A DNA stretch of 64,000 nucleotides, taken from contig JAFLYY010000001.1 in NCBI GenBank assembly GCA_029785825.1, positions 713,374 through 777,373 of the forward strand, written 5' to 3'. Each line of letters opens with the position of its first letter. The first letter of the stretch is position 1. Positions 1 through 64,000 of this stretch are shown piece by piece. Origin of the DNA: Nitrososphaerota archaeon. GTDB taxonomy: Archaea > Thermoproteota > Nitrososphaeria > Nitrososphaerales > Gagatemarchaeaceae. The position numbers and the translations under genes were made by a program. The notes beneath the pieces are model-generated. The model saw nothing but the letters and a program-made list of their open reading frames with translations. It had not been told where the DNA came from and did not search any database.

Positions 1-1
1 C

Positions 2-928
2 TACTGCGCGGGGAACGAGGAGATGACCCCCCCGGCGGACCTCGTCCTTGTCAAGCGGGGCGACACCCTGCTGAAGCAGACCGACTCGGAAGGGGACGTC
101 GTGAAGAACTGGTCGGTGAGGATCTTCCCGGCGAAGAACCCTCTAGTGGTCCCGGCCGCGCCTCCTTCATACGGGGAGCCCCCCCACTACAGCGAGCCGG
201 CGGTGGGGTACCACTACGTGCTGGTGGCGACCCCGAGGCACGACCAGCCGTTCTCGAAGATAGACACCGAGCAGTGGACGAACATACTCGCGTCGCTGCA
301 GGACAAGGTCAGGTGGCTCTACTCGCAGAAGGGGGTGAGCTACGCCCTGGTCTACGTGAACAGCGAGAAGGACGGGCCCCCCACGGCGGTCCACCCCAGC
401 ATCCAGATGGTGACCACCCCGCGGGTCCCTCCCGCCGTGGAGGAGGAAGCGGACACCGTCCAGACGTCCCTGAACGACCTGGGGGTCTGCCCGATGTGCC
501 AGGTTGTGACTGCGGAGACGGGAGGGCCGAGGCAGATCCTGGCCACCGACTTCTTCCTGGCGTTCGCCCCCTGGGTGTCGACGCACCCCTTCGAGTTCTG
601 GGTCTACCCGAAGAGGCATATGACGAGCCTGCTGAAGCTGTCCCAGAAGGAGATGATGGACCTGGCGCTGATGCTCAGGTCGACCCTCGGAGGTCTGGCC
701 AAGGCCCTCGACTCCCCGAACTTCACGATGGTCTTCCACAGCTCGTCGGAGAAGAAGACCACGAAACAGATACACTGGCACGTCGAGATCTACCCCAAGA
801 GGGAGAGATGGACAGGGCTCGAGCTGGGAGGCGGGATATACGCGAACGAAGTGTCCCCTGAGGGGGCCGCCCAGGTCCTGGGAGCGAGCTCCAGGAAGGA
901 GCTGGCCCAGCTCGTCGGGATAAAGTAG
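2..928 (+). CDS. galT: Galactose-1-phosphate uridylyltransferase-like protein (5' truncated by window edge)
   Basis: Predicted nucleotidyl transferase of the GalT/HIT superfamily, which moves UMP between hexose 1-phosphate and UDP-hexose. The frame is open to the first base and reads YCAGNEEMTPP, the N-terminal zinc-region motif of GalT (usually CPGNE..TPPE), so the true start lies outside the window and the ATG at 23 is internal. A CPMC pair, a HPFEFWVYPKRH block and a C-terminal IHWHVEIYPK motif match the second HIT half. The catalytic HPHxQ motif of the family appears as HPSIQ before MVTTPRVPP, so the nucleophilic His position is Ser. The fold assignment is firm; the substrate is uncertain. 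It converges on the sugar isomerase gene. Confidence 0.85.
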   Translation, partial: YCAGNEEMTPPADLVLVKRGDTLLKQTDSEGDVVKNWSVRIFPAKNPLVVPAAPPSYGEPPHYSEPAVGYHYVLVATPRHDQPFSKIDTEQWTNILASLQDKVRWLYSQKGVSYALVYVNSEKDGPPTAVHPSIQMVTTPRVPPAVEEEADTVQTSLNDLGVCPMCQVVTAETGGPRQILATDFFLAFAPWVSTHPFEFWVYPKRHMTSLLKLSQKEMMDLALMLRSTLGGLAKALDSPNFTMVFHSSSEKKTTKQIHWHVEIYPKRERWTGLELGGGIYANEVSPEGAAQVLGASSRKELAQLVGIK

Positions 929-937
929 GACGCCCCC

Positions 938-1966
938 TTACTTGGAGCCCAGCCTCTGCCTGAGCTTCGTCAGGAGCCCGGTAGGGAGTGGGTCGACCCC
1001 CCTCAGCACGGCCAGATAGTAAGACGCCATGTCCAGCTTGTAGGCCATGGTGGCGAGCTCCGCCAGGGCCGAAGGGCCCGAGCCTTCCACGGAGATTGGG
1101 ACGGCGCCCCTTAGCCTTATCGCGGAGCCGAACCACCCCATCCTCGTCGACATCTTCGGGTCGTCGGCGGAACAGCGCAGCAGAATCGGGACGAAACGCC
1201 GGTCAGGGCTCTCCCAGGTCTCGACGTCGTTGTGCATGGCCTCCGGGACCTCCTCGAAGAAGGCGTGGGTCTTCGCGTTCTCGTTGACGGAGTTGCAGAA
1301 CCTGACCCCGACCCCTCTCGTCACCCGCGTCCCGTAGACCTTGGGCGTGGACCTGCGGACGGCGAGGGCGAGCGACTTCGCGGCGTTTCTCGGCGCCGGT
1401 ACGTCGGCGGACAGCCCCCTCCACGCCGACCCGAGCGCCTCTGCGGCCTGTTCGGCTTCGGCCCCGGCGGAGAGCCCCAGGGCCGCGTCGATGATCCTGA
1501 CGCAAGCGAACAGCATCGCCGGAGTGCCGTATCTGGGGGCCTTCACGGTCGGCAGCCCGACGAACGGGACCCCGGACGCCTCGGCCAGCTCCTTCATCTC
1601 TCCTCCCCCGGACACCACGACCACGTCCGCCCCCTTCGTAATCGCCGACTTCGTCATCCCTATCGTCTCCAGAGTCCCCCCGGAGGCGCTGCAGGCGAGG
1701 GCGAGGGTCCCCTTCATGTCGCCGCCGGGGATGGCCCCTTTGTACACCGAGACCTCCCTCGCGTCCCTCGCGAAGAGCCACCCGGAGATTATGTCGCCGG
1801 CTGACGCTGACCCTCCCATCCCGAGGAAGACGACGCGGGAGTAGCCTCCCCCGGAGAAAGGGCCCGCCGCGGAGAGCCCTTGCCGCGCCAGCGCGGGCCA
1901 CTCGCGATAGATGGAGTAGACGTCTGACCTGTCCACCCGCGGCTGACCCCCGAACTGGTCTTTCAA
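938..1966 (-). CDS. Bifunctional phosphoglucose/phosphomannose isomerase
   Basis: Interconverts fructose 6-phosphate with glucose 6-phosphate and mannose 6-phosphate, feeding nucleotide-sugar synthesis and central carbon metabolism. The 342-residue product has two SIS sugar-isomerase halves: LGMGGSASAGD near residue 50 is the first phosphate-binding loop, and VVVSGGGEM near residue 118 lies in the middle. SVNENAK and PEAMHND carry the active-site Glu and His of archaeal PGI/PMI enzymes. Length is normal for the family. The start is TTG, 19 bases after the stop of the beta-helix gene, suggesting one transcript with the two upstream sugar genes. Confidence 0.88.
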   Translation of the reverse strand: MKDQFGGQPRVDRSDVYSIYREWPALARQGLSAAGPFSGGGYSRVVFLGMGGSASAGDIISGWLFARDAREVSVYKGAIPGGDMKGTLALACSASGGTLETIGMTKSAITKGADVVVVSGGGEMKELAEASGVPFVGLPTVKAPRYGTPAMLFACVRIIDAALGLSAGAEAEQAAEALGSAWRGLSADVPAPRNAAKSLALAVRRSTPKVYGTRVTRGVGVRFCNSVNENAKTHAFFEEVPEAMHNDVETWESPDRRFVPILLRCSADDPKMSTRMGWFGSAIRLRGAVPISVEGSGPSALAELATMAYKLDMASYYLAVLRGVDPLPTGLLTKLRQRLGSK

Positions 1967-1985
1967 GGCACGGCTACCTCCCCGG

Positions 1986-3248
1986 TCAAGAAGACGCTGC
2001 CGTCCAGCCTATCTTCCCTTTCTTTGCGCCGGCGCTCTTCCGTTCCTGAGACGTGTCCGCGAAGGCCCTCCTTATCGCCGCCTCCTCTTCCCTGGAGAGG
2101 ACGAGCCCCCGCCTCTCCATCATCCTCCTCTGCGTTTCGAGGACCGATTCGAGGACTAGTTCGACCTTCTTTTCTGCCGCTCCGTCGAAGTAGGTGAAGC
2201 TCGGGACATCCGAGGCGGCCAGTCCCGAGACGTGCGACCCGGTCCCCACGGACCTCCCGGCGTGGACGAGGGAGCCGATGGAGAGCTTGGCCATGTCTCC
2301 CACCACTGGGCCGAGCTTGACCATCCCGCTGTCCACCCTCTCCGCGGCCACGGTCGGCCTGACGGTACCGTAGGTGTTCTTCAGGTTGCTGAACGTGCAC
2401 CCGGCCCCGAGGTTGACCCAGGACCCGACGTAGGAGTCGCCTACGTATCCGTGGTGCGCCTTGTTGGTGTACGGCATGATTATCGAGTTCTCGACCTGCC
2501 CGCCGATCTTGCACCCTTCGAAGACGGAGGTCCCGCCCCCGATGAGGGCCGAGTACACCTTCGTCCTGGGGCCGATGTAGCACGGCCCCATTATCCTGCT
2601 GAAGCTCTCCACGGACGCCCCCCTGTCGATGACGATGGGCCCCAGCCTCGCATCGAACGTCGTCTTCCCCTCCACCTCCGCGGTGCCTTCCACCATCAGG
2701 TTCGTCGCGGGCCCCCTCACCTCCGCCTCCCTCGGCAGCGTCAGCGGGTCTTCGAACCTCTTCGACTGCTCCGCGATCGCGAGCCCGTTGCTCTCGACCA
2801 GGTCCCAGTAACCGCCGAAGAGCGGGTCCTGCGGAGGGGCGACCTTCTTCGCCTTCCTGACGACGCCCGCGACCGCGCCTTTCGTCAGCACCCCGGGTCT
2901 GAAAGGGACGGTGTCGAGCCGCGCGGCGACCAGCGTCCCCCCCGCGACCGCAGCGAACGGCTCCGAGGAGGAAGCGGGAGAGACGAGTTCCGGCGTGGGC
3001 CTGGCCCGGGCGTTCACGAAGAAGGCGGGCCCGCGGACCTTCTCGTTGTACTGCCTCCCGGTGACCTCCCTGGACAGGGCGGCGAGCTCCGGCCTCCCCC
3101 AGAGGATTGGCTCCCTGGCGTCGGGTATCCGCTCCAGGAGGGCGGCGAGGAGGGTCTTCGTCCCCCAGCGGAGGAGGCTGGTGTGCCTCAGCCGGACGAG
3201 GGGCCCGAAGCCTGCGATGCCCTCGTCTTCGAAGACGACTACCTTCGT
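1986..3248 (-). CDS. GlmU-like sugar-phosphate transferase with left-handed beta-helix (start codon ACG as read)
   Basis: Putative sugar-nucleotide nucleotidyltransferase/acyltransferase of the alternative GlmU family. The first ordinary start is GTG at 3017 (343 residues), but the same frame stays open upstream and reads VVVFEDEGIAGFG, PLVRLRHTSLLRWGTKTLL and QYNEKVRGPAFFVNAR, the typical N-terminus of this family. That would give about 420 residues. The only start-like position is ACG at 3246-3248, which overlaps the end of the preceding gene. The C-terminal half (about residues 170-350) shows hexapeptide-repeat features such as GASVESFSRIMGPCYIGPRT and NSIIMPYTNKAHHGYVGDSY. It lies between two sugar genes on one strand. 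Family is fairly sure; the exact reaction is not. Confidence 0.75.
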   Translation of the reverse strand, partial: TKVVVFEDEGIAGFGPLVRLRHTSLLRWGTKTLLAALLERIPDAREPILWGRPELAALSREVTGRQYNEKVRGPAFFVNARARPTPELVSPASSSEPFAAVAGGTLVAARLDTVPFRPGVLTKGAVAGVVRKAKKVAPPQDPLFGGYWDLVESNGLAIAEQSKRFEDPLTLPREAEVRGPATNLMVEGTAEVEGKTTFDARLGPIVIDRGASVESFSRIMGPCYIGPRTKVYSALIGGGTSVFEGCKIGGQVENSIIMPYTNKAHHGYVGDSYVGSWVNLGAGCTFSNLKNTYGTVRPTVAAERVDSGMVKLGPVVGDMAKLSIGSLVHAGRSVGTGSHVSGLAASDVPSFTYFDGAAEKKVELVLESVLETQRRMMERRGLVLSREEEAAIRRAFADTSQERKSAGAKKGKIGWTAASS

Positions 3249-4024
3249 GGCTGGGTACCCCCGCCCTGGAGGTCCTTGGTGTACACGTCGTTGGCTTCCT
3301 TGAAGGACTTCCTGTCGCCTATGTCCATGAAGGAGCCCTCGACCTTGACCGCGTAGATGCGTGCCCCCTTCGACCCCGCCTCCTTGAACGCGTCGTTCAT
3401 TTCATAGATCTTCCCCGGGGTGATGAACTTCAGGAACTCCTTCTCCATGATGTAACACCCGACGTTGATGTACCCGGATATGGTAGGCTTCTCCTTCCAC
3501 TCCACCAGCCTGCCGTCCTTGTCGGTCTCCATGAAGCCGTACTTCAGCTCGGTGCTGTACTTCATCAGGACCATAGTGGCGGCCGCCTTCTTCTTCGCAT
3601 GGAAGTCGACCGCCTTCCCGAGGTCGAAGTCCAGGAGCTGGTCACCATAGATGCAGACGAACCTCCCCCTGACCTTCGGCTCGGCCGCCTTCAGCTGTCC
3701 CGCCGTCCCGAGGGGACGCGGCGAGGTCGCGTAAGTGATCCGCATCCCCCACTCTTTGCCGGAACCGAAATAATCCTGCAGCATCTTACCGAGATACCCT
3801 GTGGACACCACTACGTCGGTGATCCCCCCCTTCTTCAGCCACTCGAGGATGTGCTCCATTATGGGCTTCGGGCCCACCGGGAGCATCGGCTTGGGGAGGA
3901 GGAAGGTGTACGGCCGGAGCCTCGTCCCGAGGCCGCCGGCGAGAATCACTGCCTGCAGTTTATTGTCCTTCAGCGGGCCCTCCTCTTGGGGCGAGGCTCG
4001 CGACTTCGTCCTTATACGCTTCAT
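3239..4024 (-). CDS. Sugar-1-phosphate nucleotidyltransferase (NTP_transferase family)
   Basis: Makes an NDP-sugar from NTP and sugar 1-phosphate. After a basic leader, residues 22-60 carry the signature LQAVILAGGLGTRLRPYT and PKPMLPVGPKPIMEHILEW. VVSTGYLG, IYGDQLLDFDLG (metal-binding Asp) and NVGCYIMEKEFL follow in the usual order. At 261 residues it is a catalytic domain only, without the beta-helix tail; the next gene downstream supplies such a helix. The ATG at 4024 overlaps the end of the upstream gene by 65 bases, and homology starts only near residue 22, so the first 20 residues are doubtful. As read it ends QPRR-stop; with A at 3247 it would end at TGA in an ATGA overlap. The nucleotide and sugar specificity (GDP-mannose, dTDP- or UDP-glucose) cannot be read. 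Confidence 0.85.
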   Translation of the reverse strand: MKRIRTKSRASPQEEGPLKDNKLQAVILAGGLGTRLRPYTFLLPKPMLPVGPKPIMEHILEWLKKGGITDVVVSTGYLGKMLQDYFGSGKEWGMRITYATSPRPLGTAGQLKAAEPKVRGRFVCIYGDQLLDFDLGKAVDFHAKKKAAATMVLMKYSTELKYGFMETDKDGRLVEWKEKPTISGYINVGCYIMEKEFLKFITPGKIYEMNDAFKEAGSKGARIYAVKVEGSFMDIGDRKSFKEANDVYTKDLQGGGTQPRR

Positions 4025-4679
4025 CAGTCCCTGATAGGATGCACGGGTCCACGACGAGCCCCCTCACCCCCAGGGCGACGGCCCCGGCGATGTCCGAGCG
4101 GGCGAGCTTCTTCTGGGTCCGGAGGAGGACCGGCCTGGCCGAGAGCCGGGCTATCACCCCCAGGGTCGCGTAGTCGAGGGCGCTGAAAGGGGCGCCGCGC
4201 AGCTGGTGGGGGACGGTCGCCACGTCCAATGCCTCCACCCCTTCGATCTCGGAGAGCTGCCTGACCTGCTCCAGTATGTACCCTGTGGCTATGGCGGTGA
4301 TCTTCTTCACCCGAGTGTCGGAGAGGACGAAGGTGGGCATCTGATGGGCGTACATCTCCACGAAGCTGAACGAGCTCGACATTATCCTCTCCCAGTACTC
4401 CTCCGTGAGGAGCCGCGCCCCCCCGACGAAGATGCCGCAGGGGACTGAGACCGTCGAGATCACGTCGTTGATGTAGACGTCGTGCAGGTCATAGCTGCCG
4501 AAGTGGTTCGGCGACGAGTTTTCGTCCCCCTCGACGTTGAGCATGACGGCGTCGGCGCCCCCCTCGACCGCCTGGACCGCCAAGGAGGTGCTGTTCTTCG
4601 GAAGGCTGGCGATGACGGAGTAGTCCCTCCCCTGAGACACGACCTCCAGCGGCCTTCGCAGCTGGCCTACCGACTCCAT
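3960..4679 (-). CDS. Predicted TIM-barrel protein of unknown function
   Basis: I do not recognise a characterised family. The 239-residue product shows alternating strand-helix units typical of phosphate-binding TIM barrels: SVIASLPKNS at the start, VEGGADAVMLNVEGDENSS, VSVPCGIFVGGA, VEALDVATVP and a final VALGVRGLVVDPCILSGTDE that resembles a C-terminal phosphate site. It heads the group of sugar genes on the minus strand and overlaps the nucleotidyltransferase gene, so a role in sugar-phosphate metabolism (epimerase or aldolase type) is a reasonable inference only. ATG start at 4679. Confidence 0.6.
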   Translation of the reverse strand: MESVGQLRRPLEVVSQGRDYSVIASLPKNSTSLAVQAVEGGADAVMLNVEGDENSSPNHFGSYDLHDVYINDVISTVSVPCGIFVGGARLLTEEYWERIMSSSFSFVEMYAHQMPTFVLSDTRVKKITAIATGYILEQVRQLSEIEGVEALDVATVPHQLRGAPFSALDYATLGVIARLSARPVLLRTQKKLARSDIAGAVALGVRGLVVDPCILSGTDEAYKDEVASLAPRGGPAEGQ

Positions 4680-4948
4680 CTGCCACGGTCCGACGCCTTC
4701 GGGGCCTTAGAAGAGAACTGCTCAAATGTGTGCAACCCTTTGATATGTCCGTTTTAACCAGCCGGCTCGAGCACAGGATCCTTCCTATCGGTGAGCGCCC
4801 GGGCTCACCGGGACAGCGGGGCGCCGCAGCTCGCGCAGCGCCTCGGGGAGGAGCCAGTCACCGTCACTCCCGAACCTGGCGCGACAGTCGTCCCGCAGCC
4901 GGGTCTTTTGCCCCCCGTCCTCTTCTTGTAGTTCAGATGGGCGCCGCG
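4680..4948. other. Intergenic region with possible zinc-ribbon remnant
   Basis: No intact gene is seen in these 269 bases. On the minus strand, one frame that ends with TGA at 4805-4807 reads GCGTTVAPG and then RRCASCGAPLSR, resembling the C-terminal hairpin of a small zinc ribbon. It has no start codon and is closed upstream by an in-frame TAG, so it is at most a decayed copy of a protein like its neighbour at 4949-5167. Confidence 0.3.
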
Positions 4949-5167
4949 CTAGCTAGGTCCGACCGTCAGTTCGCAGTGATGCGTCGCTGGGTCCACCTTC
5001 GTATCGTAGATGTTGAACACTGACGACCTCTTGCAACTGGGGCATCGAAAGTACCTGGACTTGCCCAGCCGGACCGCTGAGAATGAGCCGCCAAGGACCC
5101 ACCTGTAGTCGAACTCGACCCCGCACTTCTTGCACTTGAGGTGCGAGGTCTGGACCACCCTTGGCAT
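4949..5167 (-). CDS. Small zinc-ribbon protein
   Basis: A 72-residue protein with two CxxC knuckles, CKKC near residue 13 and CPSC near residue 43, as expected for a zinc ribbon. The rest is charged and aromatic (EFDYRWVLGG, VFNIYDTKVD) with no catalytic motif. Such proteins are common in archaea and are usually thought to bind nucleic acid or protein partners; the role here is unknown. ATG start at 5167. Confidence 0.6.
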   Translation of the reverse strand: MPRVVQTSHLKCKKCGVEFDYRWVLGGSFSAVRLGKSRYFRCPSCKRSSVFNIYDTKVDPATHHCELTVGPS

Positions 5168-5254
5168 CGTTCCTCTCTATCCCAGGTCAGCTAAAAAGTC
5201 CCTCCCCTAAGGAGTGCATTGCAGGCTGGCCCGATGGCCCTCGAGGGGCGCGCG

Positions 5255-6142
5255 TCAGGCCGTGACCCAGACCGTCAGGCCCAGGACCAGGAAGATCACG
5301 GTCAGGTACGGGCTAGTCAGCTTGAACAGGGTCCAGGCGGTCTTGCTGCTCTGGGTCATGGCGAGCCTGGCGCTGTAGACGAGGACCATCCCCCCGAGGA
5401 CGAGGGCTGTGAGCGTGTAGAAGATGCTGACCCCCGGGGTGAAGAGGAAGATGGCGACCGAGAAGACGGTGAGGAGCGCGCTCGTCCCGGCGACGCAGAC
5501 GGACGCGACCCGGTCCCCGAAGACCACTGGGAGCATCGGGACCTTGGCAGCTTCATAGTCGTCCCTGTTGAAGATGGCGAGGCTCCAGATGTGCGTGGGT
5601 ATCCAGACTATGACCAGGGCAGACATGTAGAGGGCCAGGGGCGTGACCGCGCCCGCCACAGCCGTATACCCTACGAGCACCGGCATCCCGCCGGATATCC
5701 CGCCAAGGATTATGTTCAGCCAGCTTCTGCGCTTCAGCAGGAGCGAATAGACGACTATGTTGTCGATCAGCCCGAACAGCATGAACCCCGCGGAGACCGC
5801 GTTGATGAGGAAGAGGGGGACGAGGACGGAGGGGACGGCCATGACAAGGCCGAAGATCAGGGCGCTCCGGGGCCTGATCCTCCCGGATGGGATGGCGCGC
5901 TTCATCGTCCGCTTCATCATCCCGTCTATGTCTCTGTCGTGATAGTTGGTCAGGACCTCAGCCGACGCGCTCCCCAGGACCAAGGCGCCTATACCGGAGG
6001 CGAGCAGCCCGGGCGAGAGTGTGGCCCCGGGCGTGACCTTGAAAGCTACGAGCATGGCTATGGCCCCGGTGAACACGAGGAGCCCCCAGATGCGGGGCTT
6101 CGTCAGCCGCCAGTAGTCCATCAGGTGGTCCTTGACGGGCAC
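5255..6142 (-). CDS. ctaB: Protoheme IX farnesyltransferase (heme O synthase), UbiA family
   Basis: Integral membrane prenyltransferase that adds farnesyl to heme B to make heme O for heme-copper oxidases. The 295-residue product has about nine hydrophobic segments. The first Asp-rich motif is NYHDRDIDGMMKRT near residue 66, followed by IPSGRIRP. The second conserved loop is IWSLAIFNRDDYEAAKVPML, matching the CtaB pattern of HxWxLA..DY..VPMLP, which favours heme O synthase over other UbiA enzymes. GTG start. Its presence implies a terminal heme-copper oxidase elsewhere in the genome. Confidence 0.88.
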   Translation of the reverse strand: MPVKDHLMDYWRLTKPRIWGLLVFTGAIAMLVAFKVTPGATLSPGLLASGIGALVLGSASAEVLTNYHDRDIDGMMKRTMKRAIPSGRIRPRSALIFGLVMAVPSVLVPLFLINAVSAGFMLFGLIDNIVVYSLLLKRRSWLNIILGGISGGMPVLVGYTAVAGAVTPLALYMSALVIVWIPTHIWSLAIFNRDDYEAAKVPMLPVVFGDRVASVCVAGTSALLTVFSVAIFLFTPGVSIFYTLTALVLGGMVLVYSARLAMTQSSKTAWTLFKLTSPYLTVIFLVLGLTVWVTA

Positions 6143-6262
6143 AAGTGGCCCCGGACGACGCCGTCAGAAAAACGTTCGCTCGGGCGCTGCTGCGCCGGCT
6201 GGCACTCCCGCTGCTCACGCTGTTCTGCGAAGACTAGATCAGGCCGATCGCGTAGCCAGCGG

Positions 6263-6466
6263 CTACCCGGTCCTCCCCTTTGCCGCCTTCTCCCTGGAGA
6301 CCTCCTCCGCCCCCTTCCCTTTCTTCAGGGTGATCTCCCCTTCCGAGACGTAGAGGACTATCTCGTCCCCTTCCTTCCAGTCGAACCCTTCGACTATCGG
6401 CCTCGGAAGGGTCACCCTCAAGCTGTTCCCTGTCTTGCCCAGGATCACCCGGAAGATGAGCGGCAA
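6263..6466 (-). CDS. AbrB/SpoVT-type DNA-binding protein
   Basis: A 67-residue swapped-hairpin (SpoVT-AbrB) protein: GKTGNSLRVTLPRPIVEGF, then WKEGDEIVLYVSEGEITLKK, fit the whole domain. Such proteins bind DNA as dimers and act as regulators or antitoxins; no toxin gene is adjacent. TTG start at 6466, with a TATA-like gtttttatttac on the coding strand about 26 bases upstream, consistent with leaderless translation. The C-terminal tail is Lys/Glu-rich. Confidence 0.75.
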   Translation of the reverse strand: MPLIFRVILGKTGNSLRVTLPRPIVEGFDWKEGDEIVLYVSEGEITLKKGKGAEEVSREKAAKGRTG

Positions 6467-6485
6467 CGGGGCCGCCAGTAATTAC

Positions 6486-6497
6486 GTAAATAAAAAC
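6486..6497 (-). promoter_or_regulatory. TATA box of the AbrB-type gene
   Basis: The coding strand reads gtttttatttac, centred about 26 bases before the TTG start at 6466: the spacing of an archaeal TATA box for a leaderless transcript. Confidence 0.5.
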
Positions 6498-6584
6498 GTG
6501 AGTTTGTCAATTTTCAACACACCGGAGGTCAACTCTGCTTCCTCGTAGTCGATAAATCACTTCGGTTAATACACAGGTGCTAAC

Positions 6585-6689
6585 GTGTCTTCCACAACAC
6601 GGATAAGTCAGGTCCTGAGCAGGCCTTTCCGCTGGGAGGATGTCGGCATAGACCTTTTCGACATGGAAGGTGCCCCCGACGGAACCTAA
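6585..6689 (+). CDS. Possible 34-codon ORF overlapping the Hsp20-like gene
   Basis: Starts GTG at 6585 and reads MSSTTRISQVLSRPFRW, then EDVGIDLFDMEGAPDGT. It overlaps the Hsp20-like start (6670) in another frame. The amphipathic, family-like N-terminus could be a leader peptide, or the true N-terminus of the Hsp20-like protein if one base is missing. There is no independent support for translation. Confidence 0.25.
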   Translation: MSSTTRISQVLSRPFRWEDVGIDLFDMEGAPDGT

Positions 6690-7002
6690 GGACCAGGACG
6701 GGACGGGGGACGCGCTCGCGGAGCTCGCGAGGGCGGCGGAAGAAGACCTGTTGCGGGAACGCGAAGCGAGAGCCCCGGACGAGGGGGAGCTTATCGAGAG
6801 CCCTCTGGACGTGACGTTCGTCCTGGTAGTCCCCGGATACAGGAGGGGAGACATCGCAGTGTACGCCGAGCAGGAGCGCCTGAAGGTGGAGTCATACGAC
6901 TTCAAGATAGTCAAGTGCATGGGGAGCCCCATAGACCCGACAACGGCCCGCTCGACCTACGTCAACGGGGTCCTCTCCGTCCGGGTCGACAAGAGGATCT
7001 GA
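6670..7002 (+). CDS. Hsp20/CS-domain-like protein
   Basis: Small chaperone-like protein of 110 residues. Residues 45-110 form a likely Hsp20/CS beta-sandwich: DVTFVLVVPGYRRGDIAVYA, then LKVESYDFKIV and YVNGVLSVRVDKRI, where GVLxVxV is the usual last-strand motif. The N-terminal 45 residues are acidic and helical. The start is GTG, since the frame is closed by TAG shortly upstream. The C-terminal IxI tail of classical small heat-shock proteins is missing, so oligomer assembly may differ. Confidence 0.6.
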   Translation: MPPTEPKDQDGTGDALAELARAAEEDLLREREARAPDEGELIESPLDVTFVLVVPGYRRGDIAVYAEQERLKVESYDFKIVKCMGSPIDPTTARSTYVNGVLSVRVDKRI

Positions 7003-7013
7003 CGAGAGCGCGG

Positions 7014-7020
7014 TTTAATT
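7014..7020 (+). promoter_or_regulatory. TATA box of the metallopeptidase gene
   Basis: tttaatt centred 27 bases before the ATG at 7044 with no Shine-Dalgarno sequence between; it fits a leaderless archaeal promoter and supports that start over longer upstream frames. Confidence 0.55.
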
Positions 7021-7043
7021 ACCGCCGCGAACTGTTCTGCTCC

Positions 7044-7535
7044 ATGACGGTGTACGATAACCGCCGCGAGCTCTCGTCGGCTGAAGGGTTCGACGAGATC
7101 TTCGAGATGGTGAAGGCGGCCACTGAGCGGTCCCTCAGGATGCACCGGGCGGGGCTGACTCTCGTGCTCGGGGACATCCCCAACTCAGTGGGGGCGTATC
7201 ACGAGATGGGATCCAACGCCATTGTGATGAACAGGAATCTGCTCCGGATCGTGGAGAAGCTCTCGAGGTCGAGAAAGAAGAGGAACGCGTACGTGTTCAT
7301 GATACTCCTGCACGAGTACCTGCACAGCCTGGGGTACTCCAGCGACAGGCAGGTGAGGGACCTCGGGAAGCAGATAACAGACGGGTTCCTGGGGAAGCAC
7401 ATGGCCGGAGAGATGGCCGTGAGACCCTTGGACCAGTTCTTCCCCGACCTCGGGAAGTTCGCGGGATTCAGGGACCAGGGGGAGTACCAGACGGTGAGCA
7501 GGTTCGACTCTTCCAGCACCCCGTACATCGGCTGA
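7044..7535 (+). CDS. HExxH zinc metallopeptidase-like protein
   Basis: A 163-residue cytoplasmic protein with the zinc motif LLHEYLHSLGYSSDRQ near residue 90: two His and the catalytic Glu in HEYLH, with an acidic residue downstream. No signal peptide or membrane segment is present, and no known minimal peptidase family name is certain. The start MTVYDNRRE is chosen because a TATA box lies 27 bases upstream; the frame remains open further upstream but that stretch is the shadow of the Hsp20-like gene. Substrate unknown. Confidence 0.65.
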   Translation: MTVYDNRRELSSAEGFDEIFEMVKAATERSLRMHRAGLTLVLGDIPNSVGAYHEMGSNAIVMNRNLLRIVEKLSRSRKKRNAYVFMILLHEYLHSLGYSSDRQVRDLGKQITDGFLGKHMAGEMAVRPLDQFFPDLGKFAGFRDQGEYQTVSRFDSSSTPYIG

Positions 7536-7584
7536 CCCGTGCAACGTGTAAATACGCTGCGACAGGCCGCCCCTCGGACGCCTG

Positions 7585-9177
7585 GTGCCTCTTCAATTCG
7601 GCCTGGTTGCCCTTGATATCATAGTATCTTGGATCAGGATGATACTCGCCCTCGGGCTGAGCATCGTCTTCGCCCTCACAGTAGGCATCCTGGCGGCGAG
7701 GAACAAGAGGGCGGAAGGGGTGATACTCCCGCTCCTGGACATATTCCAGTCCATCCCCATCCTGGGGTTCTTCCCCTTCGTCATAGTTGCCATCTACGGC
7801 CCTCCGGGGTTCGCGCTGCACAACTTCATCGGGGCGAACGTCGCCGTCATCGTCCTCATATTCACGAGCATGTCCTGGAACATAGCCTTCGGTGTGTACG
7901 AGTCGGTGAAGGCGATCCCCCAAGACTACGCTGACCTCCTCAACGTGTCCCAAGCCAGCTCCTGGCAGAGGATCAGGAGCCTCTACATCCCGGCCTCCAT
8001 GAGCAGGATCGCCTACAACACCCAGATCTCGTGGGCGGTGGGGCTCTTCTTCCTGGTGGCCAGCGAGATCATCAGCTCGGGCTCGACCAGCATCCCGGTG
8101 GGGTACGGCATAGGGGTCGCGGTGTCTGAGTTCGTCTTTCCCACCTTCGACTACGCCAACTACGTCCTTCTCGTGGCAGGCATCGTGGTGGCCGTCGTCA
8201 TCTGGAGGTTCCTCTTCCTCAGGGAGTTCGCCCTCTGGTCGGAGAAGTACAAGATGATGGAGGAGCCGAGGGAGGTCAGGCGGGACCCTGTCCTGAGGTT
8301 CTACTCGTGGGTCAGCCACCGAAGCGTGTCGAAGCTCTTCCTGATAGGCCAGGGGAGGGGGGTGACGCGGTTCACCTCATCCATCGCCAGGTTCAGGAAG
8401 GGACTGAGGTACGCGGTCCTGATATTTCTGGGGCTGTTCTTCCTGGTCGTGGCGGCGGCCATAGGGTCTTCCGGGGGCCTCGGAGCCATCTCCATCCCCT
8501 CGCCTTCGTACCTCGTCTCGCGAGAGCTGTTCGTGATCTACAACCTGGCCGTGTCCTTCGTCCGCGTCTGGTTCGTGGTGGCCATCTGCGTCGCCATCGG
8601 GCTCCCCCTCGGCATAGTGGTGTCGCTGAACTTCAAGCTCTACGACACGGTGTCGCCGCTGCTGGAGGTCATCTCCTCGATCCCGGCCCCGATCCTCCTC
8701 CCGGCCATCCTCCTCATCCCCCTGATCGGGAGGAACCCGGAGGCCGTGGCGGATCTCGTGATACTCCTCTCGGTGTTCTGGTACATAGTCTTCAACGTGA
8801 TGGCGGGGGTCAGGACCCTCCCCGCCGACATGAAGGAGCTCCCCCGGGTTTACAGGGTCGGGAGGACGTCGGCCTGGAGGAACGTCTACATCCCGAGCGC
8901 GATAACCGCCCTGGTCACCGGGGCGATTACCGCTGTGGGCGGAGCCTGGAACGCGCTGATCGTGGCCGAGTACTTCCAGCTGGACCCGTCCAGCCCTCCG
9001 CTCTCCCAGGTCCAGTCGGGGATCGGGAAGGTCATCACGATAGCTACCAACAAGGGGGACAACCTCACCCTCTTCCTAGCGGTGTCAACCATGACCGTGC
9101 TGATAGTGGGTTTCAACCTCACGGTCTGGCGGAGGCTGTACAACCGCGCCACGAGGCGCTACACTTACAACAGGTAG
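7585..9177 (+). CDS. ABC transporter permease, two fused permease domains (NitT/TauT type)
   Basis: A 530-residue membrane protein made of two BPD_transp_1 permease halves. Each half has an EAA-type coupling loop: SSWQRIRSLYIPASMSRI near residue 130 and SAWRNVYIPSAITALVTG near residue 435. The halves are joined by a charged cytoplasmic linker at about residues 215-275. Fused double permeases of this kind serve nitrate, sulfonate or related anion importers. The matching ATPase is at 10739 and an AAA-associated domain protein at 11577. No solute-binding protein lies in the window. GTG start. Confidence 0.82.
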   Translation: MPLQFGLVALDIIVSWIRMILALGLSIVFALTVGILAARNKRAEGVILPLLDIFQSIPILGFFPFVIVAIYGPPGFALHNFIGANVAVIVLIFTSMSWNIAFGVYESVKAIPQDYADLLNVSQASSWQRIRSLYIPASMSRIAYNTQISWAVGLFFLVASEIISSGSTSIPVGYGIGVAVSEFVFPTFDYANYVLLVAGIVVAVVIWRFLFLREFALWSEKYKMMEEPREVRRDPVLRFYSWVSHRSVSKLFLIGQGRGVTRFTSSIARFRKGLRYAVLIFLGLFFLVVAAAIGSSGGLGAISIPSPSYLVSRELFVIYNLAVSFVRVWFVVAICVAIGLPLGIVVSLNFKLYDTVSPLLEVISSIPAPILLPAILLIPLIGRNPEAVADLVILLSVFWYIVFNVMAGVRTLPADMKELPRVYRVGRTSAWRNVYIPSAITALVTGAITAVGGAWNALIVAEYFQLDPSSPPLSQVQSGIGKVITIATNKGDNLTLFLAVSTMTVLIVGFNLTVWRRLYNRATRRYTYNR

Positions 9178-9184
9178 AGGCCCG

Positions 9185-10132
9185 CTACTTTTCGGTCCCG
9201 CGCTGCCGTCGGCCCCGCCTCTCCCTCGCCGACTCGGCCAAGGCGACCGCGTCGAAGGCTACGACCGCAGCCCCCAGGAAGAGCGACCACGTCGGGAAGT
9301 AGGCCGGGCTAGATGCAGACTGCGACGGGGCCGAGACGGTGAACGTCGATGACTGGGACACGATGACGTTGTGCCCCTTGTCATAGGAGGCGGAGACGGT
9401 GTAGCTCCCAAGGGGGAAGGCGGACGAGCCTGCGACGCCTTTGAAGAGCGTAGTGGTCGCGTTCGGCGCGACGTGGGCGGTCCCTGAGCCAGAGTTTGCG
9501 CCGCTGTAAGACCACTGCACTTCCTGCTGGCAGGCGGCCTCGGCCGTGGCCAAGATCGACGCGCCGGTCAGATAGGTCCCGGTCGGAAGCGAGAGGGTGA
9601 CATCGCACCCGGTGGACGTGGTCGAGGTCTGTACCGAAGTGGTCGTGCTGGTGGTCGAGGAAGCGCTCGAGGTGGTGGAGGTGGACGCCGTGGTCGACGT
9701 CGTCGAGGTAGTTGTGGTGGTCGTCGAGGAGGTGGTGGAGACGGCGACAGAACTGGTGGTGCTCTTGACAGCGGTGGTCGACGTCGTCGAGGTGGTGGAG
9801 GTGGTGTTCGAGGTGGAGCTCGTTTCAGTGGTGGAGGTTGTGGTCGTCGTCGTTGTCGTCGTGGGGGGCGAGGTCCCTCCTCCCTCCGAACGGGTGGAGG
9901 TCGTACTTGACCGCGTGGTAAGAGCCGCCGCAGTAGAGCTCGACGTCGAAGACGTGGAAACGGTCGAAGCGATAGTCGAAGTCGTCGAGACCGCTGGCGC
10001 GTGGGCGTAGGGGCCCTGGGTGAAGCCGCTCGCGGCAGACCCGGCGTAGGGGACCACGATCCCTGACACGACCACTACGACTGTGAGCACGTTCACGCCG
10101 ATGATGACGTGCGTCGGGAGCATGAGCTTCAT
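9185..10132 (-). CDS. Cell-surface protein with long Ser/Thr-rich stalk
   Basis: A 315-residue predicted surface protein. An N-terminal hydrophobic anchor (VIIGVNVLTVVVVVSGIVV) is followed by about 120 residues almost wholly Ser and Thr, which is likely to be heavily O-glycosylated. A compact beta-rich domain of about 100 residues (SLPTGTYLTGASILAT, LGSYTVSASYDKGH) resembles an Ig-like or PKD-like fold. A C-terminal membrane helix (LFLGAAVVAFDAVALAE) and an Arg-rich cytoplasmic tail follow. The ATG at 10132 overlaps the stop of the upstream gene (ATGA), so the two are translationally coupled. Confidence 0.72.
   Translation of the reverse strand: MKLMLPTHVIIGVNVLTVVVVVSGIVVPYAGSAASGFTQGPYAHAPAVSTTSTIASTVSTSSTSSSTAAALTTRSSTTSTRSEGGGTSPPTTTTTTTTTSTTETSSTSNTTSTTSTTSTTAVKSTTSSVAVSTTSSTTTTTTSTTSTTASTSTTSSASSTTSTTTSVQTSTTSTGCDVTLSLPTGTYLTGASILATAEAACQQEVQWSYSGANSGSGTAHVAPNATTTLFKGVAGSSAFPLGSYTVSASYDKGHNVIVSQSSTFTVSAPSQSASSPAYFPTWSLFLGAAVVAFDAVALAESARERRGRRQRGTEK
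9605..9995 (-). repeat. Low-complexity Ser/Thr-coding tract
   Basis: Irregular repetition of tcg/acc-type codons encodes the Ser/Thr stalk of the surface protein. On the plus strand it appears as gtggtcg/gaggtgg units. It is a coding low-complexity region, not a CRISPR or intergenic repeat, and is likely to vary in length between strains. Confidence 0.7.
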
Positions 10133-10587
10133 TTGACCCCTCTGGTCGCCTCCCAAGTCTCGGTCGCGAGGAGGGTCACGATGAGCACGTTCACGAGCAT
10201 CCCGGCCGCCGCTATCCCGGGCGCGAAGGTGGTCCCGATGCCGCTCCATACCATCCCTATGATCGACGCGACTATCCCTACGTAGACCCCCTTGATCCAG
10301 TGAATCTCCGACCAGAGCAGGGCCGCGGACGCCACGTAGATCACTCCCAGGACGAGCAGGACGATCCCGAATCCGCCTAGAAGCCCCCTAGACACGCCGT
10401 TCCCTGTCGAGAGGTTGACCAGGAACGTCCCCTGGAGGGCGCCGGGGCTGGTCACGATCGCGGTCCCGACGGATATCGAGAAGACCGCAGCCACGGCGCA
10501 GACGAGGGCGGCCACGACGGTCGGGCCCTTGAAGAGGAAGCTGTTTTTTATCGCATCGTTCCTTCTTTTCTCGTTTTCTTCTTCCAA
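10129..10587 (-). CDS. Four-helix membrane protein, partner of the surface protein
   Basis: A 152-residue protein with a short acidic/basic N-terminus (MEEENEKRRNDAIKN) and four hydrophobic segments, near residues 22-45, 68-90, 97-118 and 122-142. No catalytic motif is seen and I do not recognise the family. It is the first gene of a two-gene operon with the Ser/Thr-rich surface protein (4-base ATGA overlap) and is probably its membrane partner. Confidence 0.6.
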   Translation of the reverse strand: MEEENEKRRNDAIKNSFLFKGPTVVAALVCAVAAVFSISVGTAIVTSPGALQGTFLVNLSTGNGVSRGLLGGFGIVLLVLGVIYVASAALLWSEIHWIKGVYVGIVASIIGMVWSGIGTTFAPGIAAAGMLVNVLIVTLLATETWEATRGVK

Positions 10588-10738
10588 ATGTCAGTTTTCC
10601 CTGTAAGACGGTTGCGGGTGATTCTTCCTATGTAGATATGCCTTACCTCTCGCTCGAGTGTAAGCGGGGCCGGCGCATCGGTCCAGTCCCCGGGCGGCCG
10701 CGATATGCGTATATCCGCTGGAAATCGGAGCCGCCTGT

Positions 10739-11524
10739 TTGCCTCAGGGGCAGGTCCAAGTGGCAAGAGGAGACACCGTAGTCACCGTCGACCATGTGAG
10801 CCTCGATTATCACAAGGAGAAGGAGGCGCTGCCTGTCCTGACGGACGTCTCGCTCAAGGCCGGGAAAGACGAGCTGGTGGCGATCACCGGGCCCTCCGGC
10901 TGCGGGAAGTCGACGCTGCTCAGGATAGTGTCCGGGCTCATACGGCCGACGTCGGGGACGGTGAAGGTCCTTGACTCTGAGGTCACCGGCCCGAGAGACG
11001 ACATAGCGATGGTATTCCAGAACTTCGTCCTCCTCCCTTGGAGGACCGCCCTGGAGAACGTCATGTTCGGTCTCACTTCTAAGAAGGAGCTCACCGAGGT
11101 ACAGAAGCAGGAGCGGGCCCAGAAGGCCCTGGACGTGGCCGGCCTTACGGGGTTCGAAAGCGTCTATCCGGGGGAGCTTTCCGGGGGGATGAAGCAGAGG
11201 GTGGGGGTGGCCAGGGCGCTGGCTACCGAGCCGAAGGTCATGCTCATGGACGAGCCGTTCAGCTCCCTCGACGACCTCACCGCGGAGAGGCTCAGGAAGG
11301 AGACATACACCCTCCTGATCAACCCGCAGACCTCCGTCCAGTCGGTCATCCTCGTGAGCCACAACGTAGAGGAGATCATCGAGCTCGCGGACAAGGTGGT
11401 GGTCCTATCCGGCCGGCCGGCCCACGTGGTCGGCGAGCTCACCGTCGACATCCCCAGGCCGAGGAACAAGAAGTCGGACGAGTTCTTCCAGTGGGTGGAC
11501 AAGGTCTATGCGCTCCTTTCGTGA
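10739..11524 (+). CDS. ABC transporter ATP-binding protein (NitT/TauT type)
   Basis: Energises the permease at 7585-9177. The 261-residue product has all ATPase motifs in order: Walker A GPSGCGKST near residue 48, Q-loop VFQNFVLLPW, signature LSGGMKQRVGVARALA, Walker B VMLMDEPFSSLDDLTAERL, and H-loop LVSHNVEEIIELADKVVVLS. The LPWRTALENVMFG stretch is typical of SsuB/TauB/NrtC proteins. TTG start (LPQGQVQV). The usual C-terminal AAA-associated extension is not in this chain but in the next gene. Confidence 0.87.
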   Translation: MPQGQVQVARGDTVVTVDHVSLDYHKEKEALPVLTDVSLKAGKDELVAITGPSGCGKSTLLRIVSGLIRPTSGTVKVLDSEVTGPRDDIAMVFQNFVLLPWRTALENVMFGLTSKKELTEVQKQERAQKALDVAGLTGFESVYPGELSGGMKQRVGVARALATEPKVMLMDEPFSSLDDLTAERLRKETYTLLINPQTSVQSVILVSHNVEEIIELADKVVVLSGRPAHVVGELTVDIPRPRNKKSDEFFQWVDKVYALLS

Positions 11525-11576
11525 GCGGGCGCCGTTGCTTAAATCAGAGGCCCGCGGTGCCTGGCGCTGGTCCTGA

Positions 11577-12083
11577 TTGGCTGACATTTCCCGCCCCCTT
11601 CCTACGGCCCTGATGATGCCGGGGTACGTCAGGGGCGGACAGGTGATCAGTCTCGTGGAGATCACCGGGAGCATCGGCGACAAGATAGACATCCCCAAGC
11701 TGGCCGACGAGATGGGGGCGGACGTCTCGGTCCTCCTCCCCATCCTGGACGCCGCCGAGATGCTGGGGCTGGTCCGCGTGGAGAAGGGGGACGTAAAGCT
11801 CACCGAGCTCGGGCTCAAGTTCCAGAAGACCACCAAAAACAAGCTGACGACGCTGAAAGACAGGATCGCCACCATCGAGCCCTTCCGGACGGCGCTGGAA
11901 CTCGCCAGAGGGAGGTCGGTCACCACGGCGGAGGTGGCGGAGGCCCTGGGAGAGTCCGGGCTGAAGTGGCACTACCAGCCCGAGATCAACGAGTCGGTCA
12001 TACGGACCCTCCTCATCCACTGGTCCATCTACGCGGGGCTCTTGAAGTACAACGGGAAGACGGGCAGATTCCAGCGCGCCTAG
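11577..12083 (+). CDS. Stand-alone ABC transporter AAA-associated C-terminal domain protein
   Basis: A 168-residue protein resembling the AAA_assoc_C domain normally fused to the C-terminus of NitT/TauT-type ABC ATPases. It has a winged-helix-like first half (IDIPKLADEMGADVSVLLPI, VEKGDVKLTELGLKF) and a second half with TTAEVAEALGES and LLIHWSIYAGLLKYN. Here it is a separate gene 52 bases after the ATPase, with its own possible TATA (cttaaat) upstream and a TTG start. It could sense a ligand or regulate the transporter. Its end overlaps the convergent amidohydrolase gene by 4 bases. Confidence 0.75.
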   Translation: MADISRPLPTALMMPGYVRGGQVISLVEITGSIGDKIDIPKLADEMGADVSVLLPILDAAEMLGLVRVEKGDVKLTELGLKFQKTTKNKLTTLKDRIATIEPFRTALELARGRSVTTAEVAEALGESGLKWHYQPEINESVIRTLLIHWSIYAGLLKYNGKTGRFQRA

Positions 12084-13606
12084 CCGCCGAAGCGGTGCGC
12101 GAAGGTCCCTCCGGCGACCGTCCCGACTATCCCCACCTTCCTGAACAGGGCGGGGTGCAGCCCGGCCACGGCCGAATCGAAGACGGTGAAGTCGGCGGCC
12201 TCCCCCTCGCCGAACCCCGGGGCGTCGAACCCGTTCGACCGGGCGCTGTCCGTGTACAGCCTGAAGGCGCTCGTGAGTTCGAGGGCCTCGTCAGGGACGG
12301 AGCCCCCCCTGGTCATGGCGGCCCACATCCCCAGGACCGGGCTCAGGGACTCGACGGGGGAGTCGGAGCTCCCCGATACGGTCAGCCCCGCTTGCAGCAT
12401 GGAGCGGAACGGATAGAGGTCTTTCACGCGGTCTTCTCCCAGCCTTTCTGCCGCCCAGGTGTCGGACGTCACGAAGCAGGGCTGGACGGCGGCCCTTATC
12501 GAGTGCTTCGCCATCTTGGACCTCAGGTCACTGGGGAGGAGCGCCGCGTGCTCTATGCGGTGGCGCCTTGGGTTGCTCGCCCCCGCCACGGCCCCTAGCG
12601 CTTCCGCCGCCTGCTCGACCGCCCTGTCACCGATGGCGTGGACGATGGCCTGGTAGCCGAGGGAGTCCGCCCGCTCCACCAGGGCGCCGAGCTCCTCGTC
12701 GCTGTACCTGAGGAGGCCGCTGGTCTCGGGGGCGTCGGCGTAGGGCGCCCTGAGGGCGGCGGTCCTCGCGCCGAGGGAGCCGTCCGTGTAGATCTTCACC
12801 CCGTTCAAGCGCACCTTGTCTCCAGACAGCTTTTCCGCGAGTCCCTGCTCCCGCACGAACTCGAGAGACTCGGGGGGGACGTAGACCCGGTAGCGGAGCG
12901 CCAGCCTCGACTCGGAAGCCAGCGCGGACAGCGCCTGCAGCTCGTCGCGGTATCCGTCGGGGGAGACGATGCAGTGCAACCCTGTGAGGCCGAGCCTGGC
13001 GGCTTCCGCGTCGACGGCCTGGAGGTCTGCAGCCGCCTTCTCCGGGGTGCTCGGGATGCTCCCATAGACATCGGTCAGTGCGTTCTCCTTGACGATCCCG
13101 GTCAGCCCGCCCGCCGCGTCTCTCTCATACTCCGGACCAGACCTGGAGCCGAACCCGAGCCTTCGGAGCGCCTCGCTGTTGAGGAGGGCGACGTGCCCGC
13201 AGACCCTGGAGAGTGCGACGGGGTTGGCAGGGGAGACGTCGTCGATGTCGCGCCTGGTTGGCATCTTCCTGTCGGGGAACGTCTCCTGGTCCCACCCCAT
13301 GCCGACCACCCACTCTCCCGGGGAGGATCTCATGACCCCCGCTTGGACCCTGAGCCGGATTCCGGTGACGTTGCTCGTCCCCCTCAGGTCGACGGTGCGC
13401 TTGAGCCTGCCGTACTCGAAGGGGTGGCAGTGGGTGTCGACCAGCCCGGGGACCACCGTCCCCCCGCTGGCGTCCAGGACCGCCGTGTCGGAGGGGACGT
13501 CCGGCTCCCCGCCGGTGTACAACCGGACCACCCTTCCCTGCTCGCAGTAGACTCCTCCCGCCGTCGAGTCCAGGAAGGTGCAGTTGCGGACGAGGAGCCC
13601 CTTCAA
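12080..13606 (-). CDS. Amidohydrolase family protein (YtcJ-like, Amidohydro_3)
   Basis: Metal-dependent hydrolase of 508 residues. The metal motif VDTHCHPFEYG lies near residue 57, and later conserved segments are RVCGHVALLNSEAL, GVKIYTDGSLGARTA, HAIGDRAVEQA and HRIEHAALL, all characteristic of YtcJ-type amidohydrolases. The substrate cannot be named; family members act on N-substituted or cyclic amide compounds. It is the last gene of the cofE-cofD-cofC row and overlaps cofC by 4 bases, so it is co-transcribed with F420 synthesis genes, although no F420 link of this family is established. Confidence 0.8.
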   Translation of the reverse strand: MKGLLVRNCTFLDSTAGGVYCEQGRVVRLYTGGEPDVPSDTAVLDASGGTVVPGLVDTHCHPFEYGRLKRTVDLRGTSNVTGIRLRVQAGVMRSSPGEWVVGMGWDQETFPDRKMPTRRDIDDVSPANPVALSRVCGHVALLNSEALRRLGFGSRSGPEYERDAAGGLTGIVKENALTDVYGSIPSTPEKAAADLQAVDAEAARLGLTGLHCIVSPDGYRDELQALSALASESRLALRYRVYVPPESLEFVREQGLAEKLSGDKVRLNGVKIYTDGSLGARTAALRAPYADAPETSGLLRYSDEELGALVERADSLGYQAIVHAIGDRAVEQAAEALGAVAGASNPRRHRIEHAALLPSDLRSKMAKHSIRAAVQPCFVTSDTWAAERLGEDRVKDLYPFRSMLQAGLTVSGSSDSPVESLSPVLGMWAAMTRGGSVPDEALELTSAFRLYTDSARSNGFDAPGFGEGEAADFTVFDSAVAGLHPALFRKVGIVGTVAGGTFAHRFGG

Positions 13607-14214
13607 CCCAGCACCCTCCTGGCGAAGGCGGCCGAAGACGACCTCGACCGCGACGCGGCCAGCATCCTGAGGTCGTCCGGAGAGTCGATGTCAGACATCA
13701 CCCCTTGCGCGGTGCAGACCCCCACGGTGAGCCCCATGGCCGCTGCGGAAGAGAGATGGTTCCAGAAGCTGTTGCTGTCGTAGCTCAGCGGGAGTGCGAC
13801 GCTCCGAGGAAAGAGGAGCGCGTTGGTGCCGTCGAAGGCGGCCGACGGCGCGATCACGACCTCCGCCCCGCCTTCGCGGAGGGCGACTATCCGTCGGAGG
13901 TCTGACGCCTGCAGGAACGGTAGGTCGGTGGGGAGGACGAGTATCTGAGGGGCCGCGGACGCCCCGATCCCTGCGCTCACCGCGCCGTTGACCCCCGTGT
14001 CGGCCGTCTCCCTCACCGCCCTGGCTCCGAGGGACCCTGCTAGGCGGATGGCTCCGTCGTCGGAGGACACCACGAACGTAGACCCCGCAAGCCCGGCGTC
14101 CCTGAGGGCGGCCATTACCTCCTCGAGGAAGAGCAGGGCGAGTTCCCTCCTTTCGCCTTCCGCGAGGACCCCAGAGAGCCTGGACTTGCCCGAGGGCTTC
14201 ACAGGGACTATCAC
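13603..14214 (-). CDS. cofC: 2-phospho-L-lactate guanylyltransferase
   Basis: Activates the phospho-acid (2-phospholactate or phosphoenolpyruvate) with GTP for coenzyme F420 synthesis. The 203-residue product starts IVPVKPSGKSRLSGVL, the CofC nucleotidyltransferase signature, and continues with ILVLPTDLPFLQASDLRRI and VIAPSAAFDGTNALLF. SFWNHLSSAAAMGL and SDIDSPDDLRML complete the family pattern. GTG start, 11 bases after cofD. Confidence 0.88.
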   Translation of the reverse strand: MIVPVKPSGKSRLSGVLAEGERRELALLFLEEVMAALRDAGLAGSTFVVSSDDGAIRLAGSLGARAVRETADTGVNGAVSAGIGASAAPQILVLPTDLPFLQASDLRRIVALREGGAEVVIAPSAAFDGTNALLFPRSVALPLSYDSNSFWNHLSSAAAMGLTVGVCTAQGVMSDIDSPDDLRMLAASRSRSSSAAFARRVLG

Positions 14215-14225
14215 CGCGAGCTGGC

Positions 14226-15137
14226 TCAGGCCTCCAGCACCTCGCGCGCGAGCCTAGCCTCGCCTTCGGGCCCCGCCATCCTGGTCTCTCCGAGGCGGCA
14301 CTCGACACCCAGGGCCTCGATCCGTGGCTTGAGACCGGCGTCCGCGTCTGAGACGAGGAGGGACCCTGCCACCCCAGCGTAGAGCCGGGCCACCCCGAGG
14401 GAGTCCGGCCTTTTCCCCGTCGCTCTCATCAGCTTGCCGGCGGGGCCGCTGAAGGGCGCGCTCCCTATCAAGGGGGACACGGCGACCACCCGGCGGCTCG
14501 AGGAGAGCGCCTCCCTGAAGCCAGGGACCGCAAGCATGGGGCCGATGCTGGTGATGGGGTTCGCGGGGCACATCACGACGCGGTCAGCCCTCTTGACTGC
14601 GTCCGCCACCTGCCGGGTGGGGCGGGCGCTGCGCGCCCCCCTGTAGGAGACCCGATGGACCCGGGGCCTCCCGCGGTCCCTGACCCAGAACTCCTGGAGG
14701 CCCAGGTCTCCCTTCGGGGTCGAGACGGTGGTGCGCACAGGCTCGTCGCAGGCGGGGAGCACCCGGGGCTCTGCGCCCAGCGCCCTCCTGATCTTGTCCG
14801 TGGCCTCTGTGAGTGTGAGCCCTCGCCTCAGCATGTCGGTCCGGGCCAGGCAGGTGGCAAGGTCGCGGTCCCCGAGCCTGAACCAGGTCTCCACGCCGAG
14901 CTTCGAAGCCGCCTCGAGGAAGCGGAATGTGTCCCCCTCGAGCCCCCACCCCCTGGAAGCGTCGGCGACCCCTGCGACCGTGTAGCAGGCGATGTCAACG
15001 TCCGGGCAGACGTAGGCCCCGTAGACCCAGGCGTTGTCTCCGACGTTCGCAACGACGGTGAGGTCGACCTCGAGCCTCTGCAGCCCCCGGATGAGCTTCG
15101 CAGACCCCGTGCCTCCGGCGAGTGCGACCACGCGCAA
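14226..15137 (-). CDS. cofD: 2-phospho-L-lactate transferase
   Basis: Joins the activated phospho-acid to the deazaflavin Fo to form F420-0 (or its dehydro form). The 303-residue product opens with VVALAGGTGSAKLIRGLQR and carries VVANVGDNAWVYG, YTVAGVADASRGWGLEGDT and VMCPANPITSIGPML, all CofD hallmarks. It lies between cofE and cofC with very short gaps. Length is normal. Confidence 0.93.
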   Translation of the reverse strand: MRVVALAGGTGSAKLIRGLQRLEVDLTVVANVGDNAWVYGAYVCPDVDIACYTVAGVADASRGWGLEGDTFRFLEAASKLGVETWFRLGDRDLATCLARTDMLRRGLTLTEATDKIRRALGAEPRVLPACDEPVRTTVSTPKGDLGLQEFWVRDRGRPRVHRVSYRGARSARPTRQVADAVKRADRVVMCPANPITSIGPMLAVPGFREALSSSRRVVAVSPLIGSAPFSGPAGKLMRATGKRPDSLGVARLYAGVAGSLLVSDADAGLKPRIEALGVECRLGETRMAGPEGEARLAREVLEA

Positions 15138-15141
15138 TCTC

Positions 15142-15891
15142 TCACCGGAACAGGTCCCTCTCGCGAGGCATGACCAGCGCTCTGGCGCCGGCGTCTCCCC
15201 TGACGTAAGACGCGCCCCTTACGACCGCCGCCGGGATTCCCCTCAGCTTCCCCGTGGCGAGCTCGGCGGCCCCGGCGATCTCGTCCACGACCGCAGGTTC
15301 GGTCACCCTCAGCCTGTAGCCGAACCTGTCCTTCTTCCCTGCGTAGCTCACGAGAGGAGAGATCCCGGAGCACCCTATCGCCATGTCCGTCTGCCCCAGC
15401 CTCCAGGGGCGGCCGAATGTGTCTGTCACCAGGACCGCCAGTTCGGCGCCGCTCCCTTTCTCGAGCGCCGCTCGGATCTTCCTGGCGCTCCTGTCGGGGT
15501 CGGTCGGGAGGAGCGCCACCATCCCTGGTCCGACGTTGGACTGGTCCACCCCCGAGTTGGCGCAGACGAACCCCTGCTTGGTCCTGGTGATGATCACTCC
15601 GTGCCCTGACCGGACCACCTCGGAAGCTTCTCGGAGGACGAGCTCCACCAGCCTGGGGTCCTTCCCCTCCGTTTTGGCGAGCCGGACGGCCCTCTGGCGT
15701 GGCTTAACCTCTGAGAGGATGACCACCCTCCCTTCCGACTTCGAGACCACCTTCTGTTTCACCACGACGACGTCGTGCTTCAGGAGCGGGATCCCGGCTC
15801 TCCGGAGCGCCTCGAGGACAACCGCTCCGAGGTCGTCCCCCGCCCTCACTTCGGGGATGCCCGGGATGGGGATGACCTCTATGCGATTCAA
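15142..15891 (-). CDS. cofE: Coenzyme F420-0:L-glutamate ligase
   Basis: GTP-dependent addition of gamma-linked glutamates to F420-0. The 249-residue product has VVVKQKVVSKSEGRVV near residue 42, GFVCANSGVDQSNVGPG near residue 107 and TDTFGRPWRLGQTDMAIG near residue 155, which are the CofE active-site blocks. TTG start at 15891. It leads the cofE-cofD-cofC-amidohydrolase row and diverges from the Mrp ATPase gene. A gataaagc stretch about 30 bases upstream is a possible TATA. The FbiB-type C-terminal domain is absent, as usual for archaea. Confidence 0.93.
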   Translation of the reverse strand: MNRIEVIPIPGIPEVRAGDDLGAVVLEALRRAGIPLLKHDVVVVKQKVVSKSEGRVVILSEVKPRQRAVRLAKTEGKDPRLVELVLREASEVVRSGHGVIITRTKQGFVCANSGVDQSNVGPGMVALLPTDPDRSARKIRAALEKGSGAELAVLVTDTFGRPWRLGQTDMAIGCSGISPLVSYAGKKDRFGYRLRVTEPAVVDEIAGAAELATGKLRGIPAAVVRGASYVRGDAGARALVMPRERDLFR

Positions 15892-15946
15892 CTTCCCGGC
15901 CGGGCGACTTCCAGGGGGCGATAAAGCCTCTTCCGCGGGAGAGGAA

Positions 15947-15954
15947 TTTTAAGG
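15947..15954 (+). promoter_or_regulatory. TATA box of the Mrp-type ATPase gene
   Basis: ttttaagg centred about 28 bases before the ATG at 15979, preceded by an A/G-rich stretch that could be a BRE; fits a leaderless transcript. Confidence 0.55.
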
Positions 15955-15978
15955 GGCCCGGAGCGGCTCCGAAACCTG

Positions 15979-17034
15979 ATGCCGACGAGGGAAGACGTGC
16001 TCAATGCGCTGGCCGGGGTGAAGGACCCGGAGCTGGGGAAGGACTTGGTCACCCTGCACATGGTCGACGGGGTCGAGGTCGTCGGAGGGAAAGTCACGTT
16101 CACGCTCAACCTAACCACCCCCGCGTGCCCGCTGAGAACCAGGCTCGAGGAGGCTGCGAAGGCCGCCGTGGCGGGGGTACCGGGGGTGGAAGCGGTGGAG
16201 ATGAGGACAGGCTCCACGGTGTACGCGACGAGAAACTACTCGGAGGCGGAGGTCCTCCGCGGGGTCAAGAACGTGATAGCCGTGGCGAGCGGGAAGGGAG
16301 GGGTGGGGAAGTCGACGATCGCCGTCAACCTCTCTTGCGCGCTGGCGTCGTCGGGGGCGAAGGTGGGGATACTGGACGCGGACGTCTACGGCCCCAACAT
16401 CCCCCTGATGATGGGGGTGAAGGCCTCCCCTGAGGTCAGGGACGACAAGGTGGTCCCTCCCATGGCCCACGGCGTCAAGGTCGCTTCGCTCGGGTTCTTC
16501 TACAACGAGGAGACCCCGGTCATCTGGAGGGGGCCGCTGGTGGCGGGAGCGGTGAAGCAGCTCCTGACGCAGGTCGAGTGGGGAGAGCTGGACTACCTCG
16601 TGGTGGACCTTCCGCCAGGGACGGGAGACGCGAGCCTGACCCTCGCCCAGACGGTCCCTCTAGGAGGGATACTCATAGTCACCACCCCCCAGGACGCGGC
16701 CCTCAACATCGCGGCCAAGGCGCTCGCCATGTTCAAGCGTCTCAACGTCCCCATCCTCGGAGTGGTGGAGAACATGAGCTACTTCGTCTGCCCGCACTGC
16801 GGAGAAAGGACCGAGGTCTTCGCATCCGGCGGGGGGAAGAAGATAGCAGCGGAAAGGGAGGTGCAGTACCTCGGGGAGATCCCGCTGGCTGTAGCGATAC
16901 GGGAACATTCTGACCGGGGAGACCCGGTCGCATCTGCCGCCCCAGACTCACCCGAAGCCCTAGTCTACAGGGACCTAGCCTACAAGGTCGCCGGGATGCT
17001 CAGCATCGTGGCCTTCGCCCAGTCGAAGAGATGA
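15979..17034 (+). CDS. apbC: Mrp/NBP35-type Fe-S cluster carrier ATPase with N-terminal MIP18 domain
   Basis: Cytosolic P-loop ATPase that carries and delivers Fe-S clusters. Residues 1-85 form an MIP18/DUF59 domain (VLNALAGVKDPELGKDLV). The Walker A of the Mrp family, ASGKGGVGKSTIAVNLS, follows at about residue 102, then DADVYGPNIP, VVDLPPGTGDASLTLAQ and TTPQDAALNIAAKAL. VENMSYFVCPHCGE holds the CxxC pair that binds the bridging cluster. Length of 351 is typical. ATG start with a good TATA box. Confidence 0.93.
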   Translation: MPTREDVLNALAGVKDPELGKDLVTLHMVDGVEVVGGKVTFTLNLTTPACPLRTRLEEAAKAAVAGVPGVEAVEMRTGSTVYATRNYSEAEVLRGVKNVIAVASGKGGVGKSTIAVNLSCALASSGAKVGILDADVYGPNIPLMMGVKASPEVRDDKVVPPMAHGVKVASLGFFYNEETPVIWRGPLVAGAVKQLLTQVEWGELDYLVVDLPPGTGDASLTLAQTVPLGGILIVTTPQDAALNIAAKALAMFKRLNVPILGVVENMSYFVCPHCGERTEVFASGGGKKIAAEREVQYLGEIPLAVAIREHSDRGDPVASAAPDSPEALVYRDLAYKVAGMLSIVAFAQSKR

Positions 17035-17129
17035 ACCCCGGAGAGGAAGACCCCGCGGCCAAGGCGGAACGCAGGAAGAAGGCGCGGAGGAGGAGGCGCG
17101 GGCCCTATCGAAAGTCCTGGTCGCCCTGA
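17031..17129 (+). CDS. Small Arg/Lys-rich protein, coupled to apbC
   Basis: A 32-codon ORF starting in an ATGA overlap with the apbC stop and reading MNPGEEDPAAKAERRKK, then ARRRRRGPYRKSWSP. The strongly basic composition suggests nucleic-acid binding or a structural tail. It could also be chance translation of GC-rich DNA, but the exact stop-start overlap supports coupling. Not assignable to a family. Confidence 0.4.
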   Translation: MNPGEEDPAAKAERRKKARRRRRGPYRKSWSP

Positions 17130-17189
17130 CAGAGCGCCTGCGCTGCGGGGGTCCCCGTCTTCTCGGCCGGCTAGCCGTTCCAGGGCTGG

Positions 17190-17561
17190 TCAGCGGACCG
17201 CGACCGCGTCTATCTCCACCCTGGCCCCCTTGGGGAGGGAGGCGACCTGGACGGTCGACCTGGCCGGGTAGGGGGGCGCGAAGTGCTTCCCGTACTCCTC
17301 GTTCATCTGCGCGAACTCTGCGAGGTCGACCATGAACACGGTCGTTTTCACCACGTTTTCCATCTTCAGCCCGTCTGCCGCAAGCACCTCGCCCAGGTTC
17401 GAGAGGGCCCTCTTCGTCTGCGCCACTATCCCGGGGTCAAGGCTTCCGCTCTGTGGGTCCGCGCCGACCTGGCCCGAGCAGTAGACGGCTCCGGCTTCCA
17501 CCGCCTGAGAATAGGGCCCGATGGGGGCCGGTGCCCCTTTCGACCTGACCTCTCGCTTCAT
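17190..17561 (-). CDS. ridA: RidA/YjgF family reactive-intermediate deaminase
   Basis: Hydrolyses reactive enamine/imine products of PLP enzymes. The 123-residue product shows GAPAPIGPYSQAVEAG, VYCSGQVGADPQSG, the catalytic-arginine block YPARSTVQVASLPKGARVEI and the final DAVAV. The ATG at 17561 is chosen because homology starts immediately after it; the longer upstream frame is non-coding. A threonine dehydratase, the classical source of RidA substrates, is encoded at 62919. Confidence 0.88.
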   Translation of the reverse strand: MKREVRSKGAPAPIGPYSQAVEAGAVYCSGQVGADPQSGSLDPGIVAQTKRALSNLGEVLAADGLKMENVVKTTVFMVDLAEFAQMNEEYGKHFAPPYPARSTVQVASLPKGARVEIDAVAVR

Positions 17562-17604
17562 GGGCGAGAGGAGGAGCCCGAGGGGATAAATCAGTTGCGC
17601 GGCG

Positions 17605-18000
17605 TCAGAGTATGCGCCTGAGCTCCGTGTATATGTCGTCCTCGCCGTCGTATTCGACCGTCTCCTTGCGGTCCATCTGGGCCAGCATGCGTGAGATGGT
17701 TTTTCCCTTCTTCGCGACCAGGACAATCTTCTTCCCGGCGATGTAGGCGGCCATCAGCTCCATGCCGACCCCGACGCTCGGCTCCGTGACGTCGGCCACG
17801 ATGACGTCTGACCCCTCGGCGGCCTTCTTGTCACGCTGGAAGACGTCGACGGCCCCTTTCCTGCTGGTTTCCAGGGGGCCGAGGACCCACGGAGAGGTGA
17901 CCGTGTGCCCGGAGTCCGTGATCGCATTCGCCATGAGCCGGGCCCTCCCGAGCGCCCTGTTGGCGATCATGGGCACAGAAAGATAGACTTTCAACGGCAC
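17605..18000 (-). CDS. Nucleoside 2-deoxyribosyltransferase / nucleotide N-hydrolase-like protein
   Basis: Predicted to cleave or exchange the N-glycosidic bond of (deoxy)nucleotides. The 131-residue product matches the Nuc_deoxyrib_tr fold: VYLSVPMIANRALGRARLM at the start, SGHTVTSPWVLG, SDVIVADVTEPSVGVGMEL with the catalytic Glu, and KKIVLVAKKGKTIS. The GTG at 18000 is preferred to the GTG at 18018 because a cttaagt TATA on the coding strand lies about 26 bases before it. Specificity (DNPH1-like or transferase) is open. Confidence 0.72.
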   Translation of the reverse strand: MPLKVYLSVPMIANRALGRARLMANAITDSGHTVTSPWVLGPLETSRKGAVDVFQRDKKAAEGSDVIVADVTEPSVGVGMELMAAYIAGKKIVLVAKKGKTISRMLAQMDRKETVEYDGEDDIYTELRRIL

Positions 18001-18067
18001 CCGGGCGCAAGACAGCACGCCGACTTAAGGTCGCCCTTGTCCGCCGAGAGGCACCGCTCCAGGCGCG

Positions 18068-18256
18068 CTATCTGGTTAACCTGAGTTGAGGGGGACGGGT
18101 CGCGTTCTTCACCGGCTCGTGTGGGCACTTCACGGGGATGTGCGCATAGCAATAGCTGGCGTTGCACACATGGCACGTGTAGTAGTACCCGATGCCGAGC
18201 TTCCGACCGCAGACCCCGCACCCGGGGGTGGCCGCCTGTTCCGTGCTCGTGTACAT
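18068..18256 (-). CDS. Small zinc-finger protein
   Basis: A 62-residue protein with a cluster of metal ligands, CGVCG at residue 13, CHVCNASYCYAH at 29-40 and CPH at 45, spaced like a compact AN1- or treble-clef-type double zinc finger. ATG start at 18256, with a TATA-like cttaaaagt on the coding strand about 30-35 bases upstream. Function unknown; binding to nucleic acid or protein is likely. Confidence 0.6.
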   Translation of the reverse strand: MYTSTEQAATPGCGVCGRKLGIGYYYTCHVCNASYCYAHIPVKCPHEPVKNATRPPQLRLTR

Positions 18257-18402
18257 GCTCGAGCCTCCCGAAACATGAATAATCCCCTCACTTTTAAGTC
18301 AATGTATTGTAATTTCAGAGAATATTGTGGGGGACATGTGAAAGTGTGGTCAGCGACGATTAACGTCTCACCGTATGAAAGGTGAATTGACTGAGGGCAA
18401 GG

Positions 18403-18885
18403 TCAGCGCTTGTACCCTATCTTCCGCAGGAGCCCGCGGCGCTCTTCCCTGTCGTCCGGCCCCTCCTCCCCCTTCAGGTACCCTCCGTCGATCACCCCGA
18501 GGACCCCTCTCCCCTTCCCCGAGTCGCCGACGACCACGGTGACTGGGTTCGCTGTCGCGCAGAACACGCCCGCCACTTCTTCCACCTGCTTCACCCTGTT
18601 GAGCACGTTAATCGGATAGGCGCCGGCGAGGACGACGCAGAAGACGTGGCCGGCGCCCACCCTGCGGGCGACCTCGACGGCGGTGCGGACGCAGCCGCCG
18701 TCCGACCCGTCAGACCTGACAAGAGACTTCCCAGAAGCTTCGCAGAAGGCAACGCCGAACCTGATGCCGGGCATCGAAGTCGCCAGCGTCTCGTACATGT
18801 CTTCCACCGTCTTGATGAAGTGGGCCTGGCCGAGGACCAGCTGATGCCCTTCAGGGACGGAAATGTCCACCTCCTCGATTTTCAA
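18403..18885 (-). CDS. Adenosine-specific kinase family protein
   Basis: A 160-residue member of the archaeal Adenosine_kin family, structurally characterised as an adenosine-binding protein with proposed kinase activity. Family motifs are clear: PEGHQLVLGQAHFIKTVEDM, SMPGIRFGVAFCEASGKSLV, GAGHVFCVVLAGAYPINVLN, FCATANPVTVVV and GRGVLGVIDGG. The chain ends with a short basic tail. It diverges from the pilus operon. Confidence 0.87.
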   Translation of the reverse strand: MKIEEVDISVPEGHQLVLGQAHFIKTVEDMYETLATSMPGIRFGVAFCEASGKSLVRSDGSDGGCVRTAVEVARRVGAGHVFCVVLAGAYPINVLNRVKQVEEVAGVFCATANPVTVVVGDSGKGRGVLGVIDGGYLKGEEGPDDREERRGLLRKIGYKR

Positions 18886-18992
18886 GCGTCCGCGCGTCTG
18901 CTCCGCGGTTTCAAATCCTTTCCCTCCGTGTCCGTGGGCAGGGGCCCCGGACCCTAGGGCGCGTTATAAGCGGACCCCGGGCTCTCTGGACG

Positions 18993-20675
18993 TTGTCGGG
19001 GGTCCGTCAGCTCTTCGGGAAGGGAGGGGATCAGGGGCATGCCGGGACGCAGGGGGACAGGGCGGGGCCCCAGGAAGAGATCTCCGGGGTCCTGGACACC
19101 TACAGGGTCCCGGCCGGGGGCAAGCCCGACTCTTCGGCCGAGGTCTTCGTGGTCGACGAGGAGGGGGCGGGGAGGTACCTCGTAAGGACCCCGAAGCTGA
19201 GCCCCGAAGAGGCGAGGGTGCTTGAGCTCCTCAGGGTCAACCTGCTGGACTCCATCCCTGCAGACGCGACGGGGACCGCGCGCGAGGTGGTGGGGGACTA
19301 CGTCTGGCGGACCGCCGAAGGCGAAGGGCTCACAGGAGTGGTCCAGGAGTCCCACGACAAACTGCTCTATTATCTGATGCGGGAGTTTTCAGGGTTCTGG
19401 GAGGTCGACCCGCTGATGGAGGACGACAAGCTGGAGGAGATCTCGGTCACCCGGTACGACAGGCCCGTGAGGGTCCTCCACAGGGACTTCTCGGAATACA
19501 TGTGGATCGAGACCGACGTCGTCTACCCCTCGGAGGAGAGGCTCCAGGCGTTCGTGAGGAGGCTGGCTCAGCTGGGCGGGACCACCGTCTCCCTCGCTCA
19601 GCCCGCCCTGGAGGTCACCCTTCACGGGAGGTCGGACAGAAGGGTCACCGCCACCCTGGGAGACGAGATATCCAGGCCGGGGTCCACCTACGCCATACGG
19701 AAACAGAAGGAGTCCCCCATCACGCTCGCGCAGCTTGCCGCTCCCGAGCACGCGCGCTGGCCGCCCCGGGGTCCCGAGGGAGGGAGGACCGAGCCCAGGG
19801 CCGCCTACGACGAGGTCCACTCCCACAAGACGCTGTCCGTGCTGATGGCCGCCTACTTCTGGCTCCTCCTCGAGAGGACGACCAACGTGGTCCTCGCTGG
19901 AGAGACTAACTCAGGGAAGACCACTTTGATGAACGCGATACTCGCCCTGGCCAACCCGAAGTGCAAGATAGTGACCGCCGAGGACGTGCTCGAGATCAGC
20001 CTCCCTGACCACCTGCACTGGCAGCGGCTCAAGACGAGGTCTTTCCGAGCGGGTCTTTCTCCGCTGTCCGGAAGGTACGAGTACGGCCTCCCCGAGCTCC
20101 TGAAGCTCGCGCTGCGGTTCTCCCCGACCATCCTCAGCCTGGGCGAGATGCGCGGAGAAGAGTCGGAGACCGTCGCCGCAGCCATAACCCTCGGCTTCTC
20201 CACGATGACCACGATTCACGCCGAGAACGCGGAGAGGTGCGTCCAGAGGCTGACGACCCCGCCCATGAAGTTCTCCGAGGGGCACGTGAGGGACCTGACC
20301 GCCATAGCGACCCTGCGGAAGGTGGTCCTCCAGGACGGCAGGGTAGTGCGCAGGGTCGTGAGCGTCGACGAGGTGAAGCCGTCGGGGTCGTCTGAGCACG
20401 AGATAGTCAACGTCTTCCGGTACGACCCGGCCACAGACTCCTTCTTCCCTACCACACCGGCGGAGGTCCTCGACAGGTCGTTCCGCCTCAACGAGATAGC
20501 CGAGAGCTACGGCTGGTCCCCCTCGGCCGTCCAGGCGAGCCTGGAGGTGAGGGCGGCCCGCATCGCGGGGCAGATAGCGGGAGGCGACCTGAACCCCCAG
20601 GCGCTGTCCAAGATGGTGAGGGACTTCGCCGTGGAAGAGTCCGAGCACGGTGGAGGGGCGCGGTGGAAGTCGTAG
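18993..20675 (+). CDS. Type IV pilus / type II secretion ATPase (GspE/VirB11 superfamily)
   Basis: Cytoplasmic hexameric ATPase that powers assembly of an archaeal type IV pilus. The 560-residue product has an N-terminal two-part domain (about 1-290), the Walker A GETNSGKTTLMNAIL near residue 303, an Asp-box segment VTAEDVLEISLPDHLHWQRL, a Walker B-like ILSLGEMRGEESETVAAA and the His box TMTTIHAENAERC. TTG start. The 3' end overlaps the membrane platform gene by 13 bases. The pilins of the locus lie beyond the integrated element, 7 kb downstream. Confidence 0.9.
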   Translation: MSGVRQLFGKGGDQGHAGTQGDRAGPQEEISGVLDTYRVPAGGKPDSSAEVFVVDEEGAGRYLVRTPKLSPEEARVLELLRVNLLDSIPADATGTAREVVGDYVWRTAEGEGLTGVVQESHDKLLYYLMREFSGFWEVDPLMEDDKLEEISVTRYDRPVRVLHRDFSEYMWIETDVVYPSEERLQAFVRRLAQLGGTTVSLAQPALEVTLHGRSDRRVTATLGDEISRPGSTYAIRKQKESPITLAQLAAPEHARWPPRGPEGGRTEPRAAYDEVHSHKTLSVLMAAYFWLLLERTTNVVLAGETNSGKTTLMNAILALANPKCKIVTAEDVLEISLPDHLHWQRLKTRSFRAGLSPLSGRYEYGLPELLKLALRFSPTILSLGEMRGEESETVAAAITLGFSTMTTIHAENAERCVQRLTTPPMKFSEGHVRDLTAIATLRKVVLQDGRVVRRVVSVDEVKPSGSSEHEIVNVFRYDPATDSFFPTTPAEVLDRSFRLNEIAESYGWSPSAVQASLEVRAARIAGQIAGGDLNPQALSKMVRDFAVEESEHGGGARWKS

Positions 20676-22321
20676 CGGGGGAGGAGCGGAGCGGGCCGGC
20701 CCGCAGGCTGGTCCTCCGGAGGTCCCGGAGGTTCGCCGAGCTCCTCAGGCGGTCCGGCCAGGTCGGGGACCCGGTCGCCCTGGCAGGGGGTTCGGCCCGC
20801 GCCTCCTTGAAAGCGGCTCTGGTGGCCGTCCCTCTCTCCGTGGCCGGAGCGCTCCTCGTCTCCCCCTGGCTCGCCATCGGGTGCGCGGCCCCCCTCATGT
20901 TCTACGCGGCCCCGGAGCTCAGGCTCCGGGACCAGGTCGCGGCTAGGAGAGAAGGGGTCGAGAGGGAGCTCCCCTTCTTCTCGGTCATGGTGGGGGTGAT
21001 GGGAGGGGCCGGGGTCCCCTTGTACTCGATCCTCAAGGGGGTCATCAGGAGCGACATCTTCCCGGCAATGCGCAAGGAGGCGCAGCTTGTGAGGCGCGAC
21101 GTGGAGATCTTCGGCATGAACCCCAACGACTCCGTCGACAGGCTCGCGGCGCGACACCCTTCCGCCCGGCTCAGGAGCTTCCTGCTGGGGTACACGAGCA
21201 AAGCCCGGAGCGGCGGGGACGTCGCAGCGTACCTCACCTCGGAGAGCGGGAACCTCCTGCGAGGGCTGGAGGACGGGTGGGCGAGATATGTGGCCAGGGT
21301 GGGGATAGTGGGGAGCATGATGATCACCATGTTCGGGGTGGTCCCGCTCCTCCTGATGGTGGTGGGTGTCTTCTCCCCGGCCTTCTCCATGGTCGGGCTC
21401 GTATTCTTCACAGGGGTCGGGGTCCCGGTGTTCACCATGGCCCTCCTCTACCTTGCGGGCCGGATGCAGCCCACCCCTGGCGAGCCGCTGAAGGGGAAGG
21501 CGCTGAGGAGCCTCGCCGTAGCCCTCCCCTTCTCGGCGGCCGGGTACCTCGCAGGGGCCCCCTGGGCGTCGGCGGCGTTGGTCCTCTTCGTCTTCTTCGC
21601 AGCCTACGGGCTGTCGGTGAGGGAGCAGATCGCGGAGGGCAGAGCCCTGGAGGAAGGCCTGTCGAAGTTCCTCGGGGATCTCCTTGAGTACAAGAAGCAG
21701 GACTACGACCTTTCGAGGGCGGTCATCGCTATCGAGTCCCAGGGAGGGCACGACCGCGCCTTCGGAGCGGTGCTTTCGAAGGTCGCGGCGATGCTGAGAT
21801 CAGGGGTCCCCCTGGACGAGGTGAGGGTGGAGTGCAGGAGCGCGCTGGGGAGGCTGGCGTTCCTGCTGCTCGGGGAGATGAGTCGGTCAGGGGGCGGGAC
21901 AGTGGACACGGTCTTCCAGGTCTCCAACTTCTCGGACAGGATGATCCAGATGAGGAGGAACGCTGCCGACGAGGTGAAGCCGTACCTCGCCCTCTCCTAC
22001 GTGTCCCCCCTGCTGCTCGCATTCGGGGTCACGTTCGTCGGCGGAGTGCTGTCTTCGTTCGGGAACAGGCTCCGCACCGGGGTGCAGGGGGTGCACATAG
22101 GAGGGTTCCAGTTCGGCGCGGTCCCTCCGGGGCTCTCTCAGGTCTCGGACCTGCTGATAGTCGTGTCTGCCGCTTCCCTCGGGCTGATCGGGGCCAAGAT
22201 AATGGACCTGACGGTGAGGAACACGCTCAGGGCGTCGGTCAACGTGGCGCTGGCGGTGGGGGCCGTGGCCCTCATGGCCGCGCTGGGCTCACATTCTGCC
22301 CAGGGACTCTTCCACATCTGA
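20663..22321 (+). CDS. Type IV pilus membrane platform protein (GspF/TadC-like, duplicated)
   Basis: Polytopic inner-membrane scaffold that works with the ATPase upstream. The 552-residue protein holds two T2SF-type halves, each a soluble helical bundle followed by membrane helices. The first half has EGVERELPFFSVMVGVMGGA; the second has EGLSKFLGDLLEYKKQ and LLLGEMSRSGGGTVDTVFQV. Hydrophobic segments lie near residues 55-90, 210-260, 290-320, 450-475 and 495-550. Archaeal platform proteins often have this two-fold layout. The operon is broken just after this gene by the element at 22438. Confidence 0.87.
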   Translation: MEVVAGEERSGPARRLVLRRSRRFAELLRRSGQVGDPVALAGGSARASLKAALVAVPLSVAGALLVSPWLAIGCAAPLMFYAAPELRLRDQVAARREGVERELPFFSVMVGVMGGAGVPLYSILKGVIRSDIFPAMRKEAQLVRRDVEIFGMNPNDSVDRLAARHPSARLRSFLLGYTSKARSGGDVAAYLTSESGNLLRGLEDGWARYVARVGIVGSMMITMFGVVPLLLMVVGVFSPAFSMVGLVFFTGVGVPVFTMALLYLAGRMQPTPGEPLKGKALRSLAVALPFSAAGYLAGAPWASAALVLFVFFAAYGLSVREQIAEGRALEEGLSKFLGDLLEYKKQDYDLSRAVIAIESQGGHDRAFGAVLSKVAAMLRSGVPLDEVRVECRSALGRLAFLLLGEMSRSGGGTVDTVFQVSNFSDRMIQMRRNAADEVKPYLALSYVSPLLLAFGVTFVGGVLSSFGNRLRTGVQGVHIGGFQFGAVPPGLSQVSDLLIVVSAASLGLIGAKIMDLTVRNTLRASVNVALAVGAVALMAALGSHSAQGLFHI

Positions 22322-22437
22322 CCTGGCCGGGTTGGGCGTTAAATCGTCCCGGACGCCTGTCGGGCGTTGAAAATCACAAAGCGACGCAGAGCCATATCTC
22401 AGAGCATGGACCTAATCTGTATAGCGGCCTACAGTCG

Positions 22438-22447
22438 CCTAAAGATA
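22438..22447 (+). repeat. Left attachment core (attL)
   Basis: cctaaagata, identical to 27787-27796 in the same orientation. It is read in the same codon phase (Pro-Lys-Asp) as the right copy, so recombination between the two restores the integrase frame. Bases to the left belong to the host. Confidence 0.8.
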
Positions 22448-23571
22448 CAATCGGGCACACAAAACCGACCCGAAGACGCTGGACTCAACAAGAACGCGTC
22501 CAACGCGTCAAGAACATCAGCAAAGCACGCTGGAGGACAGACTACGACAAAAACCAACTCGTTGAATCAGACCCAGCCTTCAAGCACTATCTCGACTCTC
22601 ACTCTACTGACATGAGCTCCGCGTCAATCTCCCAGGCCAGAAGCGGAACAAGAAAGTTCCTTGAACACCTGGGGATTCAGATAACCCCAACGTGCCTCTC
22701 CGAACTCATCATCAAGACGCGAAAGGAGCACCGGGAAGACAACTTCTCGCTAGACGCGAACCTCCAGAGGTTTGGCAAACTCCAACCACAAACCCATTCC
22801 AAATGGGGCTCATACGTCAAACAGGTATTCAAAACGAACGCCTGCCCTCTAACAGCAACAATGCCGGAGCAGAAGGCGAAGAAGACAAAACGCATCAGCG
22901 CGGGGATACTCAAAACCGTCTACGACAGCCTACCCCGCGACGAGCTACGCCTCATCTGCGACCTCCTCGCCTTCGTCCCTGAAAGGCTAATGGCCGTCTG
23001 TGCCTACACTCCCATATCAGCATGGGAAGACTTCAACGACAAATACACCATAATCCGCTTCGACTCCGAAGCCTGCAAAGTCGCCTATGACCACATCGGG
23101 ATACTCCCAAAACCTCTCGCCGACAAAATCCGAGAATACACAAAACAAACAGGAAGATATCCCGGCCCTCCATTCCCCAACGCATCCACTCTCTGGCGAG
23201 AGATAACAAAATTCACGCTGGAGAAATTCGGAATCAGACTAACGTCCTCCTACCTCCGGAAAGAATACACAGCCAAAGCAAAGAAGACGCCCATGCCTCC
23301 CAACGACTGGGACTTCCTCGCCGGCCACAAACAAAAAATCGGACACCAAGCTCATCACTACGACCCAGAAGACGACCCAGACCTCATAAGGGAATACGAC
23401 CGTTACCTAGCGCCCTACCTGGGCCTCTGGAACACCAGAGACCCTGACGAAACAAAAGACCCGTTCAAGACCTCACCGGAACTTGAACAACTACGGAAAG
23501 AGAACCTCGAGCTTAAGGAACAAATCCTCAAGCTCACCAAACTGCTCACGGAGAGACTACAAACTCCGTGA
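22438..23571 (+). pseudogene. int: Integrase C-terminal part, int(C): SSV-type tyrosine recombinase split by integration
   Basis: Site-specific recombinase that moves the element. The frame runs without a start codon from the attachment core; the first ATG is at 22612, inside the domain. Residues after the core read DTIGHTKPTRRRWTQQERV and continue through a helical core-binding region to a catalytic domain. Candidate active-site residues are Arg in VPERLMAV, Arg in SYLRKEY, His in AGHKQKIGHQ and the nucleophile Tyr in HHYDPEDD. A coiled-coil tail (LEQLRKENLELKEQILKLTK) ends the protein. Joined to the 24 codons at 27715 it gives 401 residues. In the integrated state the gene is inactive or makes a shortened protein; it is listed as pseudogene only for that reason. 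Confidence 0.82.
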
Positions 23572-23687
23572 GCTACCCTATTCTTTAGACTTATTCACCA
23601 TATGAACAGAGAATAACACCATCAACACTGCAAAAACCACTCCCTACCTGAAGCATTAAAAGCCAACCCCGGCCAACTCATGAACAC

Positions 23688-24278
23688 TTGGTCCGACCTT
23701 GGCTCATACCGCTACTCCTCGGACTACTTTTTGGACTGACCGCCTTATACATCCCCTACCTCCCATCACAATATAGCTCAAACGTGTCCATCCAAACAAA
23801 CATCCCTACCCAACCGACATTCCAGACAACTTTCATATCAACAACCGCCATCAACGCCGGAACAACCTTCTTCGGAAACCTAACTCTTCCCAACACAAGC
23901 CTTAGCTCAGGAGGATACTACGACCAATTCTACGTAGTCACCGAAGGCGACTACAACACTTGGATGCAAAGCCAATCCATCTCAAATGGCCCAGAAGGAG
24001 GATATCATGGGACAAACAGATACATCTACAACAGCATCACCAACACACTAACCTATCCCTTCCATATCAAATCAAATTCAACCTCAACCTATTACTTCGT
24101 GTTCACTGGATCCACTGGCTGTACCACGAGCACTCAAACCTACGCTCAGTCTCAAAACTGTAAACTGAATCTCTACGAATCAAGCCTCACGTGGACAGAG
24201 CCAGCGGTAACCATCCTAGGAACACTATCGCTAATCTGCCTAGTCATAGCAACAGTTACCGCAAAAAAGAACGAGTGA
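23688..24278 (+). CDS. Element protein: membrane-anchored extracellular protein
   Basis: A 196-residue protein with an N-terminal hydrophobic helix (WLIPLLLGLLFGLTALYI), a Thr/Asn/Ser-rich outer domain containing many N-x-S/T sites (NLTLPNTS, KSNSTSTYYF) and one CTTSTQTYAQSQNC pair that may form a disulfide, then a C-terminal membrane helix and KKNE tail. No family recognised. A ttaaaag TATA lies about 30 bases before the TTG start. It could be a virion, envelope or surface-exclusion protein; that is speculation. Confidence 0.55.
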   Translation: MVRPWLIPLLLGLLFGLTALYIPYLPSQYSSNVSIQTNIPTQPTFQTTFISTTAINAGTTFFGNLTLPNTSLSSGGYYDQFYVVTEGDYNTWMQSQSISNGPEGGYHGTNRYIYNSITNTLTYPFHIKSNSTSTYYFVFTGSTGCTTSTQTYAQSQNCKLNLYESSLTWTEPAVTILGTLSLICLVIATVTAKKNE

Positions 24279-24397
24279 GCATCTCTTCCCGCCTCACCTA
24301 AACCCGTTATTCAACCCAACAAACTCCGTGAACCTCTCATTACCAAGACAAAGACCCTACGAGTCTTTAAGACACAACCTTCGCCATCCTACCACAC

Positions 24398-24850
24398 TTG
24401 ACGGTAGAATGGCACACCGAAGGAGTTCCAAGACCAATCAAATGGGCCGCAATGATAGTGATAATCGCTATCATCTACCTGGTCCTCGTCACCACAACAG
24501 CCTACCTCCTCCTGACCGTATCATGGTTCTATACCTTCTGGGCCTACGGATTATCAGCCGTAGCATCATATCTACTCACCGACTACATCCAGCACACATT
24601 CTTCGACAAAATCCGAAGAGCGTTCACTAACAAGCTACGGGTATTGAAACCAATATCATACATAGAAATGATATTCCTAACGGCAATACTAGCCTCACTG
24701 CTAAACTACAGCTTCCAAACCTCACTACAAGCACGCATAGACTTGGTACTTACAATCGGCTACCCATTACTAATCCTCTTGGGAATCATTTACTACTCCA
24801 AAGTCTACAGCAAAACTGATACGCTGTCCAACACAACAACCCAACGCTAG
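24398..24850 (+). CDS. Element protein: four-helix membrane protein
   Basis: A 150-residue protein with four hydrophobic segments (about residues 17-40, 42-60, 87-103 and 115-132) and a basic loop FFDKIRRAFTNKLRVLK between the second and third. TTG start with ctttaag about 27 bases upstream, so a leaderless transcript is likely. Not assignable to a family. It follows the other membrane protein in the same direction as the integrase. Confidence 0.55.
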   Translation: MTVEWHTEGVPRPIKWAAMIVIIAIIYLVLVTTTAYLLLTVSWFYTFWAYGLSAVASYLLTDYIQHTFFDKIRRAFTNKLRVLKPISYIEMIFLTAILASLLNYSFQTSLQARIDLVLTIGYPLLILLGIIYYSKVYSKTDTLSNTTTQR

Positions 24851-24909
24851 GGAACCCCACCCTCTGACGGGAGCCTATGGAGGGAGTTTCTCACTCTAGA
24901 AGGTCGCTC

Positions 24910-24920
24910 GGCCTTCGGCC
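24910..24920. terminator. Short hairpin between convergent element genes
   Basis: GGCC-ttc-GGCC hairpin, with imperfect extension on both sides, inside the 140-base gap between the convergent membrane-protein and zinc-ribbon genes. Position suits a transcription end, but no strong poly-T run accompanies it. Confidence 0.25.
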
Positions 24921-24990
24921 TCGCTCCTACAATCCTTCAAAACCAGAGAGAGAAACAAACCCCTTCACGCTCCCACAGAGAGGCCATTCC

Positions 24991-25176
24991 CTAACGTTTA
25001 CCTTTGGGCCAGTTCTCGCGCCAACTCCTCGACGCTAACAGGCGCTCGAAACTCACTGCACAATCGTAACAACAATACCCGCCTGTCAAATCGAGACAGC
25101 GCTTGGTCTCACCACATCGGGAGCAAACAGTTATTCTCGTGATACGGCCTCGTAAGGCTCTATCACCGTTCCACAC
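24991..25176 (-). CDS. Element protein: small zinc ribbon
   Basis: A 61-residue protein with CSRC (residues 18-21), C27, and CCYDC (residues 35-39), a compact zinc-binding layout, followed by a basic tail ending ENWPKGKR. The GTG at 25176 makes it overlap the preceding small gene by 46 bases; no later ATG, GTG or TTG precedes the first Cys, so this start is kept. Together with the neighbour it suggests DNA- or RNA-binding helpers of the element. Confidence 0.5.
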   Translation of the reverse strand: MWNGDRALRGRITRITVCSRCGETKRCLDLTGGYCCYDCAVSFERLLASRSWRENWPKGKR

Positions 25177-25286
25177 TTAGCACAGATTACATCAGTCCCC
25201 AAAACCTGAACACCCAACCCTTGAACTTCAATGGAGTAAACCCTAACTTGAACAGCACCATTACAGCCATTAGGACAAACACGCAA
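25131..25286 (-). CDS. Element protein: short zinc-ribbon protein (51 aa)
   Basis: Found by reading the gap after the rep gene. Starts TTG at 25286, 2 bases beyond the rep stop, and reads MRVCPNGCNGAVQVRV, then GTDVICAKCGTVIEPYEAV. The CPNGC and CAKC knuckles 32 residues apart make a zinc ribbon resembling the N-terminal ribbon of TFB-like proteins (CxxCG.VIE). The stop TAA at 25131-25133 overlaps the next zinc-ribbon gene, so rep and the two small genes form one operon. Confidence 0.6.
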   Translation of the reverse strand: MRVCPNGCNGAVQVRVYSIEVQGLGVQVLGTDVICAKCGTVIEPYEAVSRE

Positions 25287-25288
25287 AG

Positions 25289-26413
25289 CTAACCACCGTC
25301 CAATGACTGAGGACCTCCAAACGTCAGACGGCGATCTATCACCAAAACAGACTCACCCCGACCCAAAACATCAGCCGTCGGCATCATAGGAACTAACGCC
25401 CTCTCCATCAAGCAACCGCAAGTCGGACAGAACAACTTACGCCTCTCCTTCGCATACTCCGTCCGCTTCAGGAACTTTATCCCAAACCGTTTCATAAAAG
25501 GAGACTTCTCGGAGCAATTCCTCGGAGCTATCCAACCAGAATACGTCATCCTCTGAACTCGCTTCCGCTCAGCGAACAAAACCCTCATCCAATCCACGTC
25601 ATAATCCTGAACACCATGAGCCTTCACATACGAATACACATCATGAACGGGAGAACGGAACATATAGTACAACCTATGCGTCAAATGTTCCCCTCCCTTC
25701 TCATAATGGAAATTCACGTCAACATCCCTCGCCTCCGAAGCGCCATAGCGCTTCTCTAGCTTGCTCCTCCAAAGGCTCCGCAGACGCTTAAACCCACGGT
25801 CATCCTCAAAACCAAAACGGTTGACCTTCACATCTAAAACAATCTGCTCCGCCTTATCGAAGGCAACGGAGAACAGGACCCCGTGGACATGGGGCAATGG
25901 CCCCTTACCCATCGGGTCTGATGAGCTCCAAATCTGAGGAACTTGAACAATCGCAAACTGAACGTCGCGGCCGTTGAAAGGCGAATAACCCCGGACGTAC
26001 TCCTCTATCGCTTCCCTCGCCAACTTCTCAAACACCTTCATTCCCTGAGCCATAATCCTCTGTCTCAGGTCATACGGAACAGTAAACTCGTAAGCTATAT
26101 AATGAACGGGCCTCCTCAAAGCCCCATAAACGGAACGAATCTTGTATCTCACATAATCAACAAGACTCTTCGTCCTGGACCTCGAACAAAACGGACAAAG
26201 CGGCTTCCTACAACCTCTTGGCTTCCAATGCCTATGAGTATCATTCCCGACACAATCATAGGCCACAGACATCGAACCACAATCCGCTATATCCTGAACT
26301 TGGGAACCAAAACCTAGAACAGACAACATCTCTCGGTAGTCAGAACGAGCAACACTCCTAACGAACTGACCCTTCTGCACAGAACGATAAAACACCGAAG
26401 AACTCTGACTCAT
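25289..26413 (-). CDS. rep: Rolling-circle replication initiator (HUH endonuclease family Rep)
   Basis: Nicking and joining protein that starts rolling-circle replication of the element. The 374-residue product has an N-terminal zinc motif (CRKPLCPFCSRSRTKSLVDY) near residue 70, as in many archaeal plasmid Reps; the metal-binding HUH motif LPHVHGVLFSV near residue 180; and a Tyr/Lys-rich segment VHDVYSYVKAHGV near residue 275 that may hold the nicking Tyr. A C-terminal CPTCGC knuckle follows. The ATG at 26413 is chosen over the codon 12 bases upstream because ggaggtggg, a Shine-Dalgarno match, sits just before it. HUH assignment rests on motif order, not on a database match. Confidence 0.7.
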   Translation of the reverse strand: MSQSSSVFYRSVQKGQFVRSVARSDYREMLSVLGFGSQVQDIADCGSMSVAYDCVGNDTHRHWKPRGCRKPLCPFCSRSRTKSLVDYVRYKIRSVYGALRRPVHYIAYEFTVPYDLRQRIMAQGMKVFEKLAREAIEEYVRGYSPFNGRDVQFAIVQVPQIWSSSDPMGKGPLPHVHGVLFSVAFDKAEQIVLDVKVNRFGFEDDRGFKRLRSLWRSKLEKRYGASEARDVDVNFHYEKGGEHLTHRLYYMFRSPVHDVYSYVKAHGVQDYDVDWMRVLFAERKRVQRMTYSGWIAPRNCSEKSPFMKRFGIKFLKRTEYAKERRKLFCPTCGCLMERALVPMMPTADVLGRGESVLVIDRRLTFGGPQSLDGG

Positions 26414-26442
26414 TCCCACCTCCAAATGGTTGCTGACAAACC

Positions 26443-26453
26443 CTTAAAAATAC
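26443..26453. promoter_or_regulatory. TATA-like sequence between rep and the winged-helix gene
   Basis: cttaaaaatac lies 30-40 bases from both divergent starts (rep ATG at 26413, regulator ATG at 26490). It most likely serves the regulator; the regulator may also control rep from this 75-base gap. Confidence 0.45.
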
Positions 26454-26489
26454 AAACGTGCATCCTTTACACTCTTGTCCGCACCTTCA

Positions 26490-26783
26490 ATGGATACAGC
26501 ATACAACATCCTCAAAACACTGAGGACGCCCGCAACCACCTATCAAATCAGAAACACTTTCAAAGGGACAAACCGCACATGGCTCCAGTCCCAACTAGAC
26601 GCCCTCCTTCAGAGCGGACACATCGAACTCGAAGGGGTCTCACAACACATCACTAGAAAGGAAGCATCAAGGCTGCCCTACATCTACCGAAGAACACCTC
26701 TCGGAGACCTATTCATTGAATCATACGCAAAAACCAGAAAACTCTTACGAGCTTACAACCTCGACGCAAAACGCACCCTGTAA
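26490..26783 (+). CDS. Element protein: winged-helix DNA-binding regulator
   Basis: A 97-residue protein whose helices and wing read TAYNILKTLRTPATTYQIRN, RTWLQSQLDALLQSGHIELE and LPYIYRRTPLGDLFIESYA, a classic winged helix of the kind that regulates archaeal plasmid copy number or virus genes. The ATG at 26490 is preferred to TTG at 26475 because the domain starts there. It is divergent from rep and probably regulates it. Confidence 0.6.
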   Translation: MDTAYNILKTLRTPATTYQIRNTFKGTNRTWLQSQLDALLQSGHIELEGVSQHITRKEASRLPYIYRRTPLGDLFIESYAKTRKLLRAYNLDAKRTL

Positions 26784-27297
26784 AGACTAACAAAAAGCGA
26801 AGCCAGCAACCCTCCACCATTCCCTCTCGCTCTAACGCTACAGCGAACGGCGAGCCGCCATAAGCTCCTCACCGCTACAGTCCGAAGACTCTCTAAACTC
26901 CCTCCACTAACCAGTGGGGAACACCCATCACCGCCCATAACCACAAGGAACCTGACCGCCCTCGACAAAACAATCCATACGGAAAATTCGGCGCTCACGC
27001 ACCTCCGGCGCATCGCAAGACGAGCGCCTACGGCGCCAGAAAGCGCCGAAAACCACAATGACGACAACAATCCCGCCATTACCGGATCTCTTACCAGACA
27101 CCGGCGAGCAAAAGCTAACACGCCAAGACCCAACAACAACCAACACCATACACAACAACAAAGATAACAACAACAGGCGGGGCAAGTAATGACAGGAAAC
27201 CACGTGGAGAACCACCCAGAGATAAGCCCCCCACCAACCTCCACCCCAGGGAGAGACCTGACGAGCGATCCTCGCCCGTCAACATCCACAACGGAAG
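26784..27297. other. Gene-free stretch of the element, candidate replication origin
   Basis: No convincing gene lies in these 514 bases; the only long frame (minus strand) encodes an implausible Cys/Trp/Leu-rich chain. It holds three direct copies of cggcgc (26989, 27006, 27031), the last paired with gcgccg at 27043 as a 6-bp-stem hairpin with loop cagaaa, then a CAA/ACA-rich run at 27125-27175. Hairpin plus short iterons near a HUH Rep gene is the usual form of a rolling-circle origin. Confidence 0.4.
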
Positions 27298-27453
27298 CTA
27301 AACTCGCTTCCTAACAGTTATGGTCGGCCCGTCAGCCACCCAAACAAGAACGTCTCCCTTCTTAATTTTGTACCCATCAGCCAAAGGCTTCGGAATCACA
27401 GCCTCAAGACTGGAACCTATCTTCTGAACCTTCACTTCAAACTCAACGGGCAC
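27298..27453 (-). CDS. Element protein: AbrB-like swapped-hairpin protein (51 aa)
   Basis: Found by translation of the minus strand. GTG start at 27453; it reads MPVEFEVKVQKIGSSLEAVI, then PKPLADGYKIKKGDVLVWV and TITVRKRV before TAG. The K-x-G-S-S-x-x-x-x-I-P-K pattern and the GD-turn match the SpoVT-AbrB domain, as in the host gene at 6263. It is divergent from the acidic gene and the integrase start and shares a palindromic promoter with them, so it probably controls integrase expression. Confidence 0.62.
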   Translation of the reverse strand: MPVEFEVKVQKIGSSLEAVIPKPLADGYKIKKGDVLVWVADGPTITVRKRV

Positions 27454-27475
27454 AAAAAACTCCGAAACTAACCTC

Positions 27476-27490
27476 CATATAACTTATATG
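27476..27490. promoter_or_regulatory. Palindromic bidirectional TATA element
   Basis: catataacttatatg is symmetric except at its central base and presents a TATA-like octamer on both strands. It lies 29 bases before the acidic-protein ATG (27512) and about 30 bases before the AbrB-like GTG (27453). It may serve both and could also be an operator. Confidence 0.5.
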
Positions 27491-27511
27491 TGGGCCTATA
27501 TCCCAATATAG

Positions 27512-27733
27512 ATGGAAATGACCGCCGACGCGAACGAACCAAAGGTTCTCTCCATAGAATACCTCGAAGTAGACGACCCAGACCTCATGAACGACCTAAC
27601 CCTAGACGAGAACGGACTCCTCCGAGTCGAACTCGTCCAACTAGACCAACAAGAACTAGACAAACTACGAAAACAAGCAGAACAAGACGGACAACCAGAC
27701 CCCTTACACAGGGGATGGGAAGACCTAGTTTGA
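27512..27733 (+). CDS. Element protein: small acidic protein upstream of the integrase
   Basis: A 73-residue, strongly acidic protein (YLEVDDPDLMNDLTLDENG, LVQLDQQELDKLRKQAEQDG) without a known domain. Its 3' end overlaps the integrase start codon at 27715 by 19 bases, so in the circular form it would be the first gene of an integrase operon. The acidic character could fit a DNA mimic or an integrase partner, but this is not shown. Confidence 0.5.
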   Translation: MEMTADANEPKVLSIEYLEVDDPDLMNDLTLDENGLLRVELVQLDQQELDKLRKQAEQDGQPDPLHRGWEDLV

Positions 27734-27796
27734 CTGCCGCCAACACCAACCCGAAAGAGCCAGATGCTATGCCTTGCCTCTTAGGACCTAAAGATA
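27715..27796 (+). pseudogene. int: Integrase N-terminal part, int(N), ending at the right attachment core
   Basis: ATG at 27715 begins MGRPSLTAANTNPKEPDAM and PCLLG, then enters the core as Pro-Lys-Asp (CCT AAA GAT). The codon phase equals that of the left copy at 22438. Beyond the core the frame enters host DNA. These 24 codons are the missing 5' end of the integrase gene, as in SSV1-type integration. Confidence 0.8.
27787..27796 (+). repeat. Right attachment core (attR)
   Basis: cctaaagata, the direct copy of attL. The sequence to the right (gctgtatag) is host. The core lies about 30 bases before the pilin ATG, so it may also serve as a TATA-like element for the pilin genes. Confidence 0.8.
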
Positions 27797-27797
27797 G

Positions 27798-27820
27798 CTG
27801 TATAGAATTGGTCTATACAG
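27798..27820. promoter_or_regulatory. Perfect 8-bp inverted repeat upstream of the pilin gene
   Basis: CTGTATAG, 7-base spacer aattggt, CTATACAG, ending 3 bases before the pilin ATG at 27824. The outer arm extended by ATTA also matches (inverted) TAATCTGTATAG at 22410-22421 on the left flank. It could be an operator, an RNA hairpin or part of the original recombination site. Confidence 0.45.
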
Positions 27821-27823
27821 ATT

Positions 27824-28336
27824 ATGGACCTCTTCATCATCATAGCCGCCGTATTGGGAGTCGGCGGGATAGTCACAGCGTCCATCTACAACCTGATCAA
27901 CAGCGCCACCTCGAACTCCAGCGTGACTGTGGTGGGGGCGTCCCTGGTCGCAGGGACGACCTCGTCGGCTGCACCGTCGGCCATGTCGGTCACCGTGAAG
28001 AACGACGGAGGGTCAATCATCCACTGCACCAACGGCGGCTGCCAGGTGGTCATCTCAGGGTCGGACACAGGCTCGACCCCGGGGACCGCTTGCACGGCGT
28101 GCATCGTCTCCTCCCCGGCCGGCTGGGCCGCCAGCGCATCAGCGAACGCCCCCCTCACCTTCGTCTTCGCCCCCACGACAGGGACCTTGGCCCCCGGAGC
28201 TCAGGCGAGCTTCCTGGTGAGCGGGCCCGTCTTCACCAGTACCACCCTCACCGGGATGCCCACGACCGGGTCCATGGTGACCCTGAACATCATCTTCGGG
28301 TCCGCGTCCACCCAGGTCACAGTCGTCGCGCAGTAG
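27824..28336 (+). CDS. Pilin-like protein 1
   Basis: A 170-residue protein with an N-terminal helix (DLFIIIAAVLGVGGIVTASI) and a Thr/Ser-rich beta domain with two Cys-containing segments (CTNGGCQ, CTACI). It resembles archaeal pilins in length and layout, but no basic residue plus Gly precedes the helix, so prepilin peptidase processing is uncertain. It is the first of four consecutive genes for helix-plus-beta proteins and is likely to be the original continuation of the pilus operon that starts at 18993. Confidence 0.65.
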   Translation: MDLFIIIAAVLGVGGIVTASIYNLINSATSNSSVTVVGASLVAGTTSSAAPSAMSVTVKNDGGSIIHCTNGGCQVVISGSDTGSTPGTACTACIVSSPAGWAASASANAPLTFVFAPTTGTLAPGAQASFLVSGPVFTSTTLTGMPTTGSMVTLNIIFGSASTQVTVVAQ

Positions 28337-28347
28337 AGGGCCGAGCC

Positions 28348-28830
28348 ATGGCCCTCTCCCCCCTTTTTCCGCTCCGCCCTGCCAGGAGGCAAGGGGTGAG
28401 CGAGATATTCGCCGCCGTCCTGATGATAGGGGTCACGCTTTCCCTCGGAGGCCTCGTGGCCGCGGGCGCCGCCAGCCAGTTCAGCCTCGGGACCCAGTCC
28501 GCTTCCCTGGGGGCGGCGGCGGTGCAGAGGTCCGCCGGAGCCCAGCTCAGCCTTGCCTTCGCGGCGGTCCCGCAGTCCGCGTCATGCCCCTCCTACAAAG
28601 GAGCCGAGGAGGGGACCACCCTCGTGGTCGGCCTGTTCGACTATGGCTCCGTCCCCTTCGACCCCGCGGGGTTCGCTGTCAACTCCACCGTGTACACCGG
28701 GAGCTTCGGCCCGGTAGCCGCCGGGGGGCTCGCCCAGTTCGCGGTCCCGCTCGGGACGTGCGTCCATCAGTCAGGGCAGACGGTGGTCGCCTTCGACGCC
28801 ATGGGAGACGAGGTGCAGCTTGAGACCTAG
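28348..28830 (+). CDS. Type IV pilin-like protein 2 (class III signal peptide)
   Basis: A 160-residue prepilin. RPARRQG is followed by VSEIFAAVLMIGVTLSLGGL: a positively charged tail, a cleavage Gly and a hydrophobic helix with Glu at mature position 3, as in archaeal pilins and archaellins. The C-terminal domain has two Cys (CPSY, GTCV) that could pair. ATG start 11 bases after pilin 1. Confidence 0.78.
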   Translation: MALSPLFPLRPARRQGVSEIFAAVLMIGVTLSLGGLVAAGAASQFSLGTQSASLGAAAVQRSAGAQLSLAFAAVPQSASCPSYKGAEEGTTLVVGLFDYGSVPFDPAGFAVNSTVYTGSFGPVAAGGLAQFAVPLGTCVHQSGQTVVAFDAMGDEVQLET

Positions 28831-29320
28831 GGGCCGGGCCGGGGTGTCCACCTACCTGGAAGTCTTCCTCCTGATAGGGGTCGCGGTGGGCGGGTCCGCC
28901 ATCGTGATGAGCGCCGCGTCCAGGTTCCTGGGCCCCATGGGCGGAGCGGGGGTCGAGGTCGAGGGGGCCACCATAAGGCAGGGAGCCGACGCCGCCTTCG
29001 AGACCCTCGTGGTCGTCAACACGGGAGACTCCGCCTTTTCTTCGTTCGTCGTCAGCACCGCGCACCCTCCTGGGGGGGCGACCTTCTGCTACACCCTCGC
29101 CGACCTCTCCGGCGGGGGGTCCATCGGGTCCACCTGCCCTGCCATGCAGGCCGGACCAGGGAGCTTCCAGGTCGACTACCCCCTGAAGCCGGGGGCGGGG
29201 GTCGAGGTGGAGCTCCTGATGGCCGGAGGGGCGTTCTCGGTGGGGTCGGAGCACCTGGTGACCGTGACAGCTTCGACCGGGTCCCAGCAGAGCGTGGGCG
29301 CGCTGGTGGTCCCAGCCTAG
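28820..29320 (+). CDS. Type IV pilin-like protein 3
   Basis: A 166-residue prepilin-like protein. RPRGRAG precedes VSTYLEVFLLIGVAVGGSAI, an archaeal prepilin N-terminus with Glu at mature position 6. The outer domain contains FCYTLADL and STCPAMQ, a possible Cys pair. TTG start; it overlaps pilin 2 by 11 bases, implying coupled translation. Confidence 0.75.
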   Translation: MRPRGRAGVSTYLEVFLLIGVAVGGSAIVMSAASRFLGPMGGAGVEVEGATIRQGADAAFETLVVVNTGDSAFSSFVVSTAHPPGGATFCYTLADLSGGGSIGSTCPAMQAGPGSFQVDYPLKPGAGVEVELLMAGGAFSVGSEHLVTVTASTGSQQSVGALVVPA

Positions 29321-29331
29321 GGGAGGGGTCG

Positions 29332-30273
29332 ATGAAAATCAGAAGGAAGGCGGTGGCCTCGGTCCTCGGGACGGTCATATTTGTCCTCGTCTTCATGCTC
29401 GCCCTCGGCGCGATGGCCTACGAGTCCGGGCTCGAGTCGCAGGGGGCCCAATCGCAGCTCCAGGCGGACGCCCAAGCCGCGGCGAGGGGAGTAGAGCGGG
29501 TCGAGTTCTCCGGGAGCGCCTCGGCGCTTGCCGCGGTGAACCTCGGGGGGACCGGCGTCGTCTTCAACCATCTGATCCTGGACTACCCCAACGGCACGGT
29601 CTACGTCGTCCCTGCGTCGGCCGCCGTCCCTGCCGGGGGAGAAGAAGAGGTCGCGTCGCTTGTCCCGTCGGGGGCCTGCTCTCCCGGGAGCGAAACGTGC
29701 GTTGCGCGCTACGACTCCATAGTGTCAGGAGCCGCGGCCGGGAGCTCGGTGGGGCTGCTGACCTCCCTCGGGGACACGTTCTGGTACTACCCCGGGTCCT
29801 CGTCCGGCGGGGCCCCCGGTTATTATGGCACCGGGTCCGTGGAGTCCACCACGTCGACGACGTACGTGGGGACCCCAGGGCTCTCCTTCGACGGAGGCGC
29901 CGGTCAGACATACGTAGTCCAGTTCTACGTCGGCTTCTGGCAGTCAGGGACCACGTCGAACCCGGGGATGTTCGCCCTGTCGGCGCCGTCGGGGACGACG
30001 TTCATGTTCTGCGGCGGGACGGACTTTTCCATCGCGGGGTCCAACGCCGAGCCCCCTTCCAACGTGTGCACCTCGCAGCAGGGGGTGTCGCTCGGAGAGA
30101 CCCAGACGTACCCGGGGAGCTGCACGTCCCCGTCTCTGGGATGCGAGTTCCTGGGGACGGCGTTCGTGACGTTCGGGCCGGCCGGGGCGTTCCAGCTGGA
30201 GTTCCAGGGGATGACGTCGGGGGCCGCGAACGTGATGGCCGACTCGTACCTGGTGGTGACCCAGGTCCCCTGA
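29332..30273 (+). CDS. Large pilin-like protein 4 (possible tip or adhesin)
   Basis: A 313-residue protein with basic N-terminus MKIRRKA followed by VASVLGTVIFVLVFMLALGA, so probably a prepilin-type or signal-anchor protein. The outer domain is Gly/Ser/Thr-rich with several Cys (GACSPGSETCVA, SCTSPSLGCEF), and it is about twice the size of the other pilins, as expected for a minor pilin at the fibre tip. It ends the pilin row; herA converges on it. Confidence 0.65.
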   Translation: MKIRRKAVASVLGTVIFVLVFMLALGAMAYESGLESQGAQSQLQADAQAAARGVERVEFSGSASALAAVNLGGTGVVFNHLILDYPNGTVYVVPASAAVPAGGEEEVASLVPSGACSPGSETCVARYDSIVSGAAAGSSVGLLTSLGDTFWYYPGSSSGGAPGYYGTGSVESTTSTTYVGTPGLSFDGGAGQTYVVQFYVGFWQSGTTSNPGMFALSAPSGTTFMFCGGTDFSIAGSNAEPPSNVCTSQQGVSLGETQTYPGSCTSPSLGCEFLGTAFVTFGPAGAFQLEFQGMTSGAANVMADSYLVVTQVP

Positions 30274-30278
30274 CGCGC

Positions 30279-31679
30279 TCAGGCGCCGATTTCGATCCGC
30301 TGGGAGAAGAACCGCCGCGTCAGGCCGCTCGGCGGGGAGTCGAAATTGTCCACGCTCACCACCACGGGGAGGTCCCTCACGGCGTACCCCAGCATCAGGC
30401 ACATCCGCGGCGGCAGGGTCCTCACTATGGCCTTGACGGTGTCCGCGTCAGCCATGGAAGCCTGCGACACCATGGCGAGGTCGGAGTCGTTGCTGAAGTT
30501 GTAGAGGAATATGTTGTCCACCTGGCGGTAGATCTTCTGGTCTATGGCGTCGGGCTGGTTGGTCACGAAGACGGTGAAGACACCGAAGTGCCGCATCCTT
30601 GTGATCAGGTCCTCCCAGTACGTGTCCCTCAGGTAGAGGTGCGCCTCCTCGGCGAAGAGGAAGACAGGGGGGATCTTCCGCCGCTCCAGGAGGTCGACTA
30701 TCTTCGAGAGCATCAGCTCCACGACCATCTTCCTGTTCAGGGGCGAGACCCCGCTCAGAGAAACCACCAGGGTCCCTCCTTTCCTGTTCAGGGTGAAGAA
30801 GTCCTGGAGGTCGACCTGCAGGTGGGCCGAGTCGGTGAAGAGGCCGCATGAGGCGAGGGTGTGGTAGCGCGCGAAGAGGGCGTCCCTCACGAACTCGTTG
30901 CACCTCCACTGCTGTATCGCCGCCTCTAAAGACGCCAGCGAGAGCTCGTCCCTGCTGTCAAGCTGCTCCCATATCTTCACGAACTCCCTGAGGGAGGTCC
31001 CCGGCATGTCCAGGGAGTGGGAGAGGAGGTTGGTGATGGGGCGGAGGCCCACCGACGCGAGGGAGAACTTCAGGTCCCGCCCCGGCCTGAGGACCTTCAC
31101 CTTCTGCCCCACCCCGGTGTCCGACCCGTCCTCTCGCTGCCCCACCGACCCGTATTCGTCGTTCAGGTCGAAGACCACCGAGTAGGCGTCGTTCGCGAGG
31201 AGCCCCCGCAGCAGCATCTTGGCCAGGTGGGACTTGCCTGACTCCTTCCGCCCCGTGATCACGGTTATCCTCCCATCCAGCGCCTCCGCGGGGATCCCGA
31301 AGGGGGACTCCCCGTCCACCGTGCCGACCCTTATCGTCCTCGACCCCAGGGGGGCCACCGTCCCCGCGAGGTCCTCGACGAGGAGCCGCGAGACCCTGGA
31401 GCTGGTCCTCGACGGCATCCAGTTGACCCTGGGGGTGAGCTTTCCGCCCGTTATGGTCCCCCTGGCCTTGCAGAGGAGAATCCTCATGTCGCGTATCAGG
31501 GTGGAGATCGTCGCCAGCCCGGTCGGGTCCGACGTCACCCCAGGGGCCGAGGCGGAGAGCACCTCTTCCCTGGATATCTCCTCCTCTATCCCTTCGACGT
31601 CGAGGTACCTCTCGTCGTAGACCTGGAGCACCAGGTCTCTTTCAGGCTCGGAAGCCACCAGGTAGTCCCCTATGCGCAC
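30279..31679 (-). CDS. herA: HerA-type DNA translocase ATPase
   Basis: Hexameric ATPase that pumps DNA ends for resection together with NurA. The 466-residue chain has a HAS-barrel-like N-terminus, Walker A TGRKESGKSHLAKMLLRG near residue 140, FDLNDEYG, Walker B PVFLFAEEAHLYLRD and the HerA-specific FGVFTVFVTNQPDAIDQKI. The GTG at 31679 is the first accepted start, but the frame reads GAKILKKEGDDILVVASPRE directly upstream, which looks like the first HAS-barrel strands, so the true start may lie near 31745, overlapping nurA. The gene follows nurA on the same strand. Confidence 0.85.
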   Translation of the reverse strand: MRIGDYLVASEPERDLVLQVYDERYLDVEGIEEEISREEVLSASAPGVTSDPTGLATISTLIRDMRILLCKARGTITGGKLTPRVNWMPSRTSSRVSRLLVEDLAGTVAPLGSRTIRVGTVDGESPFGIPAEALDGRITVITGRKESGKSHLAKMLLRGLLANDAYSVVFDLNDEYGSVGQREDGSDTGVGQKVKVLRPGRDLKFSLASVGLRPITNLLSHSLDMPGTSLREFVKIWEQLDSRDELSLASLEAAIQQWRCNEFVRDALFARYHTLASCGLFTDSAHLQVDLQDFFTLNRKGGTLVVSLSGVSPLNRKMVVELMLSKIVDLLERRKIPPVFLFAEEAHLYLRDTYWEDLITRMRHFGVFTVFVTNQPDAIDQKIYRQVDNIFLYNFSNDSDLAMVSQASMADADTVKAIVRTLPPRMCLMLGYAVRDLPVVVSVDNFDSPPSGLTRRFFSQRIEIGA

Positions 31680-31741
31680 CCTCTCCCTTGGAGAAGCTAC
31701 GACGAGGATGTCGTCCCCCTCCTTCTTGAGTATCTTCGCGC

Positions 31742-32740
31742 CTACGCCCCTCCCTTGAACCCCCCGAGGGCTATGGTCCTGAGCGGGAAGGCGTGGAGCT
31801 GCCTCACGCGGAAGCGCTTGGCCACGAAGGCCTTCAGGGCCTGGTCGTCCGCCTTCGAGAAGATTGAGAGGTGGTGGGCGACCTTCAGCGAGTCCGGGTA
31901 CCCTGAGGCGAAGGCGTCGTTCCAGAGTATCCTACCAAGGACCGCAGGATGAGGCTCGGCGGAGGCTATGTCCAGCCTGAACACGAGGCCGTCGGGGGCG
32001 AACTTCGCGAGGACCGTCCCCACGGACCCCCGGTCGACGGTGTGATAGGAGGGGACCCTGGCCCCCGAGAGCGAACTGACCAGGTCCTCCGACAGTATCA
32101 GGCTGCTCGACTTCGAGAACCCCACCATCGAACGGTTCGACCCCCTCCGGAGAGGGCCCGCCAGCTGCCCCATGGGGTGCTTGAGGGACCCGTCAGCCAT
32201 CACTATCGTCCTGTCGTCCCCCTCGGAGAGGGCCTCAACCACACGCCGTTCGATCGTGTTCCGGATGAACCTCTCCGCAACTGCGTGGTCGGAGAGGAGC
32301 AGGTCAAGCTCGGCAGACGGGAGCCGGGGGGCGAGGCCGCTGAGCCCCGAAGCGTTCGCATAGACGAGTATCGGCCCCAGCCTGAAGAAGCGCCTGAGGG
32401 CGCCTTCGTAGGAGACGCCCACGGCGGTCCGGGCCGCGTAAAGGGACCCCTGGGATGTCTCCCCCACCAGGACGCACGTCGAGTCTACGGACGCGATTGG
32501 CCGCCCTTCTTTGACGGGAACTATGCACCCAGGGACCAATGACGCGTCCGTCGGCTCGAAGTACGGATACAGCTCCTTCCCGTACCTGCTGAAGACGAAC
32601 GCCCTCCCCGAGAGCTCGCGTTCGGCGTCTTCGGAGAGCTCGGCGAAGGCCTCCTCGAACTCCCTGGCGAGGGAGTCGAGGGTCGAGAGCTGCTCGTCTT
32701 GGACAGGTGAGGTCGCTGTTATGGCCATCTTGCGCATCAT
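31742..32740 (-). CDS. nurA: NurA 5'-3' nuclease
   Basis: Nuclease partner of HerA in DNA-end processing. The 332-residue chain has the two metal-binding blocks of the NurA fold: IASVDSTCVLVGE near residue 83 and IVMADGSLKHPMG near residue 180. The C-terminal block has HPAVLGRILWND and RVRQLHAFPLRTIAL. Two ATG codons (32740, 32737) lie about 26 bases after an aatatttaac TATA, so the transcript is probably leaderless. A 14-bp palindrome abuts the TATA box. mre11 and rad50, often neighbours of this pair, are not in the window. Confidence 0.83.
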   Translation of the reverse strand: MMRKMAITATSPVQDEQLSTLDSLAREFEEAFAELSEDAERELSGRAFVFSRYGKELYPYFEPTDASLVPGCIVPVKEGRPIASVDSTCVLVGETSQGSLYAARTAVGVSYEGALRRFFRLGPILVYANASGLSGLAPRLPSAELDLLLSDHAVAERFIRNTIERRVVEALSEGDDRTIVMADGSLKHPMGQLAGPLRRGSNRSMVGFSKSSSLILSEDLVSSLSGARVPSYHTVDRGSVGTVLAKFAPDGLVFRLDIASAEPHPAVLGRILWNDAFASGYPDSLKVAHHLSIFSKADDQALKAFVAKRFRVRQLHAFPLRTIALGGFKGGA

Positions 32741-32760
32741 GGCCTATACAACAAACAGTA

Positions 32761-32782
32761 GTTAAATATTGCGCATGCGCAA
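32761..32782 (-). promoter_or_regulatory. nurA-herA promoter with adjacent 14-bp palindrome
   Basis: The coding strand carries aatatttaac (32761-32770) about 26 bases before nurA. The perfect palindrome ttgcgcatgcgcaa (32769-32782) covers the BRE position just upstream. A dimeric regulator bound there would block or recruit TFB. Confidence 0.6.
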
Positions 32783-32913
32783 CATGGACAACATCTATGA
32801 GCGCCGTCGCCTCCCGTGGGGCCATGACCACTGCCGCCCGGCTAGAACAGGTGGTCCCGTTCGTAGCCAGTTCAAATAGCCGCATCTTGGACAACAGGCG
32901 CAACACGATACAG

Positions 32914-33333
32914 ATGTCCGAGAACCCCACCCCGACCAGCGTGACTGTCAAGCTGAAGAGAGGCGCATGGGAGATAGAGATCACCACTCAGGAGGGGAAG
33001 GTCCAGCAGGCGGTGGAGAGTGTGCTGGCAGGGATGGCCTCCAAAGAGCCCATGCTGGTGCAGGCGCAGGAACCGGAGGCGGCGCAGCGGAGGTTCGAGA
33101 CCTGCCGGGGAGTCCTATTGACGATGTGGAAGGAGGGATGGTTCGCGTCTCCGAGGGCCCTTTCGGAGGCCCACGAGGAGATGAGCAGGCGGGGCTACCA
33201 CTACGACAGGACCGCCGTCTCGCACACGCTGGTGGACCTGGTGCGGGAAGGGTCGCTCTTCAGGGACGGGAGCATGAGGAACTACACGTACATCCAGAAG
33301 CACCCGTTCAAGGCGCAGTCCGGAACTTCTTAG
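32914..33333 (+). CDS. Winged-helix protein with N-terminal beta domain (1 of 3)
   Basis: A 139-residue protein. Residues 8-45 form a short beta unit (SVTVKLKRGAWEIEITTQEG, then VQQAVESVL); residues 60-135 form a winged-helix-like unit (RGVLLTMWKEGWFASPRAL, RTAVSHTLVDLVREGSLFRD). Its layout matches the product of 33979-34479. The ATG at 32914 starts just before the beta unit; the longer frame upstream is not conserved in style. It is divergent from nurA-herA and is a candidate regulator of the palindrome between them. Confidence 0.58.
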   Translation: MSENPTPTSVTVKLKRGAWEIEITTQEGKVQQAVESVLAGMASKEPMLVQAQEPEAAQRRFETCRGVLLTMWKEGWFASPRALSEAHEEMSRRGYHYDRTAVSHTLVDLVREGSLFRDGSMRNYTYIQKHPFKAQSGTS

Positions 33334-33829
33334 ACAGCTGTTCGCTCAGCCTGCTGGCGCCGACGGTCGTTATCCTGTACTTCCCGCCCTGGTCGGAGCC
33401 GAGGCGCTCGACCGTGGCGGACTTTGTGAGCTCGCTCAGGCGCGAGCTTATGGTCTTGGGGTAGAGCCCCGTAGCGGCCTCTATCTCCCCTGCCCCCATG
33501 GCGTCCGACAGCAGTTTCCCGCTGAGGTTGGAGATCTTGGCAGCCACGAGCTGGAGCAGGATGACGTCCCTGTCGCTCAGCTTTTTGTCCTGGGTCCATA
33601 CCCGCGGGCCTTCAGGGGTCACACGGACGTACTCCCTGAACATCTGGACGAGGTCGTTGAGGGAGTGGTTCACGCTGATCGCCCTCGCGAGGTCCATGTT
33701 GGGGATTATCTTGGAGACGAACTCGTGCAGGGAGCGCATGACCACTTCAGGCGGGCCCGAGAACTCGGTCCTGTCTTCCCCATAGCTCACGGACACCCGA
33801 AGCTCCCTATCGCTGGACAACCCGAACAC
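33308..33829 (-). CDS. Winged-helix protein with N-terminal beta domain (2 of 3)
   Basis: A 173-residue predicted regulator: N-terminal beta unit RELRVSVSYGEDRTEFSGPP followed by VVMRSLHEFVSKIIPNMDL, then a helical linker and a C-terminal winged helix (LLQLVAAKISNLSGKLL, ATGLYPKTISSRLSEL, GKYRITTVGASRLSEQL). ATG at 33829 with attttaacct 16-25 bases upstream. Its 3' end overlaps gene 1 by 26 bases, convergently. Ligand and targets are unknown. Confidence 0.62.
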   Translation of the reverse strand: MFGLSSDRELRVSVSYGEDRTEFSGPPEVVMRSLHEFVSKIIPNMDLARAISVNHSLNDLVQMFREYVRVTPEGPRVWTQDKKLSDRDVILLQLVAAKISNLSGKLLSDAMGAGEIEAATGLYPKTISSRLSELTKSATVERLGSDQGGKYRITTVGASRLSEQLSKKFRTAP

Positions 33830-33873
33830 GAGCCTTTCTGGTCAGGTTAAAATCAGTATCGAAGGCGGACGGG

Positions 33874-33978
33874 TCAGGAGAACGACACGGCCGACGAGTA
33901 GATGTGGCCGTAGCAAGTCATCAAGGAAGTACTCCCCGAGGTGAACGCGACGGAGGTGAAGCCGCCGTGCTTGACTCG
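33874..33978 (-). pseudogene. Fragment resembling the end of a surface protein
   Basis: Directly after the TAA of the gene at 33979, and in the same frame, the minus strand stays open for 34 codons and reads VKHGGFTSVAFTSGSTS, then CYGHIYSSAVSFS before TGA. The Ser/Thr/Tyr-rich beta style looks like the C-terminus of a secreted or pilin-like protein. There is no start codon, so it is at most a remnant. Confidence 0.25.
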
Positions 33979-34479
33979 TTAGCTGCCCTGTAAGGGGAGG
34001 TCGCCGAGCACCGGTGCTTCAGGGCCGGCCCACGGAAGCCCCACGGCGCCTGCGGACGTGTAGACATACTCCCCGTCCTCTGCCTTGAAGCGCCTAAGCT
34101 TCGTTGTCTTGGCCAGCCGCAGGAGGGCGACCGCCACAGACTGCTTGGGATAGTTCAGGCCGTACGACTGGAGGGCTTCCCTGACGTCCGAGAGTTTCCT
34201 CTTCTCTCTCCCCCAAGGGCCGGAGAAGAACTTCCCGATCACGTCAGCGAGCGAATCCCCCTTCTCTAGGGACACCGTCGGGAGCTCTGCGGCGCCCGCC
34301 ACGGCAGGGTCGCTCGGGGAGTCCTGCGCCGGCTCCCTCGCGTCCAGGTGCTGGTCCCTGGCCTGGCTCGGGAGCTTCGCGGCGAGCTCCGGGACAAGCT
34401 CTATCGCTTCTCTCAACCGTTCAGGCTCGGCCTCCACCTCTGCTTCAGCCTGTCCCAGCTTCACCCTGATCTTCGCCAA
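33979..34479 (-). CDS. Winged-helix protein with N-terminal beta domain (3 of 3)
   Basis: A 166-residue protein. N-terminal unit KIRVKLGQAEAEVEAEPERL and REAIELVPELA parallels gene 1 of the trio. An acidic, Pro/Ala-rich linker (about residues 40-75) leads to a winged-helix-like unit (SLADVIGKFFSGPWGREKRK, LNYPKQSVAVALLRLAKTTK, FKAEDGEYVYTSAG). No catalytic residue stands out. Probably a DNA- or RNA-binding regulator. Confidence 0.58.
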   Translation of the reverse strand: MAKIRVKLGQAEAEVEAEPERLREAIELVPELAAKLPSQARDQHLDAREPAQDSPSDPAVAGAAELPTVSLEKGDSLADVIGKFFSGPWGREKRKLSDVREALQSYGLNYPKQSVAVALLRLAKTTKLRRFKAEDGEYVYTSAGAVGLPWAGPEAPVLGDLPLQGS

Positions 34480-34517
34480 ATCGACCGAGCGTCTCGGAGG
34501 CCCTCAGGCCATTTAAG

Positions 34518-35039
34518 CTAGATGGGGACCCGGAAGTCTTCCTTTACGGTCGTCAAGACGATATGGGAGTTCGTCCGCTCGACGAAGGGCATCGCGAGCA
34601 ACCCCTTCGTGAACCGGCTCAGCCCCTCCCTGTCCTTGCACTTCGAAATCACGATGGCATCTATCTCGCCGGTGACGTCATAGACGGCGAGGACCCCGGG
34701 GACCTTCGCGATCTCTCTCTCCATCTCGACCAGCTTCCCCTTGGAGACGATGATCTCCGTGATCACCGTGAGCTCGTAGCCGAGCTTCTGGTAGTCTACC
34801 GTGGCGGTGAACCCCCGCAGGACCTGCGACCGCTTCAGCCTCTCTATCCGGGCAGTGACGGTCGACGTCGAGACCCCCAGCTCCGAGGCAATCCCCCTCG
34901 CCGAAGTCCGCGAGTCGACGAGGAGCGACCTGAGCAGCTTCAGGTCCAGGTCGTCGAACGGTTGTCGAGGGTGAGTCGTGCCCGCAGCGGCGGCTGTTGG
35001 ACGAACGGCGTGTCTTTGTGGAGGCAATCGACCAGACAT
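34518..35039 (-). CDS. Lrp/AsnC family transcription regulator
   Basis: A 173-residue regulator with an HTH (DDLDLKLLRSLLVDSRTSAR, ELGVSTSTVTARIERLKRS) near residues 28-75 and a C-terminal RAM ligand domain (VITEIIVSKGKLVEMEREI, GVLAVYDVTGEIDAIVISK). The first 25 residues are a loose extension. It is divergent from glutamine synthetase, 52 bases between starts, so control of glnA in response to an amino acid is likely. Confidence 0.85.
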   Translation of the reverse strand: MSGRLPPQRHAVRPTAAAAGTTHPRQPFDDLDLKLLRSLLVDSRTSARGIASELGVSTSTVTARIERLKRSQVLRGFTATVDYQKLGYELTVITEIIVSKGKLVEMEREIAKVPGVLAVYDVTGEIDAIVISKCKDREGLSRFTKGLLAMPFVERTNSHIVLTTVKEDFRVPI

Positions 35040-35060
35040 ATCGTCTGCTCCCCCCTCTGC

Positions 35061-35068
35061 TTATATCT
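35061..35068 (+). promoter_or_regulatory. TATA box of glutamine synthetase
   Basis: ttatatct centred 27 bases before the TTG start at 35092; supports a leaderless glnA transcript in the gap shared with the Lrp-type gene. Confidence 0.6.
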
Positions 35069-35091
35069 TTTTGTGAGAAGGGGATGGGAGC

Positions 35092-36552
35092 TTGACGTTC
35101 AGAGTCACCGAAGACGGTAAGTTCGCCAGGCGGACCTTCTCCCCCGAAGAGGCGATGGGGGTGCTGAAGAAGGACGGGGCGAGGTTCGTGGAACTACAGT
35201 TCACCGACGTCCCGGGAAGGCTGCGCCACGTGACGCTCCCTGCCGAGATGATGGAGGAGGAGTTCTTCAGCGAGGGGGTCGCCAAGCTGGACGGGTCATC
35301 CGTGAAGGGGTTCGTGGACATACAAGAGTCAGACATGCTCCTGGTGCCGGACGCTTCCACGTACGGCGTGATTCCCTGGACCGAAGGCGCACTGAAGTCG
35401 GCCAGGCTGATCTGCGACGTCAGGGCGGGGTACGGGAGAGGGCGGTTCTCGAGGGACCCGAGGCACGTGGCCCAGATTGCAGAGCAGAAGATACGCGACG
35501 CGGGGTTCACCGACTCCCTCTGGGGCCCGGAGGTCGAGTTCTTCGTCTTCGAAGGCGCGACCTGGGAGGTGAACAACCCCTTCTCGTCGGGGTTCAAGAT
35601 AACGTCGAGAGAGTCGGCAAACGAGTCCAGAGGGACCAACTTCCCCATCCGGTTCAAGGACGGGTACTATCCGGAGCAGCCAGTGGACACGTTAGGGGAT
35701 TACAGGGGAACCTGCGTGAACTACCTGAGAGACGGGTTCGGGGTGCTGAGCAACGCCCACCATCACGAAGTGGCGACCGCGGGACAGTGCGAGATAGACG
35801 TGTACAGAGACGAGCTCGTCACCATGGCGGACAGCACCATGACATACAAGTTCGTGACCAAGAACGTGGCCAGTAGGATGGGCCTGATCGCTTCGACGAT
35901 GCCAAAGCCCATCTTCGGCGACAACGCGGTCGGGATGCACGTCCACTCCAGCCTCTGGAAGAGCGGGAGGAACGCGTTCTACGACCAGGCGGACCCGTAC
36001 GCCGAGCTGAGCCAGACGGCGAGATACTACATAGGAGGGATAATGGCGCACAGCAGGGCGCTCTGCGCCATAGTGGACCCGACCACCAACTCTTACCACC
36101 GGCTCGTCCCAGGATACGAGGCCCCTGTCTACATCGCCTGGAGCAAGATGAACCGCTCGGCCAACGTCAGGATCCCAGCCTATGAGAAGGGGTCCGAGGG
36201 GTCGAAGCGGGTGGAGTTCAGGACCCCCGACCCTTCGTGCAACCCTTACCTGGCGTTCGCTGCCATAACCGCGGCCGGCCTCGACGGGATAGGGAAGAAG
36301 ACGGAGCCTGGAGACCCTGTGGACGAGGACATCTACAAGCTCACCCCTGACAAGAGGAGGGAGCTGGGTGTCGGGGAGCTCCCCGGGAGCCTGAAGGAGG
36401 CCGTGGAGAGCCTGAAGAGCGACTCAGGGTTCCTGGAGGGGACATTCCCGAGCGACCTGGTAGAGGTCATGATGGAGCTCGAGATGGACGCGTACAGGGC
36501 GGTCTCGGCGAGGCCGCACCCATACGAGTTCTACATGTACTTCGATTTGTAG
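35092..36552 (+). CDS. glnA: Glutamine synthetase, type I
   Basis: Makes glutamine from glutamate, ammonia and ATP. The 486-residue product has the N-terminal beta-grasp (FVELQFTDVPGRLRHVTLPA), DGSSVKGFVDIQESDMLL, the metal-binding blocks WGPEVEFFVF and NAHHHEVATAGQCEID, GMHVHSSLW, and the C-terminal RVEFRTPDPSCNPYLAFAAI. No adenylylation-type Tyr motif is evident at the end. TTG start, TATA 27 bases upstream, and a divergent Lrp-type regulator. Confidence 0.95.
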   Translation: MTFRVTEDGKFARRTFSPEEAMGVLKKDGARFVELQFTDVPGRLRHVTLPAEMMEEEFFSEGVAKLDGSSVKGFVDIQESDMLLVPDASTYGVIPWTEGALKSARLICDVRAGYGRGRFSRDPRHVAQIAEQKIRDAGFTDSLWGPEVEFFVFEGATWEVNNPFSSGFKITSRESANESRGTNFPIRFKDGYYPEQPVDTLGDYRGTCVNYLRDGFGVLSNAHHHEVATAGQCEIDVYRDELVTMADSTMTYKFVTKNVASRMGLIASTMPKPIFGDNAVGMHVHSSLWKSGRNAFYDQADPYAELSQTARYYIGGIMAHSRALCAIVDPTTNSYHRLVPGYEAPVYIAWSKMNRSANVRIPAYEKGSEGSKRVEFRTPDPSCNPYLAFAAITAAGLDGIGKKTEPGDPVDEDIYKLTPDKRRELGVGELPGSLKEAVESLKSDSGFLEGTFPSDLVEVMMELEMDAYRAVSARPHPYEFYMYFDL

Positions 36553-36827
36553 AAGTCAACCTCAAGATATCGAAGTCCAAGTGCCGGAAGTCCAGATGCA
36601 CCACGACTCGGAGTGAAGGTCTCCGGCAAGCAAGCGTACGATGCCCCAGTAGTGCTTTCCGAGCCAGCTGCACAACTTCCATCGGTCCCGTTGACCCAGA
36701 GTGGTTCGAGCGGTTTCAAGGCTTTCGCGTACCCACGGTGTGGGCTTGGTCTGATACCGATATCGACCACCCTCCGACAAGGCCACCTGCGCATCCCAAG
36801 ACTAGTCTGGGGTCGATGTTCTCGTAG

Positions 36828-37034
36828 AGCTCGAGCCGCTCTTCCAAGACGCCTGCCCGTGCCTCCTTGACCCCCCTGATCCTCCCTACTCTGGCGGCGA
36901 GCTCGTCGGCCTCGACCACCACCTCGGCAGGAAGTTCGACCAACTCCTACGGGGTCCTCTTCGGCGGCCTGGTGGCTGCCCTGATCGTCGTGGTGCTCGC
37001 AGTTCTCTTCCTCTCCAGGCGGAGGACGCAGTAG
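36828..37034 (+). pseudogene. C-terminal fragment of a Ser/Thr-rich membrane-anchored surface protein
   Basis: A start-less frame after an in-frame TAG reads ASSSASTTTSAGSSTNS and then GVLFGGLVAALIVVVLAVLF, ending SRRRTQ and TAG. That is a Ser/Thr stalk, a membrane helix and a basic stop-transfer tail, the same end design as the surface protein at 9185. The N-terminal domains are gone. Confidence 0.55.
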
Positions 37035-37220
37035 CGACAGGCAGCATAGGGGAGCGCTTGCGGGCATCACCACACCCGGGTTGAAGGGCCGCATGACTGC
37101 GTCCTAAGTGACTTTGCCCTCTCTTCTGGCCTAAACCCCAAGTCTCGAACTGGCGGCACGCTGAGAGGTTGGAGGCCGTCGCGACGCGCTCGGCTTCGAC
37201 GAGTGGTTCACCCGAAGAGC

Positions 37221-37436
37221 TCAAGACTTGTCGTCTTGCGCCGGAGCCTTCTCTTTGGCCGACTCGCCGAGGACCCTCACGTCTCCCCTCTCTTGCCCGA
37301 TGCTTGTCCCGAAGACCTTCGCCGAGCCCGACTGAATCCGCACAAGACCCAATACCGCCCGGAACAGGGTCGATTTGCCCGAGCCGTTCGGGCCCACCAC
37401 GGCGGCCTTCTCCCGGCTCTGGGCGCGCCTCGGGCT
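37221..37436 (-). pseudogene. Fragment of an ABC transporter ATP-binding protein
   Basis: The minus strand encodes KAAVVGPNGSGKSTLFRAVL, then GLVRIQSGSAKVFGTSIGQ, the Walker A region of an ABC ATPase resembling metal or multidrug types. The chain stops shortly after, and Q-loop, signature and Walker B are all missing. No start precedes it; the upstream frame runs into the aminotransferase gene. Confidence 0.6.
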
Positions 37437-37487
37437 CTCGGGCCGATAGCTTTCAATAGTCTCCTGCGTCCGGCCACGACAGGACCC

Positions 37488-38603
37488 ATGGACTTCATCC
37501 CTGTCAACAAGCCGATAATCGGGGAGGAGGAGAAGAAGGCGGTCCTCGACGTCGTCTCTTCCGGGATGCTGGTGAACCCCTCCTTCGAAGGGGGCGCCCA
37601 GGTGAGGGCGTTCGAGGAGAAGCTCAGGAAGCTCCTCGGCGTGAAGCACACCGTGGCGGTCAACTCGGGGACGGCCGCGCTGCACACCGTCCTGATGGCG
37701 CTGGGGGTGAAGCCGGGGGACGAAGTGGTCGTGCCGTCGTTCACCTTCCTGGCCACAGCCAACGTGGTCCTAGCCTGCGGGGCGAACCCCGTTTTCGTAG
37801 ACATCAAAGATGATTACAACATGGACCCGGACGCGTTCAGGAAGGCCGTCACGAGGAAGACGAAGGCGGTCATCCCCGTACACGTCTACGGCTACCCGGC
37901 GGACATGGACGAGATCAGGGAGATCGCTGACGCGAAGTCGGTAAAGGTCGTCGAGGACGCGGCGGAGTCCCTGGGCGCCACCTACAAGGGCGTGCAGACC
38001 GGGAAGCTGTCGGACGCGGGGTGCTTCAGCCTCTACGCCACCAAGGTCGTCACCTCCGGGGAAGGTGGGGCCATCTCGACGGACGACGACGAGCTGGCGG
38101 AGCTGCTCAGGCTGGTGAGGAACCACGGCCAGGTGCACGGATACGACTCCCGGCACCTCGGGTACAACTACAGGCTCCCGGAGATGAGCGCGGCCCTGGC
38201 GTCGGTGCAGATGGACCGGCTCGACGGCTTCCTCAAGGCGAGAGAGCGCAACGCGAAGCACCTGATGGAGAAGCTCGGCTCGGTCGACGGGGCCGAATTC
38301 ACCCAGGACTCTCCTGACAGGACGCACTGCTACTATCTGTACACGCTGCGCCTCCGGAAGAACAGGGACAGAGTGAAGGAGTCTCTGGCCGCCGCCGGCG
38401 TGGGGTCAGGGGTCTACTGGCCTGTTCCGGTGCACCGCACCCCGCTCTACCAGAAGCTGGGCTACTCGAAGAAGAAGCTCCCGCGGACCGAAGACGCGGC
38501 GAACCACGTCCTATCTATCCCGGTCCACCCCGGGGTGAGCCAGGGCGGCCTGAAAAGGGTCGGGGACGCCTTCCTCTCGGCTGCGAGAGAGCACCTGCGG
38601 TGA
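37488..38603 (+). CDS. DegT/DnrJ/EryC1/StrS family PLP aminotransferase
   Basis: Transfers an amino group to a keto-sugar nucleotide, making amino-sugars for glycans. The 371-residue product has NSGTAALHTVLMALGVKPGD, VVVPSFTFLATANVV, AVIPVHVYGYPADMD, VVEDAAESLGATYKG and LYATKVVTSGEGGAI with the PLP-binding Lys. The end shows YWPVPVHRTPLYQKLGYSKK. The ATG at 37488 is chosen by homology. A glycosyltransferase-like gene follows, which fits surface-glycan or lipid-linked sugar synthesis. Confidence 0.9.
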   Translation: MDFIPVNKPIIGEEEKKAVLDVVSSGMLVNPSFEGGAQVRAFEEKLRKLLGVKHTVAVNSGTAALHTVLMALGVKPGDEVVVPSFTFLATANVVLACGANPVFVDIKDDYNMDPDAFRKAVTRKTKAVIPVHVYGYPADMDEIREIADAKSVKVVEDAAESLGATYKGVQTGKLSDAGCFSLYATKVVTSGEGGAISTDDDELAELLRLVRNHGQVHGYDSRHLGYNYRLPEMSAALASVQMDRLDGFLKARERNAKHLMEKLGSVDGAEFTQDSPDRTHCYYLYTLRLRKNRDRVKESLAAAGVGSGVYWPVPVHRTPLYQKLGYSKKKLPRTEDAANHVLSIPVHPGVSQGGLKRVGDAFLSAAREHLR

Positions 38604-38625
38604 GGGCTCCAGGTCCGGTGTCGCC

Positions 38626-39174
38626 TTGAAGGCCCTGGTGTCCCTTATGTGCCACCCCGAGCGGGAGCCGAAGATACAGCTCCCTCCGGATGGGAGGTAC
38701 GACGCCTTCGTCAACAGGATCCCCAACTACGCGGAGGCCTACAGGGCGGCGATCGCCAGGGCGATGGACGAGGGGGCCGACCTGGTGACCGCGGACACCG
38801 ACGGCTATCACCCTCCCGGAGAGATAGCGAAGCTCGCGGCCGGGGACTTCGGCGAGGGCCCCGTGCTCGTGATCCCCTACAGGGAGAACATCGGCATCCA
38901 GTCCAGGTCGTTCTCGCTCTTCTTCTCCTTGATCGGGCGGAGGCGGGTCAGGGACGCGACGGGGGGCCTCTGCAGGCTCTCCCTTGACTTTATGCGATCC
39001 CTCCCTCCCCTGAGGTCGGACGACATGACCGTCCACATCGAGATCCTGAGGCACGCGGCGAAGTCGGGGGCGAAACTGGTCCAGTACGGGTACCTTGCGA
39101 GCTCGAACGACGAAGCAGAGTCGAGGCGGACGGCGCACTACCAGCTGAGGCTCATCTGGGCCGCCCTGAAGTGA
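38626..39174 (+). CDS. Glycosyltransferase family 2-like protein
   Basis: A 182-residue protein resembling the core of polyprenol-phosphate glycosyltransferases: YAEAYRAAIARAMDEGADLV is followed by TADTDGYHPPGEIAKL, where DTDGYHPP parallels the DADxxHPP metal motif, and GIQSRSFSLFFSLIGRRRVR with DATGGLCRLS. It lacks the first Rossmann strand of full-length enzymes and any membrane helix, so it is short for the family. TTG start, 22 bases after the aminotransferase, probably in one operon. Confidence 0.65.
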   Translation: MKALVSLMCHPEREPKIQLPPDGRYDAFVNRIPNYAEAYRAAIARAMDEGADLVTADTDGYHPPGEIAKLAAGDFGEGPVLVIPYRENIGIQSRSFSLFFSLIGRRRVRDATGGLCRLSLDFMRSLPPLRSDDMTVHIEILRHAAKSGAKLVQYGYLASSNDEAESRRTAHYQLRLIWAALK

Positions 39175-39276
39175 CCAGCCCGTCTCGAGGGCCGAGGCAC
39201 CGCGCCAGCGGGGGCGCCAGAGGGTCAACCCCGCGGAGCAAGACAGAAATACGAGGTGGGGCGGGCGAATCCAACC

Positions 39277-39498
39277 TTGAGCACTCAACCCCCGCCAGTA
39301 GCCCCGGCACCTGAGACCCCTCCCAAGGAGGCGGCGCCGCCCAAGGTCTTCGCCGCGGCAGTCTACGAGTGCGTCAGGTGCGGGACCAAGACCACCCAGG
39401 AGGAGCTGGCGAAGCTCCCTGAGGTGAAGTGCATCTGCGGCTACCGGGTCTTCAAGAAGGCCAGGCCGATGGTGGTCAAGCAGATCAAAGCGATCTGA
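39277..39498 (+). CDS. rpo12: DNA-directed RNA polymerase subunit Rpo12 (RpoP)
   Basis: Small zinc-binding RNA polymerase subunit (homologue of eukaryotic Rpb12/ABC10-alpha). The zinc ribbon YECVRCGTKTTQEELAKL and VKCICGYRVFKKARP matches the family closely. The first 25 residues are Pro/Ala-rich and unconserved. The TTG at 39277 is preferred to the GTG at 39256 because a gaaatac TATA-like box lies about 27 bases before it. Confidence 0.88.
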   Translation: MSTQPPPVAPAPETPPKEAAPPKVFAAAVYECVRCGTKTTQEELAKLPEVKCICGYRVFKKARPMVVKQIKAI

Positions 39499-39578
39499 GT
39501 GAGAAGGCTGAAGTTCGGCGATTGCATAAGCAGAATACTAACCATTTAACTACCCCTCTCATTCGTGGCGTCTGACGC

Positions 39579-40622
39579 TTGTACCTGATGCAGAGCAAGG
39601 AGAGGGCGGCGATTCAGGGTTACGGAGCTTACGTCCCTTACTACAGGCTCCCGACCACTGAGATCGCGAAGGTCTGGAAGGGGGGCGGCTCGGGGCCCAA
39701 CGTCGAAAAGGCCGTCGCCGCCATGGACGAGGACACGGTCACCATGGCCATCGAAGCGGGGAGGTACGCCATGAAGATGGCAGGGACGGAGAGGCTCGGG
39801 GCTGTCTTCGTCGGGACCGAGTCGAAGCCTTACGCTGTGAAGCCGACCAGCACCATCGTAGCCCAGGCGCTGGGGCAGCACCACACCCTGGCGGCCGACC
39901 TGGAGTTCGCCTGCAAGGCCGGGACCGAGGCGATGCAGATAGTCACCGGGCTGGTGGGCTCCGGGATGATAGATGCTGGGCTCGCCATAGGGATGGACAC
40001 CGCGCAGGGGCGCCCGGGGGACGACCTGGAGTACACAGCCGCGAGCGGCGGGGCCGCCTACGTCATCGGGAGGAGGGACAAGAAGTCGGTCGCCGTGATA
40101 GACTGCAGCACGTCGTTCGTATCCGACACAGGGGACTTTTGGCGCAGGGCCCACGAGCGGTACCCCCGCCACCTCTCGAGGTTCACCGGGGAGCCGGCAT
40201 ACTTCTACCACATCGAGAACTCTGTCAACACCCTCTTCAAGGAGACGGGGCACAAGCCTTCCGACTTCAAGTACGCCGTCTTCCATCAGCCTAACCCGAG
40301 GTTCCCGGTGGAGGTCGCCGCCAGGCTGGGGTTCACGATGGAGCAGATCAAGACGGGCCTGCTGAACCCCCTCATAGGGAACACCTACGCCGGGAGCTCC
40401 CCGATAGGGCTCGCAGCCGTCCTGGACGAAGCCAGCCCCGGGGACAAGATACTCCTCGCGAGCTTCGGGTCCGGGGCGGGGTCCGACGCTTTCTGCATAG
40501 AGGTACTGGACGGGATAACAGCGACCAGAGGGACAAACCCCACCGTGAAGTCGATGATGGAGCGGAGCACCAAGATCGACTACTCGACCTATTCGAAGTT
40601 CCGCGACAAGCTCCACAAGTAG
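39579..40622 (+). CDS. Hydroxymethylglutaryl-CoA synthase (archaeal type)
   Basis: Condenses acetoacetyl-CoA with acetyl-CoA to HMG-CoA in the mevalonate route to isoprenoid lipids. The 347-residue product has IQGYGAYVPYYRLPTTEI, the catalytic Cys block DLEFACKAGTEAMQ, GDFWRRAHERYP, the active-site His in VFHQPNPRFP and GNTYAGSSPIGLAAVLDEA. TTG at 39579 or ATG at 39588 are both possible starts, after a catttaac TATA. It begins the archaeal trio HMG-CoA synthase, thiolase, DUF35, in which the DUF35 protein tethers the two enzymes. Confidence 0.93.
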   Translation: MYLMQSKERAAIQGYGAYVPYYRLPTTEIAKVWKGGGSGPNVEKAVAAMDEDTVTMAIEAGRYAMKMAGTERLGAVFVGTESKPYAVKPTSTIVAQALGQHHTLAADLEFACKAGTEAMQIVTGLVGSGMIDAGLAIGMDTAQGRPGDDLEYTAASGGAAYVIGRRDKKSVAVIDCSTSFVSDTGDFWRRAHERYPRHLSRFTGEPAYFYHIENSVNTLFKETGHKPSDFKYAVFHQPNPRFPVEVAARLGFTMEQIKTGLLNPLIGNTYAGSSPIGLAAVLDEASPGDKILLASFGSGAGSDAFCIEVLDGITATRGTNPTVKSMMERSTKIDYSTYSKFRDKLHK

Positions 40623-40630
40623 GCGGTCGG

Positions 40631-41791
40631 GTGGCCAGAAAGGCATACGTGTCGTCGGTCGGCTTCACCCCGGTCGGGGACCACTGGGAGAAGTCCATCA
40701 GAGACCTGGCGGTGGAAGCTGCCCGCGGCGCCCTCAAGGGGTCGGGCGTGAAGAACCCCGGCCAGATAATAGTGGGGAATATGTTCAGCGCGGTCGGCGC
40801 GAGCCAGGAGCACCTGGGCGCCCTCCTCGCGAGCGCCCTCGGCCTCTCGGGCACCCCGGCGTACAAGATAGAGGCGGCCTGCTCTTCAGGGGGGACGGCG
40901 TTCAACGTGGGGTACAACCTCGTCCGCTCGGGGGCCGTTGATTCGGCCCTGGTGGTGGGGGTCGAGAAGATGAGGGACCTCGAGCCCGAGGAGGTCTCCC
41001 AGGCGCTCGCCATGGCAGAATCAGCCGAGTACACCCAGTTCGTCGGCGCCACCTTCGCGGCGCTGAACGGGCTCCTGGCCAGATACTACATGGAGCAGAA
41101 GAACGTCACCAGGGACGAGCTGAGCTCTATCCCGGTGCTCGACCACGCCAACGCGGTCACGGCGGCCCATGCCCAGTTCAGGAAGGCCATCACCCCGGAG
41201 GTGGTGGGGAGGTCTGCCATGATAGCGGACCCGCTCAGGCTGTTCGACTGCGCCCCGGTGGGGGACGGGGCTGCGGCGGCGATGATCGTAGGCGAAGGGG
41301 GCGCGTCGGCAGGGAAGGGGAAGCTGGCGGAGGTCCTAGGAGGGAGGGTGGCTACCAACGAGTTCAGCATCTATGAAAGGGAAGACATGCTCGACTTCAA
41401 GGCCACCAGGGAGGCGTTCAGGGGGGCGACGGCGGAGGCGGGGGTCTCCGCGAAGAAGCTCAGCCTGGTCGAGGTCCACGACGCCTTCTCCGTCGTGGGG
41501 GCCCTGTCGCTGGAGGCGATGGGGTTCTCGAAGCCGGGAGAAGGGTCCAGGGACGCGAAGGCAGGCAAATATTCCAGAGGAGGAGAGCTCCCGATCAACA
41601 CCTTCGGAGGGCTGAAGGCCAGGGGGCACCCGGTCGGGGCTACCGGGATGTACCAGATAGTCGAAGCGTACCTCCAGCTGACAGAGCAGGCCGGGAAGAA
41701 CCAGGTGGAGGGGGCGGAGTACGCCGCCACGCAGAACATAGGCGGGGTCGACTCCACCAGCGCGGTACACGTCTTCGGGAGGAGCCCCTGA
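40631..41791 (+). CDS. Acetyl-CoA C-acetyltransferase (thiolase)
   Basis: Makes acetoacetyl-CoA for HMG-CoA synthase. The 386-residue product has the nucleophilic Cys block IEAACSSGGTAFNVGYNLV, LVVGVEKM, LVEVHDAFSVVGALSLEAMG with the HDAF motif of archaeal thiolases, and INTFGGLKARGHPVGATGMY with the catalytic His. GTG start, 8 bases after the HMG-CoA synthase stop, so the genes are one operon. Confidence 0.93.
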   Translation: MARKAYVSSVGFTPVGDHWEKSIRDLAVEAARGALKGSGVKNPGQIIVGNMFSAVGASQEHLGALLASALGLSGTPAYKIEAACSSGGTAFNVGYNLVRSGAVDSALVVGVEKMRDLEPEEVSQALAMAESAEYTQFVGATFAALNGLLARYYMEQKNVTRDELSSIPVLDHANAVTAAHAQFRKAITPEVVGRSAMIADPLRLFDCAPVGDGAAAAMIVGEGGASAGKGKLAEVLGGRVATNEFSIYEREDMLDFKATREAFRGATAEAGVSAKKLSLVEVHDAFSVVGALSLEAMGFSKPGEGSRDAKAGKYSRGGELPINTFGGLKARGHPVGATGMYQIVEAYLQLTEQAGKNQVEGAEYAATQNIGGVDSTSAVHVFGRSP

Positions 41792-41792
41792 G

Positions 41793-42179
41793 TTGGCGAT
41801 ACAGCACTGGAGGGTGAGGGACCGCTACTATCGGCTCATCGGGAGCAGGTGCACCGGATGCGGGGCGGAGTGCTTCCCTCCCGTCTACAGGTGCAGGAAG
41901 TGCGGGTCGGAAGAGATAGAGGACAAGGAGATGCCCAAGAGCGGCAAGATCGTCACCTACACCCAGCTCCACGAGCCCCTCCCGGGGTTCGAAGCGCAGG
42001 CCCCCTTCTACCTCGCGGTGGTGGAGCTCGACAACGGGGCAAAGATACTCACCCAGCTGGTCGACTCCCCGGACGAGTCGGTCAAGACGGGGGCGAAAGT
42101 CGTCGCGACGGTCCGCAGGGCGATGGTCGACGGAGACTCCGGGCAGATCACGTACGGCTACAAATTCAGAGTGACATAG
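41793..42179 (+). CDS. DUF35 zinc-ribbon/OB-fold scaffold protein
   Basis: A 128-residue protein with the rubredoxin-like zinc ribbon CTGCGAECFPPVYRCRKC near residue 20 and an OB-fold (GKIVTYTQLHEPLPGFEA, PFYLAVVELDNGAKILTQLV). In archaea this protein bridges thiolase and HMG-CoA synthase and binds CoA substrates, which lets the unfavourable thiolase step proceed. TTG start, 1 base after the thiolase stop. Confidence 0.92.
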   Translation: MAIQHWRVRDRYYRLIGSRCTGCGAECFPPVYRCRKCGSEEIEDKEMPKSGKIVTYTQLHEPLPGFEAQAPFYLAVVELDNGAKILTQLVDSPDESVKTGAKVVATVRRAMVDGDSGQITYGYKFRVT

Positions 42180-42224
42180 GGAGCCAGGCTGGTCCGCTCC
42201 GTCCGGCGCGCCTCTGACGGAACC

Positions 42225-42830
42225 TCAGCCGCGCAGCTCTCTTCGCATGAGCACGTTGCTCTTCCCGAAGGGGGCGACCACCCTGAACCCCCGCTTCTCG
42301 AACATGGACGTGCTCCCGAACCAGGCTGCCAGCGCGCCCCTGTTGGTCACAGGGTACGCTTCTACCGTCCCTCCTCCCTTCTTCTGTATGGAGCTGACCG
42401 CGGCGTCGAGGGCGGCTGACGCCACCCCTCTGTTCCGGTACGCCCTGTCGACCGAGAAGCATGTTATCCTCCAGAGCTTTCCCGGGCCGGCCCTGAGGTC
42501 CAGCTTGCGGTACTTCCTCCCCCTGTCGATCCGGGGCGCCTCCTCCTTGGGGCCGTACTGGCACCACCCCACAGGCCTGCCGTGGTCGTAGACGAGTATC
42601 CCGTGGGCCCTCCCGTCCGAGACCAGCTTCCGCTTCTCCCTCCTGTTCCGTTCGGCCCTCTGCTCCAGGGTGAGGCTCTCACGTTCGGCTTGCGGAGGCG
42701 ACCTCTCCTTCTGGTAGTAGACGCACCAGCAGACCCCCCACTCCCCCTTGCGCCTGAAGAGGGCCTGAAAGTCCGGCCACGTCTCCTTCGTGAGCTCTCT
42801 GGTCTCGTACTTGGGCGGGGCCGTCTCCAC
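42225..42830 (-). CDS. GNAT family N-acetyltransferase
   Basis: A 201-residue acetyltransferase with the GNAT core: GILVYDHGRPVGWCQYGP (strands 2-3), WRITCFSVDRAYRNRGVASA (motif A, acetyl-CoA loop RNRGVA) and FGSTSMFEKRGFRVVAPFG near the end. The N-terminus has GVCWCVYYQ, a pattern seen in a subgroup of small-molecule GNATs. Substrate unknown. It converges on the DUF35 gene. Confidence 0.8.
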   Translation of the reverse strand: METAPPKYETRELTKETWPDFQALFRRKGEWGVCWCVYYQKERSPPQAERESLTLEQRAERNRREKRKLVSDGRAHGILVYDHGRPVGWCQYGPKEEAPRIDRGRKYRKLDLRAGPGKLWRITCFSVDRAYRNRGVASAALDAAVSSIQKKGGGTVEAYPVTNRGALAAWFGSTSMFEKRGFRVVAPFGKSNVLMRRELRG

Positions 42831-42957
42831 GGCGCCGGAGGGTCCCCACGGCTACTAAGGGTTCCCTGCGCGGCTGCGTCTCCCTTCCGCGGGCCGGCCG
42901 GGGGCGGACTCCGACGCCACGACAGTTAAGACGAATGAAGCCGCAGGGTCAGCGCCC

Positions 42958-44256
42958 ATGGTCCAGACTGTGACCGTCCTCGCGGTCTTCCTTCTCATAT
43001 CGTTGTTCTCCGTCCTCGTCGCGAGGAAGGCCAGGACCCCGTACACGACGCTCCTGGTCCTAGTCGGGCTCGCGCTTTCGGCCATACCGCTGGCAGGCCT
43101 AGCCGGGCTGAGGGGGTTCTTCAACGACCTGGCCAACGAGCAGCTGTTCGTCGGGCTCGTCCTCCCGCCCCTCCTCTTCGAGAGCATCATGAGCGTCAAG
43201 GTCTCCGACTTCCGGGCGGTCTACAGGCCCGCCCTCCTCATGGCCACCATGGGGGTCCTGGTCTCCACCCTGGTGGTGGGGGTGGTCCTCTGGAGGGTTG
43301 TCGGGTTCTCCCCCTTGGTGTCGTTCCTCTTCGCCGCGCTCATCTCCCCGACCGACGTCGCCACGGTCCTCGAGATATTCGGGAGGGCGAACGTCCCCAC
43401 CAAGCTGGCGACGCTGGTCGAGATGGAGTCGGTGTTCAACGACCCCACGGGCATCGCCATATTCACCGTCGTCCTGACCACGTCGGCCGCGGTGTCGCTG
43501 CGCGCCTTCCAGGCCGCCGCCGACTTCACCTACATCCTGACGGCCGGGATCCTCGTGGGGATAGGGGTCGCCCTGGCCGCCCGGTGGGTCCAGCAGCACA
43601 TCACGGACACCGTCACCCAGGTGGTGCTCACTTTGGTGGCCGTGTACGGCGCCTACGCGCTGGCGTACTCCATAGGCGCGTCCGGGCTCATCGCGGTCGC
43701 CGTCACCGGGCTCCTGTACGGGAACACGATACCGTTCAACGTGGAGAGCAAGAGGGTCGCGGCTGCGACGAAGGACTTCTGGGAGATAATCGCCTTCGTG
43801 GCCAACGCGGCCGCCTTCTTCTTCATAGGGGTGAGCACCGACATATTCCTCCTCGCCTCGAGCCTCGGGGCGTTCCTGGTCGCGTACGCCGTCGTCGTGA
43901 TGGCGAGGATAACCTCCGTCTACCCGATCCTGAGCCTCTCGAAGGTGGAGGGCTCGCCTATCCCGTCGACCTGGATGAACACCACGGCCCTCGGGGGGAT
44001 GAGGGGTGCCCTGGCCATCGCCCTGGTCTCGGCCATACCGGTGGCGACGAGGCAGCCGGTGGCGACCCTCACCTTCGGGGTGGTGGTGCTCAGCATCCTC
44101 CTGCAGGGGCCGCTCCTGACCAGGTACACCCGGAGGATCTTCGGGCGGCAGGAGACGCTGCAGGACTTCCAGCCCCCCGCCAGCGCGGAGGACGAAGAGG
44201 CGGGCCCGCCCGCGGAGCCTTTATCATCCGACCCCGCGAAGCGGGACGAAGGATGA
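42958..44256 (+). CDS. Cation/proton antiporter, CPA1 (NhaP-like) family
   Basis: A 432-residue membrane protein with about 12 helices that probably exchanges Na+ or K+ for H+. Conserved blocks are LPPLLFESIMSV, FAALISPTDVATVLEIFG with the ion-binding Asp, and LVEMESVFNDPTGIAIFTVV with the ND pair, typical of electroneutral CPA1 exchangers. IPSTWMNTTALGGMRGALAI near residue 340 matches the family end. An acidic cytoplasmic tail follows. Its stop overlaps the glyS start (ATGA). Confidence 0.88.
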   Translation: MVQTVTVLAVFLLISLFSVLVARKARTPYTTLLVLVGLALSAIPLAGLAGLRGFFNDLANEQLFVGLVLPPLLFESIMSVKVSDFRAVYRPALLMATMGVLVSTLVVGVVLWRVVGFSPLVSFLFAALISPTDVATVLEIFGRANVPTKLATLVEMESVFNDPTGIAIFTVVLTTSAAVSLRAFQAAADFTYILTAGILVGIGVALAARWVQQHITDTVTQVVLTLVAVYGAYALAYSIGASGLIAVAVTGLLYGNTIPFNVESKRVAAATKDFWEIIAFVANAAAFFFIGVSTDIFLLASSLGAFLVAYAVVVMARITSVYPILSLSKVEGSPIPSTWMNTTALGGMRGALAIALVSAIPVATRQPVATLTFGVVVLSILLQGPLLTRYTRRIFGRQETLQDFQPPASAEDEEAGPPAEPLSSDPAKRDEG

Positions 44257-45731
44257 GCTTCGACGAAGTAGTGAGGCTCGGCCAGCAGAGGGGGTTCTTC
44301 TTCAAGACGGCCGAAAGCTACCCGAACACCCCGGCCGGGTTCCTCGACTACGGCCCCCTCGGGGTCGGGCTGAAGAACAGGTTCGTCGAGCTCTGGAGGA
44401 GGCTGGTGGTGAAGCGGGACGGGATGCTGGAGATAGACGGCTCCCAGATACTCCCGCGCGCCGTCTTCGAGGCGTCGGGGCACCTGGCTGGGTTCACAGA
44501 CCCGTTCGTGAAGTGCGCGAAGTGCGGCTCCGTCTTCAGGCCGGACAAGCTCGTCGAGGAGAAGACCGGGAAGGCGGTCCCGGAGAAGCTCGGAGACGCT
44601 GACTACGACCAGCTGATGGAGAAGTCGGGGGTGAGGTGCCTGAAGTGCGGCTCCAAGCTCTCCGGGACGACGAGGTTCAACATGATGTTCAAGGTGGGGA
44701 TTGGGCCGGCGCAGGAGGAGGCTTACCTCCGCCCGGAGACATGCCAGAGCATCTTCGTCGACTTCCCCCTGCTCTTCAAGACGCAGAGGGTGAAGCTCCC
44801 TGTCGGCATCGCCCAGGTCGGAAGGAGCTTCAGGAACGAGATAGCGCCGAGGCAGGCTCTGATCAGGCTGAGGGAGCTGAACCAGGCGGAGGTCGAGGTG
44901 TTCTTCAACCCGAAGAGGGCGGACGACCCGCGCTACGACCGCGACCTGGCGACGGTGCTCTCTTTCAGGCTCCCTGACGGCTCGGACAGGAAGGTCCCCC
45001 TGTCGGAGGCTCTGAAGGACGGGATGGTCCCGCACAAGCTCGCGGCCCATCACCTCGCCCTGATAGCGGGGCTCTACGAGGCGGCCGGGATAAAGCAGGA
45101 GAACATACGGTTCCGGATCCTCTCCGACGAGGACAGGGCGTTCTATTCCAGGGCCGCCTACGACCTCGAGGTCAGGCTGTCATGGGGGTGGGTGGAGCTG
45201 GTCGCCTGCAACTACCGGGGGGACTACGACCTCGGGGGGCACGCCAGGGTGAGCGGGGGGAACTTCTCCGTGGACGACGACGGCGAGAAGGTCCTCCCTC
45301 ACGTCTTCGAGCTGTCGCTCGGGATAGACAGGAGCATATTCGCGCTCATCGAGTCGTCAATGGCAGGGGAAGGGGATAGGAGGGTCATGGCCCTGAGGCC
45401 GTATCTCTCTCCGACGCAGGTCTGCGTCTTCCCCCTGGTGAACAAGGACGGGCTCCAGGAGAAGGCGAAGGAGCTCTATGGGGAGCTGAGGGAGTCGTTC
45501 GACGCCTTCTACGACGACTCGGGCGGCATAGGGAGGAGGTACGCCAGGGCGGACGAGGCCGGGGTCCCCGCGTGTGTGACCCTTGACTACGACACCCTGA
45601 AGGACGGTACGGTGACCCTCAGGGACAGGGACACCAGGGAGCAGCAGCGGGTCCAGGCGGCCGACCTGCCCTCGAAGCTCGCGGCCCTGACCAGATACCC
45701 GCCTATGCGAAGTGAAGCGCGAGCAGGATAG
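44253..45731 (+). CDS. glyS: Glycyl-tRNA synthetase (archaeal/eukaryal alpha2 type)
   Basis: Class II aminoacyl-tRNA synthetase of 492 residues. It opens with SFDEVVRLGQQRGFFFKTAE, has a zinc-binding region (CAKC near residue 89; CLKC near residue 129), motif 2 in IAQVGRSFRNEIAPRQALIR, LVACNYRGDYDLGGHARVSG, and motif 3 in FELSLGIDRSIFALIE. The C-terminal anticodon-binding domain starts near residue 390. The ATG at 44253 overlaps the antiporter stop; a ctttatcat TATA about 30 bases upstream, inside the antiporter gene, could give its own transcript. Its end overlaps the convergent gene by 29 bases. Confidence 0.93.
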   Translation: MSFDEVVRLGQQRGFFFKTAESYPNTPAGFLDYGPLGVGLKNRFVELWRRLVVKRDGMLEIDGSQILPRAVFEASGHLAGFTDPFVKCAKCGSVFRPDKLVEEKTGKAVPEKLGDADYDQLMEKSGVRCLKCGSKLSGTTRFNMMFKVGIGPAQEEAYLRPETCQSIFVDFPLLFKTQRVKLPVGIAQVGRSFRNEIAPRQALIRLRELNQAEVEVFFNPKRADDPRYDRDLATVLSFRLPDGSDRKVPLSEALKDGMVPHKLAAHHLALIAGLYEAAGIKQENIRFRILSDEDRAFYSRAAYDLEVRLSWGWVELVACNYRGDYDLGGHARVSGGNFSVDDDGEKVLPHVFELSLGIDRSIFALIESSMAGEGDRRVMALRPYLSPTQVCVFPLVNKDGLQEKAKELYGELRESFDAFYDDSGGIGRRYARADEAGVPACVTLDYDTLKDGTVTLRDRDTREQQRVQAADLPSKLAALTRYPPMRSEARAG

Positions 45732-46515
45732 CCAGAGACGCCCAGGCGCCGGCGACCGTCGAGACCACGTTCACGACGTTGTTCTCCACGAACGGGGACC
45801 CCCACGTCCTGACCGTCTTCTCTCCGCAGTGCTTCAGGGCCTCGGTCGGCTTCAGGCAGACGATGCAGTAACCTCTGCGCTGGACCGCGGCTCCGGCCAG
45901 GCTGTCCACGAGGGCGCCGAACACCCCCCCGGCCAGGCAGAGAATGACGACGTAGTACGGATGCGGGAGGATCCCAAGGAGGGCCCCGAGGACCCCTATC
46001 ACCAGGGACGCGAACGCCGCCCCTACGAACCCCAGCGGGGAGACCCCGCCCGATGTCCCCGGCCGGACCATCTTGGTCGGGTTGGTGATCAGCCTCGGCT
46101 TGCTGTGGCTCAGGAGCCCGAGCTCGGTGGCCGCAGTGTCCGCGGCTGACGCAGATATCGCCCCGAGGAACATGGCGGCGGCGACCGGTCCGGGCTGGAC
46201 GATGTTCCAGACGGCGACGATGGACGCGAGCCCCCCGTTTGCGAGTATATGGGGCCAGTTGCGAGCCCCTCCCTTCCCCTGGGCCCCGCCGAGCCTGCGC
46301 TTGTACCCGTACTTGTAGAGGGTGAACACCACCCCGAGGACGAAGAAGACTGCGACTATGAAGAACCAGTCGAGCCCGCCCCCATAGACCACGGCGAACC
46401 CGACCGCGGCGCTCGCCAGGAACCCCCGTGCGTCTATGGTGTTGAGGAGGACCGCCGCCAGCGCGACCCCCACGACGAGGAAGAACTCGAAGAGGGCGGT
46501 CAGCAGAGTGAGCAA
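45703..46515 (-). CDS. DUF92 family integral membrane protein
   Basis: A 270-residue protein with about six to seven membrane helices. Family blocks are WPHILANGGLASIVAVWN, SASAADTAATELGLLSHSKP and TNPTKMVRPGTSGGVSPLGF. Plant homologues (VTE6) are phytyl-phosphate kinases; a similar CTP-dependent isoprenoid phosphate kinase role in archaea is possible but unproven. It converges on glyS. Confidence 0.83.
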   Translation of the reverse strand: MLTLLTALFEFFLVVGVALAAVLLNTIDARGFLASAAVGFAVVYGGGLDWFFIVAVFFVLGVVFTLYKYGYKRRLGGAQGKGGARNWPHILANGGLASIVAVWNIVQPGPVAAAMFLGAISASAADTAATELGLLSHSKPRLITNPTKMVRPGTSGGVSPLGFVGAAFASLVIGVLGALLGILPHPYYVVILCLAGGVFGALVDSLAGAAVQRRGYCIVCLKPTEALKHCGEKTVRTWGSPFVENNVVNVVSTVAGAWASLAILLALHFA

Positions 46516-46637
46516 CTTCTCCCCGCCCCGGGCCCCCGCGTTAAATACGCAACCTTCCTGAGCATCGAGCGCCTGCGCGGACGGCGCAACGCGCGCGGCA
46601 ACCTTTTTTGACGAACCCGTTTTCGCGTCCGGGGAGC

Positions 46638-47663
46638 TTGACGAAGGTCCTCTACGGCGTCTCCCCCGTCGGCCTCGGGCATGCGACGAGGTCGATGGCC
46701 GTGGTCGGGGAGCTCCGGAAGGCCGGAGCCGAGGTGAGGGTCTTCTCCGGAGGGAAGGCGGCCGAGTTCCTGAACGCGTGCGGGTTCGAGGCGACGGACG
46801 CCGTGGACGACGCGGGGCCGAGGGTGGTCCGGGGGGAGATGAAGGGCGCGGCGTCCTGGTACGTCAGGTCATGGCTGGCGCAGCGGCGGAACGTGAAGAG
46901 GGTGGGGGGGCTCATCGACGGCTTCCATCCCGACCTGGTGGTGTGCGACGAAGAGTTCTCAGGGATGGCGGCGGCGGAGGACAGGGGAGCAAGGCGTGTG
47001 TTCATCTCCGACGAGCTCGAGCTGGGGTTCGCGAGGTCTTGGCTGGCCAAGGCCATCGAGCGCAGGGTGGAAGGATGGTACCGGCGGCTGCAGCTGTCAG
47101 TGGACCTCCTGATCATGCCGGAGGAGGGCCAGGATCAGGGGAACAGGCGGTACGTAGGGCCGATCGTGAGGCCCCCGACGGCCGGGTGCGGAGAGGCGAG
47201 GAGGAGGCACGGGCTCCCCTCAGGGAGGATGGTCCTCCTGAGCCTGAGCGGGAGCGGGGCGGGGAGGGAGCTCGTCCCGAAGGCGATGGCTGCCGTTTCT
47301 GCCATCGGAGGCGGCGCCTTCCTCGCAGTGTCGGGGAACAGGGGGGCGTCCTTCGCGGCTGAGGGGGTCTATGACCTCGGGGTCGTCCCCGACAACCAGG
47401 ACCTGGTCCGATGCGCGGACCTGGTGATAACGATGGCGGGGAAGAGCACCATCGACGAGGCGGCCGCCGCCGGGACCCCGGTCATCGCCATACCGATCAG
47501 GCACCACGCGGAGCAGGAAAGGAATGCATCCGCCCTCGGGTTCCGTCCGGAGGACGCCGAGCGGCTGGCGGAGCTGGCACGGCGGAGCATAGGGAAGAGG
47601 GGGGCGCCCCGGACGTTCAGAGGGGAAGAAGAGGCGTCTCGGCTCATCCTGTCGCTCGGGTAG
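46638..47663 (+). CDS. GT-B glycosyltransferase (MurG/GT28-like)
   Basis: A 341-residue glycosyltransferase. KVLYGVSPVGLGHATRSMAV with the GHATR motif starts the N-terminal Rossmann domain; LLSLSGSGAGRELVPKAMAA and LVITMAGKSTIDEAAAAGTP, then PIRHHAEQERNASAL, form the nucleotide-sugar-binding C-terminal domain of MurG-like enzymes. The TTG at 46638 is taken because homology starts there. Acceptor unknown; glycolipid or surface glycan is most likely. Confidence 0.82.
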   Translation: MTKVLYGVSPVGLGHATRSMAVVGELRKAGAEVRVFSGGKAAEFLNACGFEATDAVDDAGPRVVRGEMKGAASWYVRSWLAQRRNVKRVGGLIDGFHPDLVVCDEEFSGMAAAEDRGARRVFISDELELGFARSWLAKAIERRVEGWYRRLQLSVDLLIMPEEGQDQGNRRYVGPIVRPPTAGCGEARRRHGLPSGRMVLLSLSGSGAGRELVPKAMAAVSAIGGGAFLAVSGNRGASFAAEGVYDLGVVPDNQDLVRCADLVITMAGKSTIDEAAAAGTPVIAIPIRHHAEQERNASALGFRPEDAERLAELARRSIGKRGAPRTFRGEEEASRLILSLG

Positions 47664-47679
47664 CTGCCCCTGCGGGCGG

Positions 47680-48393
47680 TCAGCTCTGTCTGCTTCCCTT
47701 CTCTAGAAGCGCCTGGAGGGCGGAGATCATGGCGTCCTCGGCGGGGACCTGCGACAGGGCCAGGACAAGCCCTTCCTTCCGGGCAAGCTCCACGGCCAGG
47801 GGGTCGACCTCCTTGGGGCCATGGATCACCACGACCCTGGGCTTCAGCTGGGACACCCGGATTGCCACCAGGGGGCTCCTCCCCATCCCGACCTTCGTGA
47901 ACACCAGGGCCCTCTCCGTCGTCGCGCCGAAGATGCGGTAGAAGTCATATCCAGAGAGGGCGTAGATTGTCTTGATGCTGTCCACCACGGTGTATCCGTA
48001 GAGCTTGACCCTGGAAGGGTCCCCTACGAGGACAGTCGCGTCGAGGGCGTCCAGGATCTTCGAAGCTTCCAGGGGGGCGTGAAACTCCCCTATCGACAGG
48101 ATGGCGTCGTCCTTCTCGCTAGCCACCAGCTTCGAGACCACCCTCCCCTTCCCCTCGTCCAGCCTGACCAGCGCTTCTATGTACTTCTTGACGAACTTGA
48201 CGCCGGGAGAGGGCCTCCTCCCCGACTCGTAGTCGCTCAGGACCGACGCGGACATCTCCAAGGAGTCGGCCAGGGCCTTCTGCTTGATGCCGAGCTTCTC
48301 GCGCCACGCCCTCATCGCCCGACCTGCGTCGGGGCTGGCTATGATGTCGCCCGCTATCTTCACGAGCGCGTCGGTATCCGCTGTCGATTCCAA
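47680..48393 (-). CDS. XRE-type HTH transcription regulator (archaeal COG1709-like)
   Basis: A 237-residue regulator. Residues 25-70 form a Cro/C1-type HTH (WREKLGIKQKALADSLEMSA, SVLSDYESGRRPSPGVKFVK). The C-terminal domain (VVDSIKTIYALSGYDFYRIF, VFTKVGMGRSPLVAIRVSQL, RVVVIHGPKEVDPLAVELAR) is typical of a conserved archaeal family of unknown ligand. ATG at 48393. Confidence 0.78.
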   Translation of the reverse strand: MESTADTDALVKIAGDIIASPDAGRAMRAWREKLGIKQKALADSLEMSASVLSDYESGRRPSPGVKFVKKYIEALVRLDEGKGRVVSKLVASEKDDAILSIGEFHAPLEASKILDALDATVLVGDPSRVKLYGYTVVDSIKTIYALSGYDFYRIFGATTERALVFTKVGMGRSPLVAIRVSQLKPRVVVIHGPKEVDPLAVELARKEGLVLALSQVPAEDAMISALQALLEKGSRQS

Positions 48394-48487
48394 CTTCTAC
48401 CTTTGCCGAACAGGACGTTTTAAGGTTTGAACGGCGCTGATCGGACGGACGTCTGCCGGGAAGGGGCGCCGCCCCCTGCCCTGATCC

Positions 48488-49453
48488 TCACCCCTTGGCG
48501 AGCTGCGCGACCTGTCTCTTCAGGAGCTCGAGCCCCTTCTTGATGGACTCGCCGTCCCTCGCCAGCCCGAGCTGCCTGACGAGCCGCTCCCCCAGGAGCC
48601 TGTCGTCTCCGGTGGTGAGGTCGGATATCGCGCCTTTGAGACGCGACTTCCGGAGGGCCAGCATGCCATCTATCAGCTCCTGCCCAAGGAAGGAGTAACA
48701 CTCGGCCAGCTCGACCCTGGTCATCAGCTCCTGAGCTTTCGCGGTCATCATCTCCGTCTTCACCTTCGGCCACCCGGGCTGGGCCGGGTCCTTCTGCCCC
48801 TCCCTCAGGATGTCGTGGAGGACCGTGACCCCTTCCAGCCTCGCCCCGCACCCGGCCCTGCTGGCGGCGTCCAGCCCGGCCGCGATAGAGATCCCCTCGA
48901 AGCCGTTCGCCGCGCCCTTCGAAGCCTCTCTGAGCTGGGACATGACGTGGCTAGGGGACGGGACGGCCTCCCGTGAAAAGAGGAGGGCATAGGCGAATTC
49001 GTAGCTTCCGGCGAGCAGCCAGAAGTCAGCGTCCACCAAGTCCCCCTTGGCGAGGGCGGCTTCCGCGCGGGTCACGGTCTTCAGCGCGGAGGTGAGGCGG
49101 ACCCTGCTCGCGGCGCCCGCGGTGCTCGAAAGGGTGGCCGTGAAGGCGGAGGACGCCGTGGAGAGGACGAGGGAAGTGTCTCTGACCGGCTTGCAGAGGG
49201 CGAGCGAGAGCGCACGCTCGGGACCGGCGGGCTTGAGTATCTCCTTTTCCGGGACGAAGTACACGTCGGCGTATATGTCTCCGATCTTGAGTGACGTCGG
49301 GGGCCTTCTGTCCCCGACCACCAGGACGTCGAACTCGCAGGAGTACCGCTGCAGCCCCGTTGCGGTGCACCCGACGAGAGCCACCGCGGCGTCCATGTAG
49401 GTGTCGAGTATCGGTCTGAGGTGCTCTGAAACCGGGCCCGTTTTCCCTTTCAT
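48488..49453 (-). CDS. Nucleotidyltransferase-like protein of unknown function
   Basis: A 321-residue protein. The N-terminal part (LVGCTATGLQRYSCEFDVLV, then IGDIYADVYFVPEKE) resembles a minimal nucleotidyltransferase core with Glu-x-Asp in place of the usual DxD. The rest is helical, with no recognisable motif. If the fold is right, the missing first Asp may mean weak or no catalysis. No operon partner. Confidence 0.5.
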   Translation of the reverse strand: MKGKTGPVSEHLRPILDTYMDAAVALVGCTATGLQRYSCEFDVLVVGDRRPPTSLKIGDIYADVYFVPEKEILKPAGPERALSLALCKPVRDTSLVLSTASSAFTATLSSTAGAASRVRLTSALKTVTRAEAALAKGDLVDADFWLLAGSYEFAYALLFSREAVPSPSHVMSQLREASKGAANGFEGISIAAGLDAASRAGCGARLEGVTVLHDILREGQKDPAQPGWPKVKTEMMTAKAQELMTRVELAECYSFLGQELIDGMLALRKSRLKGAISDLTTGDDRLLGERLVRQLGLARDGESIKKGLELLKRQVAQLAKG

Positions 49454-49591
49454 CGCGCTCCCTCCTGAAAAGCCTCTGAAAACTTATGGTGCAAACGTGG
49501 CGCCGAAAAGGGAACCAAACATGAGAGATGTGGAGTTCCAGCTGCAAAGCCTCGCCAAGACATTGAAGGATTTGCAATCCACCCGCAACGC

Positions 49592-49599
49592 ATATATAC
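49592..49599 (+). promoter_or_regulatory. TATA box of the TFB gene
   Basis: atatatac. About 26 bases downstream, at the expected transcription start, the sequence is ATGTAA (49619-49624), a start codon followed at once by a stop, before the TFB start at 49636. Confidence 0.6.
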
Positions 49600-49635
49600 G
49601 CGACCCGGAGAGAGTTCCATGTAAGTATTTCGCTA

Positions 49636-50583
49636 GTGGTAACATTGTTCGCAGACAAAGATTTCTCGAGGCTGATGCGCCTGCAGAAGGCCCTGGACAA
49701 GTGCCCCAGATGCGGGAAGGGGCCGATGCTAGTCGACAATGCGGGCGGGGAGCTGTTCTGCGGGGCGTGCGGCTTCGTGGTCAAGGAGAAGATAGAGGAG
49801 GTCGGGCCCGAGTGGAGGGCGTTCTCCAAGGAGGAGAAGGACGACAGGAGCAGGGGAGGGATACCCACCTCGATCGCGATGCACGACATGGGGCTCGCCA
49901 CCGTCATAGGAGGGATCAACAAGGACGCGTCGGGCAAGTCGCTCTCTGCTTCCATGAAGGCCACCGTCGAGAGGCTCAGGACATGGGACTCCCGCAGCCA
50001 GGTGCACGAGCCGGTGGACAGGAACCTGAGGCAGGCCTTCAGCGAGCTGGACAGGCTGTCTGACAAGCTTTCGGTCTCTGACGCGGTCGTCGAGAAGGCC
50101 GCCTACGTCTACAGGAAGGCCCTCGAAAGGGGGCTTGTGAGGGGACGGTCCATCTCCGCGATAATCGCCGCTTCGCTTTACGCCGCCTGCAGGGACACCC
50201 AGACCCCGAGGACCCTGAAGGACCTCGCCGCCGTCAGCAACGTCAAGAAGAAGGACATCGCCAGATGCTACCGCCTCCTTCTGAAGGAGATGGACATCAA
50301 GATGCCGGTGGTCGACCCCACGAAGTGCATCTCCAGGATCGCGTCGAAGGCGGGGCTGTCCGAGAAGACGAAGAGGAGGGCGCTTGAGATCCTGAAGCGG
50401 GCGGAGGAGACCAGAATCTCGGCCGGGAAGGACCCCATGGGGCTCGCGGCCGCAGCACTCTACGTCGCCTGCACCCTCGAGGGAGAGGACAAGACCCAGA
50501 AGGACGTGGCCGAGGCGGCCGGGGTCACCGAAGTCACGATAAGGAACAGGTACAAGGGCCTCAGGTCAGCGCTAGGGATCTAG
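49636..50583 (+). CDS. tfb: Transcription initiation factor TFB
   Basis: Archaeal TFIIB homologue that binds TBP-TATA and recruits RNA polymerase. The 315-residue product has the N-terminal zinc ribbon (CPRCGKGPML and CGACGFVV), the B-reader/linker (EEVGPEWRAFSKEEKDDRSR, GIPTSIAMHDMGLATVIGG) and two cyclin repeats (GRSISAIIAASLYAACRDTQ; DPMGLAAAALYVACTLEGED) each with an HTH. The start is GTG at 49636 or TTG at 49645. Confidence 0.95.
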   Translation: MVTLFADKDFSRLMRLQKALDKCPRCGKGPMLVDNAGGELFCGACGFVVKEKIEEVGPEWRAFSKEEKDDRSRGGIPTSIAMHDMGLATVIGGINKDASGKSLSASMKATVERLRTWDSRSQVHEPVDRNLRQAFSELDRLSDKLSVSDAVVEKAAYVYRKALERGLVRGRSISAIIAASLYAACRDTQTPRTLKDLAAVSNVKKKDIARCYRLLLKEMDIKMPVVDPTKCISRIASKAGLSEKTKRRALEILKRAEETRISAGKDPMGLAAAALYVACTLEGEDKTQKDVAEAAGVTEVTIRNRYKGLRSALGI

Positions 50584-50642
50584 CTGCAGGCTCAGGCCGT
50601 AACAGTCGGTACAGGCAACTTCGCCAAAGCCAGGACGGCCCT

Positions 50643-51173
50643 TCAGTCTTCGCGGACCAGCCGCTCTTTCCCCCTCTGGGCGAGCTTGTCCCGGGGGTAG
50701 AGGTCGGGGTAGTTGGCGGAGAGGATGTCGACGTACTTCTCCGTCTCCTCGTCGTTCATGAACTGGAACATGTACCTCCCTGAGTAGGGCTCGTATGGGC
50801 CCTCCCGCCTCATGAACTCGATGTGGATCAGAGGGTCCCCGCGGGAGATCGTGATTGGGGTCCGCTCGTTGCTGAGGTTCACCAGCTCCAGGGCGAGCCT
50901 CCCCACGAACCCGCTGTGCACCTTCACGGAGTTGAGGAAGGACAGCCCGAGCCTCCCGAACTTGCTCTTCGAAGTCAAGTGCGCTACCGTGTCTGGGGGG
51001 GTGAACACAATCTCCCTCGACACCATGTTCCTGTGCTCCAGGTAGTGGAGGGTCCTGTCTTCCCTCACCGTCAGGACGTAGCCGTCGCCGTCGAAGGCCG
51101 AGTCGTCCGAGGGATAGATGCAGCCGTACTTTCCCACCATCTCCTTCAGCAGGGGCGCGCCTATCACCGTCAT
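50643..51173 (-). CDS. dcd: dCTP deaminase / dUTPase family protein
   Basis: Pyrimidine deoxynucleotide enzyme of 176 residues. SKSKFGRLGLSFLNSVKVHS, then GFVGRLALELVNLS and ISRGDPLIHIEF follow the trimeric dCTP deaminase/dUTPase fold, where GFxGxLxLEL carries the catalytic Glu of dCTP deaminase. The second-domain Tyr/Gly stretch of dUTPases is not evident, favouring deaminase. Its start overlaps the end of the CPBP protease gene by 4 bases. Confidence 0.8.
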   Translation of the reverse strand: MTVIGAPLLKEMVGKYGCIYPSDDSAFDGDGYVLTVREDRTLHYLEHRNMVSREIVFTPPDTVAHLTSKSKFGRLGLSFLNSVKVHSGFVGRLALELVNLSNERTPITISRGDPLIHIEFMRREGPYEPYSGRYMFQFMNDEETEKYVDILSANYPDLYPRDKLAQRGKERLVRED

Positions 51174-52261
51174 GTCGACGAGGGAGGGGCCGTTTCTACC
51201 CCCTTATCAATGAAACCTGCTTCCGGCCGGGCCTGCCGCGCCAGGAGCCACTTGACGGAGAGGTACGTCACCAGGACGAAGCTGGCGATCCCTATCAGGT
51301 AGATCACGTCGAAGTCGTACAGGAACTGCAGGACGTACTCCGTGGTCGCAGAGTTCGCGGGGATCCCGAACGCAGACTGGCCGAAGTACGAGTAGACTGT
51401 CCCCAGGTAGTCGACCCCCCAGTGGGTCAGGATCGCCGCGGGGAGGCCGTACTTCACGTAGAGGTATCCCAGGACGACCCCTCCCCAGAGGGCATAGGGG
51501 AACTTCGCCCAGGTCCACCCCCCGCTCCCCCCCACGCAGTTCACGTGGCAGACCCCGAATGTCACTGCGCTCCCGGCGAATGCCGCCCAGAATATCGCCG
51601 TCGCCACCCCTCCGACGGCCGCCCCCTCGAACAGGACGGACGGGCGCCATAGCGCCTTCAGCGCCGTCTTGAAGGGCCGCCCCGCCGAGAGTATGAACGC
51701 CACCACCCCGATGAGGACCACCCGGAACCCGACCTCCTCCCTCAGGGGGGCCATGGTCAGGGAGCCGAACACCAGGAGGGGGTCGGCGTTGCTGAAAGGG
51801 TTGCCGACCGACCCGAGGAGCGCCTGTGATATGCTCGTGATGACCACCCCCGTGAAGTTGAGGAAGCCGATGGCGATCAGCACCACGAAGAGGGGGCTCT
51901 TCATGAGCCCGCCGACCCCCCCGGTGAAGGCGTCCTTCGTAGCCTGCCACGGACGGGTCTTCTGCAGGCCTGTGTAGGTGATGAGCGCCGCGTATATCGC
52001 CAGAAGGAGGACGAAGAGCCCCCCGAACGCGACCGGATACGGTATCATCAGGGGCGCGGGCCCGACCCAGAGGTAGGTGTAGACCAGCGACGAGGGCGAC
52101 AGCTGCGTCGACAGCCCCCCGTGGAAGACGGCGTACGCCCCGGCGGGGAGGCTGAAGACGGCGAGCGCCAGGGTGAACAACAGGAGAGCCAGGATCGTCC
52201 CTGCGACCAGCACGGTGCCTACCCGCATTCCGCGCACCGCAGGCTCCAGCTCACTTGTCAC
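51170..52261 (-). CDS. CPBP (CAAX) family intramembrane metalloprotease-like protein
   Basis: A 363-residue protein with about eight membrane helices. The glutamate motif APLREEVGFRVVLIG near residue 172 and GYLYVKYGLPAAILTHWGVD with the metal-binding His near residue 282 identify the CPBP family (Rce1-like). Archaeal members may process prenylated or membrane proteins; the substrate is unknown. Its end overlaps dcd (ATGA) and its start overlaps the zinc-ribbon gene by 11 bases, so the three form one operon. Confidence 0.8.
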   Translation of the reverse strand: MTSELEPAVRGMRVGTVLVAGTILALLLFTLALAVFSLPAGAYAVFHGGLSTQLSPSSLVYTYLWVGPAPLMIPYPVAFGGLFVLLLAIYAALITYTGLQKTRPWQATKDAFTGGVGGLMKSPLFVVLIAIGFLNFTGVVITSISQALLGSVGNPFSNADPLLVFGSLTMAPLREEVGFRVVLIGVVAFILSAGRPFKTALKALWRPSVLFEGAAVGGVATAIFWAAFAGSAVTFGVCHVNCVGGSGGWTWAKFPYALWGGVVLGYLYVKYGLPAAILTHWGVDYLGTVYSYFGQSAFGIPANSATTEYVLQFLYDFDVIYLIGIASFVLVTYLSVKWLLARQARPEAGFIDKGVETAPPSST

Positions 52262-52463
52262 CCTTGACCGGGCCCTCGAGGTAGACGGAGCCGGAGTATT
52301 TGCACTTCCGGCAGTAATATTCGGCGGGGATTATCCCCAAGAGGTCCTTGTTGCTGGTGGCGAGCGGGCTCAGGCACCTCGGGCAGAGCTTCGTCGCAGG
52401 GGAGAAGGGGCTCCTCCTCGCGAGTACGGGCTCCCGTTCGTCGCGCCCCTCCTCCGTCGCCAT
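52251..52463 (-). CDS. Small zinc-ribbon protein
   Basis: A 70-residue protein with CPRC near residue 27 and CRKC near residue 51, joined by LSPLATSNKDLLGIIPAEYY, a zinc ribbon. It opens the operon with the CPBP and dcd genes. The ATG at 52463 lies about 26 bases from the TATA box it shares with the divergent gene at 52516. Confidence 0.68.
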   Translation of the reverse strand: MATEEGRDEREPVLARRSPFSPATKLCPRCLSPLATSNKDLLGIIPAEYYCRKCKYSGSVYLEGPVKGDK

Positions 52464-52485
52464 GATGCTCGGCGGGTTACGCGGG

Positions 52486-52493
52486 CTTAAAAC
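52486..52493. promoter_or_regulatory. Shared bidirectional TATA box
   Basis: cttaaaac on the plus strand, gttttaag on the minus strand. Its centre is 26-27 bases from both divergent start codons (GTG at 52516, ATG at 52463), so both transcripts can be leaderless from one TATA element. Confidence 0.6.
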
Positions 52494-52515
52494 CGTTCGA
52501 GCAGCGAGTGCTTCT

Positions 52516-52638
52516 GTGATCCCGGAGCCGTGCTATGCGTGCGGAGAGGAGATGGTTGCCATCCAGGCGTGCAAGCTGAGGTGCGGGAACTGCGGGGCGC
52601 TCCTGGACTGTGAAGACATCTCAGGCCTGCCGAGGTAG
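52516..52638 (+). CDS. Very small zinc-ribbon protein (40 aa)
   Basis: GTG start at 52516; reads MIPEPCYACGEEMVAIQACK, then LRCGNCGALLDCEDISGLPR. CYAC and CGNC knuckles make a complete minimal zinc ribbon. The TATA box 26 bases upstream supports the start. Known archaeal genomes carry many such proteins; the role is unknown. Confidence 0.62.
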   Translation: MIPEPCYACGEEMVAIQACKLRCGNCGALLDCEDISGLPR

Positions 52639-52645
52639 GCATGAA

Positions 52646-53437
52646 TCAGCGCGCTATCTGCCGGGCCGCCTGCCCTTCGTCGAACAGGCTGAAGGCCTCG
52701 TCGGCGCTCCTCCCCTCGTGCACCACCGCCCTCACCGCCTTTATCATCCCCACGGGGTCGGACGACTGGAAGATGTTCCTCCCCATGTCGACGCCGCTGG
52801 CCCCCTCGGCCATGGCGTTATGGGCGAGGACGAGCGCGTCCCGCTCGGGGAGCTTCTTGCCTCCGGCTATCACCACGGGGACCGGGCAGCCGTTCACCAC
52901 CTTGCGGAAGTCCTCGCAGTAGTAGGTCTTGACGAGGCTCGCGCCGAGCTCGGCGGATATCCTGCATGCGAGCCCGAGGTACCTCGCGTCCCGGGCCATC
53001 TCACGGCCCACGGCCGTGACCGCGAGGACGGGCATCCCGTACCGCTCTCCTTCGTTGACCAGCTCGGCCAGGTTCGCCAGCGTCTCCTTCTCGTGCTCGG
53101 AGCCGACGAAGACAGACACAGCCACGGCGGAAGCGTTGAGCCTGATCGCCTCTTCGATGGAGGTGGTGACCACCTCGTCAGAGAGCTCCTTCAGGACGCT
53201 TGTCCCTCCTGACACCCTGAGGACGACAGGGACTCCCAGGTCCGGGTCGACAGAGGTCCTGAGGACGCCTCGGGTCAACATCAGGGAGTCGGCGTAGGGG
53301 AGCAGCGGGGTGATGGTCTTCCTCGGGTCCTCCAGCCCCGTGGTGGGCCCCTGGAAGTATCCGTGGTCGACGGCCAGCATGACCGTCCTCCCGCCTTTCA
53401 TCAGCCGTTCGACCCTGTTCTTCAGCCCCCAGCTCAC
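52646..53437 (-). CDS. Class I aldolase family protein, LsrF-like
   Basis: TIM-barrel aldolase/thiolase of 263 residues. MLAVDHGYFQGPTTGLEDPR at the start, the Schiff-base Lys in ASLVKTYYCEDFRKVV, CPVPVVIAGGKKLPERDAL and ASGVDMGRNIFQSSDPVGMI match LsrF, the last enzyme of bacterial autoinducer-2 breakdown. Related archaeal proteins act as fructose-bisphosphate aldolase or in aromatic amino-acid precursor synthesis, so the substrate is open. No other lsr gene is nearby. Confidence 0.83.
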   Translation of the reverse strand: MSWGLKNRVERLMKGGRTVMLAVDHGYFQGPTTGLEDPRKTITPLLPYADSLMLTRGVLRTSVDPDLGVPVVLRVSGGTSVLKELSDEVVTTSIEEAIRLNASAVAVSVFVGSEHEKETLANLAELVNEGERYGMPVLAVTAVGREMARDARYLGLACRISAELGASLVKTYYCEDFRKVVNGCPVPVVIAGGKKLPERDALVLAHNAMAEGASGVDMGRNIFQSSDPVGMIKAVRAVVHEGRSADEAFSLFDEGQAARQIAR

Positions 53438-53492
53438 GACCTGTCTTCTCCTGGCCCGTCTCCTCCCAGCCGCATAATAAAGGGAGCGGGGC

Positions 53493-54530
53493 TCAGGGGG
53501 TCACCACTACCTTCATCCCCGCCCCGCTGGAAGCCGTCTCGAGGGCGCGGTCGAACTCAGAGAGGCGGAACCTGTGGGTCACGAGGGCGCCGAACTCGTC
53601 CCCCCGCGACGCGAGAACGTTCAGGGCCGCCTTCGTGTCTGCTTCGGAGGCGCCGTAGCTGGTGGTCAGCTCCTGCTCCGCGTTGTAGAGGGCGCTGATG
53701 TCGTAGTCGAGGACCGACCCCTTCGGCGGGACCCCGAACAGGCAGACCCTTCCCCCCTTGCGGACGGAACGGAGCCCCTGAAGGATGGCCGCCTTGTTCC
53801 CGGACGCGACGATCGCGACGTCTACCCCTCTCCCCCCTGTCTCCCGGGCGGCGGCCTCCGGGACGTCGGACTTCGAGGCGTCGACGACGACCGCGGCGCC
53901 GAACTTCTCGGCGAGCTTCAGCCTCACTTCGCTGACGTCGCTCACCACGACCTTCGACCCGACCGGACTGAGCAGGAGGGTGTGCATCATCCCCACCGGC
54001 CCCGCCCCGGCGACCAGGACCGACTCTCCCGGCTCGACGTGGGCTTTCCTGACGGCCCTCACGCAGCAGGCGAGGGGCTCGATGAGCGCCGCGACCTCCC
54101 ACCCCATGGCGTCCGGGAGCTTCAGCACCCCGCCTCTTTCGGCGTTCCACCTCGGCACCAGGATCCGCTCCGAGAACCCGCCTGGGGAGAGGTTGCTCGT
54201 CCTGTACTCCTTGCACATGGTCTCGTTCCCCGACTTGCAGAGGTAGCAGCTGTAATCGGGGACGTGGTGGTGAGGGAAGACCCTGTCGCCCGCCTTCAGC
54301 CCCCTTACCCCGGCCCCGACTTCGTGCACCACTCCCACCGCCTCGTGCCCGATGACAGGCATGGACGCCGTGTACTCCCCACGTATCTTCTCGATGTCCG
54401 TGCCGCAGAGCCCGCAGGCCTGCATGTCCACCACCAACTCCCCCTCGCCCGCCCTGGGCTCCTCCAGGTCGACGGTCTTCGGCGCGAAGCCGTGGCCGCC
54501 GGGGAGGGGCGCCAGGACTACCGACTTCAT
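53493..54530 (-). CDS. Zinc-dependent medium-chain alcohol/polyol dehydrogenase
   Basis: NAD(P)-dependent oxidoreductase of 345 residues. Catalytic zinc ligands lie in CGLCGTDIEKIRG and PVIGHEAVGVVHEVG; the structural-zinc lobe CYLCKSGNETMC has three Cys where four are usual; the Rossmann motif is VLVAGAGPVGMMHTLLL. It resembles sorbitol or threonine dehydrogenases. ATG at 54530. Confidence 0.85.
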   Translation of the reverse strand: MKSVVLAPLPGGHGFAPKTVDLEEPRAGEGELVVDMQACGLCGTDIEKIRGEYTASMPVIGHEAVGVVHEVGAGVRGLKAGDRVFPHHHVPDYSCYLCKSGNETMCKEYRTSNLSPGGFSERILVPRWNAERGGVLKLPDAMGWEVAALIEPLACCVRAVRKAHVEPGESVLVAGAGPVGMMHTLLLSPVGSKVVVSDVSEVRLKLAEKFGAAVVVDASKSDVPEAAARETGGRGVDVAIVASGNKAAILQGLRSVRKGGRVCLFGVPPKGSVLDYDISALYNAEQELTTSYGASEADTKAALNVLASRGDEFGALVTHRFRLSEFDRALETASSGAGMKVVVTP

Positions 54531-54666
54531 CTGGTGGGCGTGCGGCGTGCCGGGCGATATAAGCCGAGCGCGGTGGCGGCGAGGATCCCCTCCCCTCCGA
54601 CGCCGCGCGGGGGCGGGCGCCGGCCCCGAAACCTCTTAACCTTCGCCGCGCGGTCGGTCCGACGCC

Positions 54667-55764
54667 GTGGGGCTCCCGGAGAAGATCAAGAAGATAGAGG
54701 ACGACATCCACAAGACGCAGGTCAACAAGAAGACCGAGCACCACATCGGGCTCCTGAGAGCCAAGCTGGCGAAGCTGAAGTCGGAGATGGAAGAGCAGCA
54801 GACGAGGAGGTCGGGGAGCCGGCTCGGGTTCGACGTCAAGAAGTCGGGGGACGCGACGGTGGTCCTGATAGGGCTCCCGAGCGTCGGGAAGTCGACCCTC
54901 CTCAACCGCCTGACCAACGCGAAGTCGAAGGTGGCGGCTTACCAGTTCACCACGCTGGACGTCGTCCCCGGTGTCATGGAGCACAACGGAGCCAAGATCC
55001 AGATACTCGACCTCCCCGGGATAATCAAGGGCGCTTCGTCCGGCAAGGGGCTCGGGAAGAGGGTCCTGTCAGTTGCGAGGAGCGCCGACCTGGTCCTCTT
55101 CGTCGTGGACGTCTTCCAGCCCGAGGCGAGGGACCTGCTCGCAAGGGAGCTCAGGACGACCGGGGTCAGGGTGGACGAAGCCCCCCCGAACGTCGTCATA
55201 GAGAAGGTGGACTCGGGGGGGATAAGCGTCGCAGCCCTGGTGAAGATGACCAAGATGAGCGAGTCCCTCGTGAAGGACATACTCCGGGTCTACGACGTCA
55301 ACGGCGCGAGGGTGGTCATACGGGAGGACATCGACGACCAGCAGCTGGTGGACGTCCTCTCTGGGAACAGAGTCTACGTCCCGTCGCTGACCGTGATGAA
55401 CAAGGTCGACCTGGTGAACGCGGGGTTCACGAGCGAGGTTTCGCGCAAGCTCTCCTACAGGTTCGTCCCCGTCTCGGCCGAAGCCGGGGTGAACATCCAG
55501 GCGCTGAAGGAGGAGATATACAGGAGGCTGGACTTCCTCCGCGTCTACATGCGGAGGAGGACGGGAGAGACGGACTTCGAGGAACCCATGGTGGTAAAGG
55601 GGGGCGCGACCATAGGCGACGTCTGCGACAGGGTGCACAGGAACATGAAGGACGAGTTCAGATACGCGCAGGTCTGGGGGAAGAGCGTGAAGTTCGGCGG
55701 CCAGCGCGTGGGGATGACGCACCGGCTCATGGACCAGGACGTCCTGACCATAGTGACGAAGTAG
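54667..55764 (+). CDS. Drg-type GTPase with TGS domain
   Basis: Obg/Drg family GTPase thought to act on ribosomes in translation. The 365-residue product has an N-terminal helix (EKIKKIEDDIHKTQVNKKTE), G1 LIGLPSVGKSTLLNRLT, G2/G3 QFTTLDVVPGVM and ILDLPGIIKGASSGKGLGK, G4 VMNKVDL, G5 VSAEAGVNI, and a C-terminal TGS domain (EEPMVVKGGATIGDVCDRVH). GTG start. Confidence 0.93.
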   Translation: MGLPEKIKKIEDDIHKTQVNKKTEHHIGLLRAKLAKLKSEMEEQQTRRSGSRLGFDVKKSGDATVVLIGLPSVGKSTLLNRLTNAKSKVAAYQFTTLDVVPGVMEHNGAKIQILDLPGIIKGASSGKGLGKRVLSVARSADLVLFVVDVFQPEARDLLARELRTTGVRVDEAPPNVVIEKVDSGGISVAALVKMTKMSESLVKDILRVYDVNGARVVIREDIDDQQLVDVLSGNRVYVPSLTVMNKVDLVNAGFTSEVSRKLSYRFVPVSAEAGVNIQALKEEIYRRLDFLRVYMRRRTGETDFEEPMVVKGGATIGDVCDRVHRNMKDEFRYAQVWGKSVKFGGQRVGMTHRLMDQDVLTIVTK

Positions 55765-55941
55765 ATGGCGGGGAACGACCCGACGGCCATCGGGGGGCTG
55801 ATCCTGCTCGGAGGGGTCCTTGCGCTCTTGTCAGGGAGCGAGCTTGCCGGCATCTTCCTGGTCGTGGCGGGGGGCCTCCTTCTGGCGACGGGGTTATGGC
55901 GAAGGCGAGCCCGCCGGGAAGGACAGAGGTCTCAGGCGTGA
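55765..55941 (+). CDS. Small membrane protein (58 aa)
   Basis: Begins at the ATG directly after the GTPase stop and reads AIGGLILLGGVLALLSGS, then LAGIFLVVAGGLLLATGLW, then an RRRARREG tail: two short hydrophobic segments and a basic end. No family recognised. Immediate adjacency suggests co-transcription with the GTPase. Confidence 0.5.
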   Translation: MAGNDPTAIGGLILLGGVLALLSGSELAGIFLVVAGGLLLATGLWRRRARREGQRSQA

Positions 55942-56162
55942 GCGGGAAGTCCGGCCAAGGGATGGCAGGCAGAAGCTGGCAGCGGACCAGTCGCTGCAGA
56001 CCGTCGTCGAACCTTCGCCCATCTGCCGGAAATTCCACCTTTCGATAGACCGCAACGGCGCTGTCAACTCAAGGGATGAATTGAGCCGGCGCTCTAGCTT
56101 CGCTGCTTTCTCACGGTCTGAGGGGATGATGCCTCCCACGCTACACGGGACCTCGCAAGTTC

Positions 56163-56856
56163 ATGGAACGTGCAAGGACGTCCCTCCCTGTGATTCTTTA
56201 CGGGGCGTATGTCTGCCTCTGCTCAAACAGTTTGAGGAGGGCGTCGAGGACTCTTGAGCCCCTGCTGGAGAGGTCTCACGAGGCCGTCCGTCAGTGGGTC
56301 CAGAGGCTGGCTCCCATCTGCGACAGGCTCGACGTCGACAGGAGGAGGGTGCGACGAGTCTTCGTCGACGAGACCATGGTCCGCATCAGGGGGGGCATGG
56401 GTCTGGGTCGCCTACGAACCGTCTCTGAAGAGGTTCCTCCCCTTCCGGATCTCCTTCAATCAGTCCACTTTGGACGCCTACCTCTTCCTGAGGGAGCTCA
56501 GGAACAGGTATGGGAGGAAGCCTGTGTGGACCGACGAGGGGGTCTGGCACCTCGAGGCGTGCAGGTGGGCGAGGCTGGAGCATCGCGTCTACCCGGTCCG
56601 GTGGAAGAACCTCATCGAGAGGATGAACCAGGCCCTCAAGGACAGGCTGGAGAACTTCGACGACCTCTTCCCCTGCTTCGAGGAGGGGCGCGACCATCGG
56701 CACGTCAGCAACTGGGTCGGCGTCTACAGGTTCTTCCACAACGTCATCAGAGAGTGGGGCGGCAGACCAGAGTATCAGAGGTCCATTCAGACCATCTCGG
56801 GGGCCCTAGCTCGGCAGCGCCACCGCAACCACAATCACGCTTTTATACCAGATTGA
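56163..56856 (+). pseudogene. IS6/IS240-like DDE transposase, frameshifted
   Basis: Two overlapping frames together spell one transposase. The first (ATG at 56163) gives a helix-turn-helix (RSHEAVRQWVQRLAPICDRL) and the first catalytic Asp in RVFVDETMVRIRG. The second continues WVWVAYEPSLKRFLPFRI, has the second Asp in VWTDEGVWH and the Glu in KNLIERMNQALKDRLENFDD, and ends at 56856. The break lies in a run of seven G at 56389-56395; one G fewer restores a single frame. Terminal inverted repeats are not obvious. Either an inactive copy or a sequencing error. Confidence 0.72.
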
Positions 56857-56877
56857 GCCCATAAAGGGCAATCACAC

Positions 56878-57528
56878 ATGGTGCTGGAAGCCGACCTGGC
56901 TCTGGTAGAGGAGGTCCTTCAGTTCATCGGGGTCTTCGTGTCCTTCTCGATAGCGTTCGTGGCGTACAAGGGGGTCAGGCAGACGGACAGCAGTTCGTTG
57001 CTCAGGCTCGCCCTAGCGTTCGTGTTCCTCGGTCTCGGGTTCCTGGTGGAAAGCGTGGTCGGGCTGGGGCAGGTCGTCCCATACCTTTCGACCACCGCCG
57101 CCACGGTCGTGGTGGGGGGGCTGCTCCTGGAGACGACGGGGTACTTCTTCCTCGCGTTCTCCCATGTGGTGGACGTGATGCTCTCCAAGAGGGCTGGAGC
57201 GGCGTTGCTCGTCTTCCCAGTCATCACCCTGAGCGGGCTCCAGCTCTCGAACATCCTGAGCATCCTCTCCTTCTACTTCGTCATGTACGGCGTCGTGGAG
57301 ACCGTCTACTCCTACGCTAGGACGAGGAAGCCCGACACCCTCCTCATAGCCGTCGGCCTGTCCATGATAGGGCTCGGGACGTTCTTCCAATGGTTATCAC
57401 TTGTGTACCAATATGTCGGGGTTCTTTCACTACTGCAGATTATACTCCAGGAGATGGGTTTGCTCATGTTGTTCACCCCTGTGCTGAGGTTCGCAGTGGG
57501 AGGAGTGAAGGTAGATGGTACAGTATAG
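56878..57528 (+). CDS. Seven-helix membrane protein
   Basis: A 216-residue protein with about seven hydrophobic segments and no catalytic motif (FIGVFVSFSIAFVAYKGVRQ; LLLETTGYFFLAFSHVVDVM; PVITLSGLQLSNILSILSFY). I do not recognise a named family. It overlaps a winged-helix gene by 14 bases, a pairing that suggests a membrane sensor with its regulator. A cttttatacc TATA upstream lies in the tail of the transposase remnant. Confidence 0.6.
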   Translation: MVLEADLALVEEVLQFIGVFVSFSIAFVAYKGVRQTDSSSLLRLALAFVFLGLGFLVESVVGLGQVVPYLSTTAATVVVGGLLLETTGYFFLAFSHVVDVMLSKRAGAALLVFPVITLSGLQLSNILSILSFYFVMYGVVETVYSYARTRKPDTLLIAVGLSMIGLGTFFQWLSLVYQYVGVLSLLQIILQEMGLLMLFTPVLRFAVGGVKVDGTV

Positions 57529-57802
57529 GACCCAGGTAAAGATAATCGCCGACGTGCTGGTCACAGCTCGGGACATGAACACCGAAGGGGCTGGCGTGGG
57601 GGTCACCGCGCTAGTCCGGAAGGCGAACATGTCGTACACCAGGATGTCAAAGCTCCTTTCGGAGCTCGTGGGGTCGGGGCTGCTCCTCGAGCTCGACGGA
57701 GAGAGGATTTCAAAGTACATGATCTCCGAGAAGGGGAAGCAGTTCCTCGTCGCCTACTCGTCCTTCCAGGACTTCGCCCAATCTTTCGGGCTAAGACTGT
57801 AA
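57515..57802 (+). CDS. Winged-helix regulator (HTH_45-like)
   Basis: A 95-residue DNA-binding protein: YRTQVKIIADVLVTARD, then VGVTALVRKANMSYTRMSKL, LLSELVGSGLLLELDGERIS and KYMISEKGKQFLVAYSSF. This is the archaeal small wHTH layout, with a C-terminal helix for dimerisation. Coupled to the membrane protein gene by overlap. Confidence 0.75.
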   Translation: MVQYRTQVKIIADVLVTARDMNTEGAGVGVTALVRKANMSYTRMSKLLSELVGSGLLLELDGERISKYMISEKGKQFLVAYSSFQDFAQSFGLRL

Positions 57803-57826
57803 GCCGGCGTGCGCCGGGGAAACCGG

Positions 57827-57834
57827 TTTATACT
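57827..57834 (+). promoter_or_regulatory. TATA box of the malate dehydrogenase gene
   Basis: tttatact centred 26 bases before the ATG at 57856; indicates a leaderless transcript. Confidence 0.6.
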
Positions 57835-57855
57835 CCAGCCTGAGGCCTCATCCTG

Positions 57856-58767
57856 ATGATTGGCGTAGCCGGAGCGGGGAGGATAGGGGCCCAGTCGGCG
57901 CTCGAGATAGCGTCCATGGGGCTGGACGATGTCGCTCTTGTCGACATCGTCCCGGGGCTGGCCGAGGGGGAGGCCCTCGACATCAGCCACAAGCTCTCTG
58001 ACGCGGGGGTGGACGTGGACGTCAAGGGGTCCACGGACTATTCTGTCCTGGACGGAGCCGAACTGGTGGTGATAGCAGCGGGGATGGGAAGGAAGCCCGG
58101 GATGACGAGGATGGACCTGCTGGCGAAGAACGCAGGCATAGTGAGCACGGTCACCAAGGAGGTGGCGAAGCACGCCCCCGACGCGGTCCTTCTGGTCATG
58201 ACCAATCCGATGGACGTCCTCACCTACGTCACGCTGAAGGCGTCAGGGTTCCCGAAGCAGAGGGTGGTCGGCCAGGGAGGGCTCCTCGACATGTCGCGGT
58301 TCAAGTACGTCTTGGCGAGGAAGCTGGGGGTCTCGAGAGGCTCCATCACATCTCTTGTCGTCGGCGAGCACGGGGAGAACATGATCCCCCTCGCGAGCCA
58401 CACCTACGTCGGCGGGGTCCCTCTCGGCACCCTGCTCAGCGAGGCGGAGGTGCAGCAGGCCATCGACGACACGCGGAAGGTGGCGGCAGACGTCATAGCG
58501 AAGAAGGGGGCGACGGTCTTCGCGCCCGGGCGCGTCGTGGCCCGCATGACGAAGGCCATCGTCGACGACACCAAAGAGGTCATCCCGGCGTCCGCCTACC
58601 TCGAGGGGGAGTACGGGCTGAGCGGCCTGTGCATCGGGGTCCCGTTGAAGCTCGGCCGGGGCGGCATAGAGAAGATCTACGAGCTGAAGCTCACGGACAA
58701 GGAGAGGGACTGGTTCAACAGGGGCGCGGACACCCTGAGGGACGCAATCGCCAACCTGAAGTTCTGA
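57856..58767 (+). CDS. mdh: Malate dehydrogenase (LDH/MDH family)
   Basis: Oxidises malate to oxaloacetate with NAD(P). The 303-residue product has the dinucleotide motif VAGAGRIGAQSALEIA, VVIAAGMGRKPGMTRMDLL with the substrate-specificity loop (Arg rather than Gln, favouring malate), VMTNPMDVLTYV, the catalytic His in VVGEHGENMIPL and GIEKIYELKLTDKERDWF. ATG with a well-placed TATA. Confidence 0.92.
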   Translation: MIGVAGAGRIGAQSALEIASMGLDDVALVDIVPGLAEGEALDISHKLSDAGVDVDVKGSTDYSVLDGAELVVIAAGMGRKPGMTRMDLLAKNAGIVSTVTKEVAKHAPDAVLLVMTNPMDVLTYVTLKASGFPKQRVVGQGGLLDMSRFKYVLARKLGVSRGSITSLVVGEHGENMIPLASHTYVGGVPLGTLLSEAEVQQAIDDTRKVAADVIAKKGATVFAPGRVVARMTKAIVDDTKEVIPASAYLEGEYGLSGLCIGVPLKLGRGGIEKIYELKLTDKERDWFNRGADTLRDAIANLKF

Positions 58768-58882
58768 GCTTGCCCCAGACGCCGTCCACGACCAGCGCCG
58801 CCCATGGCCGCCGTGAGGCCCAGGGGTGCCCGGGCCCCGACGAGAAAGCCTAAGAACCGTCTGCGTCGGCGGTCGAAACGCG

Positions 58883-60061
58883 TTGCTCATCATCGTCCTC
58901 ACGAAAGGGGTCCCCGCCAGGACTACCCAGGCCGTGCAGATGGGAGGCGTGCTCAACCGGGAGGCGATGGAGCTTGTCCTGAACCCCCACGACGCCAAGG
59001 CGGTCGAGGCCGCGGATTACGTGAAGAGGCGGGTCGGGGGGAAGACGGTGGCGCTCAGCATGGGCCCGGACATGAAGCTGGTCCCCCTGATGAAGCCCCT
59101 CTACATGTCGGAGGTGTCCGGCGTGGACGAGGAGTACGTCCTCAGCGACAGGAAGATGGCAGGGGGCGACACCCTGGCGACGTCGTACGCCGTCGCTCTC
59201 GGGGTGAAGAAGGTCGTCGAGAGGCACACAAAAGCGATCGAAGAGCTGGAGGAGGCGATAAAGAAGGCCGGCTACTCGGAGGCGGTGAAGGCCAAGGCGA
59301 AGGAGCTCTACGCAGCCAACCTCCTCCCGAACAGGGTCTACAGCGACCTCCCGTCCGTGAACGGGACGACAGTGTCCAGGTTCCTTGCAGGTGACATCAC
59401 GTCGAGCGGCGCCGTGCAGGAGCTCGAAGCAGAGAAGGCCAGGGTCTCGCGTTTCATGGTGCTCAGCGGGATCAAGACCACCGATGGCGAGACGGGGAGC
59501 GTCGGCCCGCAGGTGGCGGAAGGGATCTCGGAGCTCCTGGGGACGGTGGTGCCGCACGCCACCTACGTCGAGGATTTCGACGTGGACCCGGGCACGTCCA
59601 CCGTCGCCTCGCGGCGCATGATCGGGTACCTCTCGCAGAAGCTCGAGATGCAGCTCCCTGCTCTCCTGACGGTGGCGGCTGAATACAGGCCGAGGGCCGC
59701 TCCGGCGGCGGGGATGAAGGAGGTGCGCGCCAACTGCTACAAGGGGAAGGTGTACCAGCCGTTCAAGTGGACGGCCGAGGACATAGGCGCGGACCCGAAA
59801 AAGATCGGGCTCGTCAACTCGCCCACCATCGTGGGGACCGGGATAGACATAGGCAAGCCCCCCGTGCAGAAGATGGTGGGGTCGACGCAGGTCTTCCTGA
59901 AGGCGGTGGAGAAGACGGAGTTCGAGGGCAAGGCCTACGGGCCCTATTCGCGGGGGGACGTGGCCGCCGACATCCCTGAGGGGCTCGCGGCCATGCTGAG
60001 GGCCGACGGGAGCGTCGGGGTCTTCGACGTCCCGATGCTGGTGGAGGAGCTGACCTCTTGA
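58883..60061 (+). CDS. etfB: Electron transfer flavoprotein beta subunit (EtfB/FixA) with inserted segment
   Basis: Small subunit of an ETF. The 392-residue product starts LLIIVLTKGVPARTTQAVQM, has LNPHDAKAVEAADYVKRRVG, KMAGGDTLATSYAVALG and then, after an extra helical stretch of about 80 residues (111-190), resumes with GIKTTDGETGSVGPQVAEGI. Ordinary EtfB is about 260 residues and lacks that stretch. The TTG at 58883 fits the homology start. The genes for EtfA and FixC-FixX follow with overlaps, indicating one complex. Confidence 0.87.
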   Translation: MLIIVLTKGVPARTTQAVQMGGVLNREAMELVLNPHDAKAVEAADYVKRRVGGKTVALSMGPDMKLVPLMKPLYMSEVSGVDEEYVLSDRKMAGGDTLATSYAVALGVKKVVERHTKAIEELEEAIKKAGYSEAVKAKAKELYAANLLPNRVYSDLPSVNGTTVSRFLAGDITSSGAVQELEAEKARVSRFMVLSGIKTTDGETGSVGPQVAEGISELLGTVVPHATYVEDFDVDPGTSTVASRRMIGYLSQKLEMQLPALLTVAAEYRPRAAPAAGMKEVRANCYKGKVYQPFKWTAEDIGADPKKIGLVNSPTIVGTGIDIGKPPVQKMVGSTQVFLKAVEKTEFEGKAYGPYSRGDVAADIPEGLAAMLRADGSVGVFDVPMLVEELTS

Positions 60062-61140
60062 GCGACGACTCGAAGGGGGTCTGGGTCTACCTCCAGCACG
60101 GGAAGGCGGGGCTGACCGTCCCGTCCCTGGAGCTCATCGCCGCGGGAAGGTCTGTCGCCGACAAGATAGGCCAGGAGGTGGTGGGGGTCATCCTCGGGAG
60201 CGGCCTCGACGAGATGGGCGAGATGGCGGTGCAGAGGGGGGCGGACAGGGTGATTCTCGTCGACTCTCCGGACCTCGAGACGTACTTCAACCTCGCCTAT
60301 GCAGACGCGATCTACTCCCTTGTGAAGGAGAGGAAGCCGTACGCCCTCCTCATCACGGCCAACGAGGTGGGGAAGGACATCGCCGGGAGGGTCGCTTACC
60401 GGGTCCCGACCGGGCTGGCCACGGACAACGTACAGCTCGCGGTGGAAGACTACTCCAACCCTGTCCTCGGACAGTTCAAGGACCTGCTCATACAGGTGAG
60501 GCCTGACTTCGGCACCAGGCTCGCCAGGATCTACACCCCCCGTCACAGGCCGCAGATGGCCACCGTGAGGCCAGGGAGCTTCACCCCGCTCGACCCCGAC
60601 CCGAATAGGAAGGGGAAGGTGGAGAAGGTCCCGTTCAAGGCCCCCGGGTACCCGGCCAGGGTGACCGAGGTCGTCGAACTTCCGCCGCCGACCCCTGACC
60701 TGGCTGGGGCTGACGTCGTCATAAGCCTCGGGCTGGGGATCCTGAAGGACGGGAGCGGGAGCCCGAAGGACCCCCGAGACGCGTACCGGCTGGCGCTCGA
60801 CCTGAAGTCTGCTTTCGAAGCCCGCGGGATGAAGGCGGAGATAGGGGCGACGAGGGCCCTCATCTACGCTGAGCTCAAGGAACTGGAGGGGACGATAGGA
60901 AAGAACAACCAGGTCGGGCAGACCGGGGCCACCGTGAAGCCGAAGGTCTACGTCGCCGCCGGGATAAGCGGGGCGCTGCAGCACCGGGTCGGGATGCAGA
61001 ATTCCGCGAAGATAGTGGCCATCAACACAGACCCCGAGGCTCCCATCTTCAAGATAGCACACTACCCTGTGGTAGGGGACCTGTACGAGGAGCTCCCGAA
61101 GCTCGCGGATGCCGTAAGGAGGGGTGCGGTTGCAGGCTGA
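60058..61140 (+). CDS. etfA: Electron transfer flavoprotein alpha subunit (EtfA/FixB)
   Basis: FAD-binding large subunit, 360 residues. The N-terminal domain includes GVWVYLQHGKAGLTVPSLEL and LLITANEVGKDIAGRVAYRV. The C-terminal FAD domain holds NNQVGQTGATVKPKVYVAAG, then ISGALQHRVGMQNSAKIVAI and NTDPEAPIFKIA, the ETF-alpha signature. TTG start overlapping etfB by 4 bases. Confidence 0.92.
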   Translation: MSDDSKGVWVYLQHGKAGLTVPSLELIAAGRSVADKIGQEVVGVILGSGLDEMGEMAVQRGADRVILVDSPDLETYFNLAYADAIYSLVKERKPYALLITANEVGKDIAGRVAYRVPTGLATDNVQLAVEDYSNPVLGQFKDLLIQVRPDFGTRLARIYTPRHRPQMATVRPGSFTPLDPDPNRKGKVEKVPFKAPGYPARVTEVVELPPPTPDLAGADVVISLGLGILKDGSGSPKDPRDAYRLALDLKSAFEARGMKAEIGATRALIYAELKELEGTIGKNNQVGQTGATVKPKVYVAAGISGALQHRVGMQNSAKIVAINTDPEAPIFKIAHYPVVGDLYEELPKLADAVRRGAVAG

Positions 61141-62806
61141 GTACGACGCCATAGTAGTGGGGGCGGGCCCCGCCGGGTCCGCGGCTGCCCTGTCGCTCGC
61201 AAGGAAGGGGGCGGACGTCCTGATGCTGGAGAAGGCGAGGGTCCCCGGCGAGCGGAACATGACCGGGGGGGTGATCTACGGCGACTTCCCCGGAGATTGG
61301 GGGCTGATACAGCTCGTCCCGGACTTCGAGTCTACCGCGCCCCTCGAGAGGCGCATCATCTCCCACGAGGTGGTCATCCTGGACAAGCCGGACTATGCGA
61401 AGGGGACCAGCAGATACTACAAGCTCTCCAAGACCTCACTCCCCACCAAGATGGGGCTCTTCCCTCTCGGCTTCGAGACGGGGCACGACTACTCGGTCCT
61501 CAGGCGCTCGTTCGACAGGTGGTTCGCCGGGGTGGCGGTGCAGGCCGGGGCGATGCTGTCGGCGGGGACGACCGTGGAGGGGCTCATGACCGAAGGGGGC
61601 GCGGTGGTGGGGGTCAGGACCACGAAGGAGGAGCTCAGGGCGAAGCTGGTCATCGACGCGTCGGGGGTCACCTCGAACCTGGTGACCGAGGCCGGGCTGA
61701 GGGGGAGGCTCACCCCCAGGCAGCTCTATCACGGGATAAAGAGGGTCTACAAGCTCGACCCCGCCGCCATAGAGCAGAGGTTCAGGGTGCACGACGCCGA
61801 GGGGAGGGCCATCTTCTTCCTCGGGGACTTCATGAACGAGATCGGGGGCGGGGCGTTCGTCTACACCAACAGGGACACGCTCTCGGTCGGGCTCGTCGTC
61901 TCCATGGACTCGCTGATCCGGAGGACGACGGAGCACTTCGACCAGGTGGGGAAGCTCATCGACGTCCTGGACGCCTTCGAAGAGCACCCCATGGTCGCCG
62001 AACTCCTGGAGGGGGGACGGGCGGTCGAGTACTCGGCCCACAACATCCCCAAGGGGTACAAGGCGCTCCTGAAGCGGCCGTACGCCGACGGGTTCCTGGT
62101 AGCCGGGGACGCTCTCGGGTCCTTCGTCAAGATAGGCCCGATGATAGACGGCATGAGGAGGGCGATCACCTCCGGGATGATGGCGGCGTCGACCTATCTG
62201 GAGGCGCGCGCGTCAGGGTCGTTCAGGGCCAAGAACCTGTCGAGGTACAAGGACTTCCTCGGGCCCATCTACGAGGACGTCGGCAGGTCGGGGAGGGACG
62301 GTTTCATTACGGAGAGCTCGTTCACTTACCATACGCTCCCGCGGGTGCTCTTCGGGACGAGGTTCATGTCGAGCGTCCACCGGTTCGAGCCGAAACCGGA
62401 CGGGAGGCCCCGGCGGGACGCCGTCGCCCGGGTGCAAGAAGGGACCGGGCTGCTGGTCTACGACGAGGACGAGTCGTACTCGCACATACGGGTGGACCCG
62501 GCGCTGGCCTCGAAGTCCCTCACCAAGCCATGGGTCCCCGCCTGTCCCACCAACTGCTACACGATATTCACACCGAAGGGGGTGTTCGCGTCGTTCAAGG
62601 ACCTCTTCGACCACAACCTCGCCCAGAACGGAGGGGACAGGGGGAAGGCGCTGTCCCGAACCCTCGAGGATATCGGGTCGTCGGAGCTCAGGTTCGACCA
62701 CGTCGCGTGCGTCGCTTGCGGGACCTGTGGCGCCATCGGACCTCCCGAGATGGTCACTTTCGGCCACGAGAGGGACGGCCACGGGGTCAGATACAGGTTC
62801 GGCTAG
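61124..62806 (+). CDS. fixCX: FixC-FixX fusion: ETF-quinone oxidoreductase-type flavoprotein with ferredoxin domain
   Basis: Membrane-associated electron acceptor of the ETF pair. Residues 1-430 are FixC-like: FAD motif AIVVGAGPAGSAAALSLARK, LEKARVPGERNMTGGVIYG, and FLVAGDALGSFVKIGPMIDG. The C-terminal 100 residues are FixX-like: WVPACPTNCYTIFTPKGV and DHVACVACGTCGAIGPPEMV, cysteines for a 4Fe-4S cluster. In most genomes fixC and fixX are separate genes. Such complexes link NADH or acyl-CoA oxidation to quinone, in some cases by bifurcation. GTG at 61124 or TTG at 61130. Confidence 0.9.
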   Translation: MRLQAEYDAIVVGAGPAGSAAALSLARKGADVLMLEKARVPGERNMTGGVIYGDFPGDWGLIQLVPDFESTAPLERRIISHEVVILDKPDYAKGTSRYYKLSKTSLPTKMGLFPLGFETGHDYSVLRRSFDRWFAGVAVQAGAMLSAGTTVEGLMTEGGAVVGVRTTKEELRAKLVIDASGVTSNLVTEAGLRGRLTPRQLYHGIKRVYKLDPAAIEQRFRVHDAEGRAIFFLGDFMNEIGGGAFVYTNRDTLSVGLVVSMDSLIRRTTEHFDQVGKLIDVLDAFEEHPMVAELLEGGRAVEYSAHNIPKGYKALLKRPYADGFLVAGDALGSFVKIGPMIDGMRRAITSGMMAASTYLEARASGSFRAKNLSRYKDFLGPIYEDVGRSGRDGFITESSFTYHTLPRVLFGTRFMSSVHRFEPKPDGRPRRDAVARVQEGTGLLVYDEDESYSHIRVDPALASKSLTKPWVPACPTNCYTIFTPKGVFASFKDLFDHNLAQNGGDRGKALSRTLEDIGSSELRFDHVACVACGTCGAIGPPEMVTFGHERDGHGVRYRFG

Positions 62807-62918
62807 AAGGTCGGCTCCCCTCCCGGACCGCCGTGGTCCCGTCAGAGTTCCAAGGCCCGTCAGCGCGAGCCTTTTCCGCCGAAGGGCCTTCAAATAGGGC
62901 GAGGAGTGCCGTGCCGGC

Positions 62919-63866
62919 ATGGATGTCCCGAGGGTCTCCCTGGCGCAGATCGAGGACGCGGCCGCCAGGATACGGGGGTCGGTCTACCGAACCCCGCTGG
63001 TCCCGTCTTCGCGCTTCGACGCCGGCTCCGTGCTGCTCAAGCTCGAGTGCCTGCAGCCGACCGGGAGCTTCAAGGTGCGGGGCGCCTGGAACATGATGAG
63101 CAGGTCGGGGAGGGAGGAGATGAAGCGGGGGTTCGTGACAACATCGGCCGGGAACCACGGCCAGGCGGTCGCCTGGAGCGCCAAGAAGCTCGGGGCCGCC
63201 TGCACGGTGTACGTCCCCACCGACGCCGTCCAGCGGAAGGTCGACTCCATGGAGTCGATGGGCGCGAAGGTGGTCCGCCGGCCCCACCATGAGATAATGG
63301 AGGCCATGGCCGACGACAGGATGACGAAGCTCGGGATGACGTTCGTCCACCCGTTCGGAGACCCGTTGGTGGTCGCCGGCCAGGGGACCGTCGGCCTCGA
63401 GATACTCGAAGACTTCCCGGGGGTGAAGAGCGTCGTCGTCCCTGTGGGGGGCGGGGGGCTGGTGTCGGGGATAGCGCAGGCCGTCAGGGCGAAGAGCCCT
63501 GGGGTGAAGGTATACGGGGTCCAGGCCGAGGGGGCGGCACCGCTGCCAGAGTCGCTGGCGACGGGGAAGGCGGTGGACGTGGGGGAGCCCCACACCATCG
63601 CCGACGGCATAGGGGCCACCAGGGCGTACGACTACATGCTCCCGCTCCTCCGGGAGAACCTCGAAAGGGCGTTCACCGTGAGCGACGAAGAGATCAGGGC
63701 GGCGATGAGGAGGCTGCTCCTGGAGTCGCACGTCGCCCCGGAGCCTGCCGGCGCGGCTTCGTTCGCCTGCCTCCTGAAGCACCGGGGGGAGATCCCGGGG
63801 CCGGCCGCGTGCGTCGTCAGCGGGGGGAACGCCGACCCCGCCCTCCTGGCGTCTTTGCTCTCCTAG
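62919..63866 (+). CDS. Threonine ammonia-lyase / serine-threonine dehydratase
   Basis: PLP enzyme of 315 residues that deaminates threonine or serine. KLECLQPTGSFKVRGAWNMM has the PLP-binding Lys; SAGNHGQAVAWSAKKLG and VPVGGGGLVSGIAQAV are the phosphate-binding and Gly-rich loops; CVVSGGNAD ends the fold. The C-terminal ACT regulatory domain of biosynthetic IlvA is absent, so a catabolic (TdcB-like) or serine racemase-like role is possible. ATG at 62919. Confidence 0.88.
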   Translation: MDVPRVSLAQIEDAAARIRGSVYRTPLVPSSRFDAGSVLLKLECLQPTGSFKVRGAWNMMSRSGREEMKRGFVTTSAGNHGQAVAWSAKKLGAACTVYVPTDAVQRKVDSMESMGAKVVRRPHHEIMEAMADDRMTKLGMTFVHPFGDPLVVAGQGTVGLEILEDFPGVKSVVVPVGGGGLVSGIAQAVRAKSPGVKVYGVQAEGAAPLPESLATGKAVDVGEPHTIADGIGATRAYDYMLPLLRENLERAFTVSDEEIRAAMRRLLLESHVAPEPAGAASFACLLKHRGEIPGPAACVVSGGNADPALLASLLS

Positions 63867-63879
63867 CCGGGGTCGCGCG

Positions 63880-64000
63880 TTGAAGGCCCTCTTCGTCGGC
63901 GCGGACCTGGTGTCCGGCATACTCGGGATGAAGGACTGCGTCGAGGTGATAGAAGGCTGCTTCCGGGCCATGGCGAGGGGGGACGCGGGGTTCCCCCCGC
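63880..64000 (+). CDS. Ornithine cyclodeaminase/mu-crystallin family protein (truncated by window end)
   Basis: The first 40 codons (TTG start at 63880) read MKALFVGADLVSGILGMKDC, then VEVIEGCFRAMARGDAGFPP, matching the N-terminal dimerisation part of this family, where the DxxExIExxFxxxxxG pattern precedes the NAD domain. Members reduce imines or release ammonia from amino acids. It follows threonine dehydratase by 13 bases, consistent with an amino-acid catabolic operon. Confidence 0.7.
   Translation, partial: MKALFVGADLVSGILGMKDCVEVIEGCFRAMARGDAGFPP

Follow-up and report, generated by a model that had tools for sequence, protein, structure and literature searches.

A conserved ACG triplet as the probable start codon of a GlmU-like gene in a genus of Nitrososphaerota archaea

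The gene for a GlmU-like protein in a Nitrososphaerota archaeon very probably starts with an ACG codon (minus strand, 3248-3246), which would be read by the CAU initiator tRNA as part of a genus-wide tolerance of NCG and CTG starts. The gene is located in a window of 64,000 nt (contig JAFLYY010000001.1, positions 713,374 to 777,373), to which the coordinates below refer unless a contig is named. What had been supposed to be a possible sequencing slip appears, from comparison of genome sequences, to be genuine: within one genus of uncultured archaea, a GlmU-like ACG start is present in at least 15 genomes.

Results

The start region of the GlmU-like gene

The minus strand reads ACGAAGGTAG from 3248 to 3239, with a g on the plus strand at 3247, and is thus one base away from an ATGA stop-start overlap, as pointed out in the original prediction. 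The surrounding sequence is ...GGGGGTACCCAGCC|ACG AAG GTA GTC GTC TTC GAA GAC GAG GGC..., and two frames cross at the overlap, CCA CGA AGG TAG for the upstream nucleotidyltransferase and ACG AAG GTA GTC for the GlmU-like gene. The nucleotidyltransferase stops at the TAG at 3241-3239, its protein ending in ..TQP-R-R-stop, and it runs two codons past the would-be TGA, which confirms the predicted gain of two residues. The GlmU-like gene was likewise correctly predicted to have no usual start: its first in-frame ATG, GTG or TTG is the GTG at 3017, which is codon 78, and the 51 codons located 5' of the ACG are open in this frame but include no canonical start.

The GlmU-like product matched the TIGR03991 profile (alt_bact_glmU) with 266.7 bits, compared to a cut-off of 225.3, and the alignment paired residues 2-396 with positions 2-394 of the 394 positions in the profile. 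Since residue 2 aligns to position 2, the ACG corresponds to the Met1 position of the family, and the conserved N-terminus begins right at this codon, as had been claimed. The gene consequently has a near-cognate codon at Met1 and no canonical start that would spare the conserved N-terminus.

Table 1. Features of the window discussed in the text.
Feature	Position	Strand	Remarks
Phosphoglucose/phosphomannose isomerase-like gene	938..1966	-	downstream, TTG start; PF10432 123 bits; NCBIfam below cut-off
GlmU-like sugar-1-phosphate nucleotidylyltransferase/acetyltransferase (TIGR03991)	1986..3248	-	420 codons + stop
10-nt overlap, putative ACG start to upstream TAG stop, ACGAAGGTAG	3239..3248	-	kept in 14/14 ACG-clade members
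Putative ACG initiation codon, GlmU-like gene	3246..3248	-	family Met1 position; column has ACG in 15 genomes of the genus and CTG, TTG or ATG elsewhere
Shine-Dalgarno-like stretch CGGGGGTA	3256..3263	-	7 nt before ACG, in tail of nucleotidyltransferase
Sugar nucleotidyltransferase (PF00483)	3239..3973	-	start taken as conserved CTG 3973-3971, not ATG 4024
239-aa product, first gene of set	3960..4679	-	overlaps CTG start of nucleotidyltransferase
Pilin-like gene	28348..28830	+	ATG here; same-column ACG in 8 relatives
HerA-like helicase (PF01935)	30282..31739	-	start column GCG at 31739-31737

The start column of the upstream nucleotidyltransferase contained CTG in 15 of 17 same-genus genomes and was displaced by one codon in the other two, and a stop codon was located immediately 5' of the CTG in G004, G009, G023 and G010. 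The ATG at 4024 was kept in a single close relative, G013. The 239-aa product (3960-4679), which is encoded beside the sugar-nucleotide genes and for which no match was obtained in Pfam or NCBIfam, was present in 20 genomes of the sample.

Conservation of the ACG codon in relatives

Relatives were collected by genus and family searches and from named assemblies, and included MAGs labelled as Thaumarchaeota, Nitrososphaerota, Nitrososphaerales or plain archaeon. The N-terminus of the GlmU-like gene was readable in 20 genomes from the same genus, counting the source genome, and the start column was ACG in 15 of these. The GlmU-like proteins of the other ACG genomes were 58-92% identical to that of the source genome. 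The remaining same-genus starts were CTG (G025, G012), TTG (G020, G003) and ATG (G002), and outside the genus the column contained ATG (G033, G068, G063, G067, G066), GTG (G064) or CTG (G062), with an ATG one codon on from the column in G034. The predominance of weak codons (CTG, TTG and ACG) in the genus suggests, by inference from the start columns, that there may be selection for low initiation.

In the tree inferred from the GlmU-like proteins, 14 ACG genomes formed one clade (support 100/99) without any reversion. Because G005 has ACG outside this clade, two changes are needed to separate ACG from the rest. In-frame stops precede the codon in several genomes: an in-frame TGA is followed by three codons and then the ACG in G021, G001 and G019, and one codon is located between an in-frame TAG and the ACG in G005 (TAG ACG ACG CAG CTG). 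The next canonical start was found at codon 98 in G001, 132 in G019 and 32 in G005, and G021 contained a GTG at codon 3. On account of these stops, the start in G001, G019 and G005 can be placed within a few codons of the ACG.

The codon at the start was ACG in 14 of 14 clade members. Of 80 further residues (T, G, P, L, R, A or V) that were invariant in the 14 genomes, 1 kept a single codon, and the four other invariant Thr positions used two to four codons each. By this measure, the ACG is conserved as a codon and not merely as an invariant Thr.

A related arrangement was observed in G039, which belongs to another family of the order. Its GlmU-like ORF opens with TGA GAG AAG ACG AAG ACC and contains no canonical start for 46 codons beyond the aligned N-terminus, which suggests that an ACG start is used there too and that the use of ACG may reach beyond the genus.

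Putative NCG starts in other genes

Judging from the start columns of other genes, the ACG belongs to a more general pattern in the genus, which the original prediction had not foreseen: NCG and CTG starts also occur in other genes, and in several of these NTG alternates with NCG through a T-to-C change like that of the GlmU-like gene. The start column of the HerA-like helicase in 24 orthologues contained GTG (7), CTG (7), GCG (4, source included), ATG (2), ACG (2), TTG (1) and TCG (1), so that all 24 codons were NTG or NCG and none was of any other type. At least four changes between NTG and NCG are needed on the HerA tree, and in G016 the ACG is located immediately 3' of a TAG. The pilin-like gene has ATG in G000, G013 and G023, GTG in G021 and ACG in eight genomes, corresponding to at least two NTG/NCG changes, and an in-frame stop was found a few codons 5' of its start in G004, G009, G016 and G019. 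A gene for an MFS transporter located outside the window mostly starts with ATG or TTG and has an ACG behind AGGTGA in G009, and for the gene at 33311-33842 an ACG in G023 contrasts with ATG, TTG or CTG in the others. We did not count as proof the ACG of the MFS gene in G027 and in several paralogues, for which a CTG is present one or two codons upstream.

To the broader proposition that middle-base reading of start codons is relaxed in the genus, and possibly in the order, such that NCG (chiefly ACG) codons are ordinary starts beside NTG and many genes are mis-annotated, we assign even chances.

A further start column was that of an ABC permease at 7585 (plus strand), which has GTG in some species. 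In G009, G004, G008 and G022 this GTG is lacking, and the column contains GCA preceded by a conserved ATA, which may be the start in these four genomes.

For comparison, the minority codons in 164 internal columns dominated by ATG were CTG, CTC, ATC, GTC and others, of which CTC, ATC and GTC were common, with NCG accounting for only 7%. In about 30 further syntenic genes, the start-column codons that had no canonical neighbour were mainly CTG, GCG, ACG, TCG and CTC, and where rare NAG or NGG codons occurred at these columns there was either a canonical start nearby or a doubtful frame. The gene-wide sample was small, comprising some 40 genes in synteny and parts of three genomes. Screens of two species were noisy and gave false NCG hits from shadow frames and relocated starts, and each NCG claim therefore rests on several species. 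One such candidate, a GCG near 19 kb, was not upheld when several species were aligned, and the true start is an upstream ATG or TTG.

Discussion

Alternative explanations

The original prediction left two options, an error in the assembly or a genuine ACG start. An error at 3247, with ATGA as the true sequence, has the attraction that a single transition would yield a textbook 4-nt stop-start overlap, but the same-column ACG was recovered from independently assembled metagenome bins of different projects, including the single-contig G005, and we consider the probability of an error to be practically nil. Comparison with relatives had been proposed as a check, and the finding that 15 of the 20 same-genus genomes share the ACG refutes the error hypothesis, while the conservation of the codon supports the second option. 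It is also unlikely that the NCG codons are converted to NUG by C-to-U editing of the mRNA, as at starts in plant plastids, so that the ribosome would meet AUG, GUG or UUG. Each of ACG, GCG and TCG becomes canonical after one such change, and ACG is a known type of start codon in the genomes of plastids. However, editing cannot explain the CTG starts that are also common in the genus, and we know of no archaeal case of C-to-U editing of mRNA.

The 10-nt overlap of the two frames throughout the ACG clade could also be taken to mean that a -1 frameshift within the overlap, or readthrough of the stop, fuses the GlmU-like part to the nucleotidyltransferase, and two such domains are indeed joined in other GlmU proteins. 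We found no slippery heptamer in the overlap, and in-frame stops are located 1-3 codons 5' of the ACG in G005, G021, G001 and G019. These are TGA codons in G021, G001 and G019, whereas in G005 a TAG separates the two genes, which share one frame. The stops just before the ACG disfavour a frameshifted fusion, as does the outgroup gene, which is free-standing with an ATG or TTG after a stop, making this explanation very unlikely. The remaining alternative is that translation starts elsewhere, either at the distant GTG at 3017, which is the first canonical in-frame start and the one a gene finder would choose, or at another nearby near-cognate triplet. A start at the GTG would delete 77 conserved residues within the part covered by TIGR03991, and no other start-like codon near the N-terminus is common to the ACG clade; we regard a start elsewhere as highly improbable.

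Proposed initiation at the ACG codon

If the ACG is the genuine start, an ordinary CAU initiator tRNA would decode it as Met despite a C-A mismatch in the middle position. An initiator tRNA gene with the anticodon CAT is present, and there was no sign of a changed initiator anticodon. A loss of aIF1 as the cause of the NCG starts was rejected, since aIF1 (SUI1) was found in 26 of 31 genomes. In Sulfolobus, aIF1 disfavours non-canonical starts (PMC8211752), and its presence counts against initiation at the ACG.

The 3' end of the 16S rRNA carries GATCACCTCCTTA, and the duplex of CGGGGGTA with this end was estimated to -10.0 kcal/mol. The 16S pairing before the ACG in the 15 ACG genomes had a mean of -9.5 kcal/mol, compared to a background of -6.5 (sd 3.3), so that the excess of the Shine-Dalgarno signal over background is modest in this GC-rich genome. 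In Haloferax and E. coli, termination-reinitiation depends strongly on distance (PMC10666635). Here, the stop is located within a few nucleotides of the start, with the 10-nt overlap in the ACG clade and a TAG one codon before the ACG in G005. Lying 7 nt upstream of the stop of the preceding gene and behind a Shine-Dalgarno-like stretch, the ACG would find terminating ribosomes on the spot, and ribosomes that end the nucleotidyltransferase may reinitiate there. The overlap fits such translational coupling, in which the weak codon would probably affect stoichiometry by holding the level of the GlmU-like enzyme below that of the nucleotidyltransferase.

Comparison with known systems

ACG is a near-cognate, lower-output and conserved start in the AAV capsid protein VP2, in plastids and in yeast, and in plastids it is often edited to AUG. 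The GlmU-like gene resembles these eukaryotic viral, plastid and yeast cases in having a putative near-cognate start, probably of lower output, with a conserved codon, but differs in that it is archaeal and has a Shine-Dalgarno-like stretch and a gene overlap. The AUU of infC is one of the rare non-canonical starts in bacteria. Another is the GTC of sigR in Streptomyces (PMC5472188). Both are similar to the ACG in being weak starts confined to one particular gene, where they possibly serve dosage or regulation, but they keep the middle U, whereas here a C takes that position and the pattern extends to several genes within a single genus. The arrangement is also similar to termination-reinitiation at overlapping genes in archaea such as Haloferax volcanii (PMC10666635), where stop and start are located a few nucleotides apart as in ATGA overlaps, except that here reinitiation would take place at an ACG and the two genes share 10 nt.

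A survey of start-codon switches in 36 bacterial and archaeal groups covered AUG, GUG, UUG, CUG and AUU, with no mention of ACG (PMC5622118). Our literature search, which was made in one collection and is no proof of novelty, retrieved descriptions of ACG starts in viruses, in plastids and in genes of animals or yeast, and none in archaea. If NCG starts are indeed natural and conserved in archaea, this would bear on the strictness with which the initiator tRNA, aIF1 and the ribosome inspect the middle base, and on the similarity between archaea and eukaryotes in start selection. Prokaryotic gene finders normally accept only ATG, GTG and TTG, and genes that start with ACG or GCG would therefore be truncated or lost.

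tRNA genes

The initiator tRNA gene (G000:C1:1540740-1540890, plus strand) apparently contains several introns. A length of 83-113 nt is seen in many further tRNA genes of this genome, which ARAGORN missed or misread. Five tRNA genes are arranged in tandem on the second contig (G000:C2:150895-151549), in the order Ser-GCT, Leu-CAG, Leu-CAA, Leu-GAG and Leu-TAG. The main contig has its own Leu tRNAs despite this cluster, which is perhaps a mobile element.
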